64,000 nucleotides of DNA from an uncultured Paracoccaceae bacterium (GTDB taxonomy: Bacteria; Pseudomonadota; Alphaproteobacteria; Rhodobacterales; Rhodobacteraceae): assembly GCA_913060475.1 (NCBI GenBank), contig CAJXSD010000013.1, positions 1 to 64,000 on the forward strand. Reading direction: 5' to 3'. The position numbers and the translations under genes are program-made. The number at the start of each line of letters is the position of its first letter. Position 1 is the first letter of the stretch. The notes beneath the pieces were generated by a model. It worked only from the letters and a program-made list of their open reading frames with translations, did not search any database and was not told the origin of the DNA. Positions 1 to 64,000 of this stretch are shown here, piece by piece.

Positions 1-24
1 GGTCAGCGTTTGAATTAAGAATTC

Positions 25-51
25 GGGGCGGTTTTGCGGAAAAATCGCCCC
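25..51. terminator. Strong hairpin, terminator-like without U tract
   Basis: The arm GGGGCGGTTTT (25-35) pairs with AAAATCGCCCC (41-51) over 11 positions with one G-T pair and a 5-base loop. Neither strand has a clear T run after the stem, so it may end or stabilise a transcript entering from the left edge. This is judged only from the sequence. Confidence 0.4.
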
Positions 52-112
52 AGTTGTACATAGCGGATGGGGAATGACCTGTCTTTAAACAGATCGTCAC
101 TCCAAAGCGATC

Positions 113-135
113 CCTGCATCATGACCTGATGCAGG
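113..135. repeat. Perfect 9-bp inverted repeat
   Basis: CCTGCATCA (113-121) and TGATGCAGG (127-135) form a perfect stem around the loop TGACC. No T tract follows. It could be an operator or a structured RNA element; its role is unknown. Confidence 0.4.
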
Positions 136-600
136 TGAAGATGTGGGCAATTCACGTAGCCTTCGACTATCTGCCTCCCATCGCAAAGAAATCATGGATG
201 GTGCCGGTGCCTTTGTGACATCGGTTGGTGGAACCCAAGACGGTATTGTCAGCGTGGGTCAATCGCTCAATATCAACTTCTAATATACGACCGGGGCGCT
301 CCTGAAAAATGGGGCGCTCCGGAAACCCATGCGGGACCGCTTTAAGGACCAGTTTCGGATGAGGGTTGAAGGCTAATGTGCTGATATTAAGATATAATAT
401 ATTTCCAGATTAGCCCTCTGGGGGCACCATTTTTCGAAAGATTTTGTTGCCAGATTGCGAATCCGCGGGTGTTCTTGCTGCGTCGATGAGATGACACTGC
501 AGACAACAGATGGTCTAAAAACCCAAGTTCAGATTGCCGCCGCGCGCGAACCGTTGGCGACAGGAATTTACTTGGCAGGTTTGGGCGGGGCCATTTCAGC

Positions 601-852
601 GTGTTAGCAAGGGTTTTACCGCTAATGGTATCAACTTTGTCACTTTTGACCGCGACTTACGCAGCAGATGGCAAATCTGCGCTGAACCACATCGTGGAAA
701 ATGAGGTCGCCGCCGTCAGCAATAATTCTGATCATAAAGGTGCGGTGGTCACATTGATGCAAACCAATAGTTCGAAACATGCAAAAGACCTGATTTCGGG
801 CGATAAGAATATTCGCCAAGCCATTATTAAATGGGTTCTTGCAAACTTATAG
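601..852 (+). CDS. Possible small secreted protein, unknown
   Basis: Open frame of 83 codons starting with GTG. The first ~21 residues look like a signal peptide (hydrophobic core LPLMVSTLSLLTA, then YAADG), which supports export. The rest is polar with no motif I know. The start has only a poor ribosome binding site (GGCGGGG, about 10 bases upstream), and the upstream DNA looks degenerate, so this could be a remnant. No function is proposed. Confidence 0.35.
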   Translation: MLARVLPLMVSTLSLLTATYAADGKSALNHIVENEVAAVSNNSDHKGAVVTLMQTNSSKHAKDLISGDKNIRQAIIKWVLANL

Positions 853-935
853 GTTTCATCAAACTGCGCGTGTACATGTAAAAACAGCGGGACGTGTATG
901 CAAAGTGTCCCGCTGATTGTGTTTGATTTGCGTGA

Positions 936-1514
936 TTATGCCGCCAGATCCGCGATTTGTTTGCGGGCGGTGTCCCACGCGGCGTCTGCGCCGAATGCGA
1001 TTTGCTGCGCCGTGACGGATGTGACGTCTGTGATCCCGATGAAACCAAGGATGTGACGCATATAGCGTTCGGCGAAATCGATGTCCGACCCCGCGGCTGT
1101 GCCATCGGATGAAAATGCCAAAATGGCGCGTTTGCCTTGGATCAGGCCTTGTGGTCCGGTTTCGGTGTATTGGAACGTTACGCCTGCGCGTGCGATTTGA
1201 TCGATCCAGTTTTTCAAACGTGCCGGAATGTTAAAGTTATAGACTGGCACACCGATCACCAAAACATCGTTTACTTGGATTTCGTTGATCAGGCTGTCAG
1301 AGTAGGCAGCAATGTCATTTTGCGCCGCATCACGTGCATCAGCGGGGGTAAATACTGCGCCCAACCAATTGGCATCAATCGCAGGTGTGCTGGACACGTT
1401 GCGGGTGGTCACTGTTGTGTCCCCCAGTTTTTCGATGATTTCATCCATCAATTTTGTGCTAACCGCGCCTTCGGGTTTAATGGACGATTCAATTCGCAAT
1501 ACGTTCAGTGTCAT
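936..1514 (-). CDS. azoR: FMN-dependent NADH-azoreductase
   Basis: A 192-residue flavodoxin-fold quinone/azo reductase of the AzoR family, expected to be a cytosolic FMN enzyme that reduces quinones and azo compounds with NADH. Seen in the sequence: N-terminal strand plus SSIKPEGAVS phosphate-loop region (residues ~9-18), the PVYNFNIPARLKNWIDQI segment near residues 90-107 typical of the FMN-binding region, and a length close to the usual ~200. I chose the ATG at 1514 (MTLNVLR) because AGAAAGG lies 6 bases upstream; a start 7 codons earlier has no such site. It stands alone, with no regulator of its own visible. Confidence 0.88.
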   Translation of the reverse strand: MTLNVLRIESSIKPEGAVSTKLMDEIIEKLGDTTVTTRNVSSTPAIDANWLGAVFTPADARDAAQNDIAAYSDSLINEIQVNDVLVIGVPVYNFNIPARLKNWIDQIARAGVTFQYTETGPQGLIQGKRAILAFSSDGTAAGSDIDFAERYMRHILGFIGITDVTSVTAQQIAFGADAAWDTARKQIADLAA

Positions 1515-1724
1515 GTGAAACCTTTCTATGAACATTTGTAACCAACATATATCTGTGGATATTTGTTATTCAATGCGCGAAACTAAACAGCGGATGTGCG
1601 TAATCGCACATCATTTTGCTTGCCTGTTTCCTAGGGTTTATGCGGAATTCGCCCAGTTGTGGATTGCCCACGGTTGCGGAATGTGGCAAGACAGGATCAG
1701 CCAAGAATAAAGAGAATTTTGCAC

Positions 1725-2378
1725 ATGACTGATTATGCGACCCGCCGCACAATGATGGTAGATACACAAATTCGTCCATCAGACGTCACCAAATTCCCGA
1801 TCATCGATGCAATGCTGTCGGTGCCGCGCGAAAATTTTGTCCCACGTGACCTGCGCGAAGCGGCCTATGTGGGCGAATGCACGACCCTGGATAAGGGCCG
1901 CGTGATCCTGGAACCGCGCACATTTGCCAAAATGCTGGATGCCTTGGATGTTCAGAGCGATGAACTGGTGTTGGATATCGGATCTGGTCTAGGATATTCA
2001 TCTGCCATCTTGGCCCGATTGGCCGAGGCCGTCGTCGCGCTAGAGGACAATGCAGAACGCTGCCAAGAGGCCCAAGAAGCCTTGTCCGAATTTGGCGCTG
2101 ATAACGTGATTTGCCAAAACGGTGCCCTGCACCAAGGGGCACCAGAACATGGGCCCTATGACGTGATTTTCGTCCAAGGGGCAGTCGATCAAATGCCCAC
2201 GGCGATTTTGGATCAGCTCAAAGATGGCGGTCGTATTATTGCGATTTTTGCGCAAGGGGCCTTTGGTTCGGTCAAAATCGGCTATAAACTTGACGGCAAA
2301 GTAGACTGGCGTACTGTGTTCAATGCAGGCGCACCGGTTCTGCCAGGTTTTGAAAAACAACAAACGTTCGCGTTGTAA
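1725..2378 (+). CDS. Protein-L-isoaspartate O-methyltransferase-like protein
   Basis: A 217-residue SAM-dependent methyltransferase of the Pcm family. Motif I for SAM binding is clear (VLDIGSGLGYSSAILARL, residues ~83-100), followed by the acidic end of the next strand (VALED). The N-terminal part (MVDTQIRPSDVTKFPIIDAM) is the form common in alphaproteobacterial copies next to tolC. The region that in classical Pcm reads like an IGYGQTIS motif is replaced here by KGRVILEPRTFA, so repair of isoaspartate is a family-level guess, not shown. The start at ATG 1725 is preceded by AAAGAG. It probably forms an operon with tolC 38 bases downstream. Confidence 0.8.
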   Translation: MTDYATRRTMMVDTQIRPSDVTKFPIIDAMLSVPRENFVPRDLREAAYVGECTTLDKGRVILEPRTFAKMLDALDVQSDELVLDIGSGLGYSSAILARLAEAVVALEDNAERCQEAQEALSEFGADNVICQNGALHQGAPEHGPYDVIFVQGAVDQMPTAILDQLKDGGRIIAIFAQGAFGSVKIGYKLDGKVDWRTVFNAGAPVLPGFEKQQTFAL

Positions 2379-2416
2379 ACCCGCATAGGGTTCCGCGCAC
2401 AAGGGTAGGGATTGGA

Positions 2417-3817
2417 ATGTCTATGTCGATTAAGTCAAAGGTTTTGGGATGGGTTCTGATGGCAGGGGCGACCATCGCATCCCCTAGTTTGGCCGAAAAT
2501 TTGCGCGGTGCAATGACATCGGCCTATACCCATTCTGGGTTGTTGGATCAAAACCGCGCCCTGTTGCGCGCCGCAGACGAAGATGTCGCACAGGCCTTGG
2601 CAGCATTGCGCCCGATTGTGGGCTGGTCAGCGGGTGTGACGCGCAATTTTGATATGACGTCTGTACCGTCAGGGACAACGCGCGATGCCTCAACTGGGGT
2701 TTCAATTGGTCTGTCGGCTGAATTGCTGCTTTATGATGGTGGGTCCAGCAAGCTGGCCGTCGATGTGGCCAAGGAAACCGTTTTGGCCACGCGTCAAACA
2801 TTGGTCTCAGTTGAGCAGCAGGTTTTATTATCCGCTGTGCAGGCCTATATGGATGTCCGTAAGCAATCTGAAACCGTGGCGTTGCGCCGGAACAACTTGC
2901 GCGTCATTGAACAGGAATTGCGCGCCTCCCAAGATCGCTTTGACGTGGGCGAGGTGACAAAAACAGATGTCGCGCTGGCCGAAGCCCGTCTGGCGGCATC
3001 CCGTGCGCAGTTGGCCGCCGCCGAGGGCGCGTTGGACCAAGCACGCGCATCCTATCGCCAAGCGATTGGGCATAACCCCAATGGTTTGGATCAGCCGCCT
3101 GCTTTGCCTAAGCGTGCTAGCACATTGGCCGCTGCACAGGCGACCGCATTGCGCAACAACCCTGATATGATCAAATTACAGCACGAAGTGAAGGTGGCCG
3201 AATTGAACGTCGCCCGTGCCGAGGCGGCCAAGGGACCGAATATTTCCTTAAGCGGCAGCTATGGTCTGCGCGACAACAGAACCAGCGACGTTTTGGTGCG
3301 CAGTGGTCAAATCGGCGTGACAGCCCGCGGGCCCATTGCATCGGGCGGCCAGATCCCATCTGCCATTCGGCAGGCCAAGGCGGGCCTTGCGGCGCGGCGT
3401 GCGCAGTTGCACGTGACCCGTCATGCGATCGAACAATCTACCGCGACGGCCTATGCGCTGCTTGAAATTGCGCAATCCAGTCGTCAGGCGACCCAGCAAC
3501 AAATCCGTGCGGCGCAGGTGGCGTTTGACGGTGTCCGCGAAGAGGCCACATTGGGGGCCCGCACTACACTAGACGTGTTAAACGCAGAACAGGAATTGTT
3601 GGATGCCAAGGCGCAGCTGATTTCTGCCATTGCCGATGAGCAAGTCGCAGCCTATCGTTTGATGGCGGCGATGGGGCAGTTGACCGTCGATCACATGAAC
3701 CTGCCCGTGCAAAAATATGATCCAACCGAATACTATAATCTGGTCAAGGATGCGCCAGGTGAACACAGCAAACAGGGCCAAGCACTGGACCGCGTGTTAA
3801 AGGCGTTGAATAAATAG
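2417..3817 (+). CDS. tolC: TolC family outer membrane channel protein
   Basis: A 466-residue outer membrane factor, which forms the trimeric exit duct for type I secretion and tripartite efflux pumps. An N-terminal signal peptide (hydrophobic MAGATIASPSLA, cleavage near residue 26) is followed by two repeats of long alpha-helical, Ala/Gln-rich coiled-coil segments, as the family requires; conserved pieces include RFDVGEVTKTDVALAEARLA in the first half and EATLGARTTLDVLNAEQELL in the second. No inner-membrane pump or adaptor gene is nearby, so it may serve several systems. It is probably cotranscribed with the upstream methyltransferase and the downstream 173-residue protein. Confidence 0.92.
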   Translation: MSMSIKSKVLGWVLMAGATIASPSLAENLRGAMTSAYTHSGLLDQNRALLRAADEDVAQALAALRPIVGWSAGVTRNFDMTSVPSGTTRDASTGVSIGLSAELLLYDGGSSKLAVDVAKETVLATRQTLVSVEQQVLLSAVQAYMDVRKQSETVALRRNNLRVIEQELRASQDRFDVGEVTKTDVALAEARLAASRAQLAAAEGALDQARASYRQAIGHNPNGLDQPPALPKRASTLAAAQATALRNNPDMIKLQHEVKVAELNVARAEAAKGPNISLSGSYGLRDNRTSDVLVRSGQIGVTARGPIASGGQIPSAIRQAKAGLAARRAQLHVTRHAIEQSTATAYALLEIAQSSRQATQQQIRAAQVAFDGVREEATLGARTTLDVLNAEQELLDAKAQLISAIADEQVAAYRLMAAMGQLTVDHMNLPVQKYDPTEYYNLVKDAPGEHSKQGQALDRVLKALNK

Positions 3818-3856
3818 GCGCCGTGCCGCGCCTGTTTGGGATGTGGGGGATGCACA

Positions 3857-4378
3857 GTGCCGCAAAATGAACCATCACACAACACGTTACAGGCGCTGCG
3901 TCGGTTGGTCCTGGATGAGGTTGACACTGGAACGATGGAACCCGGCACGGCCCGTCTGGTTTTGGACCCCACGTTGCGTGTCGATACGTCCCCCTATGTC
4001 GATGCGACCTTAACGGCCAAGGTGGCCATGTTGGAAAATATCGTATCGCGCATTCATGGACCATGGGAACCCGATGGCATTACGGGCGAAGACCTGTCAG
4101 GTCACGATACCCCGCCCATGCCGCGCGGACAGGTCGCAGATACATCACAGACAGATAGCCCCGCGCAGGATGACGCTGGCCCAGCCGTGGCAGTGGATCA
4201 GCTAAGCCCACAAGAAATGGAAGTTCTGCGCCAAATGATTTCGGGCATCATCTATGATGAATTGTCAGGCGCCTTTGGCGAGGCAATCACCGAAAATTTG
4301 CGGCAAATGGTGCGCCGTGAAATTAAAAATGTATTGGCTGAAAAGGGCGTTAGGTCGGATCCCAACCGCCATTTGTGA
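3857..4378 (+). CDS. Uncharacterised protein downstream of tolC
   Basis: A 173-residue protein of unknown function. The GTG at 3857 is the chosen start because GTGGGGGA lies about 6 bases upstream; an earlier TTG has no site. The middle is low-complexity and acidic (DSPAQDDAGPAVAVDQ, residues ~95-110). The C-terminus is a predicted amphipathic helix region (residues ~115-165) with LRQMVRREIKNVLAEKG, a layout that recalls PopZ-like/DUF2497 proteins but without enough identity to claim it. It follows tolC by 39 bases and a convergent terminator follows it. Confidence 0.7.
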   Translation: MPQNEPSHNTLQALRRLVLDEVDTGTMEPGTARLVLDPTLRVDTSPYVDATLTAKVAMLENIVSRIHGPWEPDGITGEDLSGHDTPPMPRGQVADTSQTDSPAQDDAGPAVAVDQLSPQEMEVLRQMISGIIYDELSGAFGEAITENLRQMVRREIKNVLAEKGVRSDPNRHL

Positions 4379-4402
4379 AATTTGTGATCAATAAAAGAAA
4401 AA

Positions 4403-4420
4403 GCGCAGCCAAGGCTGCGC
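4403..4420. terminator. Rho-independent terminator, convergent genes
   Basis: GCGCAGCC-AA-GGCTGCGC forms a perfect 8-bp inverted repeat. On the minus strand it is followed by a T-rich run (TTTTTCTTTTA, 4402 downwards), a good terminator for the minus-strand gene ending at 4449. On the plus strand the T run is short, so it also gives a weaker stop for the gene ending at 4378. Confidence 0.8.
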
Positions 4421-4448
4421 CATTTTCGAAATTGCCATTTTGCTGGTT

Positions 4449-4769
4449 TTATGCCGCCTCGGCCTGCAGTGCTGCATTGCGACGTTCGCTTTCTTCGCGT
4501 GACAACGCGACAGATGTGCGAACACCCTTGGAAACGAATTCCATTAATCCAGCCACAACACGTTCGTTGGGGTCAATGCCTGCGCAAGACAGCACTTCGC
4601 GTCCGTCACGGGACCGTGCCCAACGGGCGATCTGCTCTGGTCCGTTTCCATATTTTTTGTCATCTGCGATTGCATCATCCAATGCCGCCAAAACAACAGC
4701 CGCAAAAAGTTTGCGGGCGCGGTTTCCCTGTTCGGCATTAAAAGCTGTCGCATCAACGAAATCATTCAT
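4449..4769 (-). CDS. Small conserved Rhodobacterales protein (DUF6280-like)
   Basis: A 106-residue soluble protein with no catalytic motif I recognise. Its well-kept segments (ARKLFAAVVLAALDDAIADD, RWARSRDGREVLSCAGIDP, GLMEFVSKGVRT) match what I remember of a small protein family found throughout Rhodobacterales, which I think is listed as DUF6280, though I cannot confirm the number. It is mostly helical, with one Cys in SCAGID. AAGGACGACGAG precedes the ATG. It is a single-gene unit with its own terminator at 4403-4420. Confidence 0.75.
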   Translation of the reverse strand: MNDFVDATAFNAEQGNRARKLFAAVVLAALDDAIADDKKYGNGPEQIARWARSRDGREVLSCAGIDPNERVVAGLMEFVSKGVRTSVALSREESERRNAALQAEAA

Positions 4770-4978
4770 CTCGTCGTCCTTTGTGTTCTTGTCTTTTAGG
4801 CGTGAAGGTGCTTATGCCTGAAAAGAACTGATTCGGGTAGATTTATTTTGCATGGCTTTTATGCAATTTTTGCATACCGCGGAATTATCTGCCCTTCAAC
4901 CTGCGGCTTGCCAAGTGTCTTGACCCAATATATAGGGTCGATATCACACTATTCAATGATCAAGATTAGGTTTTCGCA

Positions 4979-5542
4979 ATGCCCAAAATCAACGGTAATG
5001 AAATTCGTCCAGGCAACGTTTTGGAACATGATGGCGGGCTATGGGCCGCGGTCAAGGTGGACCATGTGAAACCTGGCAAAGGGGGCGCCTTTGCCCAGGT
5101 CGAAATGCGCAATCTGCGCAATGGGTCGAAATTGAACGAACGGTTCCGCAGTGCCGACAAAGTCGAGCGTGTGCGCCTAGAGCAAAAAGACCAGCAGTTT
5201 TTGTATGAAAGCGATGGTATGCTGGTGTTCATGGATTCTGAAACCTATGAACAGATCGAATTGCCCGCCGATTTGCTGGGCGATCGCCGCCCATTTTTGC
5301 AAGACGGTATGACCATCGTTGTCGAGTTTTACGAAGAAGAGGCGTTGAACGCCACTTTGCCACAGAAAGTGACCTGTCAGGTTGTCGAAACTGAACCTGT
5401 TGTCAAAGGACAAACCGCCGCCAACAGTTTCAAGCCTGCCATTTTGGACAATGGTGTCAAGGTGATGGTTCCCCCATTCATCGCGCAGGATGAAATGATC
5501 ATCGTCAACACCGAAAGCATGGAATATTCCGAACGCGCATAG
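4979..5542 (+). CDS. efp: Translation elongation factor P
   Basis: A 187-residue elongation factor P, which binds between the P and E sites of the ribosome and rescues stalling at proline runs. Three beta-barrel domains fit the usual length: KOW-like N-terminal domain (1-65), central OB domain (67-128), C-terminal OB domain (131-187). The tip loop reads [10 protein letters not shown] with the lysine at position 34, the site that is beta-lysylated in enterobacteria; no modifying enzyme gene (epmA, epmB) is in this window. It is a single-gene unit; a TATAGG -10-like element lies near 4929. Confidence 0.96.
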
Positions 5543-5570
5543 ACGCTGCGTTTGAATGTCGAAATACGGG

Positions 5571-5594
5571 GCCGCTGATTATGTGATCAGCGGC
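5571..5594 (+). terminator. Hairpin at end of efp
   Basis: GCCGCTGAT (5571-5579) pairs with ATCAGCGGC (5586-5594) around TATGTG. A short pyrimidine run (TCTACTTTTG) follows on the plus strand. It overlaps the last codons of the convergent ygfZ gene, so the same DNA codes on one strand and probably ends efp transcription on the other. Confidence 0.5.
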
Positions 5595-6328
5595 TCTACT
5601 TTTGTGATTTGGATGCCGTTGCAGGAAATGCCGTTGCCACGGTCGAACCGCAAATAGCCCAAGGCCTGCGTCCCCGACGCGCTGGACACATATCCTGCGG
5701 GTTTCCCGTGTTCTGTGACAATTTCGCCTGACGTGGGGGCAGTCTGGGCGAATGTCAGACGAACCAGCCCTTTTTTCAGTTCGGTTTTATGTTTCATGCG
5801 GGCGGTGACTTCTTGTCCGACATAACAGCCCTTTTTGAAATTGACGCCGTTTAGGCGTTCGAACCCCATTTCCAGAATATAACTGTCGGTGGTCAGATCC
5901 TGTGGATAGTCTGGCACGCCTGCGGCAATGCGTCTGGCGGTCCAGTCGATGTTGGGCTGTGACAGGTCGCTGTCGCCATAAAACCGCCATCCCATGTCAG
6001 GGTGGCGCGGGTCCATTACCGCGCCCTGGGGGGCGTCATCCACACCGCGCGATACGATCATGTCGGTCAGGCCCAGCTGCACATCGGCGCGCAGCCGGTA
6101 CATGTTCAGCCGTTTCAAAATGTCACCCGCCAACTGTTGATGAATGTCCATCAAGATGCTGTCGCCGCGTTCAATCAGGAAAAAATCGGCCATGAATTTT
6201 CCCTGAGGCGTCAAAATCGCGCTATACACTGGGCCTTGGGACAGGCCGGACACATCATTTGTCACAAGATTTTGTAAAAATTTGATCCGGTCCTGACCTT
6301 GGATTTCAATTACAGATCTGTCATTCAT
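5579..6328 (-). CDS. ygfZ: Folate-binding Fe-S cluster protein YgfZ
   Basis: A 249-residue member of the YgfZ/IBA57 family, related to the T-protein of glycine cleavage. These proteins use folate in the assembly or repair of certain iron-sulfur enzymes. The family signature KGCYVGQEVTARMKHK is present near residues 170-185. The start at ATG 6328 (MNDRSVIEIQG) is preceded by AGGTGG at 7 bases; an upstream in-frame start would run into the divergent glycosyltransferase promoter. The gene is divergent from the glycosyltransferase and convergent with efp. Confidence 0.92.
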   Translation of the reverse strand: MNDRSVIEIQGQDRIKFLQNLVTNDVSGLSQGPVYSAILTPQGKFMADFFLIERGDSILMDIHQQLAGDILKRLNMYRLRADVQLGLTDMIVSRGVDDAPQGAVMDPRHPDMGWRFYGDSDLSQPNIDWTARRIAAGVPDYPQDLTTDSYILEMGFERLNGVNFKKGCYVGQEVTARMKHKTELKKGLVRLTFAQTAPTSGEIVTEHGKPAGYVSSASGTQALGYLRFDRGNGISCNGIQITKVEPLIT

Positions 6329-6391
6329 AATCACGCCACCTGATTGCTGCCTGACCCAGAATATAGGCATCCCCGTGCCCAAGGAAAACCC

Positions 6392-7072
6392 ATGACTGCA
6401 CCCGTTTCAGTGATTATTCCAACATTTAATTCCGCCGCGGTTTTGGGTAAAACATTGGAACCGCTATTTGCTGGGCTGCATCAGGGATTGATTTGTGAAT
6501 TGATCCTGACGGATGGCGGGTCACAGGATGACACGGCACAAATTGCCCATGATCTGGGCGCGGTTTGGGTGGCTGGTCCCCCATCGCGAGGGGGGCAAAT
6601 CAGCCGCGCGGTCGATGTGGCGCAGGGCGAATGGGTGTTGATTTTGCACAGTGATACGCAACTGCCCCGTCATTGGGTTGATCTGTGTTTGGCGCATATG
6701 GACAGCCCCGACGCTGGATATTTTGATCTGTCATTCGATCAGGCAGGGTTGGCGGCGCGTTGGACCGCCGCATGGGCCAATATGCGGTCACGGATTTTTG
6801 GGTTGCCCTATGGCGATCAGGCGCTGTTTGTGCGCAAATCCCTGTTGGGTGCGGTCGGTGGATACCCTGATATCCCCTTGATGGAGGATGTCGCCCTGGC
6901 CAAACGCCTCTCGGGCCGGTTGCGGCCCCTGCGCGGTGCCGTGATCACCCGCGCCGACAAATACCAAAATCGCGGCTGGGCCCGTCAAGGCGCGCGAAAT
7001 ATCACGATGTTGCTGCGATATCTGTGCGGGGCGGATCCGCAACGTCTCTTTGATCGGTATTATCGTGGCTAG
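6392..7072 (+). CDS. Family 2 glycosyltransferase, TIGR04283-like
   Basis: A 226-residue GT-A type glycosyltransferase. Seen: nucleotide-sugar binding start (VSVIIPTFNSAAVL, residues 6-19), a DGGSQDDT motif (~47-54), HSDTQLP as the metal-binding DxD-like site (~89), and the GYPDIPLMEDVALAKRL acceptor-side motif (~158-174). The short form with the PPSRGGQIS segment resembles the TIGR04283 group, linked in some bacteria to arsenosugar synthesis; no partner genes for that are here, so the substrate is unknown. AAGGAAAA precedes ATG 6392. Its stop codon overlaps the lolD stop in the palindrome CTAG. Confidence 0.82.
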   Translation: MTAPVSVIIPTFNSAAVLGKTLEPLFAGLHQGLICELILTDGGSQDDTAQIAHDLGAVWVAGPPSRGGQISRAVDVAQGEWVLILHSDTQLPRHWVDLCLAHMDSPDAGYFDLSFDQAGLAARWTAAWANMRSRIFGLPYGDQALFVRKSLLGAVGGYPDIPLMEDVALAKRLSGRLRPLRGAVITRADKYQNRGWARQGARNITMLLRYLCGADPQRLFDRYYRG

Positions 7073-7752
7073 GCCGGGATCAAACTGTGGTTTGACAAAT
7101 GAACGGCACGGTCCATCCGTTTGACCATTTCCGGATTATGTGTCGCGATCAGCGCGGTCAGGCCAGTGTCGCGCACAACCTGCATCAACACATCAAACAC
7201 ATGATCTGACGTGGCTTGGTCCAAATTGCCAGTGGGTTCATCCGCCAACAACACTTGGGGGTTATTGGCCAGTGCCCGACAAAAGGCCACCCGCTGTTGT
7301 TCGCCGCCCGACAGCTGTGATGGGCGATTATTTGCACGATGCGATAGGCCCACCATGTCCAACAGGTCGCTGGCCCGTTTGCGGGCCTTGGCGTCAGATG
7401 TCCCATCCGCCAATTGCGGTAACACGATGTTTTCGATGGCGGAAAATTCAGGCAACAGGTGGTGGAATTGATACACAAACCCGATGTCGCGCCGCCGAAG
7501 TGTTGTTCGTTGTGCATCATTTTTTGTCGCAATTTCAGCGCCGTTTAGCAAAATTGATCCACGATCCGGCAGGTCTAGCAAGCCCGCGATGTGCAGCAAT
7601 GTTGATTTGCCAGCCCCCGATGGCGCAACCAACGCACAGGTTTCGCCAGCGGCTAATTCCAGATTAACCCCTTCTAGCACACAGACAGCATTGGGCCGCC
7701 CTGCGTTATAGGTTTTGTGGATGTCACGCAGTTGCAAAACGGAATTATTCAT
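7069..7752 (-). CDS. lolD: Lipoprotein-releasing ABC transporter ATPase LolD
   Basis: A 227-residue ABC ATPase that powers release of outer-membrane lipoproteins from the inner membrane to the chaperone LolA. Walker A (APSGAGKST, ~43-51), Q loop (FVYQFHHLLPEF, a LolD-type sequence), signature LSGGEQQRVAF (~143), Walker B VLLADEPTGNLD and the H loop (ATHNPE) are complete. The start overlaps the end of the permease gene by 8 bases, so the two are translated together. It converges tail to tail with the glycosyltransferase. Confidence 0.94.
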   Translation of the reverse strand: MNNSVLQLRDIHKTYNAGRPNAVCVLEGVNLELAAGETCALVAPSGAGKSTLLHIAGLLDLPDRGSILLNGAEIATKNDAQRTTLRRRDIGFVYQFHHLLPEFSAIENIVLPQLADGTSDAKARKRASDLLDMVGLSHRANNRPSQLSGGEQQRVAFCRALANNPQVLLADEPTGNLDQATSDHVFDVLMQVVRDTGLTALIATHNPEMVKRMDRAVHLSNHSLIPA

Positions 7753-9031
7753 AGCGCAAAGCCTCGACAGGGTTTAACCGCGCGGCACGGCGGGCCGGAA
7801 AATAGGTCACCCCAAAGCTGAGCCCAAGTGACAAACAAACCGACCAAATCACATCGCCCGCGTTCAGCTGGGCCGGAACGGAATAAATACCACGGATTTC
7901 GGGGTCCCAGACGCCGCCCCCCGACAGGTAATTCACCACGGAAAAGATCGGATCAATATAGATCGCAAAGAGGCATCCCAAAACAACACCCAATAGGGTC
8001 CCGATAATCCCCGTGAATGCCCCACACAGGAAAAAGACCCGTAAAACAGCAGCTTGGGTCAGGCCCATTGTGCGCAAAATGCCGATGTCGCGCCCTTTGT
8101 TTTTGACCAGCATGATCAGGCCAGATGTGATGTTCAGGGTGGCGATTGTAACCAGGATACCCATGATGATCAGCATCACATTGTCTTCGACCGTTAGGGC
8201 GCGCAGATAGGATCCAGACGCGTTTTGCCAGGTCCAAAATTGGACGCGGGGACCGGTTAGGGGCTGCAATTCGTCGACAATCCGGCCAATGTCTTCGGGC
8301 TGGTGAACCAAGACCTCGATCTCATCAGCGGCGTCATCGCGGTTGAAATAATCCTGCGCCTCGTCAAAGGGTAGATAGGCCCGTGTTTTATCAATATCGA
8401 TGCGGCCCGCGGAAAAGACATAAACAACCGGATAGGATTTGACCCGCGGGCTGGTGCCAAAGGCGGTTTTAACCCCGTCCGGTGAAATCAATTTGATCGT
8501 GTCCCCAACGGATACGTTCAGCGATCGCGCAATTTCTGAACCAATCGCAATACCTTGGTTGAAATCCTGGATCTGGCCGAAACTGGTTTCGGGATGGGCG
8601 ATGCGTTCCAAATCCAACAAATCCGCATAATGAATGCCATAAACATCAATCCCCGCGTTCAGCCCTTGGTGATTGGCCATGACTTGGGATCGGATCAGGG
8701 GCGCTGCACGTTTCACATCAGGATGCTCACGCAGCACTTGTGCCAATGCGTCATAGTCGCGGATGCTGCGATCAACCGCCCCGGATGGGGTCCGCACGGG
8801 CAGGTGATACACCGTGACATGGGCATTCGCGCCCAAGATTGTGTCCACCAATTCGGCACGAAACCCACTGCGCACGGCCATGGTTGCAATCAGTGCAAAG
8901 ACCGCTAGTGTTATGCCAATCAGGCTGATCCATGTCATCACACTGACCCCGCCATCTGCACGTTTTGCGCGCAGGTATCGCCAGGCAATCATCATTTCAT
9001 ATCGCGCAAAGGGGCGGGCGCTTTGGGACAC
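7745..9031 (-). CDS. LolC/LolE family lipoprotein-releasing permease
   Basis: A 428-residue inner-membrane permease for lipoprotein release. It has the family layout: N-terminal RYLRAKRADGGVSVMTWIS and TM1 (~20-45), a long periplasmic domain (~50-270), then three C-terminal membrane segments (LTVEDNVMLIIMGILVTIAT; LRVFFLCGAFTGIIGTLLG; a last one before FPARRAARLNPVEALRYE). One permease gene instead of separate lolC and lolE is usual in alphaproteobacteria, where a homodimer is presumed. GTG 9031 is the start since AAGGAG lies 6 bases upstream. First gene of the lol operon. Confidence 0.92.
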   Translation of the reverse strand: MSQSARPFARYEMMIAWRYLRAKRADGGVSVMTWISLIGITLAVFALIATMAVRSGFRAELVDTILGANAHVTVYHLPVRTPSGAVDRSIRDYDALAQVLREHPDVKRAAPLIRSQVMANHQGLNAGIDVYGIHYADLLDLERIAHPETSFGQIQDFNQGIAIGSEIARSLNVSVGDTIKLISPDGVKTAFGTSPRVKSYPVVYVFSAGRIDIDKTRAYLPFDEAQDYFNRDDAADEIEVLVHQPEDIGRIVDELQPLTGPRVQFWTWQNASGSYLRALTVEDNVMLIIMGILVTIATLNITSGLIMLVKNKGRDIGILRTMGLTQAAVLRVFFLCGAFTGIIGTLLGVVLGCLFAIYIDPIFSVVNYLSGGGVWDPEIRGIYSVPAQLNAGDVIWSVCLSLGLSFGVTYFPARRAARLNPVEALRYE

Positions 9032-9163
9032 GGTGAACTCCTTGTCAGTTTGTGGCAAAGTGGTACGGCTGGCGCAAATGGTCAAGGGTGATTGTGTGCT
9101 GATTGTGGGGCGATTGTGGGTTTTCATCTAGACCGCCGACATTAGAATAGCTAGATTTTGCGC

Positions 9164-10270
9164 ATGACACACACGCGATTTACCCCACTGATCGATCAGT
9201 TGCCTGCGACGGTTCCCTTTGTTGGTCCCGAAACCCAAGAACGCGGGCGCGGGCGTCCCTTTGCCGCGCGACTGGGGGCCAATGAAAACGGCTTTGGCCC
9301 ATCGCCGCGGGCCATTCAGGCCATGCAGGACGCAGCGCCTGAGGTTTGGAAATACGCCGATCCCACCAGCCACGATCTGCGCCAAGCCTTGGCCGCGCAT
9401 CACGCGATCCCTGCTGATAGTATCGTCGTCGGCGAAGGGATTGATGGATTGTTGGGATATTTGGTGCGTCTATTCGTGCAATCTGGTGATGCGGTGGTCA
9501 CATCAGATGGGGCCTATCCCACGTTTAATTATCATGTGCAGGGCTTTGGCGGGCAACTGCACAAGGTCCCCTATCGCGATGATGCCGAGGATTTGCCAGC
9601 CCTGTTGGTCCGCGCCCGTCAGGTGGATGCAAAGCTGGTGTATTTTGCCAATCCTGACAATCCGATGGGCACCTATGCGCGCGGCGCGGATATCGTGGCC
9701 CAATTGGACCATATCCCGCCGGGCTGTTTGTTGGTCTTGGACGAGGCCTATATTGAATTTGCCCCCGCTGATGCGGTGCCCCAGATTGCCATTGATGACC
9801 CCCGTGTGATCCGGATGCGTACCTTTTCCAAGGCCTATGGCATGGCCGGCGCGCGCGTGGGCTATGCGATGGGGGCGGCGGCACTGATTGCGCAATTCGA
9901 AAAAATTCGCAACCATTTCGGAATGAACCGTTTGGCGCAGATCGGGGCAGTCGCCGCCGTGCAGGACCAGGATTGGTTAACCCAAACGGTGGCACAGGTG
10001 GGGGCGGCCCGTGATCGGTTGACGCAGATTGCCAATGACAATGGATTGACGGCCATACCATCGGCCACCAATTTCGTAACGATCGATTGTGGCGGTGATG
10101 GGGATTTTGCCCAGCGCGTGCTGCAGGGGTTGATCGCGCGTGATGTGTTTGTGCGCATGCCGTTTGTGGCGCCCCAAAACCGGTGTATTCGCGTCAGTGT
10201 CGGGACAGCGCAGGATTTGGATATCTTTGCCGCTGTTTTGCCTGACGCATTGGAACAGGCGCGGGATTAA
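9164..10270 (+). CDS. HisC-like class II aminotransferase
   Basis: A 368-residue PLP-dependent aminotransferase of the histidinol-phosphate aminotransferase group. Seen: LGANENGFGPSP (~36-47), FANPDNPMGTYA (~163), DEAYIEF (~193) and the PLP lysine in TFSKAYGMAGARVGYA (~220). The sequence diverges from the biosynthetic HisC in the N-terminal insert (ETQERGRGRP), and no his genes are nearby, so the substrate may be another amino acid such as an aromatic one. ATG 9164 is used; the ribosome binding site is weak. It ends in a 4-base overlap with the convergent class V aminotransferase. Confidence 0.82.
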   Translation: MTHTRFTPLIDQLPATVPFVGPETQERGRGRPFAARLGANENGFGPSPRAIQAMQDAAPEVWKYADPTSHDLRQALAAHHAIPADSIVVGEGIDGLLGYLVRLFVQSGDAVVTSDGAYPTFNYHVQGFGGQLHKVPYRDDAEDLPALLVRARQVDAKLVYFANPDNPMGTYARGADIVAQLDHIPPGCLLVLDEAYIEFAPADAVPQIAIDDPRVIRMRTFSKAYGMAGARVGYAMGAAALIAQFEKIRNHFGMNRLAQIGAVAAVQDQDWLTQTVAQVGAARDRLTQIANDNGLTAIPSATNFVTIDCGGDGDFAQRVLQGLIARDVFVRMPFVAPQNRCIRVSVGTAQDLDIFAAVLPDALEQARD

Positions 10271-11463
10271 CCTTGGGCGATGATGCGGGCGGCGGCCTCA
10301 ATCGCGGCTGTGCCGTGGTCAATGTCTAGCGCGGCAAAGCCCGCTTGGACCGTGCCCAGCAACCCCATGATCATTTGGGCATTCACATGCCCCATGTGAC
10401 CAAACCGGAAAAAACCGTCGCCTTTGGGGTCAGTGGGCGTTGACATGCCCAGCCCGATACCCAGCGTCAACCCTGCATGCGATTGCGTCCAGTTGCGCAG
10501 CCGCGTCCCGTCAGGGGCGTTCAGGCGCAAGGCCGTCACCGCATGGCTGCGGTGTTGGGGATCTGCCACATTTAATCGCAATGCGCCGCCCTGTGCCCAT
10601 GCATCGCAGGCCGCCCAAATCGCGCGGGCCAATGTGGCGTGGCGGTGGAACACATTGTCCAACCCTTCGTCCATGATCAGGTTCAGGGCAACATCCAAAC
10701 CATAGAGATGATGCGTCGGGGCCGTCCCGCCAAAATATTGGTAAAACATCTCGGGTGCGACCCGTGGGGCCCAATCCCAATACATGCTGACATAATCTAA
10801 CGCGCGTTGGCGTTCTGCGGCGCGGTCGTTGAAAAATACAAATGCCAAACCGGGGGGGACCATCAGGCCTTTTTGGCAGGCGGCGACCATGACATCGACG
10901 CCCCAAGCGTCCATCAGAAATTGGTCACAGCCCAAGGATGCAATGCAATCAACGGCCAACAGGGCGGATGTTTTCGCCTGATCCATCGCCTGGCGTACCG
11001 CCGCGACATCATTTTTGACAGAGGTCGATGTGTCCACATGGGTAATTAACACGGCGCGGTAATAATCCGGATCATGACGGCCAAGGTGATTTTGGATCTG
11101 CTGGGCATCAATCGGCGACGTATTGCCGAATTCCACAATATCGGTTTCAATACCCATCCGCCGCGCCATTTCGGCCCAACCATGGCCAAAACGCCCCGTT
11201 GCGGCGACCAAGACGCGATCCCCGCGAATGGCCATATTGGCTAGGGCTGCTTCCCATGCGCCGTGGCCGTTGCACATGTATATCGCGGCATAGCCATCGG
11301 TTTGGGCCACATGTTTCAGACGGGGAATGATGTTTGCGGTCAGGTCAATCAGATCGCCATCGTAAATATTGGGGGCAGGGCGGTGCATGGCTCGCAAGAC
11401 TGCATCGGGCATGACCGATGGGCCCGGGATTGCAAGATATTCCACACCAGATGCAAGCGACAT
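10267..11463 (-). CDS. Class V aminotransferase, alanine/serine-glyoxylate or pyridoxamine-pyruvate type
   Basis: A 398-residue PLP enzyme of aminotransferase class V. The start YLAIPGPSVMPDAVLRAM and MCNGHGAWEAAL (~66-78) are typical of the alanine-glyoxylate / pyridoxamine-pyruvate aminotransferase group; the PLP lysine sits in ACQKGLMVPPGLAF (~200), preceded by LAVDCIASLG. Choice between serine-glyoxylate, alanine-glyoxylate and pyridoxamine-pyruvate activity cannot be made from the sequence by eye. ATG 11463 follows a GGGG-rich site. It is the last of three minus-strand genes after parE and the YdcZ-like gene. Confidence 0.8.
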   Translation of the reverse strand: MSLASGVEYLAIPGPSVMPDAVLRAMHRPAPNIYDGDLIDLTANIIPRLKHVAQTDGYAAIYMCNGHGAWEAALANMAIRGDRVLVAATGRFGHGWAEMARRMGIETDIVEFGNTSPIDAQQIQNHLGRHDPDYYRAVLITHVDTSTSVKNDVAAVRQAMDQAKTSALLAVDCIASLGCDQFLMDAWGVDVMVAACQKGLMVPPGLAFVFFNDRAAERQRALDYVSMYWDWAPRVAPEMFYQYFGGTAPTHHLYGLDVALNLIMDEGLDNVFHRHATLARAIWAACDAWAQGGALRLNVADPQHRSHAVTALRLNAPDGTRLRNWTQSHAGLTLGIGLGMSTPTDPKGDGFFRFGHMGHVNAQMIMGLLGTVQAGFAALDIDHGTAAIEAAARIIAQG

Positions 11464-11542
11464 AACAGGGCCCCAAAATTGTTGATTGCCTGCATTCAGC
11501 ACATTGTGCGACCCAAGGTCAAGATGTGTTGGCCCCGCATCG

Positions 11543-11980
11543 TTACACGGCGCGTTGCGTGATCCAGACGCCCAATCCCATAACGGAAATACCCAGCGCC
11601 CGCATCAGTGACAATGGCGTGACAGCCGCCCCAAACAGGCCAAAATGGTCAATCGTTGCCGCGCTGATCAATTGTCCGATCAACACAAAAAACACCGCGT
11701 TCCCCAAACCAAATTTGGGGGCAATAAATGTAATCGACAAAACATAGAAAGCGACCAAAAAACCGGCCAGAAATAAATGCCGTGGCGCATCCGCCGCCCG
11801 CAATACGGCCTGTGGTCCGGTGATCAGCGCCAACAGGACGCAGGCGCTAAAGGCCAGGCTGAACAAAATCGCGGCCGCGACAATGGGGGATCCGATAAAA
11901 CGGCCCAATGCGGCGTTCAGGGCCGCCAATATTGGAATGCCGACACCTGCAAACAACATTGTGATGGCATAGCTGTTCAT
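11543..11980 (-). CDS. DMT family transporter, YdcZ/DUF606 type
   Basis: A 145-residue inner-membrane protein with five predicted helices (near residues 3-25, 33-56, 68-90, 95-115, 122-141). Features of the YdcZ/DUF606 half-size drug/metabolite transporters are the start with GVGIPILAALNAALGRFIGSP and the segment FIAPKFGLGNAVFFVLIGQL. Such short forms probably work as dimers; the substrate is unknown. It lies 16 bases after parE on the same strand and 79 bases before the class V aminotransferase, so one transcript is likely. Confidence 0.85.
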   Translation of the reverse strand: MNSYAITMLFAGVGIPILAALNAALGRFIGSPIVAAAILFSLAFSACVLLALITGPQAVLRAADAPRHLFLAGFLVAFYVLSITFIAPKFGLGNAVFFVLIGQLISAATIDHFGLFGAAVTPLSLMRALGISVMGLGVWITQRAV

Positions 11981-11996
11981 GATCGCATCCTTGGCG

Positions 11997-13952
11997 TTAG
12001 ACGTCTAGTTCTTGGACAAAACGGGCATTTTCCTGAATGTACTGGAACCGTAATTCAGGTTTTTTGCCCATCAAACGTTCCACCAAATCGGATGTTTCGC
12101 CCGGTTCATCTTCGTCTATGGTGACGCGGATCAATTTGCGGGTCTTGGGATCCATTGTGGTTTCTTTCAGGTCCTTGGCGTCCATTTCGCCCAGACCCTT
12201 AAAGCGTTGCACATCAATTTTACCCTTGCCGCCCAGACCTTTGGTCATCCAGTCGTCCTTTTCGGCGTCGCTGGCCACATAGAGGCGTTTGGCCCCTTGG
12301 GTCAGACGATAAAGGGGGGGGCAGGCCAGATACAAATGCCCCTGATCAATCAAGGGGCGCATCTGGGTGTAGAAAAATGTCATCAACAGCGATGCAATAT
12401 GCGCGCCGTCCACATCGGCATCTGTCATGATAATGATTTTGTCATAGCGCAGGTCATCGACGTTGAATTTTGTGCCCATAGACACACCCAGTGCTTCGCA
12501 TAGGTCGTTGATTTCGCTGTTCGATCCCAGTTTGCTGGCCGCGGCCCCCAAGACGTTCAGGATTTTACCCTTAAGCGGCAGCAGGGCCTGATTTTCGCGG
12601 TTGCGCGCGCCCTTGGCCGACCCGCCGGCGCTGTCGCCCTCGACGATGAATAATTCTGTACCCTCGCGGTTTTTGGCTGTGCAATCGGTTAATTTACCCG
12701 GTAGGCGGAGCTTTTTCGTGGCAGATTTACGCTGGGTTTCCTTTTCCTGGCGGCGGCGCATACGCTCTTCTGCGCGCAACACCAGAAAATCCAAAATTGC
12801 ACCGGCGGATTTCGTGTCCGATGCCAGCCAGTTGTCAAAATGGTCGCGGACCGAATTTTCGACCAAACGGGATGCTTCGTTTGTGGCCAGCCGGTCTTTG
12901 GTTTGGCCCACGAATTCGGGTTCGCGGATAAAGCAGCTGACCAAGGCGCAACCGCCTGTGATCAAATCTTCGCGGGTGATGTCCTTGGCTTTGCGGTTGT
13001 TGACGCGTTCCCCATAGGCACGGATCCCTTTCAGAATTGCGGCCCAAAACCCCGTTTCATGTGTGCCGCCCTCGGGCGTGGGGACGGTGTTACAGTAGGA
13101 TTGAATAAACCCATCGCGCGACGGGGTCCAGTTGATCGCCCATTCCACCTTGCCCGGCACGTCTAACCGCTCCTGAAATTCCACCACACCGGCAAAGGGG
13201 CGGTCGGCATAGGTTGATGCCTTGTCCAATGTTTCGGACAGGTAATCAGACAGACCGCCCGGAAAATGGAATGTCGCCTCGGTCGGGGTTTCGCCATCAT
13301 CAATTTCGGATTTCCAGCGGATTTCAACACCTGAAAACAAATATGCCTTGGACCGAATGGATTTGAACAGACGGGCAGGTTTGAACCGATGGCTGCCAAA
13401 AATATCCGCATCCGCATGGAACGTCACCGATGTTCCGCGGCGATTGGGGGCGGCGCCCACCTTTTCCACCGGACCCAAGGGGATGCCGCGTGAAAAACGT
13501 TGTTCATAGAGTTCACGGTTGCGCGCGACCTGTACCACCATGCTGTCAGATAGGGCATTGACCACGGATGCGCCCACTCCATGCAAACCACCGGATGTCT
13601 GATACGCTTTGCCACTGAATTTTCCGCCGGCATGCAGGGTGCATAAAATAACCTCAAGCGCGGATTTGTCGGGGAATTTCGGGTGCGGATCAATCGGGAT
13701 CCCGCGCCCATTGTCGCGCACGGTCAATGCGTAATCGGCATGCAATTCAACCTCGATCCGGTTGGCATGGCCTGCGACCGCCTCGTCCATCGAGTTGTCA
13801 AGGATTTCCGCGACCATGTGGTGCAAGGCACGTTCGTCTGTGCCGCCGATATACATACCAGGGCGTTTGCGGACCGGTTCTAGCCCCTCTAGCACTTCGA
13901 TAGAAGAGGCTGAATAATCGTCAGGGGCTGCGTTTGCTAGTAAATCATCCAT
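11997..13952 (-). CDS. parE: DNA topoisomerase IV subunit B
   Basis: A 651-residue type IIA topoisomerase subunit B; with ParC it separates daughter chromosomes. GHKL ATPase domain: EILDNSMDEAVAGHA (~48), DNGRGIPIDPHPKF (~79), TSGGLHGVGASVVNAL (~118). Transducer domain follows; the TOPRIM domain has EGDSAGGSAKGARNRENQA (~440) and the metal-binding TDADVDGAHI (~517). The C-terminal end (RFKGLGEMDAKDLKETTMDP) is conserved. The size and QxxRP-free C-terminus fit ParE better than GyrB, which is usually ~800 residues in this order. parC is not in the window. Confidence 0.95.
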   Translation of the reverse strand: MDDLLANAAPDDYSASSIEVLEGLEPVRKRPGMYIGGTDERALHHMVAEILDNSMDEAVAGHANRIEVELHADYALTVRDNGRGIPIDPHPKFPDKSALEVILCTLHAGGKFSGKAYQTSGGLHGVGASVVNALSDSMVVQVARNRELYEQRFSRGIPLGPVEKVGAAPNRRGTSVTFHADADIFGSHRFKPARLFKSIRSKAYLFSGVEIRWKSEIDDGETPTEATFHFPGGLSDYLSETLDKASTYADRPFAGVVEFQERLDVPGKVEWAINWTPSRDGFIQSYCNTVPTPEGGTHETGFWAAILKGIRAYGERVNNRKAKDITREDLITGGCALVSCFIREPEFVGQTKDRLATNEASRLVENSVRDHFDNWLASDTKSAGAILDFLVLRAEERMRRRQEKETQRKSATKKLRLPGKLTDCTAKNREGTELFIVEGDSAGGSAKGARNRENQALLPLKGKILNVLGAAASKLGSNSEINDLCEALGVSMGTKFNVDDLRYDKIIIMTDADVDGAHIASLLMTFFYTQMRPLIDQGHLYLACPPLYRLTQGAKRLYVASDAEKDDWMTKGLGGKGKIDVQRFKGLGEMDAKDLKETTMDPKTRKLIRVTIDEDEPGETSDLVERLMGKKPELRFQYIQENARFVQELDV

Positions 13953-14374
13953 CGGTCTGCTCGTGTTATTTGCGGTATTATGGCAGTTTGCGATCCCAAG
14001 GGAAAGACCCGAAACGCCGAATCATACATTCAACCTTGGCATCGTGAAATTCCCAGTTTTGAAAACACTTTGAACGTGTGTTTACGAAATTGAAAATGGT
14101 GTATCAATTTTGAAAATAATCCCGAGTGTCGTCTGCAAATTTGCACGGATTAAACATATCAATATAATAATTTTATACAATATGATGAAATTGCGAAAAA
14201 TGAGCTAAAGCATTATTAATAAACGGTAAAGAGATTTTATTTCGATTTCGCTTGGGTAAATAAATGACAAGCGGTGAATAAGTGTTGTGTTCATTCCATG
14301 TATCCAGCACACTGTATCTATCGCTGATATTCTAGACCGCGGTCAAACACGGTGGACGGGTATCGGCGCCAAAG
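13953..14374. other. AT-rich intergenic region upstream of sRNA
   Basis: No open frame longer than 60 codons and no homology-like pattern is seen. The left part is the parE promoter side (minus strand). The middle (14150-14290) is strongly AT-rich. It contains the perfect palindrome TGCAAATTTGCA (14134-14145) and an inverted repeat CGCTTG / CAAGCG (about 14249-14274). DnaA-box clusters of the kind expected at an origin are not seen. Confidence 0.6.
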
Positions 14375-14401
14375 CTTGGCCAGACTTACCCAACCCCACC
14401 T
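14375..14401 (+). promoter_or_regulatory. Possible RpoH-type promoter for sRNA
   Basis: CTTGGCC at 14375-14381, then 12 bases, then CCCCACCT at 14394-14401. This resembles the heat-shock sigma factor pattern CTTGAAA / CCCCATNT and would start a transcript near 14408, just before three hairpins and a terminator. The match is partial and the assignment is an inference. Confidence 0.3.
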
Positions 14402-14407
14402 TGGCCC

Positions 14408-14547
14408 GGCTTGTCATAGAAAATCGTTGTTGCGATTTTTGAAACGTCGCGCTCAGGCAGATACTGCATCCCCCCACTCCCTTCTGCCTGGGCCGACGAC
14501 AGTCTCTCCTCCCTGACTGGCCGCATCATTTATTGATGCGGTTTTTT
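14408..14547 (+). ncRNA. CcsR/cuckoo-like small RNA with anti-SD loops
   Basis: Predicted ~140-nt small RNA. Three hairpins precede an intrinsic terminator: AAAATCG/CGATTTT (14420-14439); GCTCAGGCAG/CTGCCTGGGC (14451-14460 with 14484-14493, 10 bp with one G-T) with a C-rich loop holding CCCCCCACTCCC; and CAGTC/GACTG (14500-14504 with 14515-14519) with loop TCTCCTCCCT. Two neighbouring hairpins that show CU-rich, anti-Shine-Dalgarno loops are the mark of the CcsR (conserved CCUCCUCCC motif stress-induced) and cuckoo RNAs known from Rhodobacter and relatives. In Rhodobacter sphaeroides these lie behind a DUF1127 gene; none is visible here. The 5' end is not certain. Confidence 0.6.
14521..14547 (+). 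terminator. Rho-independent terminator of the sRNA
   Basis: CCGCATCA (14521-14528), loop TTTAT, TGATGCGG (14534-14541), then six T (14542-14547). A strong intrinsic terminator on the plus strand. Because the upstream gene on the plus strand is more than 14 kb of mixed orientation away and parE runs the other way, it must serve a transcript that starts in this gap. Confidence 0.9.
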
Positions 14548-14582
14548 CTTGTGTATTTTGTGAAATCTGCCTAGATCGATTC

Positions 14583-17204
<2,622 letters not shown>

Positions 17205-17251
17205 TCATAGGCTGGTCCTGTGAAAATCACAATAAATATTGAAAGAGTGTA

Positions 17252-17647
17252 ATGACAGATCAAGAAATCGATTGGTACGGACCAGAAACATCAACCTTTG
17301 GCGACCGTTTGGCGGCAGCACGCGAAAACGCGGGCATGACGCAACAAAAACTGGCCCGCCGTTTGGGGGTACGCACCGCGACGCTAGAGGGTTGGGAAAA
17401 CGATATCTCGGAACCACGGGCCAATAAATTGACCATGTTGTCAGGAATTTTGAACGTATCCTTGCCATGGTTATTGACGGGGCAGGGCGAAGGTATAGAA
17501 CATCCCGATGACAAGGCCACATTGTCCCCTGAAATCGGTCAGATGCTGACAGAGATTCGCGATCTTAAGACATCGATGATTGCATCTGCCGAAAAACTGG
17601 GACGTCTTGAGAAAAAGCTGCGCCTGAGGCTGAAGGAAGATACATGA
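17252..17647 (+). CDS. XRE family HTH regulator
   Basis: A 131-residue DNA-binding protein. The helix-turn-helix lies at residues ~16-72 (FGDRLAAARENAGMTQQKLA, then RRLGVRTATLEGWE), followed by SEPRANKLTMLSGILNVSLP, which is standard for the Cro/CI-like fold. The C-terminus (~95-128) is a charged predicted coiled coil (LTEIRDLKTSMIASAEKLGR) that may mediate dimer formation. Its stop overlaps the sdhE start (ATGA, 17644-17647), so both are coupled; why a regulator is coupled to an SDH assembly factor is not known. Targets are unknown. Confidence 0.88.
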   Translation: MTDQEIDWYGPETSTFGDRLAAARENAGMTQQKLARRLGVRTATLEGWENDISEPRANKLTMLSGILNVSLPWLLTGQGEGIEHPDDKATLSPEIGQMLTEIRDLKTSMIASAEKLGRLEKKLRLRLKEDT

Positions 17648-17922
17648 CCGAATTGCTGGAACATAAACGCAAGCGTTTGAAAATGCGGTCTATGCGCCGC
17701 GGTATCAAAGAAATGGATATGATCCTGATCCGCTTTAGCGATCTGTTCCTGGATGAAATGTCGGACCCCGAATTGGACCACTATGATCTGTTTTTGCTGG
17801 AAAACGATCAGGACCTGTATCAATGGTGTTCCGGTCAGGCCGCGGCCAAACCTGCGTTTCAGGATTTGGTCGAAAAAATTCGCGATATGATTAAAACCGA
17901 AAACGGCTTGGCCCCTGTTTAA
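17644..17922 (+). CDS. sdhE: Succinate dehydrogenase flavinylation factor SdhE
   Basis: A 92-residue SdhE/Sdh5 (SDHAF2) family protein that helps attach FAD covalently to the SdhA subunit. The hallmark RSMRRGIKEMDMIL (~15-28, the RGxxE motif) is intact, followed by the usual acidic bundle with YDLFLLENDQDLYQW (~53-67). It is somewhat longer than the E. coli protein at the N-terminus, as usual in alphaproteobacteria. The sdh genes are not in the window. Confidence 0.93.
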   Translation: MTELLEHKRKRLKMRSMRRGIKEMDMILIRFSDLFLDEMSDPELDHYDLFLLENDQDLYQWCSGQAAAKPAFQDLVEKIRDMIKTENGLAPV

Positions 17923-17931
17923 CGGAAAATT

Positions 17932-17943
17932 CGCAAATTTGCG
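17932..17943. promoter_or_regulatory. Perfect 12-bp palindrome before ldtR
   Basis: CGCAAATTTGCG, 36 bases before the ldtR start. It overlaps the inverted repeat at 17941-17978 by three bases. The core GCAAATTTGC also occurs at 14135-14144 and in the pccB promoter. It could be an operator for LdtR or another regulator; there is no direct evidence. Confidence 0.4.
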
Positions 17944-17978
17944 TCACCTTGGCTGAAAATGATCAGTAGAGGTGACGC
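17941..17978 (+). promoter_or_regulatory. Inverted repeat covering the ldtR ribosome binding site
   Basis: GCGTCACCT (17941-17949) and AGGTGACGC (17970-17978) are perfect inverted copies separated by 20 bases. The right arm contains the AGAGGTGA ribosome binding site and ends directly at ATG 17979. In RNA the stem would hide the binding site; in DNA the same repeat could be an autoregulatory operator with arms about 29 bases apart. Confidence 0.5.
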
Positions 17979-18476
17979 ATGAATGATTTAACCCGATTTG
18001 ATGTAACCGATCCACCCATGGCGCTGGGTCTGTATTTGGACAGCATGGCTTTGGTCGAACGATTGCACCGGTTACTGTTGGATGTGATCAAGGACGAATT
18101 CGAACGCTTGGGCGTTTTGGAAATCAATCCCGTCCAGGCGTTGTTGTTGTTCAATGTCGGTGAAAAAGAGGTCACCGCAGGCGAATTGAAATCGCGCGGA
18201 TATTATCAGGGCAGCAACGTCAGTTATAACCTAAAAAAATTGGTTGATCTGGGGTATATGCACCACCAGCGTTGCGAAATTGATCGCCGCAGCGTGCGGG
18301 TGAAATTAACGGCCAAGGGGCGCGACATTCAATCAATTATGAAAACCCTGTTTCACCAGCATGGTGAAAAAATGCAGGCCGTTCAGGGGTTGGATTCCGC
18401 GTCCGTCATGGAAACCACCAAAACCTTGGCGCGGTTGGAACGGTTTTGGACAGAACAGATCCGCTATATTTACTGA
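17979..18476 (+). CDS. ldtR: MarR family regulator LdtR
   Basis: A 165-residue winged-helix regulator matching LdtR, known in Liberibacter and Sinorhizobium to control an L,D-transpeptidase gene and osmotic stress tolerance. Seen: N-terminal dimer helix (YLDSMALVERLHRLLLDVIK), INPVQALLLFNVGEKEVTAG (~45-65), recognition helix region SRGYYQGSNVSYNLKKLVDL (~69-88), and the wing HQRCEIDRRSVRVKLTAKG (~92-110). The L,D-transpeptidase target is not next to it. The start is fixed by AGAGGTGA. Its last 7 bases overlap the convergent DUF1194 gene. Confidence 0.88.
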   Translation: MNDLTRFDVTDPPMALGLYLDSMALVERLHRLLLDVIKDEFERLGVLEINPVQALLLFNVGEKEVTAGELKSRGYYQGSNVSYNLKKLVDLGYMHHQRCEIDRRSVRVKLTAKGRDIQSIMKTLFHQHGEKMQAVQGLDSASVMETTKTLARLERFWTEQIRYIY

Positions 18477-19183
18477 CCCTGCAATGCGCCTATGGCCAGA
18501 ACTTGTAGCTCTTTGATCAATTTTCGCTGCATGGCATCGGCATAGGTGTCAAACCCGTCAGCTGTTTCGATAAACCCAAGACCAGGGGATATGACATAGG
18601 CGCGGAAATATGCGCTCAGCTCGGCACTGGTTTCCGCTTGCGGGCCTGTTTGACCCGATGGTGCCCCAATGACCAAAGCGTTTATTATCAAATCACCCAA
18701 AGTGTCGCGGATATCCTGCGGCTGGGGGCCCGTATTGGATTTGCCGTCACCTGAAATGTCATAGGTCATTTGCCAGCAGTCTGGGCGTTCACTGGCCAGT
18801 GTTTGGGCAAATTCCATGGATGCGCCAATGGCGGTTGTTAAATCACTGATCCCGCGCTGGGCGGATTTCACGGTTTGTGTTACGGCATTAATATCGCTGG
18901 GCGCATGCAGACTGGTCCAGGGGACAATCACGCGCTGGGCGTAACGCCCGCTCCATTCAAATACTGTGATGTCGACGTGGGAACCGGGATCGGCAAAAAT
19001 GGCGTCCTGCACGGGTTGCGATCCCAGTGCCGTGGCCAGTCCGTGGGTTTGCAAGGAATATTCACGTTCATCGACGGACCCTGATACATCCAGCCCGATG
19101 ATCAGGCCCTGCCGACAGGGCGTTGCCTGCGCGGCATGGGTGACCATAATCAGCGCAGGCAGGATATACCGGAATTTTATCAA
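18470..19183 (-). CDS. DUF1194 secreted VWA-like protein
   Basis: A 237-residue exported protein of the DUF1194 family, which has a von Willebrand factor A-type fold. A signal peptide (ILPALIMVTHAAQA, cleavage near 20) is followed by the metal-site start IIGLDVSGSVDEREY (~28-42, DxSxS) and by MTYDISGDGKSNTGP (~128), the second metal-site loop. It is expected in the periplasm or outside; the partner is unknown. It lies 9 bases after gloA on the same strand. Confidence 0.87.
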   Translation of the reverse strand: MIKFRYILPALIMVTHAAQATPCRQGLIIGLDVSGSVDEREYSLQTHGLATALGSQPVQDAIFADPGSHVDITVFEWSGRYAQRVIVPWTSLHAPSDINAVTQTVKSAQRGISDLTTAIGASMEFAQTLASERPDCWQMTYDISGDGKSNTGPQPQDIRDTLGDLIINALVIGAPSGQTGPQAETSAELSAYFRAYVISPGLGFIETADGFDTYADAMQRKLIKELQVLAIGALQGQ

Positions 19184-19192
19184 TGCCTCAGG

Positions 19193-19615
19193 TTACCAAT
19201 GACCCGTGCTTGGCATTGAGGCCCAAGGTTCGGCCGCGGGTAATGCATCGCCCTGCTGTAACAATTCGATCGATACGTTATCAGGCGACCGCACAAAGGC
19301 CATGCGCCCATCGCGCGGGGGGCGATTGATGGTCACGCCTGCATCCATCAATTTTTGGCACAGGGCGTAAATATCCTCGACCTCATAGGCCAAATGCCCA
19401 AAATGCCGGCTGTCACTGGGCAACCCGTCATCCCCGTCCCAGTTATAGGTCAGCTCGACAGGGCAGTCCTCTTGGCCCTCGGGGGCCATGAAAATCAGGC
19501 TGTAGCGCCCATTTTCATCATCGCGACGTTTGGTCTGTTTTAGTCCCAACAGTTCATAGAACGCGATGGATTTTTCCAAATCCAATACGCGCACCATCGT
19601 ATGTAGATAACGCAT
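19193..19615 (-). CDS. gloA: Lactoylglutathione lyase (glyoxalase I)
   Basis: A 140-residue glyoxalase I, which turns the methylglyoxal-glutathione hemithioacetal into S-lactoylglutathione. The four metal ligands of the vicinal oxygen chelate fold are in place: His5 (MRYLHTMVRV), Glu in VELTYNW (~54), His in HFGHLAYEV (~73) and Glu in VSIELLQ (~119). The C-terminal tail (PAAEPWASMPSTGHW) is longer than in the E. coli enzyme and ends in a WxSMPxTGxW pattern that I associate with proteobacterial GloA. Upstream is the lipoprotein gene 24 bases away. Confidence 0.93.
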   Translation of the reverse strand: MRYLHTMVRVLDLEKSIAFYELLGLKQTKRRDDENGRYSLIFMAPEGQEDCPVELTYNWDGDDGLPSDSRHFGHLAYEVEDIYALCQKLMDAGVTINRPPRDGRMAFVRSPDNVSIELLQQGDALPAAEPWASMPSTGHW

Positions 19616-19639
19616 GTCTCACTCCGTTCGAATTACACG

Positions 19640-20764
19640 TTATCGATACGCAAAAATCCCCGAGGTTTCAATGAATGTATCATTTTCTGTACCAAGCTCG
19701 TTTAAGAGTGTCGGATCGTAAAAACCGCCAGCTCCTGTGGATGAAAGGGTCATCACACCGACGAGCTCAGTCGGAACATCACCTGATATCAGGCCTTCAA
19801 TTGTACCATTTTCATATTTTTGATTATCACCCGCCGTTGAGTAGACCTGGACCGAGAATGCCCCCGTATCATCTATGCCAGAATTTTGAAGAAAGGATGT
19901 CAAATCTGGTAGATTGATTGGCGCATTGTCAACGCCAACCATTTGGCGATTGGTGGCTGTGAAGTAAACGGCAGGATCGTCGTTGAAATCATCGAAATCA
20001 AACATGAACTGGACATCGCCGCGCGTGGCAGTCATGAAAGACCCGTTTGTCTGAACGCGGAAACCGTCATATTTCCCCGCAAATTTTGCTTGAGTCCCCG
20101 TTGGAATTGCAAATGTCACGAGATTTCCCGAGCTATCATACTGGTTTCTTTGGAAAATATGACCTCCAAACCCCTCTTCGATGTATGAGTCAGATTTTAC
20201 AATAATGAACTCAGTTGCTCCAGTCTCACTCTTACCATACAGGGCAAAGTACCGCAGCTGTTCAATGTCCTCATCTGAAATTGGATCTTTCACCGTCATA
20301 ATTGAGCGGAACAGACCAACGTCGTCTTGGCTGGTCGTAAATACTTGTGAAGGAATATAGGGCAGGTCGGCCACACCGTCGAATGGTACGTTGTCAATGT
20401 ATAGCGCATCAATCGGGTCCGAATTCTCGTCAACCGTCTTTACAAATTTGACTGATTGCACATCTCCTGACGCTTTATAGATTGATTGATCTTCATCAGG
20501 CAGTGTTCCCGCAATATCACCTTTGGATCCGTCGGGGAATGTAAGGCCGCTGTTTATACCCAGATTGTCGGTTATGCCCGATGATGTGTTTGTATCATTG
20601 CCGTCATAGCTGCCGGTATTGTCGGTTGTGCTCTCATCTGATTCTGTTAAGTCTGTGCCGTTCGAATTGTTATTTTGACGTTCTAAGAAAGGGTTTGTGT
20701 CGCTTGATCCACCACATGCGGCCAAGGCTAAGGTGATTGACACGACAGCAATAAACTTATGCAT
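19640..20764 (-). CDS. Putative lipoprotein, TbpB-like barrel suspected
   Basis: A 374-residue protein with a lipoprotein signal (MHKFIAVVSITLALAACGG; lipobox LAAC, Cys at 17). Residues ~20-70 are a low-complexity Asn/Asp/Ser/Thr linker as often seen after a lipid anchor. The rest is beta-rich, and the end (VGVMTLSSTGAGGFYDPTLL, then IETSGIFAYR) recalls the closing GGFYGP-type strands of transferrin-binding-protein-B-like barrels. That fold call is an inference. Codon use looks richer in A+T than its neighbours. It is divergent from thyX, and a similarly ending gene lies on the other side of thyX (21963-22600). Confidence 0.7.
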   Translation of the reverse strand: MHKFIAVVSITLALAACGGSSDTNPFLERQNNNSNGTDLTESDESTTDNTGSYDGNDTNTSSGITDNLGINSGLTFPDGSKGDIAGTLPDEDQSIYKASGDVQSVKFVKTVDENSDPIDALYIDNVPFDGVADLPYIPSQVFTTSQDDVGLFRSIMTVKDPISDEDIEQLRYFALYGKSETGATEFIIVKSDSYIEEGFGGHIFQRNQYDSSGNLVTFAIPTGTQAKFAGKYDGFRVQTNGSFMTATRGDVQFMFDFDDFNDDPAVYFTATNRQMVGVDNAPINLPDLTSFLQNSGIDDTGAFSVQVYSTAGDNQKYENGTIEGLISGDVPTELVGVMTLSSTGAGGFYDPTLLNELGTENDTFIETSGIFAYR

Positions 20765-20855
20765 TTGTTACTCCGATTGAATCAATATTTATTTAACTAT
20801 ATGCGGTATTTAGTTAATACTAAAGTATGTTTTCGTAATGTTTAGATTATTTTGG

Positions 20856-20873
20856 AACCGCTAGATAGCGGTT
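20856..20873. promoter_or_regulatory. 18-bp palindrome between lipoprotein gene and thyX
   Basis: AACCGCTA-GA-TAGCGGTT is a perfect 8+8 inverted repeat, extended outward by GG and (one base further on the right) CC. It sits about 58 bases before the thyX start and in the divergent control region. It could be an operator or a short hairpin in the thyX leader. Confidence 0.4.
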
Positions 20874-20931
20874 TCCTACTGGCCCATCACAAGATATAGA
20901 TAATGCAAATCACAACGCATAAGGATTCGCC

Positions 20932-21837
20932 ATGACGCTGACCCCCGAACAACAGGCCGAAATCGACCAAATTCGCAGCCAGTCCAATCCGACCTTGCGC
21001 GCCGTTAGCGAGGGGATGGAGCGTCATTTGTATACGGCCTATCCCGTGTTGGATCATGGCTTTGTCCGCGTGATTGATTACATGGGCGATGATGCTGCGA
21101 TTTGCCAAGCCGCGCGGGTCAGTTACGGCAAGGGGACAAAATCGGTTCAAAACGACGAAGGTTTGATCCGCTATCTGATGCGGCATTGGCATTCGACCCC
21201 GTTTGAGATGTGCGAAATCAAATTGCACGTCAAACTGCCCGTGTTTGTGGCGCGTCAGTGGATCCGCCATCGCACGGCCAATGTAAACGAATATTCTGCG
21301 CGCTATTCCATTTTGGACCGCGAATTCTACATTCCTGCGCCCGAACATATCGCGGCGCAATCGGTGGTGAATAATCAGGGGCGTGGCGATATCCTAACCG
21401 GTGACGAAGCGGCGCGTGTTTTGGAAATACTTAAGGCAGACAGCGCACGCGCCTATGATAATTACCAATCCTTGATTTCCCAAGATGGCCAACAGGGTTT
21501 GGCGCGTGAATTGGCGCGGATGAATTTGCCCACAAACATCTATACCCAGTGGTATTGGAAAGTGGATTTGCACAACCTGTTGCATTTCCTGCGCCTGCGG
21601 GCAGATGCGCATGCGCAATATGAAATTCGCGTTTACGCGGATGAAATTTGCAAAATTGTGGCCGATTGGGTGCCCTTTGCCTATGCCGCATTCGAAGATT
21701 ACCGTATGGGCGGTGCAACCCTGTCGAAAACGGCCCTGGATTGCGTGCGCCGCATGATCAAAGGCGAAAATGTGACCCAGGAAAATTCTGGCATGTCCAA
21801 AGGCGAATGGCGCGAATTTTCGCAATTATTGGACTAG
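20932..21837 (+). CDS. thyX: Flavin-dependent thymidylate synthase
   Basis: A 301-residue ThyX, which makes dTMP from dUMP using FAD, NADPH and methylenetetrahydrofolate. The ThyX motif is intact as [15 protein letters not shown] (~104-118, pattern RHRxxSxxxxSxR with a local N replacing one position). [19 protein letters not shown] and the catalytic RxxLP-like [20 protein letters not shown] (~195) follow. Length fits the proteobacterial type. AAGGATT lies before ATG 20932. A strong terminator follows, so it is a single-gene unit. Confidence 0.95.
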
Positions 21838-21860
21838 CCTAATTGGCGAATATTTGCGAA

Positions 21861-21888
21861 AAAGGTCGCGTTTTTCGCGACCTTTTTT
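21861..21888 (+). terminator. Rho-independent terminator of thyX
   Basis: AAAGGTCGCG (21861-21870) pairs with CGCGACCTTT (21876-21885) around five T; the T run goes on to 21888. It closes the thyX transcript. Confidence 0.9.
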
Positions 21889-21962
21889 ATTTGATAGTTT
21901 TATGGTTCGTGCTAGGGTCGCGTTGCGGTGAATTAAACAAAAAAATTTGTAGGATAGGGAAA

Positions 21963-22600
21963 GTGATTAAATTTCAAACGATGGTTGGCTATGCGGACTG
22001 GGCGTTTTGGTCGCGGGGTGCGAACAGCCCGCGTCAGGCAGTGCATTCATGGATCTTGATCCTTATACGGGGGCACTCAGTACCAAGATAAAGCTAGATC
22101 AAGATATCGAGGCCGAATACGAATTGGACGGCGTGGGTGTGATTTCTGGTGTCGTCGGAATTGATGACGCACAGATCAAAGCCTATGGGGGGTATACCCT
22201 TGACGCAATTTCCGTGGCGGGCAAGGTGGTCAATTACGTTCCAAATCAAAACACTTCTTTCCTTGCGCGATACGAAATTGCACGTGCATACGATATAAGC
22301 AAATCAACCTACTTCTTGACGGGCAAAACAGTCACTGCAAGCGGCGCGATCGCATTGTTTTTGGATATGGACAGCAACACGCTCAGTGGAACTGGCGGTA
22401 ATTTAACCTTGGATACAAAATTTGATGGATCGCAAATTTCGGGAACAGGTTCGTATATGGATGTCCCCTTGTCGGTCAAAGGCGAATTTGTAACAGGGGG
22501 CCTGCCCATGAAGGGCGTGGTCGGCGCGTTCCATGGTCATACGGAAACAGACGCGGTGGGTGGCGGTTTTGTTGGGACCGAATTCTATGACGCGCGATAA
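21963..22600 (+). pseudogene. Frameshifted lipoprotein gene, TbpB-like end
   Basis: The main frame (22007-22600) has no good start, but begins with a lipobox LVAGC followed by EQPASG. The missing signal peptide start lies in another frame: GTG 21963 with AGGGAAA upstream reads VIKFQTMVGYA. Adding one G to the GG at 21995-21996 joins them into MIKFQTMVGYAGLGVLVAGC, a model lipoprotein signal. So one base appears lost, by mutation or by sequencing error in a short G run. The mature part (~190 residues) is beta-rich and ends with GAFHG..AVGGGFVGTEF, like TbpB-type barrel lipoproteins. Function is unknown. Confidence 0.6.
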
Positions 22601-22639
22601 TTGATTGACGAACCGGCGTGCCGTGGTCAACGCGGCACG

Positions 22640-22957
22640 TTAGTCAGACAGTGTTACGCTAAGTGTGTCGCGTAATGCACCGTCCAGTGAATAAATCAGA
22701 ATTTTGTTATCCGTTGTGACAATCGCGTACCAATCCGCGGTTTGTGTGAATGCAACTGGCGTCGATCCGTCCGGCAATGTGATGGATGCGGGCAGGGCCG
22801 GCGCGGGGTCTGAATTTAATCGGATGACAAGCAGCGCAATGATCAGTACAACGCCGACAATCATAACCCCGGTCAGCACCGTCACCAGTTGACGCAAAAA
22901 CCGCAGGCTTGGGGGTAACTCGAACTCTTGTACTGGGGTGGATTTATCTTTGTCCAT
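22640..22957 (-). CDS. DUF6476-like single-pass membrane protein
   Basis: A 105-residue protein with one membrane helix (~25-50, VLTGVMIVGVVLIIALLVI) and a C-terminal periplasmic part with LPASITLPDGSTPVAFTQTA and DWYAIVTTDNKILIY. I recall this as a Rhodobacterales family (DUF6476) of unknown role. ATG 22957 has AGGAA at 7 bases. Its 5' end overlaps the divergent rluD gene if the long rluD start is right. Confidence 0.78.
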   Translation of the reverse strand: MDKDKSTPVQEFELPPSLRFLRQLVTVLTGVMIVGVVLIIALLVIRLNSDPAPALPASITLPDGSTPVAFTQTADWYAIVTTDNKILIYSLDGALRDTLSVTLSD

Positions 22958-23963
22958 TATCACATTCCTAATTCAGCCTGATCCGCCTAAACGCCTTGAT
23001 AAAGCGCTTTCGCGTGATGTGCCAGAGCAGGCTGATATTTCGCGGTCGCAAATGGTACAGTTAATGGCCAAAGGGGCCATTCAAATTGACGGCCACGTCG
23101 TCACAGATGCCAAGGCCAAACCGCATGCGGGACAAACCGTTGTCATTGATGTGCCTGACGCGGTCGAGGTTGAAACCATTGCCCAAAACATCCCCCTTGA
23201 TGTTGTGTTCGAAGATGATGACCTGATCGTGGTGAATAAACCTGCGGGTATGGTGGTGCATCCGGCCCCCGGATCGCCGCGTGATACATTGGTCAACGCG
23301 TTATTGCATCATTGCGCTGACAGCCTGTCGGGCATTGGTGGCGAAAAACGTCCAGGCATCGTGCATCGCATTGACAAAGACACCAGTGGTTTGTTGGTCG
23401 TGGCGAAAAATGATCGGGCGCATCATGGATTGGCCCAACAATTCGAACGCCATAGCGTGGAACGCTATTACCGCGCGGTCTGTTATGGGGTGCCCGATGC
23501 CAATGATCCGCGTGTGCGCGGGGTGCGCGGGGTCAATTTTGAACCGGGCAATATTATGAAAATCACGACACATCTGGCACGGCATAAAACCGATCGTCAA
23601 CGGCAGGCCGTGCTGTTCGATGGGGGGCGCCATGCGGTGACACGCGTGCGTATTGTGGATCGTTTCGGCACGCCGCCGGTGGTGTCCTTGGTTGAATGTT
23701 GGTTGGAAACGGGCCGGACGCATCAAATTCGCGTACATATGGCGCATACGGGTCATGGGTTGGTGGGCGATCCCGTCTATGGGGGACGGCGCAAAATTTC
23801 GCATAAATCCCTGACGCCGAATGCGATCAACGCGATCCAGGGCTTTGACCGTCAGGCGCTGCATGCAGCGGTTTTGGGGTTTGAACACCCGGTCACTGGC
23901 GACATGATGCGATTTGAGGCTGAATTGCCGGCGGATATGATCACGCTTTTGTCAAATCTGTGA
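22938..23963 (+). CDS. rluD: 23S rRNA pseudouridine synthase RluD
   Basis: A 341-residue RluA-family pseudouridine synthase; RluD modifies U1911, U1915 and U1917 of helix 69 in 23S rRNA. An S4-like RNA-binding domain (~15-80; SRSQMVQLMAKGAIQIDG) is followed by the catalytic domain with the aspartate in HRIDKDTSGLLVVAKND (~142) and the ETGRTHQIRVHMAHTGHGLV motif (~252-271). The start is uncertain: GTG 22938 or TTG 22950, both without a clear ribosome binding site and both overlapping the start of the divergent DUF6476 gene; there is no ATG until the S4 domain. Confidence 0.9.
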   Translation: MDLSLSIITFLIQPDPPKRLDKALSRDVPEQADISRSQMVQLMAKGAIQIDGHVVTDAKAKPHAGQTVVIDVPDAVEVETIAQNIPLDVVFEDDDLIVVNKPAGMVVHPAPGSPRDTLVNALLHHCADSLSGIGGEKRPGIVHRIDKDTSGLLVVAKNDRAHHGLAQQFERHSVERYYRAVCYGVPDANDPRVRGVRGVNFEPGNIMKITTHLARHKTDRQRQAVLFDGGRHAVTRVRIVDRFGTPPVVSLVECWLETGRTHQIRVHMAHTGHGLVGDPVYGGRRKISHKSLTPNAINAIQGFDRQALHAAVLGFEHPVTGDMMRFEAELPADMITLLSNL

Positions 23964-24057
23964 CACCTGCGGTTTTGCGACTGTACAGGCGACATATGCC
24001 ATGATTATCTGCGGTTGACGAAATTTTAACTTTTTCGCTGACATTTTGCGCCAAAGT

Positions 24058-24086
24058 CTTGAAAGGCGGGGGCGCAATCCCTAACT
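24058..24086 (+). promoter_or_regulatory. RpoH-like promoter upstream of rpoH
   Basis: CTTGAAA (24058-24064), 14 bases, CCCTAACT (24079-24086). This closely follows the sigma-32 pattern CTTGAAA / CCCCATNT and lies 34 bases before the rpoH start, so RpoH may stimulate its own gene. It is an inference from sequence only. Confidence 0.45.
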
Positions 24087-24119
24087 GGATGTTAACGTTG
24101 TAAACATTAAGGATCAGAA

Positions 24120-25019
24120 ATGAGCAATTATGCAAACTTACCCGCGCCATCCCCAGAAGGGGGCCTAAGCCGGTATCTGCAGGAAATTCGCAAATTTCCG
24201 ATGCTAGATCCGCAAGAAGAATACATGCTGGCCAAACGCTGGGTCGAAGAGCAAGACACAGAAGCGGCCCATAAAATGGTCACATCGCACCTGCGACTGG
24301 CTGCCAAAATTGCGATGGGTTATCGTGGCTATGGCCTGCCCCAGTCCGAAGTGATTTCTGAGGCCAACGTGGGCCTGATGCAGGCGGTCAAACGCTTTGA
24401 TCCTGAGAAAGGGTTCCGATTGGCGACCTATGCCATGTGGTGGATCCGCGCCAGTATTCAGGAATACATCCTGCGCAGCTGGTCCTTGGTGAAAATGGGC
24501 ACGACCAGCGCCCAAAAGAAATTGTTTTTCAACCTTCGCAAGGCGAAATCGCGCATCGGTGCGCTAGAGGATGGCGATCTGCACCCTGACAAGGTCAAAC
24601 AAATCGCAACCGATCTGGGCGTGACCGAGGATGAGGTGATTTCCATGAATCGCCGCATGTCGGGCGGGGATGCATCGTTAAACGCAGTCGTTTCCAGCGA
24701 TGGCGAAGGCACCATGCAGTGGCAAGATTGGCTTGAGGACGAAGACGCCAACCAAGCCCAAGACCTAGAAGAGCGTGACGAATTAGAGGCGCGCCGCGAA
24801 CTGTTGTTGCAAGCGATGGCCACACTGAATGAACGCGAACGCGATATTCTGACCCAACGCCGTCTAAGCGATGATGTCACCACGTTAGAAGATCTAAGCA
24901 CGCAATATGATGTCAGTCGCGAACGCATCCGCCAGATCGAAGTGCGGGCATTTGAAAAATTGCAGCTGAAAATGCGTGAATTGGCAGCCGAGCAGGGATT
25001 ATTCACCGAAAGCGCGTAA
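24120..25019 (+). CDS. rpoH: RNA polymerase sigma-32 factor RpoH
   Basis: A 299-residue group 3-type heat-shock sigma factor. Region 1.2/2: LSRYLQEIRKFPMLDPQEEY (~16); region 2.3-2.4: RLATYAMWWIRASIQEYILR (~100-119); RpoH box QKKLFFNLRKAK (~131), the segment unique to sigma-32 homologues; region 4.2: VSRERIRQIEVRAFEKLQLK (~263). AAGGATCAGAA precedes ATG 24120. Rhodobacterales often carry two rpoH genes; which one this is cannot be told here. A RpoH-like promoter is at 24058-24086. Confidence 0.95.
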   Translation: MSNYANLPAPSPEGGLSRYLQEIRKFPMLDPQEEYMLAKRWVEEQDTEAAHKMVTSHLRLAAKIAMGYRGYGLPQSEVISEANVGLMQAVKRFDPEKGFRLATYAMWWIRASIQEYILRSWSLVKMGTTSAQKKLFFNLRKAKSRIGALEDGDLHPDKVKQIATDLGVTEDEVISMNRRMSGGDASLNAVVSSDGEGTMQWQDWLEDEDANQAQDLEERDELEARRELLLQAMATLNERERDILTQRRLSDDVTTLEDLSTQYDVSRERIRQIEVRAFEKLQLKMRELAAEQGLFTESA

Positions 25020-25074
25020 ATCGACTTGCTTTGCCCGCTGAATTGCCCGACCCTATCCCAAAAGGAGGTCGGGC

Positions 25075-26052
25075 ATGGAACAAAATTTACGCTGGGGCAT
25101 TCTGGGGGCGGCAAAATTTGCGCGCCAACACATGGGCCCTGCAATCCACGCAGCGCAGCACAACACATTGTCCGCGGTCGCGACGTCGTCTGCGGATAAG
25201 GCCGCGCCGTTTCAGGCGCTGGCCGGCGATATCGCGGTTTATACCAGCTATGACGACCTGCTGGCCGATCCGAATATCGATGCGGTCTATATTCCGTTGC
25301 CCAATCATTTGCATGTTGAATGGTCCAAACGTGCGGCGCGTGCGGGCAAACATGTTTTGTGTGAAAAACCCATTGCGCTGCGGGCAGACCAGATTGATGA
25401 ATTGATTGCCCTGCGAAATGAAACCGGCCTGTTGATCGCCGAGGCGTTCATGATCACACATCATCCGCAATGGATCTATGCCCGCGATTTGCTGGCCCAA
25501 GGCGCAATTGGGACATTGATGCAGGTCGATGGTGTGTTTTCGTATAACAATGCGCATGACCCCCAAAATATTCGCAACAATCCCGACTTTGGTGGCGGTA
25601 GTCTGCCCGATATCGGGGTCTATACCATGGGATCAACGCGGTTTGTGACGGGGCAGGACCCACTAGAGATTCTGTCCAGTGATTTGGTGTTGGAAAATGG
25701 TGTCGATGTTTGGGCGCAGGTCACGGCCCAGTTTGACGGGTTCAAATTTAGCGCGGTCACATCGATGCGCATGGCCGCGCGTCAAGAAATGACATTTCAG
25801 GGCGATCAGGGCTATATTCGGTTAACCGCCCCCTTTAATCCCTCTGTATTTGATCAGGCGCAGGTCACGTTACACCGCCCAGACATGGAGGTTGTGACCA
25901 AACGCTTTCCCGCGGAAAACCATTACATCCGGCAGGTTGAAAATTTCCGCAATACGGTGCTGACGGGTGCAGATTATCCAACTCCGCTGGAATTTTCCCA
26001 AGGGACCCAGCGGATGATGGATATGGCCTTTGCCGCGGCGCGGCGGGGCTAG
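25075..26052 (+). CDS. Gfo/Idh/MocA family oxidoreductase
   Basis: A 325-residue NAD(P)-dependent dehydrogenase acting on a sugar or polyol. N-terminal Rossmann fold: RWGILGAAKFARQHMGPAI (~6-24); conserved YIPLPNHLHVEW (~78) and the EKP motif in GKHVLCEKPIALRA (~95-108); the C-terminal half is the beta-sheet substrate domain. A complete AAAAGGAGGT site before the ATG suggests high translation. No sugar transport or pathway genes sit next to it, so the substrate is open. Confidence 0.88.
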   Translation: MEQNLRWGILGAAKFARQHMGPAIHAAQHNTLSAVATSSADKAAPFQALAGDIAVYTSYDDLLADPNIDAVYIPLPNHLHVEWSKRAARAGKHVLCEKPIALRADQIDELIALRNETGLLIAEAFMITHHPQWIYARDLLAQGAIGTLMQVDGVFSYNNAHDPQNIRNNPDFGGGSLPDIGVYTMGSTRFVTGQDPLEILSSDLVLENGVDVWAQVTAQFDGFKFSAVTSMRMAARQEMTFQGDQGYIRLTAPFNPSVFDQAQVTLHRPDMEVVTKRFPAENHYIRQVENFRNTVLTGADYPTPLEFSQGTQRMMDMAFAAARRG

Positions 26053-26056
26053 GCGG

Positions 26057-27322
26057 TTATTCTGCCGCCTTGCTGCGTGATTTGCGCGGACGTGCTGCGT
26101 TTGCGTCGATGAAATCCAGAACCAGCGGGCGAATGTTATTGCGCCAGCTTTTGCCTGCGAAAATCCCGTAATGACCCGCATCTGGTTCGACATGCGACGC
26201 CTTTTTCGATGCGGGCAGACCTGTACACAGATCCAGGGCCGCTACGCATTGACCGGGGGCGGAAATGTCATCTTTGGCCCCTTCGACGGTTTTCACGGCA
26301 ACATCGGTGATCTTGCCAATATCCACCCGTTTCCCGCCAACGGTGAACACATTGCGCGCGATTTCACGATTTTTGAACACGCGTTCCACGGTGGACAGAT
26401 AAAATTCAGCTGTCATATCCATGACGGCCAAATATTCATCATAAAACCGATTGTGCGCGTCGTGATCTGACGCCTGATTCTGTGCCACGCGCACGATTTG
26501 ATCGCGAAACGCCTTGCCATGGCGGTCAGCATTCATCGACATAAACGATGACAGCTGCAACAGACCTGGGTACACTTTTCGGCCGACGCCCGCATATTTA
26601 TACCCAACGCGTTGGATCATTGTGCGTTCCAGCTGGCCCATCGTGACGCGGCGGCCGAAATCGGTCACATCCGTTGCAGCGGCATCGGGATCAATCGGGC
26701 CGCCGATCAATGTCATAGACCGCGGCTGTGCCTCTGGGTCCTCTTCGGCCAGATATGCGGTGGCAGCCAAGGTTAAGGGCGCAGGTTGGCAAACCGCAAT
26801 CACATGCGTGTCTGGACCCATTTTTTTCATAAAATCAACCAGATATAGTGTGTAATCTTCGACGTCGAATTTGCCGGCAGACACGGGGATATCGCGCGCG
26901 TTATGCCAATCGGTGACATAGACATCGCAATCGATAATCAAACTTTTGACGGTGGATCGCAGCAGCGTTGCATAGTGGCCAGACATGGGTGCCACAACCA
27001 ATACTTTGCGTTTTGGGACATCGCGGTTTTGCACGTTAAAACGGATCAAATCGCCAAAGGGACGTTCAATCACTTTTTCAATGGCAACCAAATGGTCGCG
27101 GCCATCGGGGCAGGTGATTGAATGAATGCCCCAATCGGGTTTCACAACCATGCGTTCAAAGGTGCGTTCCGTCACCTCGCCCCAGGCGGCCATCCAGTCA
27201 ATCGCAGGGTTCGGAATGGCAGAAAACATAGGGTAGGATGCCCATGCCTTGACCGCAGCACCCATAAATTGGTTGGTGTTGCGCATGGTTTCCATCAGAT
27301 CATAGCCGGCCATATAGTGCAT
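26057..27322 (-). CDS. phaZ: Intracellular polyhydroxyalkanoate depolymerase
   Basis: A 421-residue depolymerase of the PhaZ type (i-PHB depolymerase), which breaks down stored native PHB granules. The catalytic nucleophile is a cysteine in the box VIAVCQPAPLTLAATA (~178-193), as in the Ralstonia PhaZa1 group, and the C-terminal histidine is in EPDAGHYGIFAG (~390). The end is a basic tail (ARPRKSRSKAAE). ATG 27322 is preceded by TTTGGAG. It is divergent from phaC; the PhaR site at 27399-27409 lies in the shared region. Confidence 0.93.
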   Translation of the reverse strand: MHYMAGYDLMETMRNTNQFMGAAVKAWASYPMFSAIPNPAIDWMAAWGEVTERTFERMVVKPDWGIHSITCPDGRDHLVAIEKVIERPFGDLIRFNVQNRDVPKRKVLVVAPMSGHYATLLRSTVKSLIIDCDVYVTDWHNARDIPVSAGKFDVEDYTLYLVDFMKKMGPDTHVIAVCQPAPLTLAATAYLAEEDPEAQPRSMTLIGGPIDPDAAATDVTDFGRRVTMGQLERTMIQRVGYKYAGVGRKVYPGLLQLSSFMSMNADRHGKAFRDQIVRVAQNQASDHDAHNRFYDEYLAVMDMTAEFYLSTVERVFKNREIARNVFTVGGKRVDIGKITDVAVKTVEGAKDDISAPGQCVAALDLCTGLPASKKASHVEPDAGHYGIFAGKSWRNNIRPLVLDFIDANAARPRKSRSKAAE

Positions 27323-27372
27323 CGTGAACTCCAAATCTCGGGCAATTCTTTTGGATTAACGTCCAAGAACAT

Positions 27373-27400
27373 TTGCCTTTTATCACAGCTTCGTTATGCT
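27373..27400 (+). promoter_or_regulatory. Predicted phaC promoter
   Basis: TTGCCT (27373-27378), 16 bases, TATGCT (27395-27400), a fair sigma-70-type pair. It would start transcription near 27407, which places the phaC start at ATG 27433 and excludes earlier in-frame codons at 27373 and 27403. Confidence 0.5.
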
Positions 27401-27409
27401 GCATGGCAG
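27399..27409. promoter_or_regulatory. PhaR operator at phaC
   Basis: CTGCATGGCAG fits the CTGC-N3-GCAG dyad known as the PhaR binding site in Rhodobacter. It overlaps the predicted -10 box of phaC, where a repressor would block polymerase. The repressor gene phaR is 2.5 kb downstream. Confidence 0.65.
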
Positions 27410-27432
27410 AAAGTTACTTGGATTTTATTAAA

Positions 27433-29223
27433 ATGACAACTGAAGACACAGGCGACCTGGCACAAAACGCGGTTTTAGAGCAAAATCTGAGCCGATTAGA
27501 AGAGCTGACCCAGCGGTTTGTCACCGTTATTCAGAACAAAAAACAGATTAATCCTGCGTTAAATGGTCCCAGCCCCGATCTGATGGCCAAGGCTTCGGCA
27601 CAGTATTGGCAACAGATGATGGAAAATCCGGCCAAGCTGATGGAAAAACAGGTCGAATATTGGGGACAAACCTTTCATCATTTTATGGCGGCGCAGCAGG
27701 CATTGGTTGCGGGCAATTCGGAGGTAGCTGCTGCGACCCCAACGGACCGCCGGTTCAAAAACCCGATGTGGGATACCAACCCCTATTTCAGTTTTCTAAA
27801 ACAACAATATCTGCAAAACGCCGAAATCATGCGCCAAGCGGTTGACGATCTAGGGGACATGGACCCGCTGGAACAAAAACGCCTGAAATTTTTCACCCAG
27901 CAAATCATCGATATGATGGCACCCACCAATTTTCTGGCGTCAAACCCCGATGCGTTGGAACGGGCCGTGGAAACCCAAGGGCAATCCCTGATTGATGGTT
28001 TGCAAAACCTGATCAGCGACCTTGAGGCGAACGATGGCGAATTGGTTGTCCGCTTGGTCGACGAAACCGCGTTCCAAGTGGGGGGAAACATTGCCACCGC
28101 GCAGGGCAAGGTGGTTTACCGCAATCGGATGATGGAATTGATCCAATACAGCCCGACCACCAAGACGGTCCATGAAACCCCGATTGTGATGTTCCCGCCA
28201 TGGATCAACAAATTCTATATTCTGGATCTGAAACCTGAAAACAGTTTGATCCGCTGGATTGTTGATCAGGGGTATACATTGTTTGTGGTGTCGTGGATCA
28301 ACCCTGATCATGATTATGCCGATACCGGTCTAGAGGATTATATTCAGGATGGATATCTGACCGCGGTCGATGTGGCCAAACAGATCTGCGATCAGGATCA
28401 AGTTAATGCCATCGGATATTGCATCGCGGGCACGACATTGTCGCTGACCTTGTCCTTGATGAAAAAACGCGGGGATTCGTCGATCAAATCGGCCACATTA
28501 TTTACCGCTTTGACAGATTTTTCGGATCAGGGCGAATTTACCCCGTTTTTGCAAAATGATTTCATCGACGCGATCGAAGATGAAATTAACGCCAAAGGCA
28601 TCCTTGAAAGTTTCATCATGGCGCGCACCTTTAGTTTCCTGCGGTCCAATGACTTGGTCTATGGCCCCGCAATCAAAAGCTATATGATGGGGGAAACGCC
28701 GCCAGCGTTTGATTTGTTGTATTGGAACGGGGATGGATCCAGCCTGCCGGGGAAAATGGCAAAACAATATCTGCGCGGGCTGTGTCAGGCCAATCAATTT
28801 GCCCAAGGCACGTTCGAATTGATGGGCGAAACGTTGGCGTTGTCGGATGTTGATGTCCCGATTTGCGCCGTGACCTGTGAAACCGATCATATCGCGGCAT
28901 GGAAAGATTGCTATCGTGGTGTCCAACAGATGAAGAGCCGGTCAAAAACATTCATCATGTCACAATCGGGCCATATCGCCGGCATCGTTAACCCGCCCAG
29001 CAAAAAGAAATATGGCCATTACACCAATGCCAATCTGAAAACCGATGCCGACACCTGGGCCAAGGATGCCGAATTTCACGCAGGCAGCTGGTGGCCACGC
29101 TGGGAATCGTGGGTCAAACCACGCTCTGGCAAACAGGTTCCAGCCCGTATTCCGGGCGATTCGGACTATGATGTGCTATGCGATGCGCCTGGGACCTATG
29201 TCATGCGGAAATCAAGTGTCTGA
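27433..29223 (+). CDS. phaC: Class I poly(3-hydroxyalkanoate) synthase
   Basis: A 596-residue PHA synthase that polymerises 3-hydroxyacyl-CoA on the granule surface. The lipase-like box is GYCIAGTT with the catalytic Cys near residue 330; the catalytic His is in SQSGHIAGIVNPP (~512), and the Asp is in the segment AVTCETDHIAAW (~480). N-terminal residues 1-100 are helical and variable as usual. phaE or phaR-type partner subunits are not needed for class I. Start ATG 27433 is supported by the promoter and operator that cover earlier candidates, though its ribosome binding site is poor. Confidence 0.94.
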   Translation: MTTEDTGDLAQNAVLEQNLSRLEELTQRFVTVIQNKKQINPALNGPSPDLMAKASAQYWQQMMENPAKLMEKQVEYWGQTFHHFMAAQQALVAGNSEVAAATPTDRRFKNPMWDTNPYFSFLKQQYLQNAEIMRQAVDDLGDMDPLEQKRLKFFTQQIIDMMAPTNFLASNPDALERAVETQGQSLIDGLQNLISDLEANDGELVVRLVDETAFQVGGNIATAQGKVVYRNRMMELIQYSPTTKTVHETPIVMFPPWINKFYILDLKPENSLIRWIVDQGYTLFVVSWINPDHDYADTGLEDYIQDGYLTAVDVAKQICDQDQVNAIGYCIAGTTLSLTLSLMKKRGDSSIKSATLFTALTDFSDQGEFTPFLQNDFIDAIEDEINAKGILESFIMARTFSFLRSNDLVYGPAIKSYMMGETPPAFDLLYWNGDGSSLPGKMAKQYLRGLCQANQFAQGTFELMGETLALSDVDVPICAVTCETDHIAAWKDCYRGVQQMKSRSKTFIMSQSGHIAGIVNPPSKKKYGHYTNANLKTDADTWAKDAEFHAGSWWPRWESWVKPRSGKQVPARIPGDSDYDVLCDAPGTYVMRKSSV

Positions 29224-29248
29224 ATTTGCAGCCTAAATAAAATAAATG

Positions 29249-29259
29249 CTGCGGTGCAG
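29249..29259. promoter_or_regulatory. PhaR operator 1 at phaP
   Basis: CTGCGGTGCAG, an exact CTGC-N3-GCAG dyad, 25 bases after the phaC stop and just upstream of the predicted phaP -35 box. Its centre is 28 bases from the second site, so two PhaR units could bind side by side. Confidence 0.65.
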
Positions 29260-29268
29260 AAAAAGTAC

Positions 29269-29297
29269 TTGATTTTCTGCGCTGCAGCATAGATATT
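29269..29297 (+). promoter_or_regulatory. Predicted phaP promoter with PhaR operator 2
   Basis: TTGATT (29269-29274) and GATATT (29292-29297) at 17 bases form a sigma-70-like promoter. The spacer holds CTGCGCTGCAG (29277-29287), another exact CTGC-N3-GCAG dyad. A bound PhaR would lie between -35 and -10, in line with strong repression of the phasin gene until PHA granules titrate PhaR away. Confidence 0.6.
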
Positions 29298-29341
29298 ATA
29301 TCCAGAACACGGGGCCATCCCTGATAGAAAGGATATTTCCA

Positions 29342-29782
29342 ATGACGACTGCACAAGATATGACAAAAATGTTCAAAGACATGATGGGCGCATTTCCCGT
29401 CGATACATCCGCATTTGAAAACATGTTCAAAAACTCGGCCGAGATGAACGAAAAATTCGCCGGTGTTGCGCTGCAAGCTGCTGAAAAATCTGCCGAGCTG
29501 TCCACAAAATGGACCAAAGAAACACTGACAAAATTGACAGACGTTTCCAAAGCGAAAGCCGAGCCTGCCGATTACGCCAAAGCGATGACCGATTTCGCAT
29601 CTGCCCAAGCAGAAGTGACCGCTGAAAATCTGGCCGCCTTTGCTGAAATCGCAAAGAAAGTACAAACAGACACAGTTGAATTGATGATGTCTGCTGGCAA
29701 AGAGTTTTCAGAAGAAGCGTCAGCCGCAGTTAAGAAAGCAACATCAGACGTTGCTACTGCGACGAAAAAAGCTGCGAAATAA
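29342..29782 (+). CDS. phaP: Phasin, PHA granule-associated protein
   Basis: A 146-residue phasin that coats PHA granules and limits their size. It is nearly all amphipathic helix, rich in Ala, Lys, Glu and Thr, with the phasin_2-type heptad region (NMFKNSAEMNEKFAGVALQA, ~27-46) and an Ala/Lys-rich tail (VKKATSDVATATKKAAK) like those of granule-bound proteins. AGAAAGGA lies upstream. Codons are strongly biased, as in a highly expressed gene. It has its own promoter with two PhaR sites and a strong terminator. Confidence 0.93.
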   Translation: MTTAQDMTKMFKDMMGAFPVDTSAFENMFKNSAEMNEKFAGVALQAAEKSAELSTKWTKETLTKLTDVSKAKAEPADYAKAMTDFASAQAEVTAENLAAFAEIAKKVQTDTVELMMSAGKEFSEEASAAVKKATSDVATATKKAAK

Positions 29783-29787
29783 GATAT

Positions 29788-29810
29788 AAGCTCTCTCCTC
29801 CCTCGAGCTT
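29788..29810 (+). ncRNA. phaP 3' UTR hairpin with CCUCC loop
   Basis: Six bases after the phaP stop, AAGCTC (29788-29793) pairs with GAGCTT (29805-29810) around the loop TCTCCTCCCTC. The first ten loop bases are the same as the loop of the last hairpin of the small RNA at 14.5 kb. The loop is complementary to Shine-Dalgarno sequences. With the terminator at 29817-29848 it could be released as a small 3' UTR-derived RNA. The structure is seen; the role is inferred. Confidence 0.45.
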
Positions 29811-29816
29811 TATTTA

Positions 29817-29848
29817 GGGCAAGCCTATGCTTGCCCTTTCTTTTTTTT
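29817..29848 (+). terminator. Rho-independent terminator of phaP
   Basis: GGGCAAGC (29817-29824), loop CTAT, GCTTGCCC (29829-29836), then a T-rich tract of 12 bases with one C. A strong intrinsic terminator that separates phaP from phaR. Confidence 0.92.
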
Positions 29849-29900
29849 CTGCAACCGCGTAATGTTTACCGCAGCGCCGCAGAATCTGGAGGGATCCCCC

Positions 29901-30446
29901 GTGACGGAAACATCGCAACCTTTGTTGATCAAACGTTATGCAAGCCGCCGGTTATACAATACCGAAACCAGTGATTATGTGACCCTAGAGGATATCGCAG
30001 GGTTCATTCGTGATGGCCGCGATGTGCAGATCATTGATCTGAAATCCGGGGACGATCTGACGCGGCAATATTTGTTGCAAATCATCGCCGAACACGAAAG
30101 CCGTGGTGAAAATGTATTACCGATCAATGTGTTGAACGATTTGGTGCGCAGCTATACAACCCAAGCCTCATCCGTGGTGCCCCAATTTTTGGCCATGTCC
30201 TTTGATATGCTACGCGAAGGGCAGAACAAAATGCTGGGGTCGATGAACCCCATGGCGTCGATGCCCGGGTTTGAGGCGATGCAAGCCCAGCAAGAGGCCT
30301 TTATGAAAGCCTTTACATCCGGCTTTGGTCAGTGGCCCAGTGCGCCTGCACCCCAAGAGGACGCCGCCGCCGAGGGGGACGACCTGTCGGATATCAAGGC
30401 ACAGTTGGCTGAATTGCAGGCCAAACTCAGCAAAATGGGCAAATAA
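29901..30446 (+). CDS. phaR: Polyhydroxyalkanoate synthesis repressor PhaR
   Basis: A 181-residue PhaR. The N-terminal PHB/PHA accumulation regulator domain is clear: LLIKRYASRRLYNTETSDYV (~8-27) and VTLEDIAGFIRDGRDVQIID (~27-46), followed by DDLTRQYLLQIIAEHESRG. The C-terminal part is helical with Gln/Ala/Met runs and ends in a predicted coiled coil (IKAQLAELQAKLSKMGK). PhaR binds both DNA and PHB granules. GTG 29901 has GGAGGG 7 bases upstream. The proximal leader lacks an exact CTGC-N3-GCAG dyad, so autoregulation is not obvious. Confidence 0.93.
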   Translation: MTETSQPLLIKRYASRRLYNTETSDYVTLEDIAGFIRDGRDVQIIDLKSGDDLTRQYLLQIIAEHESRGENVLPINVLNDLVRSYTTQASSVVPQFLAMSFDMLREGQNKMLGSMNPMASMPGFEAMQAQQEAFMKAFTSGFGQWPSAPAPQEDAAAEGDDLSDIKAQLAELQAKLSKMGK

Positions 30447-30490
30447 CACCCACCCTGACTGCAGGGACGGCGCGCCTATGCGCGCGATCC

Positions 30491-31858
30491 TTAGACGTTT
30501 AATAACAGATGTTCGCGTTCCCATGGGCTGATCACCTGCAGGAACTCTTCGTATTCTGAACGTTTGACGATGGAATAGACGCGGGCAAATTCTGGCCCCA
30601 AAATGTCGTGCAGTTCCTTAGCGTCTTCGAACAGGTCTAATGCCTCACCCATGACGCGGGGGATGTCTGTTTCGCCTTCATAGGCATCACCCTTGAACTG
30701 TTTTTCGGGCCAGATCTCGTTCTTGATGCCCAAATATCCGCAGGCCAGTGATGCCGCGATGCACAGATATGGGTTGCTATCCATCCCTGCCAGTCGGTTT
30801 TCGACGCGCCGCGCTGCCGCATTGGACAGGGGCACGCGAATACCGGTCGTGCGATTGTCACGCCCCCAGGCCAAATTGACCGGCGCCGCATGGTTTTTGA
30901 CATAGCGGCGGTAGGAATTCACATAAGGGGCCATAATTGCGATGGCGGCGGGCAAATATTTTTGCAATCCCCCGATGAAATGGAAAAACATGTCTGTTTC
31001 CCCACCCTGTGGTCCGGAAAATACGTTGTTTCCTGTTTGCAAATCCAAAATCGAATGGTGGATGTGCATCGCACTGCCTGGTTCATCCTCGATTGGTTTG
31101 GCCATAAAGGTGGCAAAACAATCGTGCCGCAGCGCTGCTTCGCGGATGAGACGTTTGAAATAAAACACTTCGTCCGCCAATTTCACCGGGTTGCCATGCC
31201 GCAGGTTTATTTCCAACTGGCCTGCGCCGCCTTCTTGGGTGATGCCGTCAATTTCGAAACCCTGCGCTTCGGCAAAATCATAGATATCATCGATCACAGG
31301 GCCAAATTCATCTACGGCAGTCATAGAATACGCCTGGCGCGCGGCCGCGGGCCGGCCCGAACGGCCCATCATCGCCGTGATGGGTTTGGCCGGATCGATG
31401 TTGCGGGCCACAAGGTAAAATTCCATTTCAGGGGCAACAACGGGATTCCACCCCTCTTTGTTGTACAGATCGACCACGCGTTTTAACACGTTGCGCGGGG
31501 CAAATGGCACGGGCACGCCTTTGCGGTCATAGGCGTCGTGGATGACCTGCAATGTCCAGTCCCCGGTCCAGGGCGCAGCCGTTGCAGTGGAATTATCTGG
31601 CCGCAAAATCATATCGCGTTCGATAAACCCTTCGGCGCCCGCGGCTTCGCCCCATTCGCCTGTGATGGTTTGATAAAAAATGGAATCGGGCAAATGGAAC
31701 GAATCCTGACGCGCATATTTTGCCGCTGGCACAGCTTTGCCGCGGGCAATGCCGGGTAGGTCTGCGATCACGCATTCGACCTCGTCTAGCTTGCGCCCCT
31801 CTAGATAGGCTTGGGCCGCCTCGGGTAATGTTAAAACTAATTCTTCTAGGGGTGTCAT
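30491..31858 (-). CDS. Glutamine synthetase-like enzyme (PuuA-type)
   Basis: A 455-residue ligase of the glutamine synthetase fold. The N-terminal beta-grasp has VECVIADLPGIARGKAVPA (~27-45); the catalytic domain has VVAPEMEFYLV (~128), GQLEINLRHG (~206), MHIHHSI (~261, metal/ATP site) and GRDNRTTGIRVPLS (~330). It is more like gamma-glutamylpolyamine or gamma-glutamylamide synthetases than GlnA, and lacks the adenylylation tyrosine loop as far as I can see. It ends an operon for ABC uptake and overlaps the amidotransferase gene by ATGA, so it probably glutamylates the imported amine or amino acid. Confidence 0.82.
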   Translation of the reverse strand: MTPLEELVLTLPEAAQAYLEGRKLDEVECVIADLPGIARGKAVPAAKYARQDSFHLPDSIFYQTITGEWGEAAGAEGFIERDMILRPDNSTATAAPWTGDWTLQVIHDAYDRKGVPVPFAPRNVLKRVVDLYNKEGWNPVVAPEMEFYLVARNIDPAKPITAMMGRSGRPAAARQAYSMTAVDEFGPVIDDIYDFAEAQGFEIDGITQEGGAGQLEINLRHGNPVKLADEVFYFKRLIREAALRHDCFATFMAKPIEDEPGSAMHIHHSILDLQTGNNVFSGPQGGETDMFFHFIGGLQKYLPAAIAIMAPYVNSYRRYVKNHAAPVNLAWGRDNRTTGIRVPLSNAAARRVENRLAGMDSNPYLCIAASLACGYLGIKNEIWPEKQFKGDAYEGETDIPRVMGEALDLFEDAKELHDILGPEFARVYSIVKRSEYEEFLQVISPWEREHLLLNV

Positions 31859-32538
31859 GCGGCACCTTTTTTCTGTTGAAATACACGCGCCATTTCTGAC
31901 GCAATCACGGTCCAATCGGTTTCGGCCAATGTGGTTTTAGTCCGTTCAATCTGGGCATCAGGGACATTGCCAATCGCCCGAAATTCCAACAGGCCGGCAA
32001 TCACATCACCGTCAAATTCGGGATGGGGTTGAACAGTAAACACATGGTCCCCATACCCTAAAATGGCATTTTTACAAAAATCATTTCCGCCCAAAACGAC
32101 CGCCCCCGGGGGCAGGGTGGTCACCTGATCCTGATGCCACGCATTCAGTTTGACCGATTTCCCGCCAAAGTCATATGTGGTTGTGCCTGTGGCCCAACCG
32201 CCAGCGAATTTTTCCACATGCCCGCCCAGGGCCTGGGCAATGATTTGATGGCCAAAACAGATGCCAACCAAGGGGCATTTTAAGGCATAGATGTCTTGGA
32301 TCAATTCCTCAAGCTTGGGGATCCAGGGCAACGGATCATAGGCGCCGTGTTTTGACCCACTGATCAACCAGCCATCTGCATCGCGCGCAGAGGCGGGGAA
32401 ATCCATGTTTTCGACGTCATAGACCACAAATTCGAAATCATAACTGCCAAGAATGCGGCGAAACATTTCATCGTAATCGCCTGTTTTGTGTTTGATCTGA
32501 TCAGGCGCATGGCCTGCCATCAAGATACCAATTTTCAT
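31855..32538 (-). CDS. Class I glutamine amidotransferase-like protein
   Basis: A 227-residue protein of the GMP-synthase-like type 1 glutamine amidotransferase group. The catalytic triad is visible: Cys in VGICFGHQIIAQALGG (~95), His and Glu in VQPHPEFDGDV (~171). It has no partner synthetase domain fused. Similar stand-alone proteins may hydrolyse gamma-glutamyl bonds; the neighbouring PuuA-like ligase (ATGA overlap) suggests the pair puts on and takes off a gamma-glutamyl group. That is inference. Confidence 0.82.
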   Translation of the reverse strand: MKIGILMAGHAPDQIKHKTGDYDEMFRRILGSYDFEFVVYDVENMDFPASARDADGWLISGSKHGAYDPLPWIPKLEELIQDIYALKCPLVGICFGHQIIAQALGGHVEKFAGGWATGTTTYDFGGKSVKLNAWHQDQVTTLPPGAVVLGGNDFCKNAILGYGDHVFTVQPHPEFDGDVIAGLLEFRAIGNVPDAQIERTKTTLAETDWTVIASEMARVFQQKKGAA

Positions 32539-32615
32539 AAATCACACTTTGTGGTGGTTGCTGTATTTGTTATATCTGATCGCGTTGATTTTGCCAGTCT
32601 TTTCCGATTGTCAGC

Positions 32616-33422
32616 TTAACGGATCAAATTCATTTTTAACCGAATCTTCGACATTTGCTGTTGTGGTAAATGACGATTTAGCCGTTTGTTGATGGCCCCA
32701 AAAATCGCAATAACGATCAGGGTCAGTACGATAAAATATCCAGCCAAAATTGGATAGGGGACAAAGGGGTTAAAGGTTTTGTCCGCAAAATAGCTGGCGT
32801 AATACAGCGCATCACCCTGTTGCCGTTTCGCCGGAAACCCCGAAAAAAAGACCAGCGTTGTCGCATGGAACAGAAATATCGCCTCATTCGTGTAGGCAGG
32901 CCATGCAAGGCGCAGCATCGTTGGAAACGTGATGCGTCGGAACCGTTTTAGACCCGTCAGACCATAGGCATCCGCGGCCTCGATGTCGCCCTTTGGGATG
33001 GATTGCAGAGCGCCGTAGAATATTTCACCGCTGTAGGCAGCGGTGTTTAGGAACAACACCACCAATGCGCCCGCCCAGGCAGACGTCAGCGGGCTAAAGA
33101 CGGGAAAGGTTTGTTTCAGCGACAAGAACAGGAAATAGGCAAAGAAAAACTGGATAAACAGCGGCGACCCACGAAATACGAATATAATCCATTCGGCGGT
33201 TTTGCGGATGACGGTGTTATGCGATGCCTTGCCAACGGCCAAGGAAACTGCCAGAACAAATCCGGTAATCAGGGCCAAAATCCCGAAATAAATGTTCCAG
33301 ATCATGCCAGACCCGATCAGGGTAAATTGGTGGCACAACGTGAAATCAGACCGCGGCAACAGCCGTTCGCCAATTCCGATCGAACGCAGCCCGTAATCTG
33401 CGATGATATCCCAACAGCTCAT
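32616..33422 (-). CDS. Amino acid ABC transporter permease (HisM-like)
   Basis: A 268-residue inner-membrane permease with the binding-protein-dependent permease domain. Membrane helices lie near residues 38-60, 82-105, 117-140, 180-200 and 228-250. The coupling loop for the ATPase is IEAADAYGLTGLKRFRRITFP (EAA motif, ~147). The FRGSPLFIQFFFAYF stretch is usual in HisM/ArtM-type units. Its start overlaps the stop of the other permease gene (ATGA), so they form a heterodimer. Confidence 0.9.
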   Translation of the reverse strand: MSCWDIIADYGLRSIGIGERLLPRSDFTLCHQFTLIGSGMIWNIYFGILALITGFVLAVSLAVGKASHNTVIRKTAEWIIFVFRGSPLFIQFFFAYFLFLSLKQTFPVFSPLTSAWAGALVVLFLNTAAYSGEIFYGALQSIPKGDIEAADAYGLTGLKRFRRITFPTMLRLAWPAYTNEAIFLFHATTLVFFSGFPAKRQQGDALYYASYFADKTFNPFVPYPILAGYFIVLTLIVIAIFGAINKRLNRHLPQQQMSKIRLKMNLIR

Positions 33423-34315
33423 GCCATGCCCTTTCGTTGTGCTTCACCGCCGGCGGTGGCCTGACCATGGGTTAGGCGTTTCATGACGCGGTCCAAAAAT
33501 ACCTCGGACACTTTGGTAAAGGCCAGATAAAACACCAACAGCGCCAGGAAATACCACATGCGCCAATCACCATGGGGATAATCGGTAAAGCGTGCAGTTT
33601 TAATGCCGCCCAATTCACGGGCCCAATATACGATATCTTCGATACCTAGCAAAAACAGCAGAGGCGTGGCCTTGATCAAAACCATCCACAGATTGCCCAG
33701 ACCGGGCAGGGCATAGACCCACATTTGTGGCACGACGATGCGCCAAAATGTTTGGCGCGGGTTCATCCCATAGGCCGCGGCCGTTTCCGTTTGTGCATGC
33801 GGTACGGCCTGCATCGCGCCGAATAAAACATTGGCAGCAAAGGCACCGAAAACGATGGAAAACGTAAACACAGCCAGCGCAAAGCCATAGGTTTCATGCA
33901 CCCATTGGGGCGCCGTCCCAAGGGGCAGTTTGGCCGCCTGACAGACGACAAAATCATTGCCCTGTCGGATCGGGTCCGTCCAATCGGGGCATTTTATACT
34001 GTGTCGGATCCATTCCAGAAACTGGTCCAAAGCAATGATAAAAAACAGGAAAAACGCAATATCAGGCACGCCACGTACGATTGCGATATATCCCCGCCCA
34101 AAGAGCGTCAGCGGCAAAAACGACGACCGCGCCGCCACAGCGCCGGCAAAGCCAAAGCCCAAGGCAACCGGGGCGGTGACCGCCAAAAGCAATAAAACCG
34201 TGCCAACTGCGACATATAAACCGGCATGTTTTGCCGTCGTAAAATAACACAAAAACCACTGCAGCTGGCCAAGGGTATCGGGGTCTGTGCAAAAGCTAAA
34301 AATGGGACACCTCAA
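33419..34315 (-). CDS. Amino acid ABC transporter permease (HisQ-like)
   Basis: A 298-residue permease of the polar amino acid uptake family. The sequence has VRGVPDIAFFLFFIIALDQF (~80), an insert (IRHSIKCPDWTDPIRQGNDF, ~103-122) that is longer than in enteric HisQ, and the EAA loop TETAAAYGMNPRQTFWRIVVP (~178). No ATG or GTG starts the frame: TTG 34315 has no ribosome binding site, while an ATT codon at 34303 (I/M-FSFCTDPDTL) lies four bases after GAGGTG. The start is therefore open. Confidence 0.88.
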   Translation of the reverse strand: MRCPIFSFCTDPDTLGQLQWFLCYFTTAKHAGLYVAVGTVLLLLAVTAPVALGFGFAGAVAARSSFLPLTLFGRGYIAIVRGVPDIAFFLFFIIALDQFLEWIRHSIKCPDWTDPIRQGNDFVVCQAAKLPLGTAPQWVHETYGFALAVFTFSIVFGAFAANVLFGAMQAVPHAQTETAAAYGMNPRQTFWRIVVPQMWVYALPGLGNLWMVLIKATPLLFLLGIEDIVYWARELGGIKTARFTDYPHGDWRMWYFLALLVFYLAFTKVSEVFLDRVMKRLTHGQATAGGEAQRKGMA

Positions 34316-34329
34316 ATCATCAGGGGGCA

Positions 34330-34353
34330 GAGGCAGGGCGCAAACCCTGCCTC
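34330..34353 (-). terminator. Intercistronic hairpin after binding-protein gene
   Basis: GAGGCAGGG (34330-34338) and CCCTGCCTC (34345-34353) form a perfect 9-bp stem with a 6-base loop, 10 bases after the binding-protein stop. There is no T run, so it more likely slows mRNA decay or gives partial termination, raising the level of binding protein over permeases. Confidence 0.6.
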
Positions 34354-34362
34354 AGATCGTTT

Positions 34363-35085
34363 TTAGAAGGGTTCGCCGATTTCGTATTTCGCGATCAAGG
34401 CGTTCAATGAACCGTCCGCTTTCATCGAGTTGATTGCCGCGCTGAATTTGTCACGCAGCTCTGAATCAGATTTGCGGATACCCATACCAACACCGCCACC
34501 GATCAGAACAGTTTGTTCCAGCATGACCATGTCTGCGCTTTCAGCTGCGATTGGGCCCAGATAGGCTGCATCGGCCAACACCGCATCCGCTTCGCCATTG
34601 CGCACGGCTGCGATTGTTTCCTCGGGTGTTGCGAATTCCAGCAATGTCGCGCCCATTTCGGCGATATAGCTGGCTTGGATGGTGCTGGCCTGTGCCGCGA
34701 TCACACCGCCTGCTACATCGACATCTGCCGACATCGCCAAATAGGCGGATGGATCGGGTTGCGTATAGTTGGTGGTGAAATCGATTTTTTCTTTGCGTTC
34801 GTCGGTGATCGACATGCCCGCGATGATGGTGTCATAGTTGCCGGACACCAGGTTTGGAATGATGCTGTCCCAGTCATTGGTGACCCATTCACATGTCAAT
34901 TCCGCGCGTGCGCACAGTTCGTCGCCCAATTCGCGTTCGAAACCGGCCACTTCGCCATTGTCATCGATATAGTTATAGGGAGGGTAGGCGCCCTCGGTCC
35001 CCATACGGACAACCGAATGGCTGCCGGCGAATGCCATGCCCGCGCTAAGCGCGATGGCCGCTGTTGTTAGAACTAGGTTTTTCAT
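34363..35085 (-). CDS. Amino acid ABC transporter substrate-binding protein
   Basis: A 240-residue periplasmic binding protein of the lysine/arginine/ornithine/histidine/octopine type. Signal peptide MKNLVLTTAAIALSAGMAFA (cleavage at ~20/21). Ligand-side motifs: GTEGAYPPYNYIDDNGEVAG (~29-48) and FERELGDELCARAELTCEW (two Cys, possible disulfide), IIAGMSITDERKEKIDFT (~92). It delivers the substrate to the HisQ/HisM-like permeases; the exact substrate, likely a basic amino acid or related amine, is not fixed. Confidence 0.92.
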   Translation of the reverse strand: MKNLVLTTAAIALSAGMAFAGSHSVVRMGTEGAYPPYNYIDDNGEVAGFERELGDELCARAELTCEWVTNDWDSIIPNLVSGNYDTIIAGMSITDERKEKIDFTTNYTQPDPSAYLAMSADVDVAGGVIAAQASTIQASYIAEMGATLLEFATPEETIAAVRNGEADAVLADAAYLGPIAAESADMVMLEQTVLIGGGVGMGIRKSDSELRDKFSAAINSMKADGSLNALIAKYEIGEPF

Positions 35086-35126
35086 TGGTTTTCCCCTTGT
35101 TGTTAGGAATGGTTCCGTTCCACGCG

Positions 35127-35900
35127 TCAGTGTTGCGTCGAACTTAGAAATTGTCTTAGACGTTCCGATTTCGGATTGCCAAACAATTCATTTGGCGCGC
35201 CTTGCTCTTCGATCAAGCCTTGGTGCAGGAAAATCACTTCGCTGGATACATCGGCGGCCATTTTCATGTCATGCGTCACGATAATCATGGTGCGCCCCTC
35301 GGCGGCCAGATCCTTGATCACGCGGACCACCTCTTGTTCCAGTTCCGGATCCAGCGCAGATGTGGGTTCATCAAACAGCAGCGCCTCAGGTTCCATGCAC
35401 AGGCCGCGGGCAATGGCGGCGCGTTGTTGTTGGCCGCCCGACAGTTGCGCGGGATACACATCGCATTTGTCACCTATGCCGACCTTGTCCAGATACATGC
35501 GGGCCGATTTTTCAACTTCGTCCCGGGGGCGTTTCAATACGGTGATCGGGGCCTCCATCACGTTTTCCAAAATGGTCATATGGGCCCACAGGTTGAATTG
35601 CTGAAACACCATCGACAGGTTTGTGCGAATGCGCAACACCTGCGCGCGATCTGCGGGCACACGATTGTGACCGCTGCCTTTCCATGCGACGGGTTCGCCG
35701 TTGAATTCGATGGTGCCCTGTTGGCTATCCTCTAGCAGGTTGCAACAGCGCAGCAGCGTGGACTTGCCTGATCCAGATGACCCAATCAGCGATACAACAT
35801 CGCCCTTGTTGGCCTGAATTGATACGCCCCTAAGCACATCCAAAGATCCATAGGATTTGTGCAGATCCTTAATGTATATAACTGGTGTTTGATGTGACAC
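35127..35900 (-). CDS. Amino acid ABC transporter ATP-binding protein (HisP-like)
   Basis: A 257-residue ABC ATPase. Walker A LIGSSGSGKST (~38-48), Q loop MVFQQFNLWAHMT (~97), signature LSGGQQQRAAIARGL (~149), Walker B ALLFDEPTSALDPE (~169) and H loop VTHDM. The FQQFNLWAHMTILENVMEAP stretch is typical of HisP/GlnQ-type proteins. First gene of a six-gene minus-strand operon (ATPase, binding protein, two permeases, amidotransferase, ligase); the promoter should lie in 35901-35999. Confidence 0.93.
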   Translation of the reverse strand: MSHQTPVIYIKDLHKSYGSLDVLRGVSIQANKGDVVSLIGSSGSGKSTLLRCCNLLEDSQQGTIEFNGEPVAWKGSGHNRVPADRAQVLRIRTNLSMVFQQFNLWAHMTILENVMEAPITVLKRPRDEVEKSARMYLDKVGIGDKCDVYPAQLSGGQQQRAAIARGLCMEPEALLFDEPTSALDPELEQEVVRVIKDLAAEGRTMIIVTHDMKMAADVSSEVIFLHQGLIEEQGAPNELFGNPKSERLRQFLSSTQH

Positions 35901-35999
35901 GTGATTCCCTGAAGTCTTATTTTTGTTACAATAATAGGGCGGAATTTACCCCGTTTTGCAATGCGTAAACCGTGACAATTTCGCGGTTTCGTGAAAATA

Positions 36000-36755
36000 T
36001 CAATTGCAATCAGAGGTTTGATCCGGGCTTGGGGGCGTGTTGACGTTACGGTACGTGGCCGTATCCAGCGTGACATAGCCCGCAATTCCCAAATCATCCC
36101 TGTGGTCAGTGCCAAGTTGATTCAGTGCCCTGCGCAGCGCGGTCGCGGTTTGTGATGGATCATAGGCGGTGGCACAGATCATGGGCAGGGCAGGGGTTGG
36201 ATCGGTGCGCGCAATTTCGCGCAGGCGCGGTGCGGATGCGTCATAGCGTTGAAACAGGCGATAGGTCTGTGCGTCAACACCGCAGAAATCTGCATCGCCG
36301 TCCAAAACGGCCGCAATGGAATTCAAATGCGCCCCGGTTGCAATCCCCCGCGCGGGCAAGGCGTTATGGTGTTGCAAATAACTGATTGGGCCTGCCCAGC
36401 CCGATTGTGACAGGGCTTCGTTATAGGCAAAGGTTTTGCCCTTTATATCAGACACTTGCTGCAATGGACTATCGCTGCGCACCAACAGGACACTGTTGTA
36501 ATACCCCGCTGGACAATCGGGCAACTGGTAATCGGGTGTGGTCACATATTGCACATCGCGCCATAATTTCGCGCGATAGGGCAGGCCACAGGTTTGTCCC
36601 AAAACCAAATCAGGTGCGCGCCAAAATTCCCACAAATCCGCAGGCCGGGTCAGCGTTTCAGGGCCATAGCCCAATGCAGATTTGATATGACCCCAAAACG
36701 CGTCATGTGCGGCGCGCAATTCGGGGCGGTCATACATGGGAAATCCTGCGATCAT
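36000..36755 (-). CDS. PhnD-like substrate-binding family protein, no signal peptide
   Basis: A 251-residue protein of the phosphate/phosphonate-type periplasmic binding fold. Seen: FWRAPDLVLGQTCGLPYRAK (~49-68), YYNSVLLVRSDSPLQQVSDI (~85), GKTFAYNEALSQSGWAGP (~106-123) and a DFCGVDAQTYRLF motif (~157). The N-terminus (MIAGFPMYDRPELRAAH) begins directly with the first strand, so it seems cytosolic, which is odd for a binding protein. It overlaps the TerB-like gene by ATGA. Ligand unknown. Confidence 0.8.
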   Translation of the reverse strand: MIAGFPMYDRPELRAAHDAFWGHIKSALGYGPETLTRPADLWEFWRAPDLVLGQTCGLPYRAKLWRDVQYVTTPDYQLPDCPAGYYNSVLLVRSDSPLQQVSDIKGKTFAYNEALSQSGWAGPISYLQHHNALPARGIATGAHLNSIAAVLDGDADFCGVDAQTYRLFQRYDASAPRLREIARTDPTPALPMICATAYDPSQTATALRRALNQLGTDHRDDLGIAGYVTLDTATYRNVNTPPSPDQTSDCN

Positions 36756-37189
36756 TTGGATTGGGCTGCTTGGCGTGCGGTGGCGCTGTCAACGTCGCTG
36801 ACGCCCAGCAGGCTGGACACCATACGGATCAGCGCATCCTCGGTCGCATCGCGTTGATCGTCGGCCAGGGCCACAGACCACATCGCCTGAATGATCGCCT
36901 GTCGGTCGTCATAGGGCACCGCGTCTTTCAAGGCGCGGGTGAAGCGGACGGTGTCGGGGGCCTCTTGTTCCAGGGTTTCGCCGTCGTGTCGCAGCGCCGC
37001 GGTTGCCGCTGGATCCAGCGCATAGCGTTGCGACAATACCTGATCGATCTGTGCCTGTTCCTGGCTGTCATATTCGCCGTCCGATTTTGCAACCCGCACC
37101 AACAGCGCGGCCATTGCAATTTTGGCTTGATCCTGCGGCAGGGGGGCCGGATCATTGGCCAGAAGCGATTTTAAGAAATTTCCAAACAT
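36752..37189 (-). CDS. TerB-like (tellurite resistance) family protein
   Basis: A 145-residue helical protein of the TerB fold (DUF533/COG4103-like). Typical is the repeated acidic metal-site pattern: VRVAKSDGEYDSQEQAQIDQ (~32-51) and VALADDQRDATEDALIRMVS (~106-125). The name comes from tellurite operons, but single copies like this have no proven role. It is translationally coupled at both ends: TGATG with the DUF1330 gene upstream, ATGA with the PhnD-like gene downstream. Confidence 0.82.
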   Translation of the reverse strand: MFGNFLKSLLANDPAPLPQDQAKIAMAALLVRVAKSDGEYDSQEQAQIDQVLSQRYALDPAATAALRHDGETLEQEAPDTVRFTRALKDAVPYDDRQAIIQAMWSVALADDQRDATEDALIRMVSSLLGVSDVDSATARQAAQSK

Positions 37190-37482
37190 CAGGCATCATA
37201 TCCTTCGACAATTATCAAATCGCCCTGCGAAATATCGCGGCGCAGGGATAGGGCATGTTGATATTCTGGGCTGTCATAACAGGCCTGCGCCGCAGCAAGG
37301 TCGGGGAATTCGATGACGACGGTGCGTGGCCGCATGCTGCCTTCGCGCAGGGTTTGGGGGCCGCCGCGCACAATGAATTTCGCACCATATTTGGCAAAGG
37401 CTGCGGCATTGGCCGCCTTGTATTTTTCGTATTGCTCGGGGTCATCAATGGTGACATGCGCCACCCAATATGCTTTGGCCAT
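37189..37482 (-). CDS. DUF1330 family protein
   Basis: A 97-residue protein of the DUF1330 family, a small ferredoxin-like alpha/beta dimeric fold without a known reaction. Conserved parts: AYWVAHVTIDDPEQYEKYKA (~4-23), GAKFIVRGG (~33-41), VVIEFPDLAAAQACYDSPEY (~55-74). It heads a compact unit with the TerB-like and PhnD-like genes. A 16-bp palindrome lies 14 bases upstream of the ATG. Confidence 0.88.
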   Translation of the reverse strand: MAKAYWVAHVTIDDPEQYEKYKAANAAAFAKYGAKFIVRGGPQTLREGSMRPRTVVIEFPDLAAAQACYDSPEYQHALSLRRDISQGDLIIVEGYDA

Positions 37483-37495
37483 GTGGGGATCCTTT

Positions 37496-37511
37496 TTGCT
37501 AAGCTTAGCAA
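37496..37511. promoter_or_regulatory. 16-bp perfect palindrome upstream of DUF1330
   Basis: TTGCTAAGCTTAGCAA is fully symmetric and sits between the rhodanese end and the DUF1330 start on the minus strand. This looks like a dimeric operator. No regulator gene is next to it. Confidence 0.4.
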
Positions 37512-37555
37512 TTTAGGACTTGAACACAAGGGGCCAATGATGCGGGCAGCGCGGG

Positions 37556-37912
37556 CTAGATCCGTTCGATTTGACCGCCCCGCGACACCACCTGCGAAAA
37601 CCCGCCAATGTTTTCAACGGATGTAAACCCCAGTTTCTGTAACACCTGCCGCGCCATTTGGCTGCGGCCGCCTGATGCGCAATAGACCGCAATCGGGCGG
37701 TCCAGCGTCAGGTCGGGGTCATGATCGGGAAACCGGCGATCTGCGATATTTGCCAATTGCATCAATGGAATGTGTTTTGCACCGGCGATTTTACCGCTTG
37801 CTTTGACTTCGCTAATATCGCGCACGTCAATCAGGGTCAGTTCCCCCTGTGCCGCTTGGGTCAGGATGTCGCTAATGGCAGGCGTCGATTTTGATTTGAA
37901 CAGTCCAAACAT
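37556..37912 (-). CDS. Rhodanese-like domain protein
   Basis: A 118-residue single-domain rhodanese. The active-site loop is CASGGRSQMA with the catalytic Cys near residue 82; the CH2-type motif VKASGKIAGAKHIPLMQL (~36-53) is present, and LTLIDVRDISE (~24) starts the domain. It likely acts in the cytosol in sulfur transfer. The N-terminal MFGLFKSKST tail is short. Single gene between rlmJ and the DUF1330 unit. Confidence 0.9.
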   Translation of the reverse strand: MFGLFKSKSTPAISDILTQAAQGELTLIDVRDISEVKASGKIAGAKHIPLMQLANIADRRFPDHDPDLTLDRPIAVYCASGGRSQMARQVLQKLGFTSVENIGGFSQVVSRGGQIERI

Positions 37913-38005
37913 GGTCGGGATCCTCGGTTAGATAACACATTAAGTCTAAATACATTCAATAAATAATATATAATATCTAACGCAGAGTTTTGCGAAAATC
38001 AAGGG

Positions 38006-38785
38006 CTAGGACAGCTGGGCAAATTTCGCGGTCAACCGATCCAATTCATCGCCCAGTCCAAAGGGCGGATTGACGCAAAATAACCCTGATCCCACCATGC
38101 GATGCCCATCGCGGGCAGGGGGGAATGTCACGCGATGGTCCAACGCATCGGGAAATTTCCGGGCCAAGGGCGCAATCATGCTGTCATGCGGGCCATCGAT
38201 TAAAATGGGATACCATAGCAAAATCGTGCCGACGTTCCATTTTTTGGCGACCTTGGCAATGAATTGCGGAATAGTCGCGTAATCAGGTTTAATTTCATAG
38301 GACGGATCAATCACCATAATCCCACGCCGCGGGGTGGGGGGCGTGATGGATTGCGCCATGGCAAAGCCGTCTTGTTGGTAAATCTGCGCCCCGCTGATGG
38401 CCAGATCCAGCGCCTGTTTTTCCTGCGGGTGCAGTTCGGCCAAATGGACCGTGTCGCTGGGGCGCAACAACAGTTTGGCCAACATCGGTGAACCGGGATA
38501 GGCGGTGGCCCCATGGATCGCGCGGGTTTTGGTCAGGGCCCGCACATAGGGGTGGTCGGGCGCGAACCAGTTTTGGTTCAACGCTTTGGCGATGCCGGCG
38601 GCAGCCTCGCCTGTTTTGATCGCGGCCGGATCAGACAAATCATAGAGCGCACGCCCCGCATGCGTTTCGATATAACTGACAGGCTTATCCTTGCGCGTCA
38701 AATACTCCAAAATCCAGGCCAATGCGCCATGTTTGTGCACATCGGCCAGATTGCCTGCGTGATAGATATGTTGATACGACAGCAT
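38006..38785 (-). CDS. rlmJ: 23S rRNA (adenine(2030)-N6)-methyltransferase RlmJ
   Basis: A 259-residue SAM-dependent methyltransferase for A2030 in 23S rRNA. Hallmarks: MLSYQHIYHAGNLADVHKH (1-19), IETHAGRALYDL (~39), YPGSPMLAKLLLR (~96), and the catalytic motif MVIDPSYEIK (DPPY-like DPSY, ~157). Length is somewhat shorter than the 280 of E. coli. It may follow pyrG on the same strand 17 bases away. Confidence 0.93.
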   Translation of the reverse strand: MLSYQHIYHAGNLADVHKHGALAWILEYLTRKDKPVSYIETHAGRALYDLSDPAAIKTGEAAAGIAKALNQNWFAPDHPYVRALTKTRAIHGATAYPGSPMLAKLLLRPSDTVHLAELHPQEKQALDLAISGAQIYQQDGFAMAQSITPPTPRRGIMVIDPSYEIKPDYATIPQFIAKVAKKWNVGTILLWYPILIDGPHDSMIAPLARKFPDALDHRVTFPPARDGHRMVGSGLFCVNPPFGLGDELDRLTAKFAQLS

Positions 38786-38802
38786 GCCCGGGATCGCGCA
38801 GG

Positions 38803-40446
38803 TTAGACCAGACGCGATTCCTCTTTCGCAGCACGCACGAAATCTTTGAACAGAGGATGCGGATCAAATGGTTTTGATTTCAGTTCTGGGTGGAACTGAA
38901 CCCCGATGAACCAAGGATGATCGACCCATTCCACGATTTCAGGCAACCGCCCATCCGGGGACATGCCGGTAAATTTCAGGCCGGCCTGTTCCAGCTGTTC
39001 GCGGTATTTTACGGCCACTTCGTAACGGTGGCGGTGGCGTTCCTCGATATCGCAGGTGCCATAAACTTGGGCCACGCGCGATCCGGGTTCCAATGTCGCG
39101 CTATAGGCGCCCAAACGCATTGTGCCACCTTTGTCATCGCCCACAGAACGTTCCACAGTTTGGTTGCCTTGGACCCATTCTTTCAAATGGTACACCACGG
39201 GTTCAAACCGTTTTTTGCCCGCTTCGTGGTCAAATTCTTCGGATCCGGCGGTTTCCAGACCTGCGACATTGCGCGCGGCCTCGATCACGGCCATTTGCAT
39301 GCCCAAACAGATGCCCAGATAGGGCACTTTGTGTTCGCGGGCGAATTGGGCCGCTTTGATTTTGCCTTCGGTCCCGCGCTCGCCAAACCCGCCGGGCACC
39401 AAAATGGCGTGGAACCCCTGCAGATGGGTGGTTGCGTCCGATTCGTCGAATACCTCGGCATCGACCCATTTGATATTGACCTTGACACGGTTGGCCATGC
39501 CCCCATGCGTCAATGCCTCGGCGATAGATTTATAGGCATCCTCAAGCTGGGTATATTTACCGACGATGGCGATGTTAACTTCGCCCTCGGGATTGTAAAT
39601 GCGATCAGCCACATCATCCCAACGGGACAAATCGGGTTTGGGGGCCGGCGCAATGCCGAATGCGTCTAACACGGCCTGATCCAATCCCTCGCGGTGATAG
39701 GCCAGCGGGGCCTCATAGATCGATTTCAAATCTTTCGCCGCGATCACGCTGTCGGGGCGGACGTTACAGAACAGGGCCAGCTTTTCCCGCTCTTTCTCGG
39801 GGATATCTCCTTCGGAACGGCAGACCAGAATATCGGGCGCAATCCCGATGGATCGCAATTCTTTCACACTGTGCTGGGTCGGTTTTGTTTTCAACTCGCC
39901 CGAGGCTTTGACATAGGGCAGCAGGGTCAAATGCATGAATATGCACTGGCCCCGCGGTTTATCTTGGGAAAACTGGCGGATTGCCTCGAAAAAGGGCAGG
40001 CCTTCGATGTCGCCAACGGTGCCGCCAATTTCACACAGCATGAAATCCACTTCGTCTTCGCCGATGCGCAAAAAATCTTTGATTTCATTGGTGACATGCG
40101 GGATCACCTGGATCGTTTTGCCCAAATAATCGCCGCGGCGTTCCTTTTCCAAAACAGTGGAATAAATCCGGCCAGACGAGACAGAATCAGTCGTGCGCGC
40201 CGCAACACCGGTGAACCGTTCATAATGACCCAAATCCAGGTCAGTTTCCGCGCCATCATCGGTTACGAATACCTCGCCATGTTCAAAGGGCGACATCGTG
40301 CCGGGATCAACGTTTAGATAGGGGTCCAATTTGCGCAGCCGGACACTGTAACCACGGGCCTGCAACAACGCGCCCAATGCGGCCGAAGCCAATCCTTTGC
40401 CCAAGGATGAAACAACACCACCCGTGATGAAAATATATCTAGCCAT
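38803..40446 (-). CDS. pyrG: CTP synthase
   Basis: A 547-residue CTP synthase that aminates UTP with glutamine-derived ammonia. The N-terminal amidoligase domain begins [20 protein letters not shown] (~4-23) and holds [15 protein letters not shown]-like [20 protein letters not shown] (~39-58); the C-terminal amidotransferase domain has the catalytic Cys in [18 protein letters not shown] (~378) and His/Glu in [13 protein letters not shown] (~520). It lies downstream of secG, a usual order in this group, and upstream of rlmJ. Confidence 0.97.
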
Positions 40447-40564
40447 GTATTAGGCGCTCCCGTGATTTGGCTGGGCGAACCCCAGAAAAAAGATCCCACC
40501 GCAAATAAAAATTCGCAGTATCACGGGATTTAAGTCTTATAGGATTCGCAAAAACTTTGCAATA

Positions 40565-40590
40565 AGACCGCAACATAATGTTGCGATCTT
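40565..40590. terminator. Hairpin between secG and pyrG
   Basis: CGCAAC-ATAAT-GTTGCG core flanked by AGA / TCT. The plus strand has a T run after it (CTTTTT); the minus strand, the direction of secG, reads GTCTTATTGC after the stem, a weaker end. It may give partial termination of secG before pyrG. Confidence 0.5.
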
Positions 40591-40614
40591 TTTCAACACA
40601 TCAATAGATTGTGG

Positions 40615-40971
40615 TTAGTCGGCGCTGGGCACCAATGGCGCGCTGTCGCCCAAGGTTGGTGGCAACAGGTCATCGACATTTGGCAGTTCTGGTGTGCCGG
40701 CAGGGGCTGGTTCACTGACGCCCAAGCGGTCAAAGATGGATGAACCCGCTGATTTTTCTGCCGCAATGACCGTCAACGACAGGGATGTGATGATGAACCC
40801 GATGGCCAAAATCCATGTCATTTTGGTCAGCGCAGTCGCCGCTGCGCGACCTGACATCGCGTCGCCACCGCCGCCCATTCCCAAACCGCCGCCTTCGGAT
40901 CGTTGCAACAATACGATGCCAACCAAGGCCAATGCCAAGATCAGGTGAATGGTAAGTACGACGTTTTCCAT
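40615..40971 (-). CDS. secG: Preprotein translocase subunit SecG
   Basis: A 118-residue SecG of the SecYEG channel. Two membrane helices: residues 3-22 (VVLTIHLILALALVGIVLLQ) and ~55-75, with the cytoplasmic loop RSEGGGLGMGGGGDAMSGRA in between, the family mark. The C-terminal Pro-rich tail (EPAPAGTPELPNVDDLLPP) is typical of alphaproteobacteria. ATG 40971 (MENVVLT) is used; the earlier in-frame start gives a non-homologous extension. Divergent from purA. Confidence 0.94.
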   Translation of the reverse strand: MENVVLTIHLILALALVGIVLLQRSEGGGLGMGGGGDAMSGRAAATALTKMTWILAIGFIITSLSLTVIAAEKSAGSSIFDRLGVSEPAPAGTPELPNVDDLLPPTLGDSAPLVPSAD

Positions 40972-41174
40972 AGGGCCCCGCGGTTTTCGAATTGAACGGC
41001 TGCTAGATATGCAAGAATTGGCTTGGGGGCAAGGGTGAATTGCGTAATGGATTAAAACTGCCACAAATGCGTTTTTTTGGGCTTTCTGTCACAGGATTCA
41101 GATTCATGGTTCCATTTGTTGCAAACCCCCGCTATATCGACGCGGGTTTGATGGCATATTAGAAAGGTCCAGAT

Positions 41175-42467
41175 ATGGCAAACGTGGTTGTTGTCGGCGC
41201 TCAGTGGGGCGATGAAGGCAAAGGCAAAATCGTCGATTGGCTGAGCGAACGCGCAGACGTTGTTGCCCGTTTCCAAGGCGGCCACAATGCAGGCCACACT
41301 TTGGTCATCGATGGTCAGGTCTATAAACTGCACGTTTTGCCATCAGGTGTTGTGCGTGGTGGCAAATTGTCGGTGATCGGCAATGGCGTCGTTCTGGATC
41401 CTTGGCATCTGGTCAAAGAAATTGACATTCTGCGCGGTCAGGGCGTCGAAATTTCACCTGAAACCTTGATGATTGCGGAAAATACACCATTGATTTTGCC
41501 TGTGCACGGCGAATTGGACCGCGCGCGCGAAGAACAAAATTCAGTTGCCAAAATAGGCACCACAGGCCGCGGCATTGGCCCCGCCTACGAAGACAAAGTG
41601 GGCCGCCGCGTTGTGCGTGTGGCCGATCTGGCCGATTTGGCCACGCTGCAAACCCGCGTGGATCGTTTGTTGGCGCATCACAACCCGTTGCGCCGTGGTC
41701 TGGGCATTCCAGAAATTGACCGTGATGATTTGGTTAAACAGCTGCAAGACATCGCACCCGAGGTGCTGAAATATGCCGCCCCCGTTTGGAAAGTGTTGAA
41801 CGAAAAACGCAAAGCGGGCAAACGCATCCTGTTCGAAGGGGCCCAAGGCGCGTTGTTGGATGTGGATTTCGGGACATATCCCTTTGTCACATCATCAAAC
41901 GTAATCGCAGGTCAGGCCGCAACCGGTACAGGGATCGGGCCAAATGGCATCGATTTCGTGTTGGGTATTGTCAAGGCATACACCACCCGCGTGGGCGAAG
42001 GTCCGTTCCCCACCGAATTGTTTGATGACGATGGCGACCGTCTGGGCACCCGCGGCCATGAATTCGGCACCACCACGGGCCGTAAACGCCGCTGTGGTTG
42101 GTTTGATGCCTGTCTGGTGCGCCAAACATGCGCCACATCCGGCGTGACCGGGATTTCATTGACCAAACTGGACGTTTTGGACGGATTTGAAACGTTGAAA
42201 ATCTGTGTGGCCTATGAATTGGATGGCAAACGCATGGATTACCTGCCCACCGCTGCCGATGAACAGGCGCGCTGCACACCCATCTTTGAGGAAATGCCCG
42301 GTTGGAGCGAAAGCACCGAGGGCGCGCGCAGCTGGGCAGATTTGCCCGCCAATGCCATCAAATATGTCCGCCGCGTCGAAGAGTTGATTGAATGCCCTGT
42401 TGCGCTCCTTTCAACTTCGCCCGAACGCGAAGACACCATTTTGGTCACGGACCCGTTTCAGGACTGA
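41175..42467 (+). CDS. purA: Adenylosuccinate synthetase
   Basis: A 430-residue enzyme that joins IMP and aspartate using GTP, the first step to AMP. GTP-binding P loop [20 protein letters not shown] (~5-24), [10 protein letters not shown] (~38), the [17 protein letters not shown] signature (~127-143), [20 protein letters not shown] and [11 protein letters not shown] (~300). The first stretch shows even codon use of a highly expressed gene. The DUF2842 gene follows 11 bases later. Confidence 0.97.
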
Positions 42468-42478
42468 TGGTATAAAAC

Positions 42479-42709
42479 ATGGCGCTAAGTTATAAATCCC
42501 GTCGTAGATGGTCGTTGATCATTTTGCTGGTTGGCCTGCCGCTCTATATTGTGGCGGCGGTCAACGTGGTGTCGTGGTTCGATCGCCCGTCAATCTGGTT
42601 GGAATTTGTGATTTATGTCGCGCTGGGGTTTGTCTGGGCTTTGCCGTTCAAATTTGTGTTCAAGGGGGTCGGTCAGGCCGACCCTGACGCGGATAAAACA
42701 GACGAATAA
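42479..42709 (+). CDS. DUF2842 small membrane protein
   Basis: A 76-residue protein with two membrane helices (~13-31, SLIILLVGLPLYIVAAVNVV; ~40-60, LEFVIYVALGFVWALPFKFV) joined by WFDRPSIW. The ending FKGVGQADPDADK fits what I know of the DUF2842 family, widely found in Rhodobacterales. Role unknown. It lies 11 bases downstream of purA and probably shares its transcript. Confidence 0.88.
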   Translation: MALSYKSRRRWSLIILLVGLPLYIVAAVNVVSWFDRPSIWLEFVIYVALGFVWALPFKFVFKGVGQADPDADKTDE

Positions 42710-42772
42710 TTCCTTTGTCCCGGTTCGGTTTGCCTGCTAATGCTTGGGCAAACTGGCGAACAGGGGACCAAG

Positions 42773-44284
42773 ATGACACAGCAGCCAAATATCCTAATCA
42801 TAATGGTGGATCAGTTAAACGGGACGTTTTTCCCCGATGGTCCTGCGGATTTTTTGCACGCGCCCAATTTGAAGAAACTGGCGGCGCGGTCGACCCGATT
42901 TGCCAATGCCTATACCGCCAGCCCATTGTGTGCCCCGGGGCGCGCCGCGTTTATGTCGGGGCAGTTGCCGTCCCAAAACGGGGTCTATGACAATGCGGCG
43001 GAATTTGCGTCATCGATCCCGACCTATGCCCATCATCTGCGCCGCGCGGGGTATTATACCTGTTTGTCGGGCAAAATGCATTTTGTGGGTCCCGATCAGC
43101 TGCACGGGTTCGAAGATCGCCTAACGACCGATATTTACCCCGCTGATTTCGGCTGGACCCCCGATTATCGCAAACCGGGCGAACGGATTGAGTGGTGGTA
43201 TCACAATATGGGGTCCGTCACGGGCGCAGGGGTTGCCGAAATTACCAACCAAATGGAATACGACGACGAAGTGGCCTATCACGCCACGCGCAAATTATAT
43301 GATTTGGCCCGTGGTGGGGATGATCGCCCGTGGTGCATGACCGTCAGTTTCACCCATCCGCATGACCCCTATGTTGCGCGGAAAAAATATTGGGATTTAT
43401 ATGCCGAATGTGACCATCTGATGCCGACGGTTGGGCCCATTGCATATGACGATCAGGACAATCATTCAAAACGCATTTTCGACGCCAATGATTGGCGCAG
43501 CTATGATTTGACCGACGAAATGGTCCAACGTTCGCGCCGCGCCTATTTTGCGAATATCAGCTATCTGGATGACAAGGTGGGCGAATTGCTGAATGTGTTG
43601 GACACAACGCGCCAAGAGGCGATAATTCTGTTTGTCTCGGACCATGGTGATATGCTGGGTGAACGGGGGTTGTGGTTTAAGATGTCATTTTTCGAAGGAT
43701 CCGCGCGTGTTCCCATGATGATTGCGGCCCCACAAATGGCGGCTGGTATGGTCAGCGATCCGGTGTCAAACATCGATGTCTGCCCCACGCTGTGCGATTT
43801 GGCGGGCGTGTCGATGGCGGATGTGATGCCATGGACCACGGGCCAAAGCTTGGTGCCATTGGGGCAGGGCGTGGCCCGCGATACGCCCGTGGCTATGGAA
43901 TATGCAGCCGAGGGATCCTATGCGCCCATGGTCTGCCTGCGTCAGGGGGATTGGAAATATACCCGCTGCGCGTTGGATCCGGAACAGTTGTTCCATGTGA
44001 CCCGCGATCCCAACGAATTGGAAAATTTGGCGGATCATCCTGATTATGCAGATGTTTTGGCTGATTTTCGGGCGCAGGCGGCGGCGCGATGGGATTTGGA
44101 CCGGTTCGATGCAGAGGTACGCCAATCACAGGCCAAACGCTGGGTCGTTTATGAAGCACTGCGCCAAGGGGGGTATTACCCTTGGGATTACCAACCCCTG
44201 CAGAAAGCATCGGAACGCTATATGCGCAACCATATGGATTTGAACGTGCTTGAGGAAAGCCAACGTTATCCGCGCGGCGAATGA
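42773..44284 (+). CDS. betC: Choline-sulfatase
   Basis: A 503-residue type I sulfatase that hydrolyses choline-O-sulfate to choline and sulfate. The sulfatase signature is SPLCAPGRAAFMSG (~48-61) with CxPxR, the Cys being the formylglycine precursor; metal ligands appear in ILIIMVDQLNG (~7) and LFVSDHGDMLGERGLW (~287). The choline-sulfatase tail YPWDYQPLQKASERYMRNHM (~470) is present. ATG 42773 follows GGGGA. It converges with betI and overlaps its end by 19 bases. Choline made here would feed betA. Confidence 0.94.
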   Translation: MTQQPNILIIMVDQLNGTFFPDGPADFLHAPNLKKLAARSTRFANAYTASPLCAPGRAAFMSGQLPSQNGVYDNAAEFASSIPTYAHHLRRAGYYTCLSGKMHFVGPDQLHGFEDRLTTDIYPADFGWTPDYRKPGERIEWWYHNMGSVTGAGVAEITNQMEYDDEVAYHATRKLYDLARGGDDRPWCMTVSFTHPHDPYVARKKYWDLYAECDHLMPTVGPIAYDDQDNHSKRIFDANDWRSYDLTDEMVQRSRRAYFANISYLDDKVGELLNVLDTTRQEAIILFVSDHGDMLGERGLWFKMSFFEGSARVPMMIAAPQMAAGMVSDPVSNIDVCPTLCDLAGVSMADVMPWTTGQSLVPLGQGVARDTPVAMEYAAEGSYAPMVCLRQGDWKYTRCALDPEQLFHVTRDPNELENLADHPDYADVLADFRAQAAARWDLDRFDAEVRQSQAKRWVVYEALRQGGYYPWDYQPLQKASERYMRNHMDLNVLEESQRYPRGE

Positions 44285-44862
44285 GCCTGCGATAGGACCA
44301 TATCCAGCAGGGCACGAATTTCCTGTCGGGCGTGGGCGGCTGTGATGGGTTGTCGGTTTTGCGCCACGTTCAGCCAGACCCCGTCCATATAGGATTGCAA
44401 CATGCGTTCGATCGTCCGCCGAAAATGTGCAGGTGCCAGGTGTTTTAGTTCATGACGAAAATGGCTGGCAACCCGTGATTGATTGATGCGCTGTAGTCGC
44501 GCCAGATTGTCCGAATATGGCGCGGCGGCCCAGAATTGTACCCAAAAACTGCAATGTTCAGGGGTAAACAGGGCGTCGTCAAAATTTGCCTCGACCAAGG
44601 CGCGCAAACGATCTTTGGCTGTTTGGGCGGTGTGCAGGCGCGCACGGTGGGCCCGGGACAGGATGATCAGCAAATGGCGCATGGTGGCGACCATCAGCTG
44701 TTCTTTGGATCCGAAATAGTAATTGATGCTGGCGGCGGTTGCCCCAACCTGACCTGCAATTTCAGACATCGTCACCGCATGAAACCCTTTGTCGTAGGTG
44801 GCCTTTAGCGTGGCGTGAATGAATTCATCATGGCGAATGTCGCGGATCAATTTTCGTTTCAT
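44266..44862 (-). CDS. betI: Choline-responsive repressor BetI
   Basis: A 198-residue TetR-family repressor of the BetI type. HTH: FIHATLKATYDKGFHAVTMS (~14-33), then EIAGQVGATAASINYYFGSK (~34-53). The ligand domain shows BetI-like pieces: MVATMRHLLIILSRAHRARL (~57-76), VEANFDDALFTPEHCSFWVQFWA and LARLQRINQSRVASHFRHEL. BetI is released from DNA by choline in E. coli. It is divergent from the BCCT-like gene, so it probably controls both sides; no clear palindromic operator was found in 44863-45002. Confidence 0.9.
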   Translation of the reverse strand: MKRKLIRDIRHDEFIHATLKATYDKGFHAVTMSEIAGQVGATAASINYYFGSKEQLMVATMRHLLIILSRAHRARLHTAQTAKDRLRALVEANFDDALFTPEHCSFWVQFWAAAPYSDNLARLQRINQSRVASHFRHELKHLAPAHFRRTIERMLQSYMDGVWLNVAQNRQPITAAHARQEIRALLDMVLSQAHSPRG

Positions 44863-45002
44863 GATTTTATACTTAGGAAATTTTCTGATCCATTCAATAA
44901 CTAATCCACTGATAAAAAATTTAAATGACTGTTTAATTTTCTCGATTTTTGAAAATTATTCTGCTAGCTTTGCGGCATAAGCTAAACAAACGGGAGGAAA
45001 CT

Positions 45003-46160
45003 ATGACGTCAATTATTACTTTTGGTGTACTTATGGCCTTTGCATTGGTCATATTTGTCACCATCAAATGGTGGAACCTGCGGCTTGAGGGGACGAACCC
45101 TGTGTCGCTGTTTGTGTTCATTTCAATTTTGTTCACATCTGGATTGGATGTGGGATTGGTGATGTTCCCATTGGCCTGGGATTTCCCATTATACGCCGAT
45201 GTGGCCAGTGAACCCGCCTATGGGGTGACAAACCCGTTGGCCATTGAATTTGGATACTGGGGGTTCCTGATCTGGGCGTTTTATTTCCTGACCGGATTTT
45301 ATTTCTGCGTCATTGAACCCAAGGTCAAATTTTTCGAAATCCCGGTGGTGAAATGGATCAACAACCTTGTCATCATTGGGACCTGTGCCTTTACCGGTGC
45401 GTTGTTCCTGATTTATCTGCCCTATTACATTCCGATGGTGGGCGATGGTGAAACGGTTATTCCGGCGTTCTATGTCCTGACGATTTTGGTGATCGCGGCT
45501 GCGGCCTATTCGTCGACCGATCTGAAATTTGTCAAGGTGCTGTCGGTTGCGTCCACTGTGATGTTTTTCGGGTTAATCGCCTTGGCCTGGGTATTGGCCG
45601 GTATGGGGATTGGTGATTTCACCGCGTCCGTTTCAAACATCGGCGGGTATTTCGCAAATATCCATGAATTTGTGACACCGATGACGGATTATCACGAATT
45701 TTTCCTGTTCTGGTGGTTCGCATGGTCGATCATGATTGGTCAGTTTACATCACGGTTCGTCGGTGGTTTGACGACCTGGCAATTCCTGCTGGCGTTATTG
45801 GTGATCCCATCGATCCCACTGGCACTGTGGTTTGGGGTGCTGTACCACTATTTCACCGCCGGCATCGCGACAGAGGGCCTGATGAACTGGGCAATGGTTA
45901 TTGTCGGGATCGTGTTCGTGATCAATTCATTCGACAGTTTGATCCGTCTGTACACCGACAACCTAAACCTAACAGTCGAACGTTTGGGCAAGATGACTTA
46001 TTTGATTGCCAATATCGTTGCGCTGTCGGTTTTGACCGTTCTGTTCCAGTCGCAGTGGCTGCAAATTGAATGGGTGGGCACCGTTGTTATCGGGCTATAT
46101 GTCGGATGTGTGCTCTATATCATCATGAAACATCGTGCAGAAGTGATGGGTATTTCCTGA
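45003..46160 (+). CDS. Short BCCT-like membrane transporter in choline cluster
   Basis: A 385-residue membrane protein with 10-11 predicted helices. The best family link is the stretch [20 protein letters not shown] (~238-257) followed by [19 protein letters not shown], which matches the WWIAW...F.G.FIAR...R..REF...L.VP core of betaine/choline/carnitine transporters. It is well below the usual 500-700 residues, and the Trp-rich betaine site of known BCCT proteins is not evident. The position between betI and betA points to uptake of choline or choline sulfate. GGGAGGAAACT before ATG 45003 is a strong ribosome binding site. A different transporter fold remains possible. Confidence 0.72.
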
Positions 46161-46176
46161 TCTAAGTCACGTCATT

Positions 46177-46241
46177 GTGGGCGGCGTTTGGCCCAATCGA
46201 GCGCCGCCCACCCACCCACCCCGTCGCCCGATTGGGCCAAA
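46177..46241 (+). promoter_or_regulatory. Two overlapping inverted repeats in betA leader
   Basis: Stem A: GTGGGCGGCG (46177-46186) with CGCCGCCCAC (46202-46211), 10 bp perfect. Stem B: TTTGGCCCAATCG (46187-46199) with CGATTGGGCCAAA (46229-46241), 13 bp perfect. The left arm of B is the loop of A, and the right arm of A lies in the loop of B, so the two exclude each other. The region between (46208-46221) is a run of CCCA units. Stem B ends 3-4 bases before the AAAAGGAAAG site of betA. This has the shape of an RNA switch, attenuator or regulator site. Confidence 0.65.
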
Positions 46242-46257
46242 GTCAAAAGGAAAGCGT

Positions 46258-47916
46258 ATGCAAGCGGACTATGTCATCATCGGTGCAGGCAGTGCAGGTT
46301 GTGCCATGGCCTATCGCCTCAGCGAGGCGGGGAAATCTGTCATTGTCTTGGAATATGGTGGCAGCGATGCTGGCCCGCTGATCCAGATGCCTGGTGCCTT
46401 AAGTTACCCGATGAACATGGCGCGCTATGACTGGGGGTATTGGTCCGACCCCGAACCGCATTTGGGGGGGCGGCGCCTGGCCTGTCCGCGGGGCAAGGTG
46501 ATTGGTGGATCCTCTAGCATCAATGGTATGGTTTATGTGCGCGGCCATGCACGCGATTTCGACACCTGGGCGGAAATGGGGGCCGATGGGTGGGCCTATG
46601 CGGATGTCTTGCCCTATTACAAACGCCAAGAATGCTGGGATGCGCGCGGTCATGGCGGCGACCCCGATTGGCGCGGCACGAACGGGCCGCTGCATGTCAC
46701 GCGGGGGACACGTGAAAACCCGCTGGTTCAGGCCTTTGTTCAGGCGGGGGCGCAGGCAGGCTATCCCGTGACGGCCGATTACAACGGGCAACAGCAAGAG
46801 GGTTTTGGCCCGATGGAGCAGACAACCTATAAAGGCCAACGGTGGTCATCGGCCAAGGCCTATCTGACGCCCGCGCTAAAAACGGGCAATTGCCGTGTGG
46901 TGCGCGGGTTGGCCCAGAAAATCACCATTTCGGACGGACGCGCGACTGGGGTGATGTATCAACATCGCGGTCAAACGCATCAGCTGAATGCCCGCCAAGA
47001 GGTCATCATCGCGGCGTCGGCGATCAATTCGCCCAAATTGTTGATGCTGTCAGGTATTGGCCCTGCGGCGCATCTGCGTGAACACGGGATTGACGTGATC
47101 GCGGATCGCCCCGGCGTGGGGCAGAATCTGCAGGATCATCTGGAATTATACATTCAAATGGCCGCCAGCCAGCCGGTATCGCTGTTCAAATATTGGAATC
47201 TGTTTGGCAAAGCCTGGGTTGGGTTGCAATGGATGATCAACAAATCCGGCCCCGGTGCGTCCAACCAATTCGAAAGTGCCGCATTCATCCGTTCGGATGC
47301 CGGCGTCGAATATCCTGACATTCAATACCATTTCCTACCGCTTGCGGTTCGTTATGATGGCCGCGCCGCAGCCGAAGGCCACGGGTTCCAAGCCCATGTG
47401 GGCCCCATGCGCAGCCCATCGCGCGGATCGGTGACCCTGCGATCCGCTGATCCAGCGGCCGATCCAAAAATCCTGTTCAACTATATGTCGCAGGAAAAAG
47501 ACTGGTCCGATTTCAGAAAATGCATTCGGCTGACCCGCGAAATATTTGCGCAAGATGCCTTTAAGCCCTTTGTTAAACACGAAATTCAGCCTGGTGACGC
47601 GGTGCAAAGTGATGCGGCCCTGAATGATTTTATTCGCGACCATGTCGAAAGCGCTTATCACCCCTGCGGAACCTGCAAAATGGGGCGTGCCGACGACCCA
47701 ATGGCGGTGGTTGATCCAACCTGCCGTGTGATTGGTGTTGATGGGTTGCGCGTCGCAGACAGCAGCATTTTCCCCCAGATCACAAATGGCAATTTGAACG
47801 GCCCATCCATTATGGTTGGTGAAAAGGCATCAGATCACATCCTGCGCCGCGATCCCCTGCTGCGGGCCAATGATGCGCCTTGGATTCATCCAAATTGGGA
47901 AACTGCACAACGTTAG
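46258..47916 (+). CDS. betA: Choline dehydrogenase, GMC family
   Basis: A 552-residue FAD flavoprotein that oxidises choline to betaine aldehyde. FAD-binding: [20 protein letters not shown] (~5-24); GMC signature 1: [20 protein letters not shown] (~80-99); signature 2: [16 protein letters not shown] (~260); the active-site His is in [11 protein letters not shown] (~465) and the end shows [23 protein letters not shown] 46258 follows AAAAGGAAAG. betB is not next to it, so the second step must be encoded elsewhere or BetA carries out both. Confidence 0.93.
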
Positions 47917-47924
47917 GATAGGAA

Positions 47925-47964
47925 AGGGGTCTTACGGGCTAATACCCTGAATTCCCCTGTTTTT
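47925..47964 (+). terminator. Probable terminator of betA
   Basis: AGGGG (47925-47929) pairs with CCCCT (47954-47958); inside, CGGG (47935-47938) pairs with the CCCTG block (47945-47949). GTTTTT follows at 47959-47964. A two-part stem with internal loops, 9 bases after the betA stop. Confidence 0.6.
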
Positions 47965-47992
47965 CTTTGGCGACATCGTGTAATTAATTCAC

Positions 47993-48220
47993 ATGTCGAA
48001 CCACAATGTCATATCGCTCGCCTCGCGCACCCCGTCCCAGGGACGCACCCCACCGCAGGGGCCAAGATCGGTGCAGCGTGTGGTTCAGACCAAGCATGCA
48101 ATTGATCAGCGGCTGGCCCAGATGAAACAGTCGCAGGTGCGTGATTTGGTGGCAGAGCGTCACGCGAAACAGATTGCTGAACAGTTGAACGCGATTTTGG
48201 GCTATGGCACGCATTCGTAA
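47993..48220 (+). CDS. Small unknown protein
   Basis: A 75-codon open frame starting at ATG. The N-terminus is rich in Ser, Pro, Gln and Arg (SRTPSQGRTPPQGPRSVQR), the second half is a predicted helix (AIDQRLAQMKQSQVRDLVAE, HAKQIAEQLNAIL). There is no good ribosome binding site. It lies between the betA terminator and the end of pccR, converging with pccR at a 13-base gap. Probably real by codon pattern, but unproven. Confidence 0.45.
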   Translation: MSNHNVISLASRTPSQGRTPPQGPRSVQRVVQTKHAIDQRLAQMKQSQVRDLVAERHAKQIAEQLNAILGYGTHS

Positions 48221-48233
48221 CGCGCGGCCCACA

Positions 48234-49631
48234 TCAGTTCACGGAATAGGGTAACAAATCACGCCGGTTCACATCAACGGCCAGCTGACGTTCCAAGGGC
48301 GGGACCGATCGTTGATGACAGGTGCGGCGTTCACACAAACGGCATGAAATCCCGATGGGTTCGAATGCATCGGGATTGTTCAGATCTAACGTATCGGCAT
48401 AGACCAGATCTTTGGCATGTTTGACCTCGCATCCCAATGCGATGGCAAAACGGCGCACGGGTGCGTCATAGGATCCGCCCGATTTTGTGATATCTGTCGC
48501 CAATGAAATATAGCGCACGCCATCGGGTGTTTCGGCCAACTGGCGCAAAAACTGTCCTGGTGTTTCAAAGGCGCGATGCACGTTCCACAACGGACAGGCC
48601 CCGCCAAAGCGGGCAAATTGCAGACGTGTGGCGGAATGGCGTTTGGTAATTGTGCCGGCCTGATCCACCCGGACAAAGAAAAATGGAATACCCTTTTCAT
48701 TCGGGCGCTGCAGGGTGGACAGCCTATGGGCCACCTGTTCGATGGATGTGCCAAAATGGCCCGCCAGCCGTTCCAGATCATGGCGCTGGGCCCGGGCTGC
48801 GGTCAGAAATTCGCGGTACGGCATCAGCGCCGCGCCCGCGAAATAATTGGCCAGGCCGATTTTCGCAATAGACCGCGCTTGGGCCGATTGGAATTTGGCG
48901 AAATCCAATGTGGCGTCCAGCAATTTTTCTTGTGACAACAGCGCAAATTGCAACGTTAACTGAAAGGCAATGGTTTGCGCGGATGCGCGGTTTGACAGAT
49001 ACAGCGTTTTGGTGTCGGGGTCGAAATGGCGTAACACTTTGTCATCGCGGTATAAAATACGATACCCTTGGGCACGCAGGGTTGTTTCAACCTTGGTTTT
49101 GACCCAATTCGGGCCATCGCGGCCCTGGGCAAAACGTTCTGCGGCGCGGTCAACGGCATCGATGTAATTGTCGCAATAATGGAAAAAATCGCGCACCTCT
49201 TCCCATGGGCTGGGGGCCAACCGCGCGTCATCGCGGCCCAAGGCTTCGTCCAGCGATGCCAGACGTTCCTGAGTTTGGCGATAGGCGCGGTGCAATTCCA
49301 GAAAGGCATGGACAAAGGCGGGGGCATTCGACGCGGACAACCGTAAATCAGACACGGGTGGGATGTCGCCAAAAATCGGATCGGCAAAGGCTTCTTTCAG
49401 ATCGCTGATCAACCGTTCGCTGTCGGTCGATGACAGTTCGGTCACATCAAATCCGAATTCCTGGGCCAGCGACAATATCACCGAACTGGACAGGGGGCGG
49501 TTGTTGTTTTCCATCTGGTTCAGATAGGGCAGGGACACGCCCAGTTTTTCGGCAAACGCTTTCTGTGTCAGGGCCAGCCGTTGGCGCATGTCACGCAGCT
49601 TGGCCCCTGCATATAGTTTTTTGATCGCCAT
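48234..49631 (-). CDS. pccR: Short-chain fatty acyl regulator PccR (ScfR family)
   Basis: A 465-residue transcription regulator. N-terminal XRE HTH: LRDMRQRLALTQKAFAEKLG (~12-31) then VSLPYLNQMENNNRPLS; a middle IrrE-like domain; and the C-terminal DUF2083 part with RLQFARFGGACPLWNVHRAF (~345) and four cysteines in ISCRLCERRTCHQ (~430). In Rhodobacter sphaeroides PccR senses propionyl-CoA-related signals and activates pccB. Here the regulator lies 1.4 kb from pccB on the opposite strand, and TTTGCAAA sites stand before both genes. ATG 49631 follows AAAGGGG. Confidence 0.9.
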   Translation of the reverse strand: MAIKKLYAGAKLRDMRQRLALTQKAFAEKLGVSLPYLNQMENNNRPLSSSVILSLAQEFGFDVTELSSTDSERLISDLKEAFADPIFGDIPPVSDLRLSASNAPAFVHAFLELHRAYRQTQERLASLDEALGRDDARLAPSPWEEVRDFFHYCDNYIDAVDRAAERFAQGRDGPNWVKTKVETTLRAQGYRILYRDDKVLRHFDPDTKTLYLSNRASAQTIAFQLTLQFALLSQEKLLDATLDFAKFQSAQARSIAKIGLANYFAGAALMPYREFLTAARAQRHDLERLAGHFGTSIEQVAHRLSTLQRPNEKGIPFFFVRVDQAGTITKRHSATRLQFARFGGACPLWNVHRAFETPGQFLRQLAETPDGVRYISLATDITKSGGSYDAPVRRFAIALGCEVKHAKDLVYADTLDLNNPDAFEPIGISCRLCERRTCHQRSVPPLERQLAVDVNRRDLLPYSVN

Positions 49632-49642
49632 GGAATTGCCCC

Positions 49643-49671
49643 TTTGCAAAGTGTTTCGCAAACTTTGCAAA
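49643..49671. promoter_or_regulatory. PccR sites in pccR leader (TTTGCAAA repeats)
   Basis: TTTGCAAA (49643-49650), four bases, TTCGCAAA (49655-49662), then TTTGCAAA (49664-49671). The first pair matches the TTTGCAAA-N4-TTTGCAAA pattern reported for PccR with one mismatch. Their place 12-40 bases upstream of the pccR ATG suggests autoregulation. Confidence 0.65.
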
Positions 49672-49687
49672 GTTTTGCAGCGCGGGT

Positions 49688-50905
49688 CTAGGGTGTATTT
49701 AGAATTCTGTTGCGTCGCATGACGTATAAAATACAGGCCAGCCCGATCGCCACGGATGTGGCCATGATTGTATTCAGGACCAACGCCCCGTTTTCAGGGC
49801 GCAACATAATACCCGCCAGCGCCGACAGGGCTGCGCCGCCGCCAATCATGACCGAACTGCCCAGACCTGATGCGGTGCCTGCCAAATCAGGGCGTACCGA
49901 CAACATGCCTGCCGTTGCATTGGGAATCGTCATACCATTTCCCAATCCGACCAAGGTCATAAAGCCGAAAAATGTCAGGGCGCTGTCCAAATGCGCCGCA
50001 TCGACCGCAATCGATGTCATCAATCCCGACAGTGTGATGATCAGACCAACCACCACCATTCTATCCGACCCAATCCGGATCGAATAGCGGCCCGACAGGA
50101 AATTGCCGACAAAATACCCCAAGGCCGGCGCGCCAAAGTAGATACCCAATGCCTCGGGCGGCAGGCCGTATATCACGCCACCCACAAAGGGTGCGCCACC
50201 CAAATACGCAAAAAATGCGCCTGACCCAAAGGCCGAAGCCAGGCAATATCCCCAAAATCTGCGCGACGTCAGTAAAATGGGATATTGTTTGAATTGCCCC
50301 CAAACGTTCTGTTTTGAACGTGCCGCGGTTTCCCCTTGGTCCAGATAGGCCAGCAACCAGACACACAGGCCAATTATTCCCAGTGCCCAGAAATTGCCCT
50401 GCCATCCAAAAAACGTATCAATATATCCCCCCAAGGCAGGGGTCAGCATGGGCGCCACGGACATGCCCATTGTCACATAGGCGATTTTGGACCCTGCGGT
50501 TGCGGCGTCTGTGGTGTCGCGCACAATGGCGCGTGACAGGATCATGGCGGATGCGGCAATCGCCTGCACCGCACGCAGGGCAAAAAACGTGGCCAATGAT
50601 GTGGTATATATGATTGCAAATGACGCCAGCGTGAAAATCGCGATTGACCACAAAATAACGGGGCGACGGCCATATAAATCGGCCAGCGGCCCCGCGATGA
50701 TCTGGATGATCGCACTGGCCCCCAGATAGGTGCCCACCGCCAGCCCCATAATGGCCGCGCTGGTGTTATAATGCACCGCCATGCTGGGCAGGCTGGGCAA
50801 AAATGTATTCATCGCAATGGCGCTGATACTGGCCAGAACGATGAGGGTTAACATTGTGGGTTGTGTCGTGGCGTTGAATAAAACCGCCGGCTTGTGATGT
50901 GACAT
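49688..50905 (-). CDS. MFS transporter, Bcr/CflA type
   Basis: A 405-residue inner-membrane transporter with 12 predicted helices. The motif A loop between helices 2 and 3 is GPLADLYGRRPVILW (~75), and the drug/H+ antiporter start LTLIVLASISAIAMNTFLPS (~19-38) and LRAVQAIAASAMILSRAIVR (~112) match the Bcr/CflA family. Position between pccR and pccB suggests co-control by PccR, perhaps for export or uptake of an organic acid; that is inference. Start at ATG 50905 has a weak ribosome binding site. The pccR gene follows 56 bases later on the same strand. Confidence 0.88.
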   Translation of the reverse strand: MSHHKPAVLFNATTQPTMLTLIVLASISAIAMNTFLPSLPSMAVHYNTSAAIMGLAVGTYLGASAIIQIIAGPLADLYGRRPVILWSIAIFTLASFAIIYTTSLATFFALRAVQAIAASAMILSRAIVRDTTDAATAGSKIAYVTMGMSVAPMLTPALGGYIDTFFGWQGNFWALGIIGLCVWLLAYLDQGETAARSKQNVWGQFKQYPILLTSRRFWGYCLASAFGSGAFFAYLGGAPFVGGVIYGLPPEALGIYFGAPALGYFVGNFLSGRYSIRIGSDRMVVVGLIITLSGLMTSIAVDAAHLDSALTFFGFMTLVGLGNGMTIPNATAGMLSVRPDLAGTASGLGSSVMIGGGAALSALAGIMLRPENGALVLNTIMATSVAIGLACILYVMRRNRILNTP

Positions 50906-50954
50906 GCACAACACTTAGATTTCGGGGCCAGCCAAGTCTAGGGTAAAATGCCTG

Positions 50955-51010
50955 TTTGCAAAATTTGCAACTTTGCAAAATAAAATATTCAATACTTTGC
51001 AAATTTGCGG
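50955..51010. promoter_or_regulatory. Cluster of PccR-type sites before pccB
   Basis: TTTGCAAA at 50955-50962, TTTGCAAC at 50964-50971, TTTGCAAA at 50972-50979, TTTGCAAA at 50996-51003 and TTTGCGG at 51004-51010. Five near-copies in 56 bases, between the divergent MFS gene and pccB. They are the likely binding sites by which PccR activates pccB, and may act on the MFS gene as well. Confidence 0.7.
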
Positions 51011-51073
51011 AATTTTCCTTTTGCGATTGCAGCATTGGGTGTATCACATTCGTAATCAGAGAAGAGGGCTGTT

Positions 51074-52606
51074 ATGAAAGACATTTTGCAAGAATTGGAA
51101 ACGCGCCGCGCCAATGCCCGTTTGGGTGGCGGTCAAAAACGTATTGATGCGCAACATGCCAAAGGCAAACTAACCGCACGCGAACGCATTGAATTGCTGC
51201 TGGATGATGGCAGTTTCGAAGAATTCGACATGTTTGTGGCCCATCGTTGCACCGATTTTGGCATGGAAAAACAACGGCCTGCGGGTGATGGGGTTGTCAC
51301 CGGTTGGGGCACCATCAATGGCCGAATGGTCTATGTGTTCTCCCAGGATTTCACCGTCTTTGGCGGATCGCTGTCTGAAACGCATGCGCAGAAAATTTGC
51401 AAAATTATGGATATGGCCATTCAAAATGGCGCACCCGTGATCGGCATCAACGATTCTGGCGGTGCCCGTATCCAAGAGGGCGTGGCGTCACTGGCCGGCT
51501 ACGCCGAGGTGTTCCAACGCAACATCATGGCATCGGGCGTTGTGCCCCAGATTTCTGTGATTATGGGCCCATGTGCGGGTGGTGCGGTTTATTCGCCTGC
51601 CATGACCGACTTTATTTTCATGGTCAAAGACAGCTCTTATATGTTTGTCACTGGGCCAGATGTTGTCAAAACCGTCACGAACGAGGTTATCACCGCCGAA
51701 GAATTGGGCGGCGCATCAACGCATACGAAAAAATCATCCGTGGCCGATGGGGCCTTTGAAAACGATGTCGAAGCCTTGGCCGAGGTGCGCCGTTTGGTCG
51801 ATTTCCTGCCGTTGAATAATCGCGAGAAAGCGCCCGTTCGTCCATTTTTCGACGAACCGGGCCGGATTGAAACATCGCTGGATACCTTGGTCCCTGATAA
51901 TGCCAACACCCCCTATGACATGAAGGAATTGATCCTGAAACTGGCGGATGAGGGTGATTTTTACGAAATCCAGGAAGATTTCGCGAAAAACATCATCACA
52001 GGGTTCATTCGCCTTGAGGGTCAGACCGTGGGCGTTGTGGCCAACCAGCCGATGGTTCTGGCGGGTTGTCTGGATATCGACAGTTCACGCAAAGCGGCAC
52101 GGTTTGTTCGGTTCTGTGATGCCTTTGAAATTCCGATTCTGACGCTTGTGGATGTGCCCGGATTTTTGCCCGGGACATCGCAGGAATACGGCGGCGTGAT
52201 CAAACATGGTGCGAAATTGCTGTTCGCCTATGGCGAAGCGACCGTTCCCAAAGTGACCGTCATCACACGCAAAGCCTATGGTGGGGCCTATGACGTTATG
52301 TCATCCAAACACCTGCGCGGTGATTTCAACTATGCCTGGCCCACGGCGGAAATCGCCGTGATGGGGGCCAAGGGCGCGACCGAGATCATTCACCGTGCCG
52401 ATCTGGGGGATGCCGAAAAAATCGCACAGCATACCCAGGATTACGAAGATCGTTTCGCAAACCCCTTTGTCGCCGCCGAGCGTGGGTTCATTGACGAAGT
52501 GATCCAACCGCGATCCACCCGCCGTCGTGTCAGCCGCGCTTTTGCATCCTTGCGGAACAAGAAACTGCAAAATCCGTGGAAAAAACACGACAATATTCCG
52601 TTGTAA
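51074..52606 (+). CDS. pccB: Propionyl-CoA carboxylase beta subunit
   Basis: A 510-residue carboxyltransferase subunit that moves CO2 from carboxybiotin to propionyl-CoA, giving methylmalonyl-CoA. N- and C-terminal crotonase-type halves: [20 protein letters not shown] (~123-142) and [17 protein letters not shown] (~165) in the first, [20 protein letters not shown] (~358) and [20 protein letters not shown] (~397) in the second, which form the acyl-CoA and biotin sites. AGAGGG precedes ATG 51074. First gene of the pccB-orf-pccA transcript, under the TTTGCAAA sites. Confidence 0.96.
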
Positions 52607-52625
52607 ATCGGGGATAGGTTAGATC

Positions 52626-52997
52626 ATGGCATTGCCTCCTATGACCAAACATCGCGGGTTTCCCGGTCGGATGCAGGGGACGGATTATCAGTTTGTGATC
52701 CGTCGCCCCAATCCCAAGGGGATCACGCCGCTGAAACGGTTGGAACGTTACCGCGACCGCAAACCTGCGGACCGCCGCGCCGATGTTGCCTTTGTGGCGG
52801 CTTTGGTGGCCTATTTCGGGACTGAACCCTTTGAACGGGGGAACCTGGATGCGGGCCGTTTGAATTGGTTATTCGGACGCGAAGTCAAACCGCAGGACCC
52901 CGATAATTTCGACCCCCAAGATTACGAAGCGCTCTTGGTTTTGGATATGGATCAGATCCACGCCAATTTCCCTGATGCCTTTGACGTATACGAATAG
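52626..52997 (+). CDS. Small conserved ORF between pccB and pccA
   Basis: A 123-residue soluble protein, basic in its first half (RHRG/KHRGFPGRMQGTD, KRLERYRDRKPADRRAD) and acidic in its second (PDNFDPQDYEALLVLDMDQI). No known domain is recognised. It lies 19 bases after pccB and 14 before pccA, so it is cotranscribed; by position it could affect assembly or activity of the carboxylase. Two ATG codons (52626 and 52641) are possible starts. Confidence 0.78.
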   Translation: MALPPMTKHRGFPGRMQGTDYQFVIRRPNPKGITPLKRLERYRDRKPADRRADVAFVAALVAYFGTEPFERGNLDAGRLNWLFGREVKPQDPDNFDPQDYEALLVLDMDQIHANFPDAFDVYE

Positions 52998-53011
52998 AAA
53001 GGAACAGAGTG

Positions 53012-55012
53012 ATGTTCGATAAAATCCTGATTGCAAACCGTGGCGAAATTGCATGTCGCGTGATCAAAACGGCCCGTAAAATGGGCATCAAAACGGTCGC
53101 GGTGTATTCTGATGCGGACCGCAACGCGTTGCATGTTGAAATGGCGGACGAAGCCGTCCACATTGGTCCACCCCCAGCCAACCAATCCTATATCGTGATC
53201 GACAAAATCATGGATGCGATCAAACAAACCGGCGCACAGGCGGTGCATCCCGGTTATGGGTTCTTGTCCGAAAACAGCAAATTCGCCGAGGCCTTGGACG
53301 CCGCAGGCGTTGCCTTTATCGGCCCACCCGTTGGCGCGATTGAAAGCATGGGTGACAAAATCACATCGAAAAAAATCGCCCAAGAGGCGGGTGTGAACAC
53401 AGTTCCCGGTTACATGGGATTGATCGAGGACGCCGAAGAGGCGGTAAAGATTTCAAATGAAATCGGCTATCCTGTGATGATCAAAGCCTCTGCCGGTGGT
53501 GGCGGCAAGGGCATGCGGATCGCGTGGAATGATGATGAGGCGCGCGAAGGGTTTCAATCGTCGAAAAACGAAGCGGCAAATAGCTTTGGCGATGACCGGA
53601 TTTTCATCGAAAAGTTCGTGACCCAACCGCGTCACATTGAAATTCAGGTTTTGGCCGATGCGCATGGCAACTGTATTTACCTAAACGAACGCGAATGCTC
53701 GATCCAGCGCCGCAACCAAAAAGTTGTCGAAGAAGCGCCAAGCCCCTTCTTGGATGAAGCAACCCGCAAAGCGATGGGTGAGCAATCCTGTGCCTTGGCA
53801 AAGGCGGTTGGATATACCTCTGCGGGGACAGTGGAATTCATCGTGGATGGGGACCGCAATTTCTATTTCCTAGAGATGAACACACGTCTTCAGGTGGAAC
53901 ACCCTGTGACCGAATTGATCACTGGTGTTGATTTGGTCGAACAGATGATCCGCGTGGCCAACGGCGAGCCGCTGTCCATCACCCAAGATGACGTGAAAAT
54001 CAACGGCTGGGCCATTGAAAACCGTCTCTATGCCGAGGATCCTTATCGTGGCTTCTTGCCATCCATTGGGCGTTTGGCCCGCTATCGCCCACCTGAGGAA
54101 TTCGCCTCTGAAACTCATGTCGTGCGCAACGACACGGGTGTGTTTGAGGGCGGCGAAATCAGCATGTATTACGACCCGATGATCGCGAAACTCTGTACAT
54201 GGGGTCCCACACGTCTTGAGGCGATTGAACACATGCGCAACGCGCTTGACGGGTTCGAGGTCGAAGGCATTGGCCACAACCTGCCGTTCCTGTCGGCCGT
54301 GATGGATCATCCGAAATTCGTGTCTGGCGATATGACAACCGCATTCATTGCCGAAGAATACCCCGAGGGGTTCATGGGCGTGGATCTGGATCATTCCGCA
54401 TTGCAGCGCATTGCCGCATCCTGTGCCGCGATGAACCGCGTGGCCGAAATTCGCCGGACCCAGATTTCGGGTCGTATGGACAATCACGAACGCCGTGTGG
54501 GCGATGATTGGGTGGTCAGCCTGCAGGGTCAATCCTATGCCGTGACGATTGCGGCAGATCCCGGGGGATCAACGGTCACCTTTGAGGATGGCACATCCAT
54601 CCGCGTCGAAGGGGATTGGACGCCGGGCGATCAGCTGGCCACAATGTCTATCGATGGCAGCCCCTTGGTGATGAAGGTGGGTAAAATTTCCGGCGGGTTC
54701 CGTATCCGCAGCCGCGGCGCAGACCTAAAGGTCCACGTCCGCAGCCCCCGTCAGGCTGAATTGGCCCAGTTCATGATCGAAAAACTGCCACCAGACACAT
54801 CAAAAATGTTGCTGTGCCCAATGCCCGGTTTGATCGTCAAGGTAAACGTCGAAGTGGGCCAAGAGGTCCAAGAGGGTCAGGCCCTATGTACCGTCGAGGC
54901 GATGAAAATGGAAAACATCCTGCGTGCCGAACGCAAAGGTGTGGTGTCCAAAATCAATGCCGCCGCGGGGGACAGTTTGGCCGTTGATGATGTCATCATG
55001 GAATTCGAATAA
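53012..55012 (+). CDS. pccA: Propionyl-CoA carboxylase alpha subunit
   Basis: A 666-residue biotin carboxylase plus biotin carrier. Biotin carboxylase domain (~1-445): ILIANRGEIACRVIKTARKM, VHPGYGFLSENSKFAEAL (~76), the ATP-grasp Gly loop SAGGGGKGMRIA (~161), and FLEMNTRLQVEHPVTE (~288). The linker BT domain (~455-590) is followed by the carrier domain with the biotinyl lysine in VEAMKMENIL (~631). AAAGGAACAGAG precedes ATG 53012. Works with pccB in propionyl-CoA breakdown. Confidence 0.96.
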   Translation: MFDKILIANRGEIACRVIKTARKMGIKTVAVYSDADRNALHVEMADEAVHIGPPPANQSYIVIDKIMDAIKQTGAQAVHPGYGFLSENSKFAEALDAAGVAFIGPPVGAIESMGDKITSKKIAQEAGVNTVPGYMGLIEDAEEAVKISNEIGYPVMIKASAGGGGKGMRIAWNDDEAREGFQSSKNEAANSFGDDRIFIEKFVTQPRHIEIQVLADAHGNCIYLNERECSIQRRNQKVVEEAPSPFLDEATRKAMGEQSCALAKAVGYTSAGTVEFIVDGDRNFYFLEMNTRLQVEHPVTELITGVDLVEQMIRVANGEPLSITQDDVKINGWAIENRLYAEDPYRGFLPSIGRLARYRPPEEFASETHVVRNDTGVFEGGEISMYYDPMIAKLCTWGPTRLEAIEHMRNALDGFEVEGIGHNLPFLSAVMDHPKFVSGDMTTAFIAEEYPEGFMGVDLDHSALQRIAASCAAMNRVAEIRRTQISGRMDNHERRVGDDWVVSLQGQSYAVTIAADPGGSTVTFEDGTSIRVEGDWTPGDQLATMSIDGSPLVMKVGKISGGFRIRSRGADLKVHVRSPRQAELAQFMIEKLPPDTSKMLLCPMPGLIVKVNVEVGQEVQEGQALCTVEAMKMENILRAERKGVVSKINAAAGDSLAVDDVIMEFE

Positions 55013-55045
55013 TCCATGACGACGCCCGGGTGCATATCGGTTTCG

Positions 55046-55069
55046 GGTCCCCCAACGGTTTGGGGGGCC
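55046..55069 (+). terminator. Hairpin after pccA
   Basis: GGTCCCCCAA (55046-55055) pairs with TTGGGGGGCC (55060-55069) around CGGT, 10 bp with one G-T pair. There is no T run. It sits between the convergent pccA and DUF4174 genes, close to the DUF4174 stop. Confidence 0.45.
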
Positions 55070-55071
55070 GG

Positions 55072-55512
55072 TTACGGTTGCTTGGACGCTTTGATTTCGC
55101 GTTGGCGCATGGGCATTTTGTCGATGGCGCGGCTGATTTCGCGCACATCCCACGGAAACGGTTTGCGCAGTTTGATTTGCCCATCCTTGCCGATCAGGAC
55201 GAATGAAAAATCCCGCGGGTGTAATTTCTGGCGAATGGCCGAATTTTGCGCGGGGTCCGTGTCGATCAAGACGATGACATCGCGATCCAACAATTCCTGC
55301 GGCATGCCGCGTAACATGTCCATTTGTTCCACAAACCGTGGGTCGCGGTCTGAATTTGCAAACACCACGATGGGCCGTTTGTCCCACGCATATGCATCCA
55401 AGGTCACGTCCGGGTCCAATGTGACAAACAAACCATCCTGCGCCTGGGCGGCAGTATCCAGTGAAAATAACAGACCGCTGGCCAAAACTGCGGTTTGGAA
55501 AAAACGTAACAT
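55072..55512 (-). CDS. DUF4174 family exported protein
   Basis: A 146-residue protein with a signal peptide (MLRFFQTAVLASGLLFSL, cleavage near residue 24 after AQA). The mature part has a thioredoxin-like layout without a CxxC: RPIVVFANSDRDPRFVEQMD (~45-64), VIVLIDTDPAQNSAIRQKL (~78), FVLIGKDGQIKLRKPFPWDV (~102-121). DUF4174 proteins have no known reaction. Placed between pccA and scpA but on the other strand. ATG 55512 has GGGACAG upstream. Confidence 0.85.
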   Translation of the reverse strand: MLRFFQTAVLASGLLFSLDTAAQAQDGLFVTLDPDVTLDAYAWDKRPIVVFANSDRDPRFVEQMDMLRGMPQELLDRDVIVLIDTDPAQNSAIRQKLHPRDFSFVLIGKDGQIKLRKPFPWDVREISRAIDKMPMRQREIKASKQP

Positions 55513-55631
55513 ATCTGTCCCTGAGTGTGTTCCCATACCCAAGGATATAGGGGCCCAGGTCCCGCAGACCTAGGGCAGATCAGAAAATAAATGCGCGCCG
55601 TTGTGCGTGTATCCCCAAGTAGGAGACGAAA

Positions 55632-57764
55632 ATGACACATGACAAAGCCACCTGGCGCACCATCGCTGAGAAAGAGTTGCGCGGTCGGTCCGTTGATGAT
55701 CTGACATGGAACACGCTTGAGGGGATCCCCGTGCAGCCCCTCTATACGGCTGAGGATACGGCCAATCTGCCCCATATGAACACGATCCCGGGTCAGGAAC
55801 CGTTCACCCGTGGGGTCAAGGCCACCATGTACGCAGGCCGCCCCTGGACGATCCGCCAATATGCCGGATTTTCCACAGCCGAGGAATCGAACGCGTTTTA
55901 CCGCAAGGCGTTGGCCGCAGGTCAACAGGGTGTTTCCGTGGCCTTTGACCTTGCCACACACCGCGGTTACGACAGTGATCATGAACGTGTGGTTGGCGAT
56001 GTGGGAAAGGCAGGCGTTGCCATCGATAGCGTCGAGGATATGAAAATTCTGTTCAACGACATTCCGTTGGACAAGGTGTCCGTTTCCATGACCATGAACG
56101 GTGCTGTGATCCCGATTTTGGCCAATTTCATCGTGACAGGCGAAGAGCAGGGCCATGATCGGTCTTTTCTGTCCGGCACGATCCAGAATGACATCCTAAA
56201 AGAATTCATGGTGCGCAACACCTATATCTATCCGCCCGAACCTTCGATGCGGATTATTGCGGACATTATCGAATATACGTCGAATGAAATGCCGAAATTC
56301 AACTCGATCTCGATTTCCGGCTATCACATGCAAGAGGCAGGCGCGAATTTGGTGCAGGAATTGGCCTATACCTTGGCCGACGGCAAAGAATACGTCAAAA
56401 CCGCCATGGACCGCGGGATGGATATTGATAAATTCGCAGGCCGTTTGTCGTTTTTCTTTGCCATCGGCATGAATTTTTTCATGGAGGCCGCGAAACTGCG
56501 CGCCGCGCGTCTGTTATGGCATCGCATCATGGATGATCTGGGCGCGAAAGACCCGCGTTCAAAAATGCTGCGCACGCATTGCCAAACCTCGGGCGTGTCG
56601 TTGCAGGAACAAGACCCCTACAACAACGTGATCCGCACCGCCTATGAGGCGATGTCAGCCGTCTTGGGTGGCACGCAATCGCTGCACACAAATGCGCTGG
56701 ACGAAGCGATCGCATTGCCCACCGAATTTTCCGCACGAATCGCGCGCAATACCCAGTTGATTTTGCAAGAGGAAACAGGTGTCACCAATGTGGTCGACCC
56801 CTTGGCCGGGTCCTATTACGTTGAAAAACTGACCGCGGATTTGGCGGATGCTGCATGGGCACTGATCCAAGAGGTGGACGACATGGGCGGCATGACCAAG
56901 GCGGTCGCATCCGGCATGCCCAAACTGCGGATTGAGGAAACAGCCGCCCAACGTCAGGCCAATATCGATCGCGGAACGCAGGTCATCGTGGGTACCAACA
57001 AATATCGTTTGGCCCAAGAAGAGGACATCGACATTCTAGACGTGGATAACGTCGCCGTGCGCGAGGCGCAGGTGAAACGTTTGGAACACATTCGCGCAAC
57101 CCGCGACCAAGCGGCCTGTGACGCGGCTTTGGCGGAACTGTCGCGCCGCGCATCCGAGGGTGGCAATCTGTTGGAAGCCGCGGTTGAAGCTGCCCGCGCC
57201 CGCGCATCCGTAGGAGAGATTTCAATGGCAATGGAAAAAGTGTTTGGCCGTCATCGGGCCGAAGTAAAAACGCTGGCTGGCGTTTACGGGGCCGCATACG
57301 AGGGCGATGAAGGGTTCGCAGCGATCCAGAAATCGGTTGAGGACTTTGCCCAGGAGGAGGGGCGCCGCCCTCGTATGTTGGTGGTGAAAATGGGCCAAGA
57401 CGGGCATGACCGTGGGGCCAAGGTGATTGCAACCGCATTCGCCGACATTGGTTTTGACGTCGATGTGGGCCCCTTGTTCCAAACACCAGAAGAGGCCGCG
57501 CAAGACGCCATTGATAATGATGTTCATGTGATCGGCATTTCATCGCAAGCGGCGGGCCATAAAACCCTGGCCCCCAAATTGATCGAGGTTCTAAACGAAC
57601 GCGATGCGGGCGATATTATCGTGATCTGTGGGGGTGTCATCCCGCAGCAGGATTACGATTTCTTGAAAAATGCGGGTGTTAAGGCGATCTTTGGTCCAGG
57701 GACCAACATTCCGAATGCCGCCCAGGATATCCTGCGCCTGATCCGCGAGGCCCGCGGGGTATAA
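55632..57764 (+). CDS. scpA: Methylmalonyl-CoA mutase, large single-chain form
   Basis: A 710-residue adenosylcobalamin enzyme that turns (R)-methylmalonyl-CoA into succinyl-CoA. The N-terminal TIM barrel holds [20 protein letters not shown] (~101-120), [12 protein letters not shown] (~149) and [20 protein letters not shown] (~221-240); the C-terminal B12 domain has the lower-ligand His in [20 protein letters not shown] (~586-605) and [14 protein letters not shown] (~637). AGGAGACGAAA precedes the ATG. It completes the propionate route started by PccAB; no methylmalonyl-CoA epimerase gene or MeaB chaperone is in the window. Confidence 0.96.
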
Positions 57765-57799
57765 CGTTCGAGAGAACACCCATAAAAAAACCCAAAAAA

Positions 57800-57833
57800 A
57801 ACCCTATGGAATTTCGGTTCCATAGGGTTTTTT
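57800..57833 (+). terminator. Rho-independent terminator of scpA
   Basis: AACCCTATGGAA (57800-57811) pairs with TTCCATAGGGTT (57818-57829) around TTTCGG, and T continues to 57833. The A-rich left flank makes it useful in both directions, as the minus-strand gene ends at 57865. Confidence 0.92.
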
Positions 57834-57864
57834 ATGTCAATGCTGTAAAGTGTGTTTGGTATGT

Positions 57865-59430
57865 TTACCCATGCCCTGCATCTGATGTGGACGATCCCGA
57901 TTGATCCAGATCGATGCGTTGTTCCATTTGTAAAACCAAGGGTGTGACAGGCACGTCTGATTTGGCCTGTACGGATTTCGCGGGTCGTTTTGGCGCAATA
58001 TTTTCGCCCGATGTTTGGGTACTGTCGCGTTTGGATTTGTCGCGTGACAAAATACTGTTGTCCGCCAACGTGGCCGCCACCGCCGCCCGCAGATGTTCCA
58101 AGGCGTTTCGCTTGTGATGCGTTTCCGGTTCATCCATATGTTCCTTGGCGGTTTTTAACAGCCGCACCATGTCCGATGATGGACGTTCCAAACTTTCTGC
58201 GTTGCGGCTGCTGCGCAGGCTGGTACGTTCGGGGCGTTTGGGTGTGACTTCATCTTTTGCTGGCTCGGGCGCTTGGCGCAGGCTTAGCGGGGCGTCGGGA
58301 TCCTGTGTTGATGCGGATGCAGGTGTGTCCTGTCCATTGTCCGCCGCCTCGGGTGTGTCTGGCTGAGCTGCGGTCTCATCCCCTTGTGGGTCTATGTCAC
58401 TTTGGCTGCTGGCCTCGGCTGTGTTTGCCTGCATTTCGGGGGACAGGTGAATGATATGGTTTGTCGCGCCGCGCGCGGGGTCGTGATCGTCCTGATGATC
58501 CGTTGTGTTGTCGTCGGCGGATTGTTTTGCCACCGGTTCTTCGGTTTTTTGCGCAGCGTCAGAATTCTGTTGGTCGATCTGCTGGGCAGGGCGTGGCACG
58601 TTCGTGGCCATTTGTTGGGCCCGTTTTTTCTGCGTCACGGCCTGAATGCGGCGCAACCGTTGTTCCAATGTTAGGGCCGGCGCATCTGTGGTTTGCGGCG
58701 CAACCGTTGGGGACGGGCCAGGTGTTGCGGTATCAGGGGCGGTTTGCTGGTCCGCGGTATTTTCAGGTGTTGCCTTGCCAAGGGCGGGGCCATCAGCGGC
58801 CGGCGCCGTCTCTACGCCCTTGTCATTCTCGCCCTTGTCATTTGCGCCCAAGTTATCCGTGCTGGGGCCATCCGTGCCCGTATCAACCGCGCCTAGGTCG
58901 TTCTGCGCGTCATGGGGCGCGTCGTCACCGTCATCAATCTCTGCCGTTGTGGGCAAAGGCGCAGTGGCGGTTTGTTGTGTGTCCGATACGCTGGATGAAG
59001 GCGCCTCATTGGGTTGTGTATCGGTGCCCTGCTGTCTGGCGTCAGGGACGATTTGGTCCAAATCGTTTTCCCCGTCATCTGACACCTGCGTTTCTGCGGC
59101 GCGCAACCGTTTCAGACGTTCATTCAAGGCAAAGGCCGACGCCGTCGCAGCCACAGGCATTTGCGGGGCTGAAGGATCACGCAGGGTGACACGATTGGTG
59201 TCCGGGGTCACCTGAATATCCGCGTTTTGTGTTTTCTTGGACAAGCCCGCAATCAGGTCTGGGGTTAATTTAACGGTTTCCGCGCCAAAATACCGGTCCT
59301 GTTCTGCGAGGTTTCGGAAAAATTCGACAACTGCTGTCATGACCTCAAATGAATCATCAAATCCTTGTACGCTGCAAGAAAAATTACCATAAGATACTGA
59401 CAGAACTTTGTTGTTTGCACGCGGATCCAT
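57865..59430 (-). CDS. Acidic, low-complexity protein with conserved ends
   Basis: A 521-residue protein. N-terminal ~75 residues are ordered and conserved-looking (VLSVSYGNFSCSVQGFDDSF, then AEQDRYFGAETVKLTPDLIA). Residues ~100-400 are a long stretch of Asp, Thr, Ala, Gln and Pro, likely disordered. A second ordered piece is MVRLLKTAKEHMDEPETHHK (~425) followed by NALEHLRAAVAATLAD. I recall Rhodobacterales proteins with the same two ends and a longer C-terminus, so this one may be shortened; not verified. No signal peptide. ATG 59430 has GGAAAGGTG. Function unknown. Confidence 0.78.
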   Translation of the reverse strand: MDPRANNKVLSVSYGNFSCSVQGFDDSFEVMTAVVEFFRNLAEQDRYFGAETVKLTPDLIAGLSKKTQNADIQVTPDTNRVTLRDPSAPQMPVAATASAFALNERLKRLRAAETQVSDDGENDLDQIVPDARQQGTDTQPNEAPSSSVSDTQQTATAPLPTTAEIDDGDDAPHDAQNDLGAVDTGTDGPSTDNLGANDKGENDKGVETAPAADGPALGKATPENTADQQTAPDTATPGPSPTVAPQTTDAPALTLEQRLRRIQAVTQKKRAQQMATNVPRPAQQIDQQNSDAAQKTEEPVAKQSADDNTTDHQDDHDPARGATNHIIHLSPEMQANTAEASSQSDIDPQGDETAAQPDTPEAADNGQDTPASASTQDPDAPLSLRQAPEPAKDEVTPKRPERTSLRSSRNAESLERPSSDMVRLLKTAKEHMDEPETHHKRNALEHLRAAVAATLADNSILSRDKSKRDSTQTSGENIAPKRPAKSVQAKSDVPVTPLVLQMEQRIDLDQSGSSTSDAGHG

Positions 59431-59573
59431 TTTGTTCACCTTTCCGACATTATGTCGTTTGTGATATCAAATTTTGTCGAAACCAAGACCATAGAGATGA
59501 AAAGCCTGTATCATTTCATGTCCAGAATATGGCACAAGACTATAAAATCTAGTAAAAATATGCAAATCCTATC

Positions 59574-60245
59574 ATGAAACACTATGATCACCCGATTTTG
59601 ATTGTTGGCGGCGCCCCGATTGCGCAGGATGTTTGGGCAACAGTGCCGCAGGACATTGATCATGTTGTGGCGGCAGACGGCGGCGCGGACCGTGTGATTG
59701 CACAGGGGCGGGTGCCAGATGTGGTGATTGGGGATATGGACAGCCTGTCGGCTGAGGCACGCCAGAGCTGTGGTGACCGGTTGATCCACATCGCGGAACA
59801 AGACAGCACAGATTTCGAAAAACTATTGCGCCGCGTTTCGGCGCCCCTGATCATCGGGATCGGGTTTCTAGGGCACCGATTGGATCATCAAATGGCGGTG
59901 CAGTCTGCATTGGTGTCATTTTGTGATAAACGGGTCGTTTTGATCGGCGACCAAGATATCGTGTTTGTGGCCCCGCCGCGCATTCAATTGCCACTGGATG
60001 CAGGGGTGCGTGTGTCGATCTATCCCATGGGGGCCGTGTCGCTGCGCAGTCAGGGGCTGCAGTGGCCCACCGATTGCATCACGATGGCCCCCGATGGGCG
60101 CATTGGCACGTCAAACCGCACCACGGGTCCGGTGACATTGCAATGTGATCGCCCCAAGGCCTTGGTTATTCTGCCGCGGATACAGTTGGATCGGTGTTTG
60201 CCGGCGATTGCGGCTGCGACGCCATGGAATGTTCGCGGTGAATGA
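59574..60245 (+). CDS. thiN: Thiamine diphosphokinase
   Basis: A 223-residue kinase that makes thiamine diphosphate from thiamine and ATP. Signature parts: HVVAADGGADRVIAQGRVPD (~30-49), VVIGDMDSLSAE (~50-61), EQDSTDFEKLLRR (~75-87) and the ligand region GFLGHRLDHQMAVQSAL (~97). The C-terminal half is the thiamine-binding beta domain (GLQWPTDCIT). It overlaps the convergent EamA gene by 80 bases at its end. Upstream it is divergent from the acidic protein gene. Confidence 0.9.
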   Translation: MKHYDHPILIVGGAPIAQDVWATVPQDIDHVVAADGGADRVIAQGRVPDVVIGDMDSLSAEARQSCGDRLIHIAEQDSTDFEKLLRRVSAPLIIGIGFLGHRLDHQMAVQSALVSFCDKRVVLIGDQDIVFVAPPRIQLPLDAGVRVSIYPMGAVSLRSQGLQWPTDCITMAPDGRIGTSNRTTGPVTLQCDRPKALVILPRIQLDRCLPAIAAATPWNVRGE

Positions 60246-61107
60246 TATACAGACCCGCAGCGATGGTGATGGCAATGCCGATCGCAGCCAGGCCATTTGG
60301 TAAATCGCCAAAAATCAACCAACCAAATACGGTTGCAATGGGAATTTCCAGATATTGGATGGGGGCCAATGTGGCGGAGGGCGCATAGCGCAACGACCAT
60401 GTCATGACCAAATGCGCCGATGTCCCGATTATGCCCCAAATGGCGATTTCAGACCATTGCAGGGCATCGGGCCAGACAACATCAAACACAGGCAGATCTG
60501 TTAGGGTATTGGCAATCCCCCACAGTGGAACCAATAGGGCAAAGGCCATGACCCCATTGACGGCCTGCAACCCGATTGGATCGGTGTCGCGTGCAATATG
60601 ACGGGTTGTCAGTATAAAGCCCGAAAACGCCACGGCCACGATCAGGGGCAGTAGGGCCGCATATCCCACCTGCTGAAACGATGGCTGAATGACCAAAGTG
60701 ACGCCAATAAACCCGACAACACAGGCCCATAACCGGTGCGCGCCCACCTGTTCGTTCATCCAGAAATATCCCGCCAGCAATAATAAAAACGGCATGACAA
60801 ATGCAATTGCAATCGCGTCCGCCAGCGGCAGATATTGCAGGGCCGAAAACATGGATGCCAATCCAATGATATGCAGCACAACCCGCAGCCAAGCAAACCA
60901 CAAGACGCGGCCCGACATGGCCATGGGCCGTCCGGTCGCATAGGCCAGCGGGATCAGCACAAGTGCCTGAATTGCAAAGCGGATCACCACCAGCTGCAGC
61001 AGCGGGACCGCGCCCCCCAATATTTTGGCCATTGCATCGCCCAACGGGGCCAGGATGCAAAATAGAACCATCAAAAATATCCCCAAAACGGGCCGATCTT
61101 GTGTCAT
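60166..61107 (-). CDS. EamA family (DMT) transporter, copy 1
   Basis: A 313-residue inner-membrane transporter with ten predicted helices in two EamA halves. Conserved parts include LGIFLMVLFCILAPLGDAMA (~8-27), SALQYLPLADAIAIAFVMPF (~92-111) and LRYAPSATLAPIQYLEIPIA (~250-269), shared almost exactly with copy 2 next door. Substrate unknown. The tail after the last helix (SMASQPQSPANTDPTVSAAE) is about 13 residues longer than that of copy 2 and is what overlaps thiN. Confidence 0.9.
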   Translation of the reverse strand: MTQDRPVLGIFLMVLFCILAPLGDAMAKILGGAVPLLQLVVIRFAIQALVLIPLAYATGRPMAMSGRVLWFAWLRVVLHIIGLASMFSALQYLPLADAIAIAFVMPFLLLLAGYFWMNEQVGAHRLWACVVGFIGVTLVIQPSFQQVGYAALLPLIVAVAFSGFILTTRHIARDTDPIGLQAVNGVMAFALLVPLWGIANTLTDLPVFDVVWPDALQWSEIAIWGIIGTSAHLVMTWSLRYAPSATLAPIQYLEIPIATVFGWLIFGDLPNGLAAIGIAITIAAGLYIIHREHSMASQPQSPANTDPTVSAAE

Positions 61108-61143
61108 AGGATGACGATATTTAGAAAAAGGTTAACAGGCAAC

Positions 61144-62070
61144 TTAAAGTTGCGCTTGCTTGGCAAGTTTTTGCTCGCGGTACACGATATAGAGGCCGCA
61201 GGCGATTACGATCAACATGCCTGTGACTGCGGACGCGTTGGGGATATCCCCAAAAAACGCATAGCCCAAAACCACGGCTGACACGATTTCCAGATATTGC
61301 AGTGGCGCCAAGGTGGCCGAGGGCGCAAAGGCCAAGGCGAAACTCATGAACAGATGTGAAATGGTGGCGAAAATACCCATGCCGATCAAATACCACCAAA
61401 ACGGACCCTGTGGCATCACAGGATCAAGGTCGATGATCCCACTGCCCTGCGCCCAAACCAGAACAGGCGTTGCCAAAACGGCCCCGATCCATGCGGTATG
61501 GGCCTGCATTGCGATCGTGTTCATATGGCGCGACAGGGACCGCGTGCCAATCATATAAAGCGCAAAGCACAGCGCCGTGCCCAAGGGAAACAGGGCCACC
61601 CAGCCAAAGGCCGCAAAACTGGGCTGAATGATCAAGACCACGCCGATAAATCCAACGATACTGGCGCTCAGCCGTCTTGGGCCCACCTCTTCGCCATAAA
61701 CGTATTTGCCGATGATCAGCAAAATAAAGGGGGCGACAAAGACAATCGCCAAGGCATCCGCAATTGGCATCACCGCAATCGCCGCGACAAAACAATAGGT
61801 CGAGGCGATCAGCATCAGCGCCCGAAACACCAGCGCGGGCAACAGTTTACGGCCAAAGGCCAGTGTTTTATCCAGATACAGCGCCATAGGCACCATAATA
61901 ATGGCCTGCACGATAAACCGCGCCGCCGTAATTTGCCCCACGGGGATTTCATCGGCGGCCAATTTGGCAAAGACATCCAAAATGGGGGCCGTTGCACAAA
62001 ACCCCAGCATCAAAAACACGCCGAACACGACGCGATCAGATTTGGGAACATATGTTGCGGGACTGGTCAT
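61144..62070 (-). CDS. EamA family (DMT) transporter, copy 2
   Basis: A 308-residue paralogue of the next gene, 36 bases away on the same strand. It shares the motif FGVFLMLGFCATAPILDVFA (~16-35), AVMPIADALAIVFVAPFILL and FAPSATLAPLQYLEIVSAVV (~267-286). Ten predicted helices. Likely the product of tandem duplication, with about half the residues still identical by eye. Substrate unknown. Confidence 0.9.
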   Translation of the reverse strand: MTSPATYVPKSDRVVFGVFLMLGFCATAPILDVFAKLAADEIPVGQITAARFIVQAIIMVPMALYLDKTLAFGRKLLPALVFRALMLIASTYCFVAAIAVMPIADALAIVFVAPFILLIIGKYVYGEEVGPRRLSASIVGFIGVVLIIQPSFAAFGWVALFPLGTALCFALYMIGTRSLSRHMNTIAMQAHTAWIGAVLATPVLVWAQGSGIIDLDPVMPQGPFWWYLIGMGIFATISHLFMSFALAFAPSATLAPLQYLEIVSAVVLGYAFFGDIPNASAVTGMLIVIACGLYIVYREQKLAKQAQL

Positions 62071-62132
62071 GGCCCTAGGTACCGTCCAAATGGCAGGACT
62101 GCATCACCGGAACCGACATCGCCATGACGTTA

Positions 62133-63506
62133 TCAGCAGTTTGGCACATTCACGGCCAGGCCGCCCAGCGAAGTTTCTTTGTATTTTTCGCTCATGTCGG
62201 CACCGGTTTGACGCATGGTTTCAATGCAGGCATCCAGTGGAACCAAATGGGTACCATCCCCGCGCAGGGCCAGACTGGCGGCGGATACGGCCTTGATCGC
62301 GCCCAACCCATTGCGTTCGATGCAGGGCACTTGGACCAAACCTTTGACGGGATCACAGGTCATGCCCAGATGGTGTTCCAGCGCGATTTCGGCGGCGTTT
62401 TCCACCTGTTCCGGCGTTCCCCCCATCACCGCGCACAGACCGGCTGCGGCCATGGCGGATGCGCTGCCTACCTCGGCCTGACAACCGGCCTCGGCACCGC
62501 TGATGGATGCGTTGAATTTCACCAGCCCCCCAATGGCCGCCGCGGTCAGCAGGAATTCGGAAATACGCCCCTGATGCGCACCGGGCACATGGTTTAGGTA
62601 ATATTTGATCACGGCCGGCACCACACCGGCCGCGCCATTGGTGGGTGCAGTGACGACCTGACCGCCGGCGGCGTTTTCTTCGTTTACGGCCATGGCGTAA
62701 ACGCTCATCCAATCGTTGATGGTGTGGGGCGGCGTCAGGTTCATGCCGCGTTCCGCCATCAGTGCGTCATAGATGCCCTTGGCACGGCGTTTGACGTTTA
62801 ATCCGCCAGGCAAAATACCATCGCTTGCCAATCCGCGTTCGATGCAATCATCCATCACCGACCACAGCCGCGCCACGCCTGCGCTGAAATCCTGATGCGC
62901 TTTGCGCGACACTTCGTTGGCCTCTTTCATTTGGGCGATGGATTTTCCGGACGCTTTGGCCATGTCCAACATTTCGGCCGCGGATTTGAACGGATAGGGC
63001 ACGGGCGCGCCTTCGTCGGTGGCCTTGCCTGCCGACAATTCGTCCGCGGTCAAAACGAACCCACCGCCAATCGAATAATAGGTTTCTTGCAAAATTACGT
63101 CGCCTTGGGCATCGGTTGCCATCAGGATCATCCCATTGGCATGTCCGGGCAGATTCGGGCCGTAATCAAATTGCAAATCCTCTTTGGGGTGGAATTTCAG
63201 CGGGTTCAGCCCGGGGGCGTGAATTTCACCTGTGTCACGGATCTGTGCCAGTGTTTTTTCCGCGACCTCATGGTCATAGGTGTCAGGCATCAATCCCGCC
63301 AACCCCAAAATTGTGGCGCGATCAGTGGCATGACCCACACCGGTAAAGGCCAGTGATCCATGCAAACTGGCCCGCAGCCCGTGGGCATGAAACGGCAATG
63401 CCCGCACACGGTCCAAGAACCGCCCGCCGGCCACCATTGGGCCCATGGTGTGTGACGATGACGGGCCAACGCCCACTTTGAATATGTCAAAAACTGAAAG
63501 AAACAT
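62133..63506 (-). CDS. sdaA: L-serine ammonia-lyase, iron-sulfur type
   Basis: A 457-residue single-chain L-serine dehydratase that makes pyruvate and ammonia with a 4Fe-4S cluster. Beta-type N-terminal domain: SVFDIFKVGVGPSSSHTMGP (~4-23); alpha-type domain: TAPTNGAAGVVPAVIKYY (~287), SGAEAGCQAEVGSASAMAAA (~339) and MTCDPVKGLVQVPCIERNGL (~383-402), which supply the three cluster Cys. ATG 63506 is used with GGAACG upstream. The gene start overlaps the GST-like gene end by 20 bases. Confidence 0.95.
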   Translation of the reverse strand: MFLSVFDIFKVGVGPSSSHTMGPMVAGGRFLDRVRALPFHAHGLRASLHGSLAFTGVGHATDRATILGLAGLMPDTYDHEVAEKTLAQIRDTGEIHAPGLNPLKFHPKEDLQFDYGPNLPGHANGMILMATDAQGDVILQETYYSIGGGFVLTADELSAGKATDEGAPVPYPFKSAAEMLDMAKASGKSIAQMKEANEVSRKAHQDFSAGVARLWSVMDDCIERGLASDGILPGGLNVKRRAKGIYDALMAERGMNLTPPHTINDWMSVYAMAVNEENAAGGQVVTAPTNGAAGVVPAVIKYYLNHVPGAHQGRISEFLLTAAAIGGLVKFNASISGAEAGCQAEVGSASAMAAAGLCAVMGGTPEQVENAAEIALEHHLGMTCDPVKGLVQVPCIERNGLGAIKAVSAASLALRGDGTHLVPLDACIETMRQTGADMSEKYKETSLGGLAVNVPNC

Positions 63507-64000
63507 TAGATTGCGTTCCATAGGGTGGGGTTGCATGGCGCGGTGCGCTAAAGGGGGTGGTGTGTAACCCTTCGGCGGTGATCGCGTGTTCGGTTGCGGG
63601 ATATGTGTCCATTTTGCGGGATAGCTGATGCAGCGCGGGGTAACGCGCCAGATCAAACCAATGCGTGCCCCCGATCGGATAGAGGGCACACCAGCGCAGG
63701 ACCACGCAGATATAAAAATCGGTGACCCAAACGCCCTCAGGCGCGGACCATGCGGTGATGTTTTGATCCAACAGATGCAGGGCGCGATCGACACGGGCCT
63801 GTGTCTGGGTCACAAAATCCGCGCGCGGCGTGGTGTCGAAATAGGTATCCGGATAAAACAAGGCCCGCAAATCTGCATGCAGCGTGTTCGACATAAAAAA
63901 CAGCCATTTCAAAAAATCACCGCGCTGGGCCGATTGTGTATCAGGGCCCAATGCCCCGTGCCGATCCACCAGCCACAGCAAAATGGCCGCTGTTTCGAAT
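63487..64000 (-). CDS. Glutathione S-transferase-like protein, 5' part missing
   Basis: A partial gene: the reading frame is open to the window edge (about 171 codons seen). The first residues seen, FETAAILLWLVDRHGALGPD, continue into GDFLKWLFFMSNTLHADLRA, which is the end of the thioredoxin-like domain and the first helix of the C-terminal domain of glutathione transferases. The C-terminal part continues with ITAWSAPEGVWVTDFYICVV, the N-capping-type region. It overlaps sdaA by 20 bases, so they are translated together. Substrate unknown. Confidence 0.85.
   Translation of the reverse strand, partial: FETAAILLWLVDRHGALGPDTQSAQRGDFLKWLFFMSNTLHADLRALFYPDTYFDTTPRADFVTQTQARVDRALHLLDQNITAWSAPEGVWVTDFYICVVLRWCALYPIGGTHWFDLARYPALHQLSRKMDTYPATEHAITAEGLHTTPFSAPRHATPPYGTQSNVSFSF

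Follow-up and report, generated by a model that had tools for sequence, protein, structure and literature searches.

A conserved anti-Shine–Dalgarno hairpin behind the phasin gene phaP in the Rhodobacteraceae

Described anti-Shine–Dalgarno RNAs and the 3' end of phaP

The CcsR1–4 RNAs of R. sphaeroides (CIN1; RF02791) lie in the 3' UTR of an mRNA for a small protein, present anti-Shine–Dalgarno (anti-SD) sequences in hairpin loops and end in a Rho-independent terminator, according to the portions available of PMC8625941 and PMC10253847. These features are found again at the 3' end of the phasin gene phaP in the window, the whole 64,000-nucleotide stretch analysed here, which comes from an uncultured Paracoccaceae bacterium. 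The CcsR loop motif, of the CCUCCUCCC type, is present in the phaP hairpin (loop TCTCCTCCCTC, in which UCCUCCC is conserved), and the phaP element shares an octamer with the DUF1127 locus of its own genome. It differs from CcsR in its host gene, which encodes a phasin, whereas CcsR follows a DUF1127 gene (ccaF1), and in number, since each CcsR RNA has two hairpins, both with the motif, while the phaP element of the window has one. Rfam returned nothing at gathering score for the window, and RF02791 gave no match within 29600–30000 at E values up to 5.

A comparable likeness holds for ar14, or NfeR1/cuckoo (RF02344), in which an ultraconserved CCUCCUCCC stays unpaired while the stems vary, and for which ABC-transporter mRNAs are among the target candidates (available text of PMC10746234 and PMC3927594). 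The ar14/cuckoo RNAs come from sRNA genes of their own and have three hairpins that each carry CCUCCUCCC, whereas the phaP element is a single hairpin of the CUCCUCCC type. Two phaP 3' ends with two hairpins (L172, L185) scored 29–30 bits against ar14, for which the cut-off is 58.8.

The ar8 family (MmgR, SisA–D; RF00519) likewise has an anti-SD-type motif beside a terminator. In S. meliloti, PhaR represses MmgR, an RNA that lowers PHB and phasins (PMC12542648 and PMC8401924, in the parts available), and the ar8 RNAs SisA–D act by means of a 10-mer that bears an anti-SD signature (PMC12559287, also in part). Unlike the phaP 3' element, ar8 is a separate sRNA gene, and the canonical ar8 sequences inspected have the motif between two hairpins (by eye), whereas at phaP the motif lies in a loop. 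Membership of RF00519 was considered and rejected: the + strand reached 24.0 bits over the full model against a cut-off of 41, and since MicX scored higher on the opposite strand (26.9 bits, cut-off 75), such sub-threshold scores mean little. RF00519 matches were found at the phaP 3' ends of three of 16 relatives (L107, L060, L106), with E values of 1.1–4.3. Above the cut-off, ar8/mmgR was detected in 11 of 19 family genomes that lack phaP and in one of 141 that bear it (Fisher 2.8e-11, a value that ignores phylogeny). A clean exclusion between ar8/mmgR and phaP was rejected, and a replacement of one by the other is not claimed, because diverged ar8-like RNAs below the cut-off are present in phaP-bearing genomes (L294–L296, L300 and, judged by likeness, an RNA-like locus at 14.5 kb of the window).

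The release of sRNAs from mRNA 3' ends has precedents in the same bacterial family, namely SorX and PcrX of R. sphaeroides (PMC8625941, available text) and UdsC, which come from other genes and have other pairing sequences than the phaP element. Among the matches listed, no paper showed a phasin 3' end of such a kind, and the words phasin and phaP are absent from the main text, in the portions available, of the sRNA surveys of Ruegeria pomeroyi (PMC4809877) and Paracoccus denitrificans (PMC5107571). Judged by its sequence, the phaP element follows the same logic as CcsR and ar14, but it is single in the window, stands behind another gene and falls under every Rfam cut-off.

The phaP locus and conservation of its hairpin

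In the window phaC, phaP and phaR stand in one row (Table 1). The name phaP leans partly on this order and on homologues, because the Phasin_2 match is below its cut-off and an NCBIfam search with the protein gave no match.

Table 1. Features of the phaP locus and of the related locus at 14.5 kb (positions in the window)
Feature	Position	Strand	Evidence
phaC, PHB synthase	27433..29223 (putative start codon)	+	Pfam PhaC_N, E 2.8e-74
Two TGC-NN-TGCA boxes (29250-29258, 29278-29286), putative PhaR sites upstream of phaP	29250..29286	+	likeness to S. meliloti PhaR sites
phaP, phasin, 146 aa	29342..29782	+	Pfam Phasin_2, E 2.8e-4, under family cut-off; homologues in 30 of 61 genomes
Anti-SD hairpin: stem 29788-29793 (AAGCTC)/29805-29810 (GAGCTT), loop TCTCCTCCCTC 29794-29804	29788..29810	+	sequence, fold, conservation, covariation
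Intrinsic terminator of phaP: stem 29816-29837, then T-rich tract	29816..29848	+	sequence, fold, terminator scan
phaR, PHB repressor; SD CTGGAGGGATC, a candidate target	29901..30446	+	NCBIfam TIGR01848, E 9.7e-46
14.5-kb RNA-like locus: TCTCCTCCCT shared, TCTCCTCCCTGACTGGCCGCATC ahead of terminator, ar8-like 3' part	14485..14557 (RNA-like locus with strong fold, 14446-14552)	+	fold z -7.38

The hairpin starts five bases after the phaP stop codon (TAA, 29780–29782). A sequence-only reading of this DNA had placed a 6-bp hairpin and a terminator directly after the phasin stop, and its coordinates match exactly; the ten consecutive bases which it saw shared with the 14.5-kb RNA were recovered as TCTCCTCCCT at 14505–14514 and 29794–29803. 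This string occurs twice in the window, where 100 shuffles lead to an expectation of 0.00. The stretch 29776–29852 folds at −23.4 kcal/mol (z = −4.10), none of 200 shuffles being equally stable, and in a fold of 29300–29848 the loop bases are unpaired with a probability of 0.94–1.00. The phaP terminator is the single terminator-like site in 29150–30000, where shuffles expect 1.4, and the 3' end of phaP shares this terminator with the mRNA, as 3'-UTR-derived sRNAs do. A promoter scan of 29150–30000 found no match, and as it was blank even upstream of phaP it is uninformative on an internal promoter. The boxes upstream of phaP resemble the PhaR sites given for S. meliloti (PMC12542648, available text); TGC-NN-TGCA strings number 17 in the window, no more than chance overall, but two of them fall together in a single 37-base stretch upstream of phaP.

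Conservation was assessed at 110 phaP loci, comprising 30 from the 61 genomes and the best 80 of 446 found by scanning a named collection. The script used a single fixed threshold, under which a hairpin counted if it had at least 5 pairs, a loop with CCUCCC or UCCUCC and a position within 120 nt of the stop. Such a hairpin is present at 89 of the 110 3' ends (86 of 107 distinct stretches), usually 5–47 nt past the stop and 1–15 nt ahead of the terminator. Dinucleotide shuffles (100 sets) gave a mean of 3.05 and a maximum of 9 out of 110, while reverse complements gave none of 110, stretches upstream of phaP one of 110 and phaR 3' ends none of 80. A looser criterion yielded 93 of 110, false positives included, and was not used. 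As plain strings, CTCCTCCC was present in 54 of the 110 stretches and CCTCCC in 93, against 3 for the reverse complement of CCTCCC and 22 for the reversed string CCCTCC. The view that the phaP 3' end bears an anti-SD hairpin like that of CcsR is thereby upheld, by the loop itself and by its conservation across the family. The expectation that close relatives would carry the hairpin held for the 89 loci and fell short in the window's own genus, where L002 and L003, both among the 21 of 110 loci without a hairpin by the threshold, show only a degenerate form with the loop TTCTCCC or TTTTCTCCC, lacking CCUCC. The nearest kin of the window are not the best examples of the element.

Across the family, phaP was found in 141 of 160 genomes (159 genera). 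A further set of 115 phaP-bearing family genomes with 124 phaP genes had handles outside model R2, although some may lie near named loci. Within 250 nt of phaP, R2 matched at E <= 1e-4 for 85 of the 124 genes, in 83 genomes, and in 81 of the 92 further genomes with a match at this level the best one was at phaP. All 39 genes without an R2 match were checked by the script, which found the hairpin at 19 and not at 20, so that model and script together assign it to 104 of 124 genes and leave 20 of 124 without. A few of the hairpin-negative 3' ends show variants by eye. The hairpin is not essential, since it is missing from 21 of 110 and 20 of 124 phaP 3' ends. Away from phaP there were 33 R2 matches; of 20 inspected, five had CCTCC in the matched stretch and the remaining 15 were mostly behind porin-like genes (by eye). 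Two or more anti-SD hairpins are seen by eye at the phaP 3' ends of L020, L172, L177, L185 and L188, and in L172 and L185 the terminator-like hairpin itself bears the motif.

The mode of conservation differs between stem and loop. The alignment comprised 64 hairpins (63 distinct) placed by the model; it was fitted to the structure and drew on loci with a visible hairpin, and is hence biased towards structure. In it, each of the seven pairs of the anti-SD hairpin varies at both of its positions, and 94.2% of cells are paired. With the terminator counted in, the structure as a whole has a covariation score of 0.613, against 0.188 for shuffled alignments and 0.047–0.096 for slid partners. Identity in the loop core UCCUCCC is 0.85–1.00 (1.4–2.0 bits per position), while the stem columns carry 0.04–1.28 bits, 12 of 14 being under 0.8. 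The element, its conservation and the mode of that conservation are established at this level of comparison: the stem is maintained only as structure and the loop letter by letter, which, as read from the alignment, is the signature of base pairing between the loop and some other nucleic acid. The element very probably has a function that rests on base pairing.

Two simpler accounts have to be weighed against this. Chance or base composition is rejected on the shuffles (3.05 versus 89), on covariation at every stem pair and on the expectation of 0.00 for TCTCCTCCCT; set against these, the shortness of the motif, the pyrimidine-rich loop and the degenerate loops of the closest relatives, L002 and L003, leave a chance likeness with a very small probability. 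A second account takes the hairpin merely to guard the 3' end of the phaP mRNA or to aid termination, the loop sequence being incidental. This would suit the position of most hairpins, a few bases ahead of the terminator, and the motif-less hairpins that precede the terminators of porin-like genes, but it is improbable given that the loop core is far more conserved than the stem and that the motif stands at 89 of 110 phaP 3' ends and at none of 80 phaR 3' ends.

Candidate targets and a proposed role

The loop consensus was scored against 25-nt stretches at ribosome-binding sites (RBSs), the start with the best SD being chosen. Mean pairing with the phaR RBS is −13.4 kcal/mol (n = 81), compared with −6.2 for long ORFs of the window (n = 50) and −6.6 for other ORFs of the loci (n = 298), and GGGAGG, GGAGGG or GGGGAG is present in 72% of phaR RBSs versus 4% of those of window ORFs. 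The RBS of phaP itself pairs at −6.5 (n = 110). Self-targeting of phaP is rejected on account of this RBS, which is of the AAGGA type and has GGAGG in only 2% of the 110. Where phaR is not beside phaP its SD is still strong (−13.4, n = 8). In other families of the class it is not strong on average: the 30 best loci, of which 28 belong to such families, have a mean of −7.8. Loop and phaR gave no sign of coevolution, own pairs being no better than permuted ones (p = 0.16; the own loop scored better in 38% of 65 cases), and the phaR SD did not differ between genomes without the hairpin (−13.2, n = 23) and with it (−13.9, n = 88; p = 0.16). In the window the match to phaR is a modest −10.1, against −14.1 to −15.8 at six solute-binding-protein sites.

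These data bear on whether the loop might work within the full-length phaP mRNA, either by pairing with other mRNAs or on phaR from the neighbouring unit, with no sRNA released. Such an arrangement finds support in phaR, which follows phaP on the same strand in 81 of 110 loci and has an exceptional GGGAGG-type SD, and in the loop of L005, where ten bases match the leader of phaR (by eye). In the window, however, the terminator separates phaP from phaR. No phaR follows in 29 of the 110 loci, and in the 26 loci which have at least 1300 nt behind the stop and no phaR within 1300 nt downstream the hairpin is kept in 22, which favours action in trans and rejects a cis-element for the neighbouring phaR only. 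Together with the missing coevolution and the equally strong phaR SD of hairpin-less genomes, this makes action confined to the full-length mRNA a minority reading, which we regard as unlikely though deserving of some weight.

The genome as a whole offers other GGGAGG sites. There are 52 instances of GGGAGG with RTG behind it, against 20 for the reversed control, and among 30 such sites inspected solute-binding proteins are prominent among the gene starts. The GGGAGG SD loci examined in the window's own genome (L237, L246, L248–L250, L258, L261, L264 and L266–L276) are concentrated at solute-binding-protein genes. Matches to PF03480 and PF13407, the two solute-binding families counted, number 16 in the genome and seven have a GGGAGG SD (hypergeometric 1.1e-8, assuming 2,500 genes). 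Judged by eye, five of these 16 encode LacI-type regulators, none with a GGGAGG SD, so that the proportion among solute-binding proteins becomes seven of 11. The perfect eight-base site GGGAGGAG was found nowhere in the genome except opposite the seven occurrences of the loop octamer, so that pairing would extend over about seven bases plus flanks. The complementarity of the loop to GGGAGG sites is plain from these counts. As predictions of targets they are weak, since a loop of this kind can pair with any strong SD, and the GGGAGG of uptake genes could be there for other anti-SD RNAs or for strong translation. On this distribution, the GGGAGG SDs of solute-binding-protein genes are a likely class of targets for anti-SD RNAs at large.

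The reading which we favour, and think rather more probable than improbable, is that the phaP 3' UTR is a maintained anti-SD module of the CcsR/cuckoo type, made with the phasin and blocking GGGAGG-type SDs, the likeliest targets being uptake mRNAs and the second phaR. Expression of the phaP 3' end, its processing, its action and their outcome would take the following course. As PHB accumulates, PhaR would be drawn off the phaP promoter, and the phasin mRNA and the module would be made together. The 3' end of ~60 nt, released or within the phaP mRNA, would pair with GGGAGG-type SDs and thereby block translation. Its likeliest targets would be the mRNAs of solute-binding proteins of ABC and TRAP uptake systems, in which case carbon storage would lower uptake. 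A second candidate target would be phaR, given that its SD is unusually complementary family-wide, and the result would be a double-negative loop keeping phasin on. The phaP mRNA would spare itself because its own SD is of the AAGGA type.

It is attractive to consider, as a bolder and distinctly tentative extension which we hold to be doubtful, that the phasin mRNA may be a dual-function transcript, encoding a granule-coat protein and carrying a family-wide 3' regulator that would shut off uptake mRNAs and PhaR through one anti-SD loop. It might then represent the Rhodobacteraceae counterpart of the rhizobial RNA MmgR, likewise under PhaR, but independently built into the phasin gene. If this were true, the state of the carbon store would be tied to how uptake systems are translated, with no need for an sRNA gene of its own. 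The family is abundant in the sea and includes PHB producers, and in alphaproteobacteria anti-SD RNAs (CcsR, NfeR1, AbcR, SisA/MmgR) act as regulators of nutrient and stress responses.

The same motif elsewhere in the genome

The octamer CTCCTCCC occurs seven times in the window's own genome (2.54 Mb): four times in L133, a DUF1127/CcsR-type locus, once at 14506, once at phaP and once in an aminotransferase-like ORF. In L133 (1435–1812; own genome, C8) a 71-aa DUF1127 protein is followed by four anti-SD hairpins, of which the last is a terminator; the locus scores 38.8 bits against CcsR1 (E 1.5e-6) and 45.8 bits against ar14, both under the gathering score. A cobalamin riboswitch (RF00174, 112.6 bits) lies on the − strand at 2285–2471 of L133. 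The 14.5-kb RNA had been taken for a CcsR locus; that assignment has to be given up, the CcsR-type locus of the genome being L133 instead. To go by a weak Rfam match and by its likeness to L294 (by eye), the 14.5-kb RNA resembles a diverged ar8/mmgR RNA more closely than it does CcsR.

The presence of the loop octamer in this DUF1127–CcsR-type locus also admits a different function, in which the loop would offer a docking site to a protein or RNA that also handles CcsR RNAs (the DUF1127 protein CcaF1, or Hfq), and the phaP mRNA would compete within the CcsR system or act there as a sponge. CcaF1 does bind CcsR RNAs and help their maturation according to the available text of PMC10253847 and PMC8625941, but recognition of the loop by CcaF1 is not described in those portions, and we rate a docking function as highly improbable. 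The preferred reading remains that of an anti-SD module which would act on SDs.

Anti-SD hairpins were noticed by eye at other genes too, among them DUF1127 genes (L118, with Pfam support) and in arrays (L123). Two genomes (L122 and L136) have an anti-SD hairpin and a terminator at the end of a gene that looks, by eye, choline-dehydrogenase-like. A further motif, ACCTCCCTGTTGGACTT and then a terminator of the GGCCGAGC type, recurs in L145, L152, L297–L299, L302, L305 and L306, and is possibly the mark of another ar8-like sRNA group; in L145 and L152 the nearest long ORF upstream of it is LysR-like.
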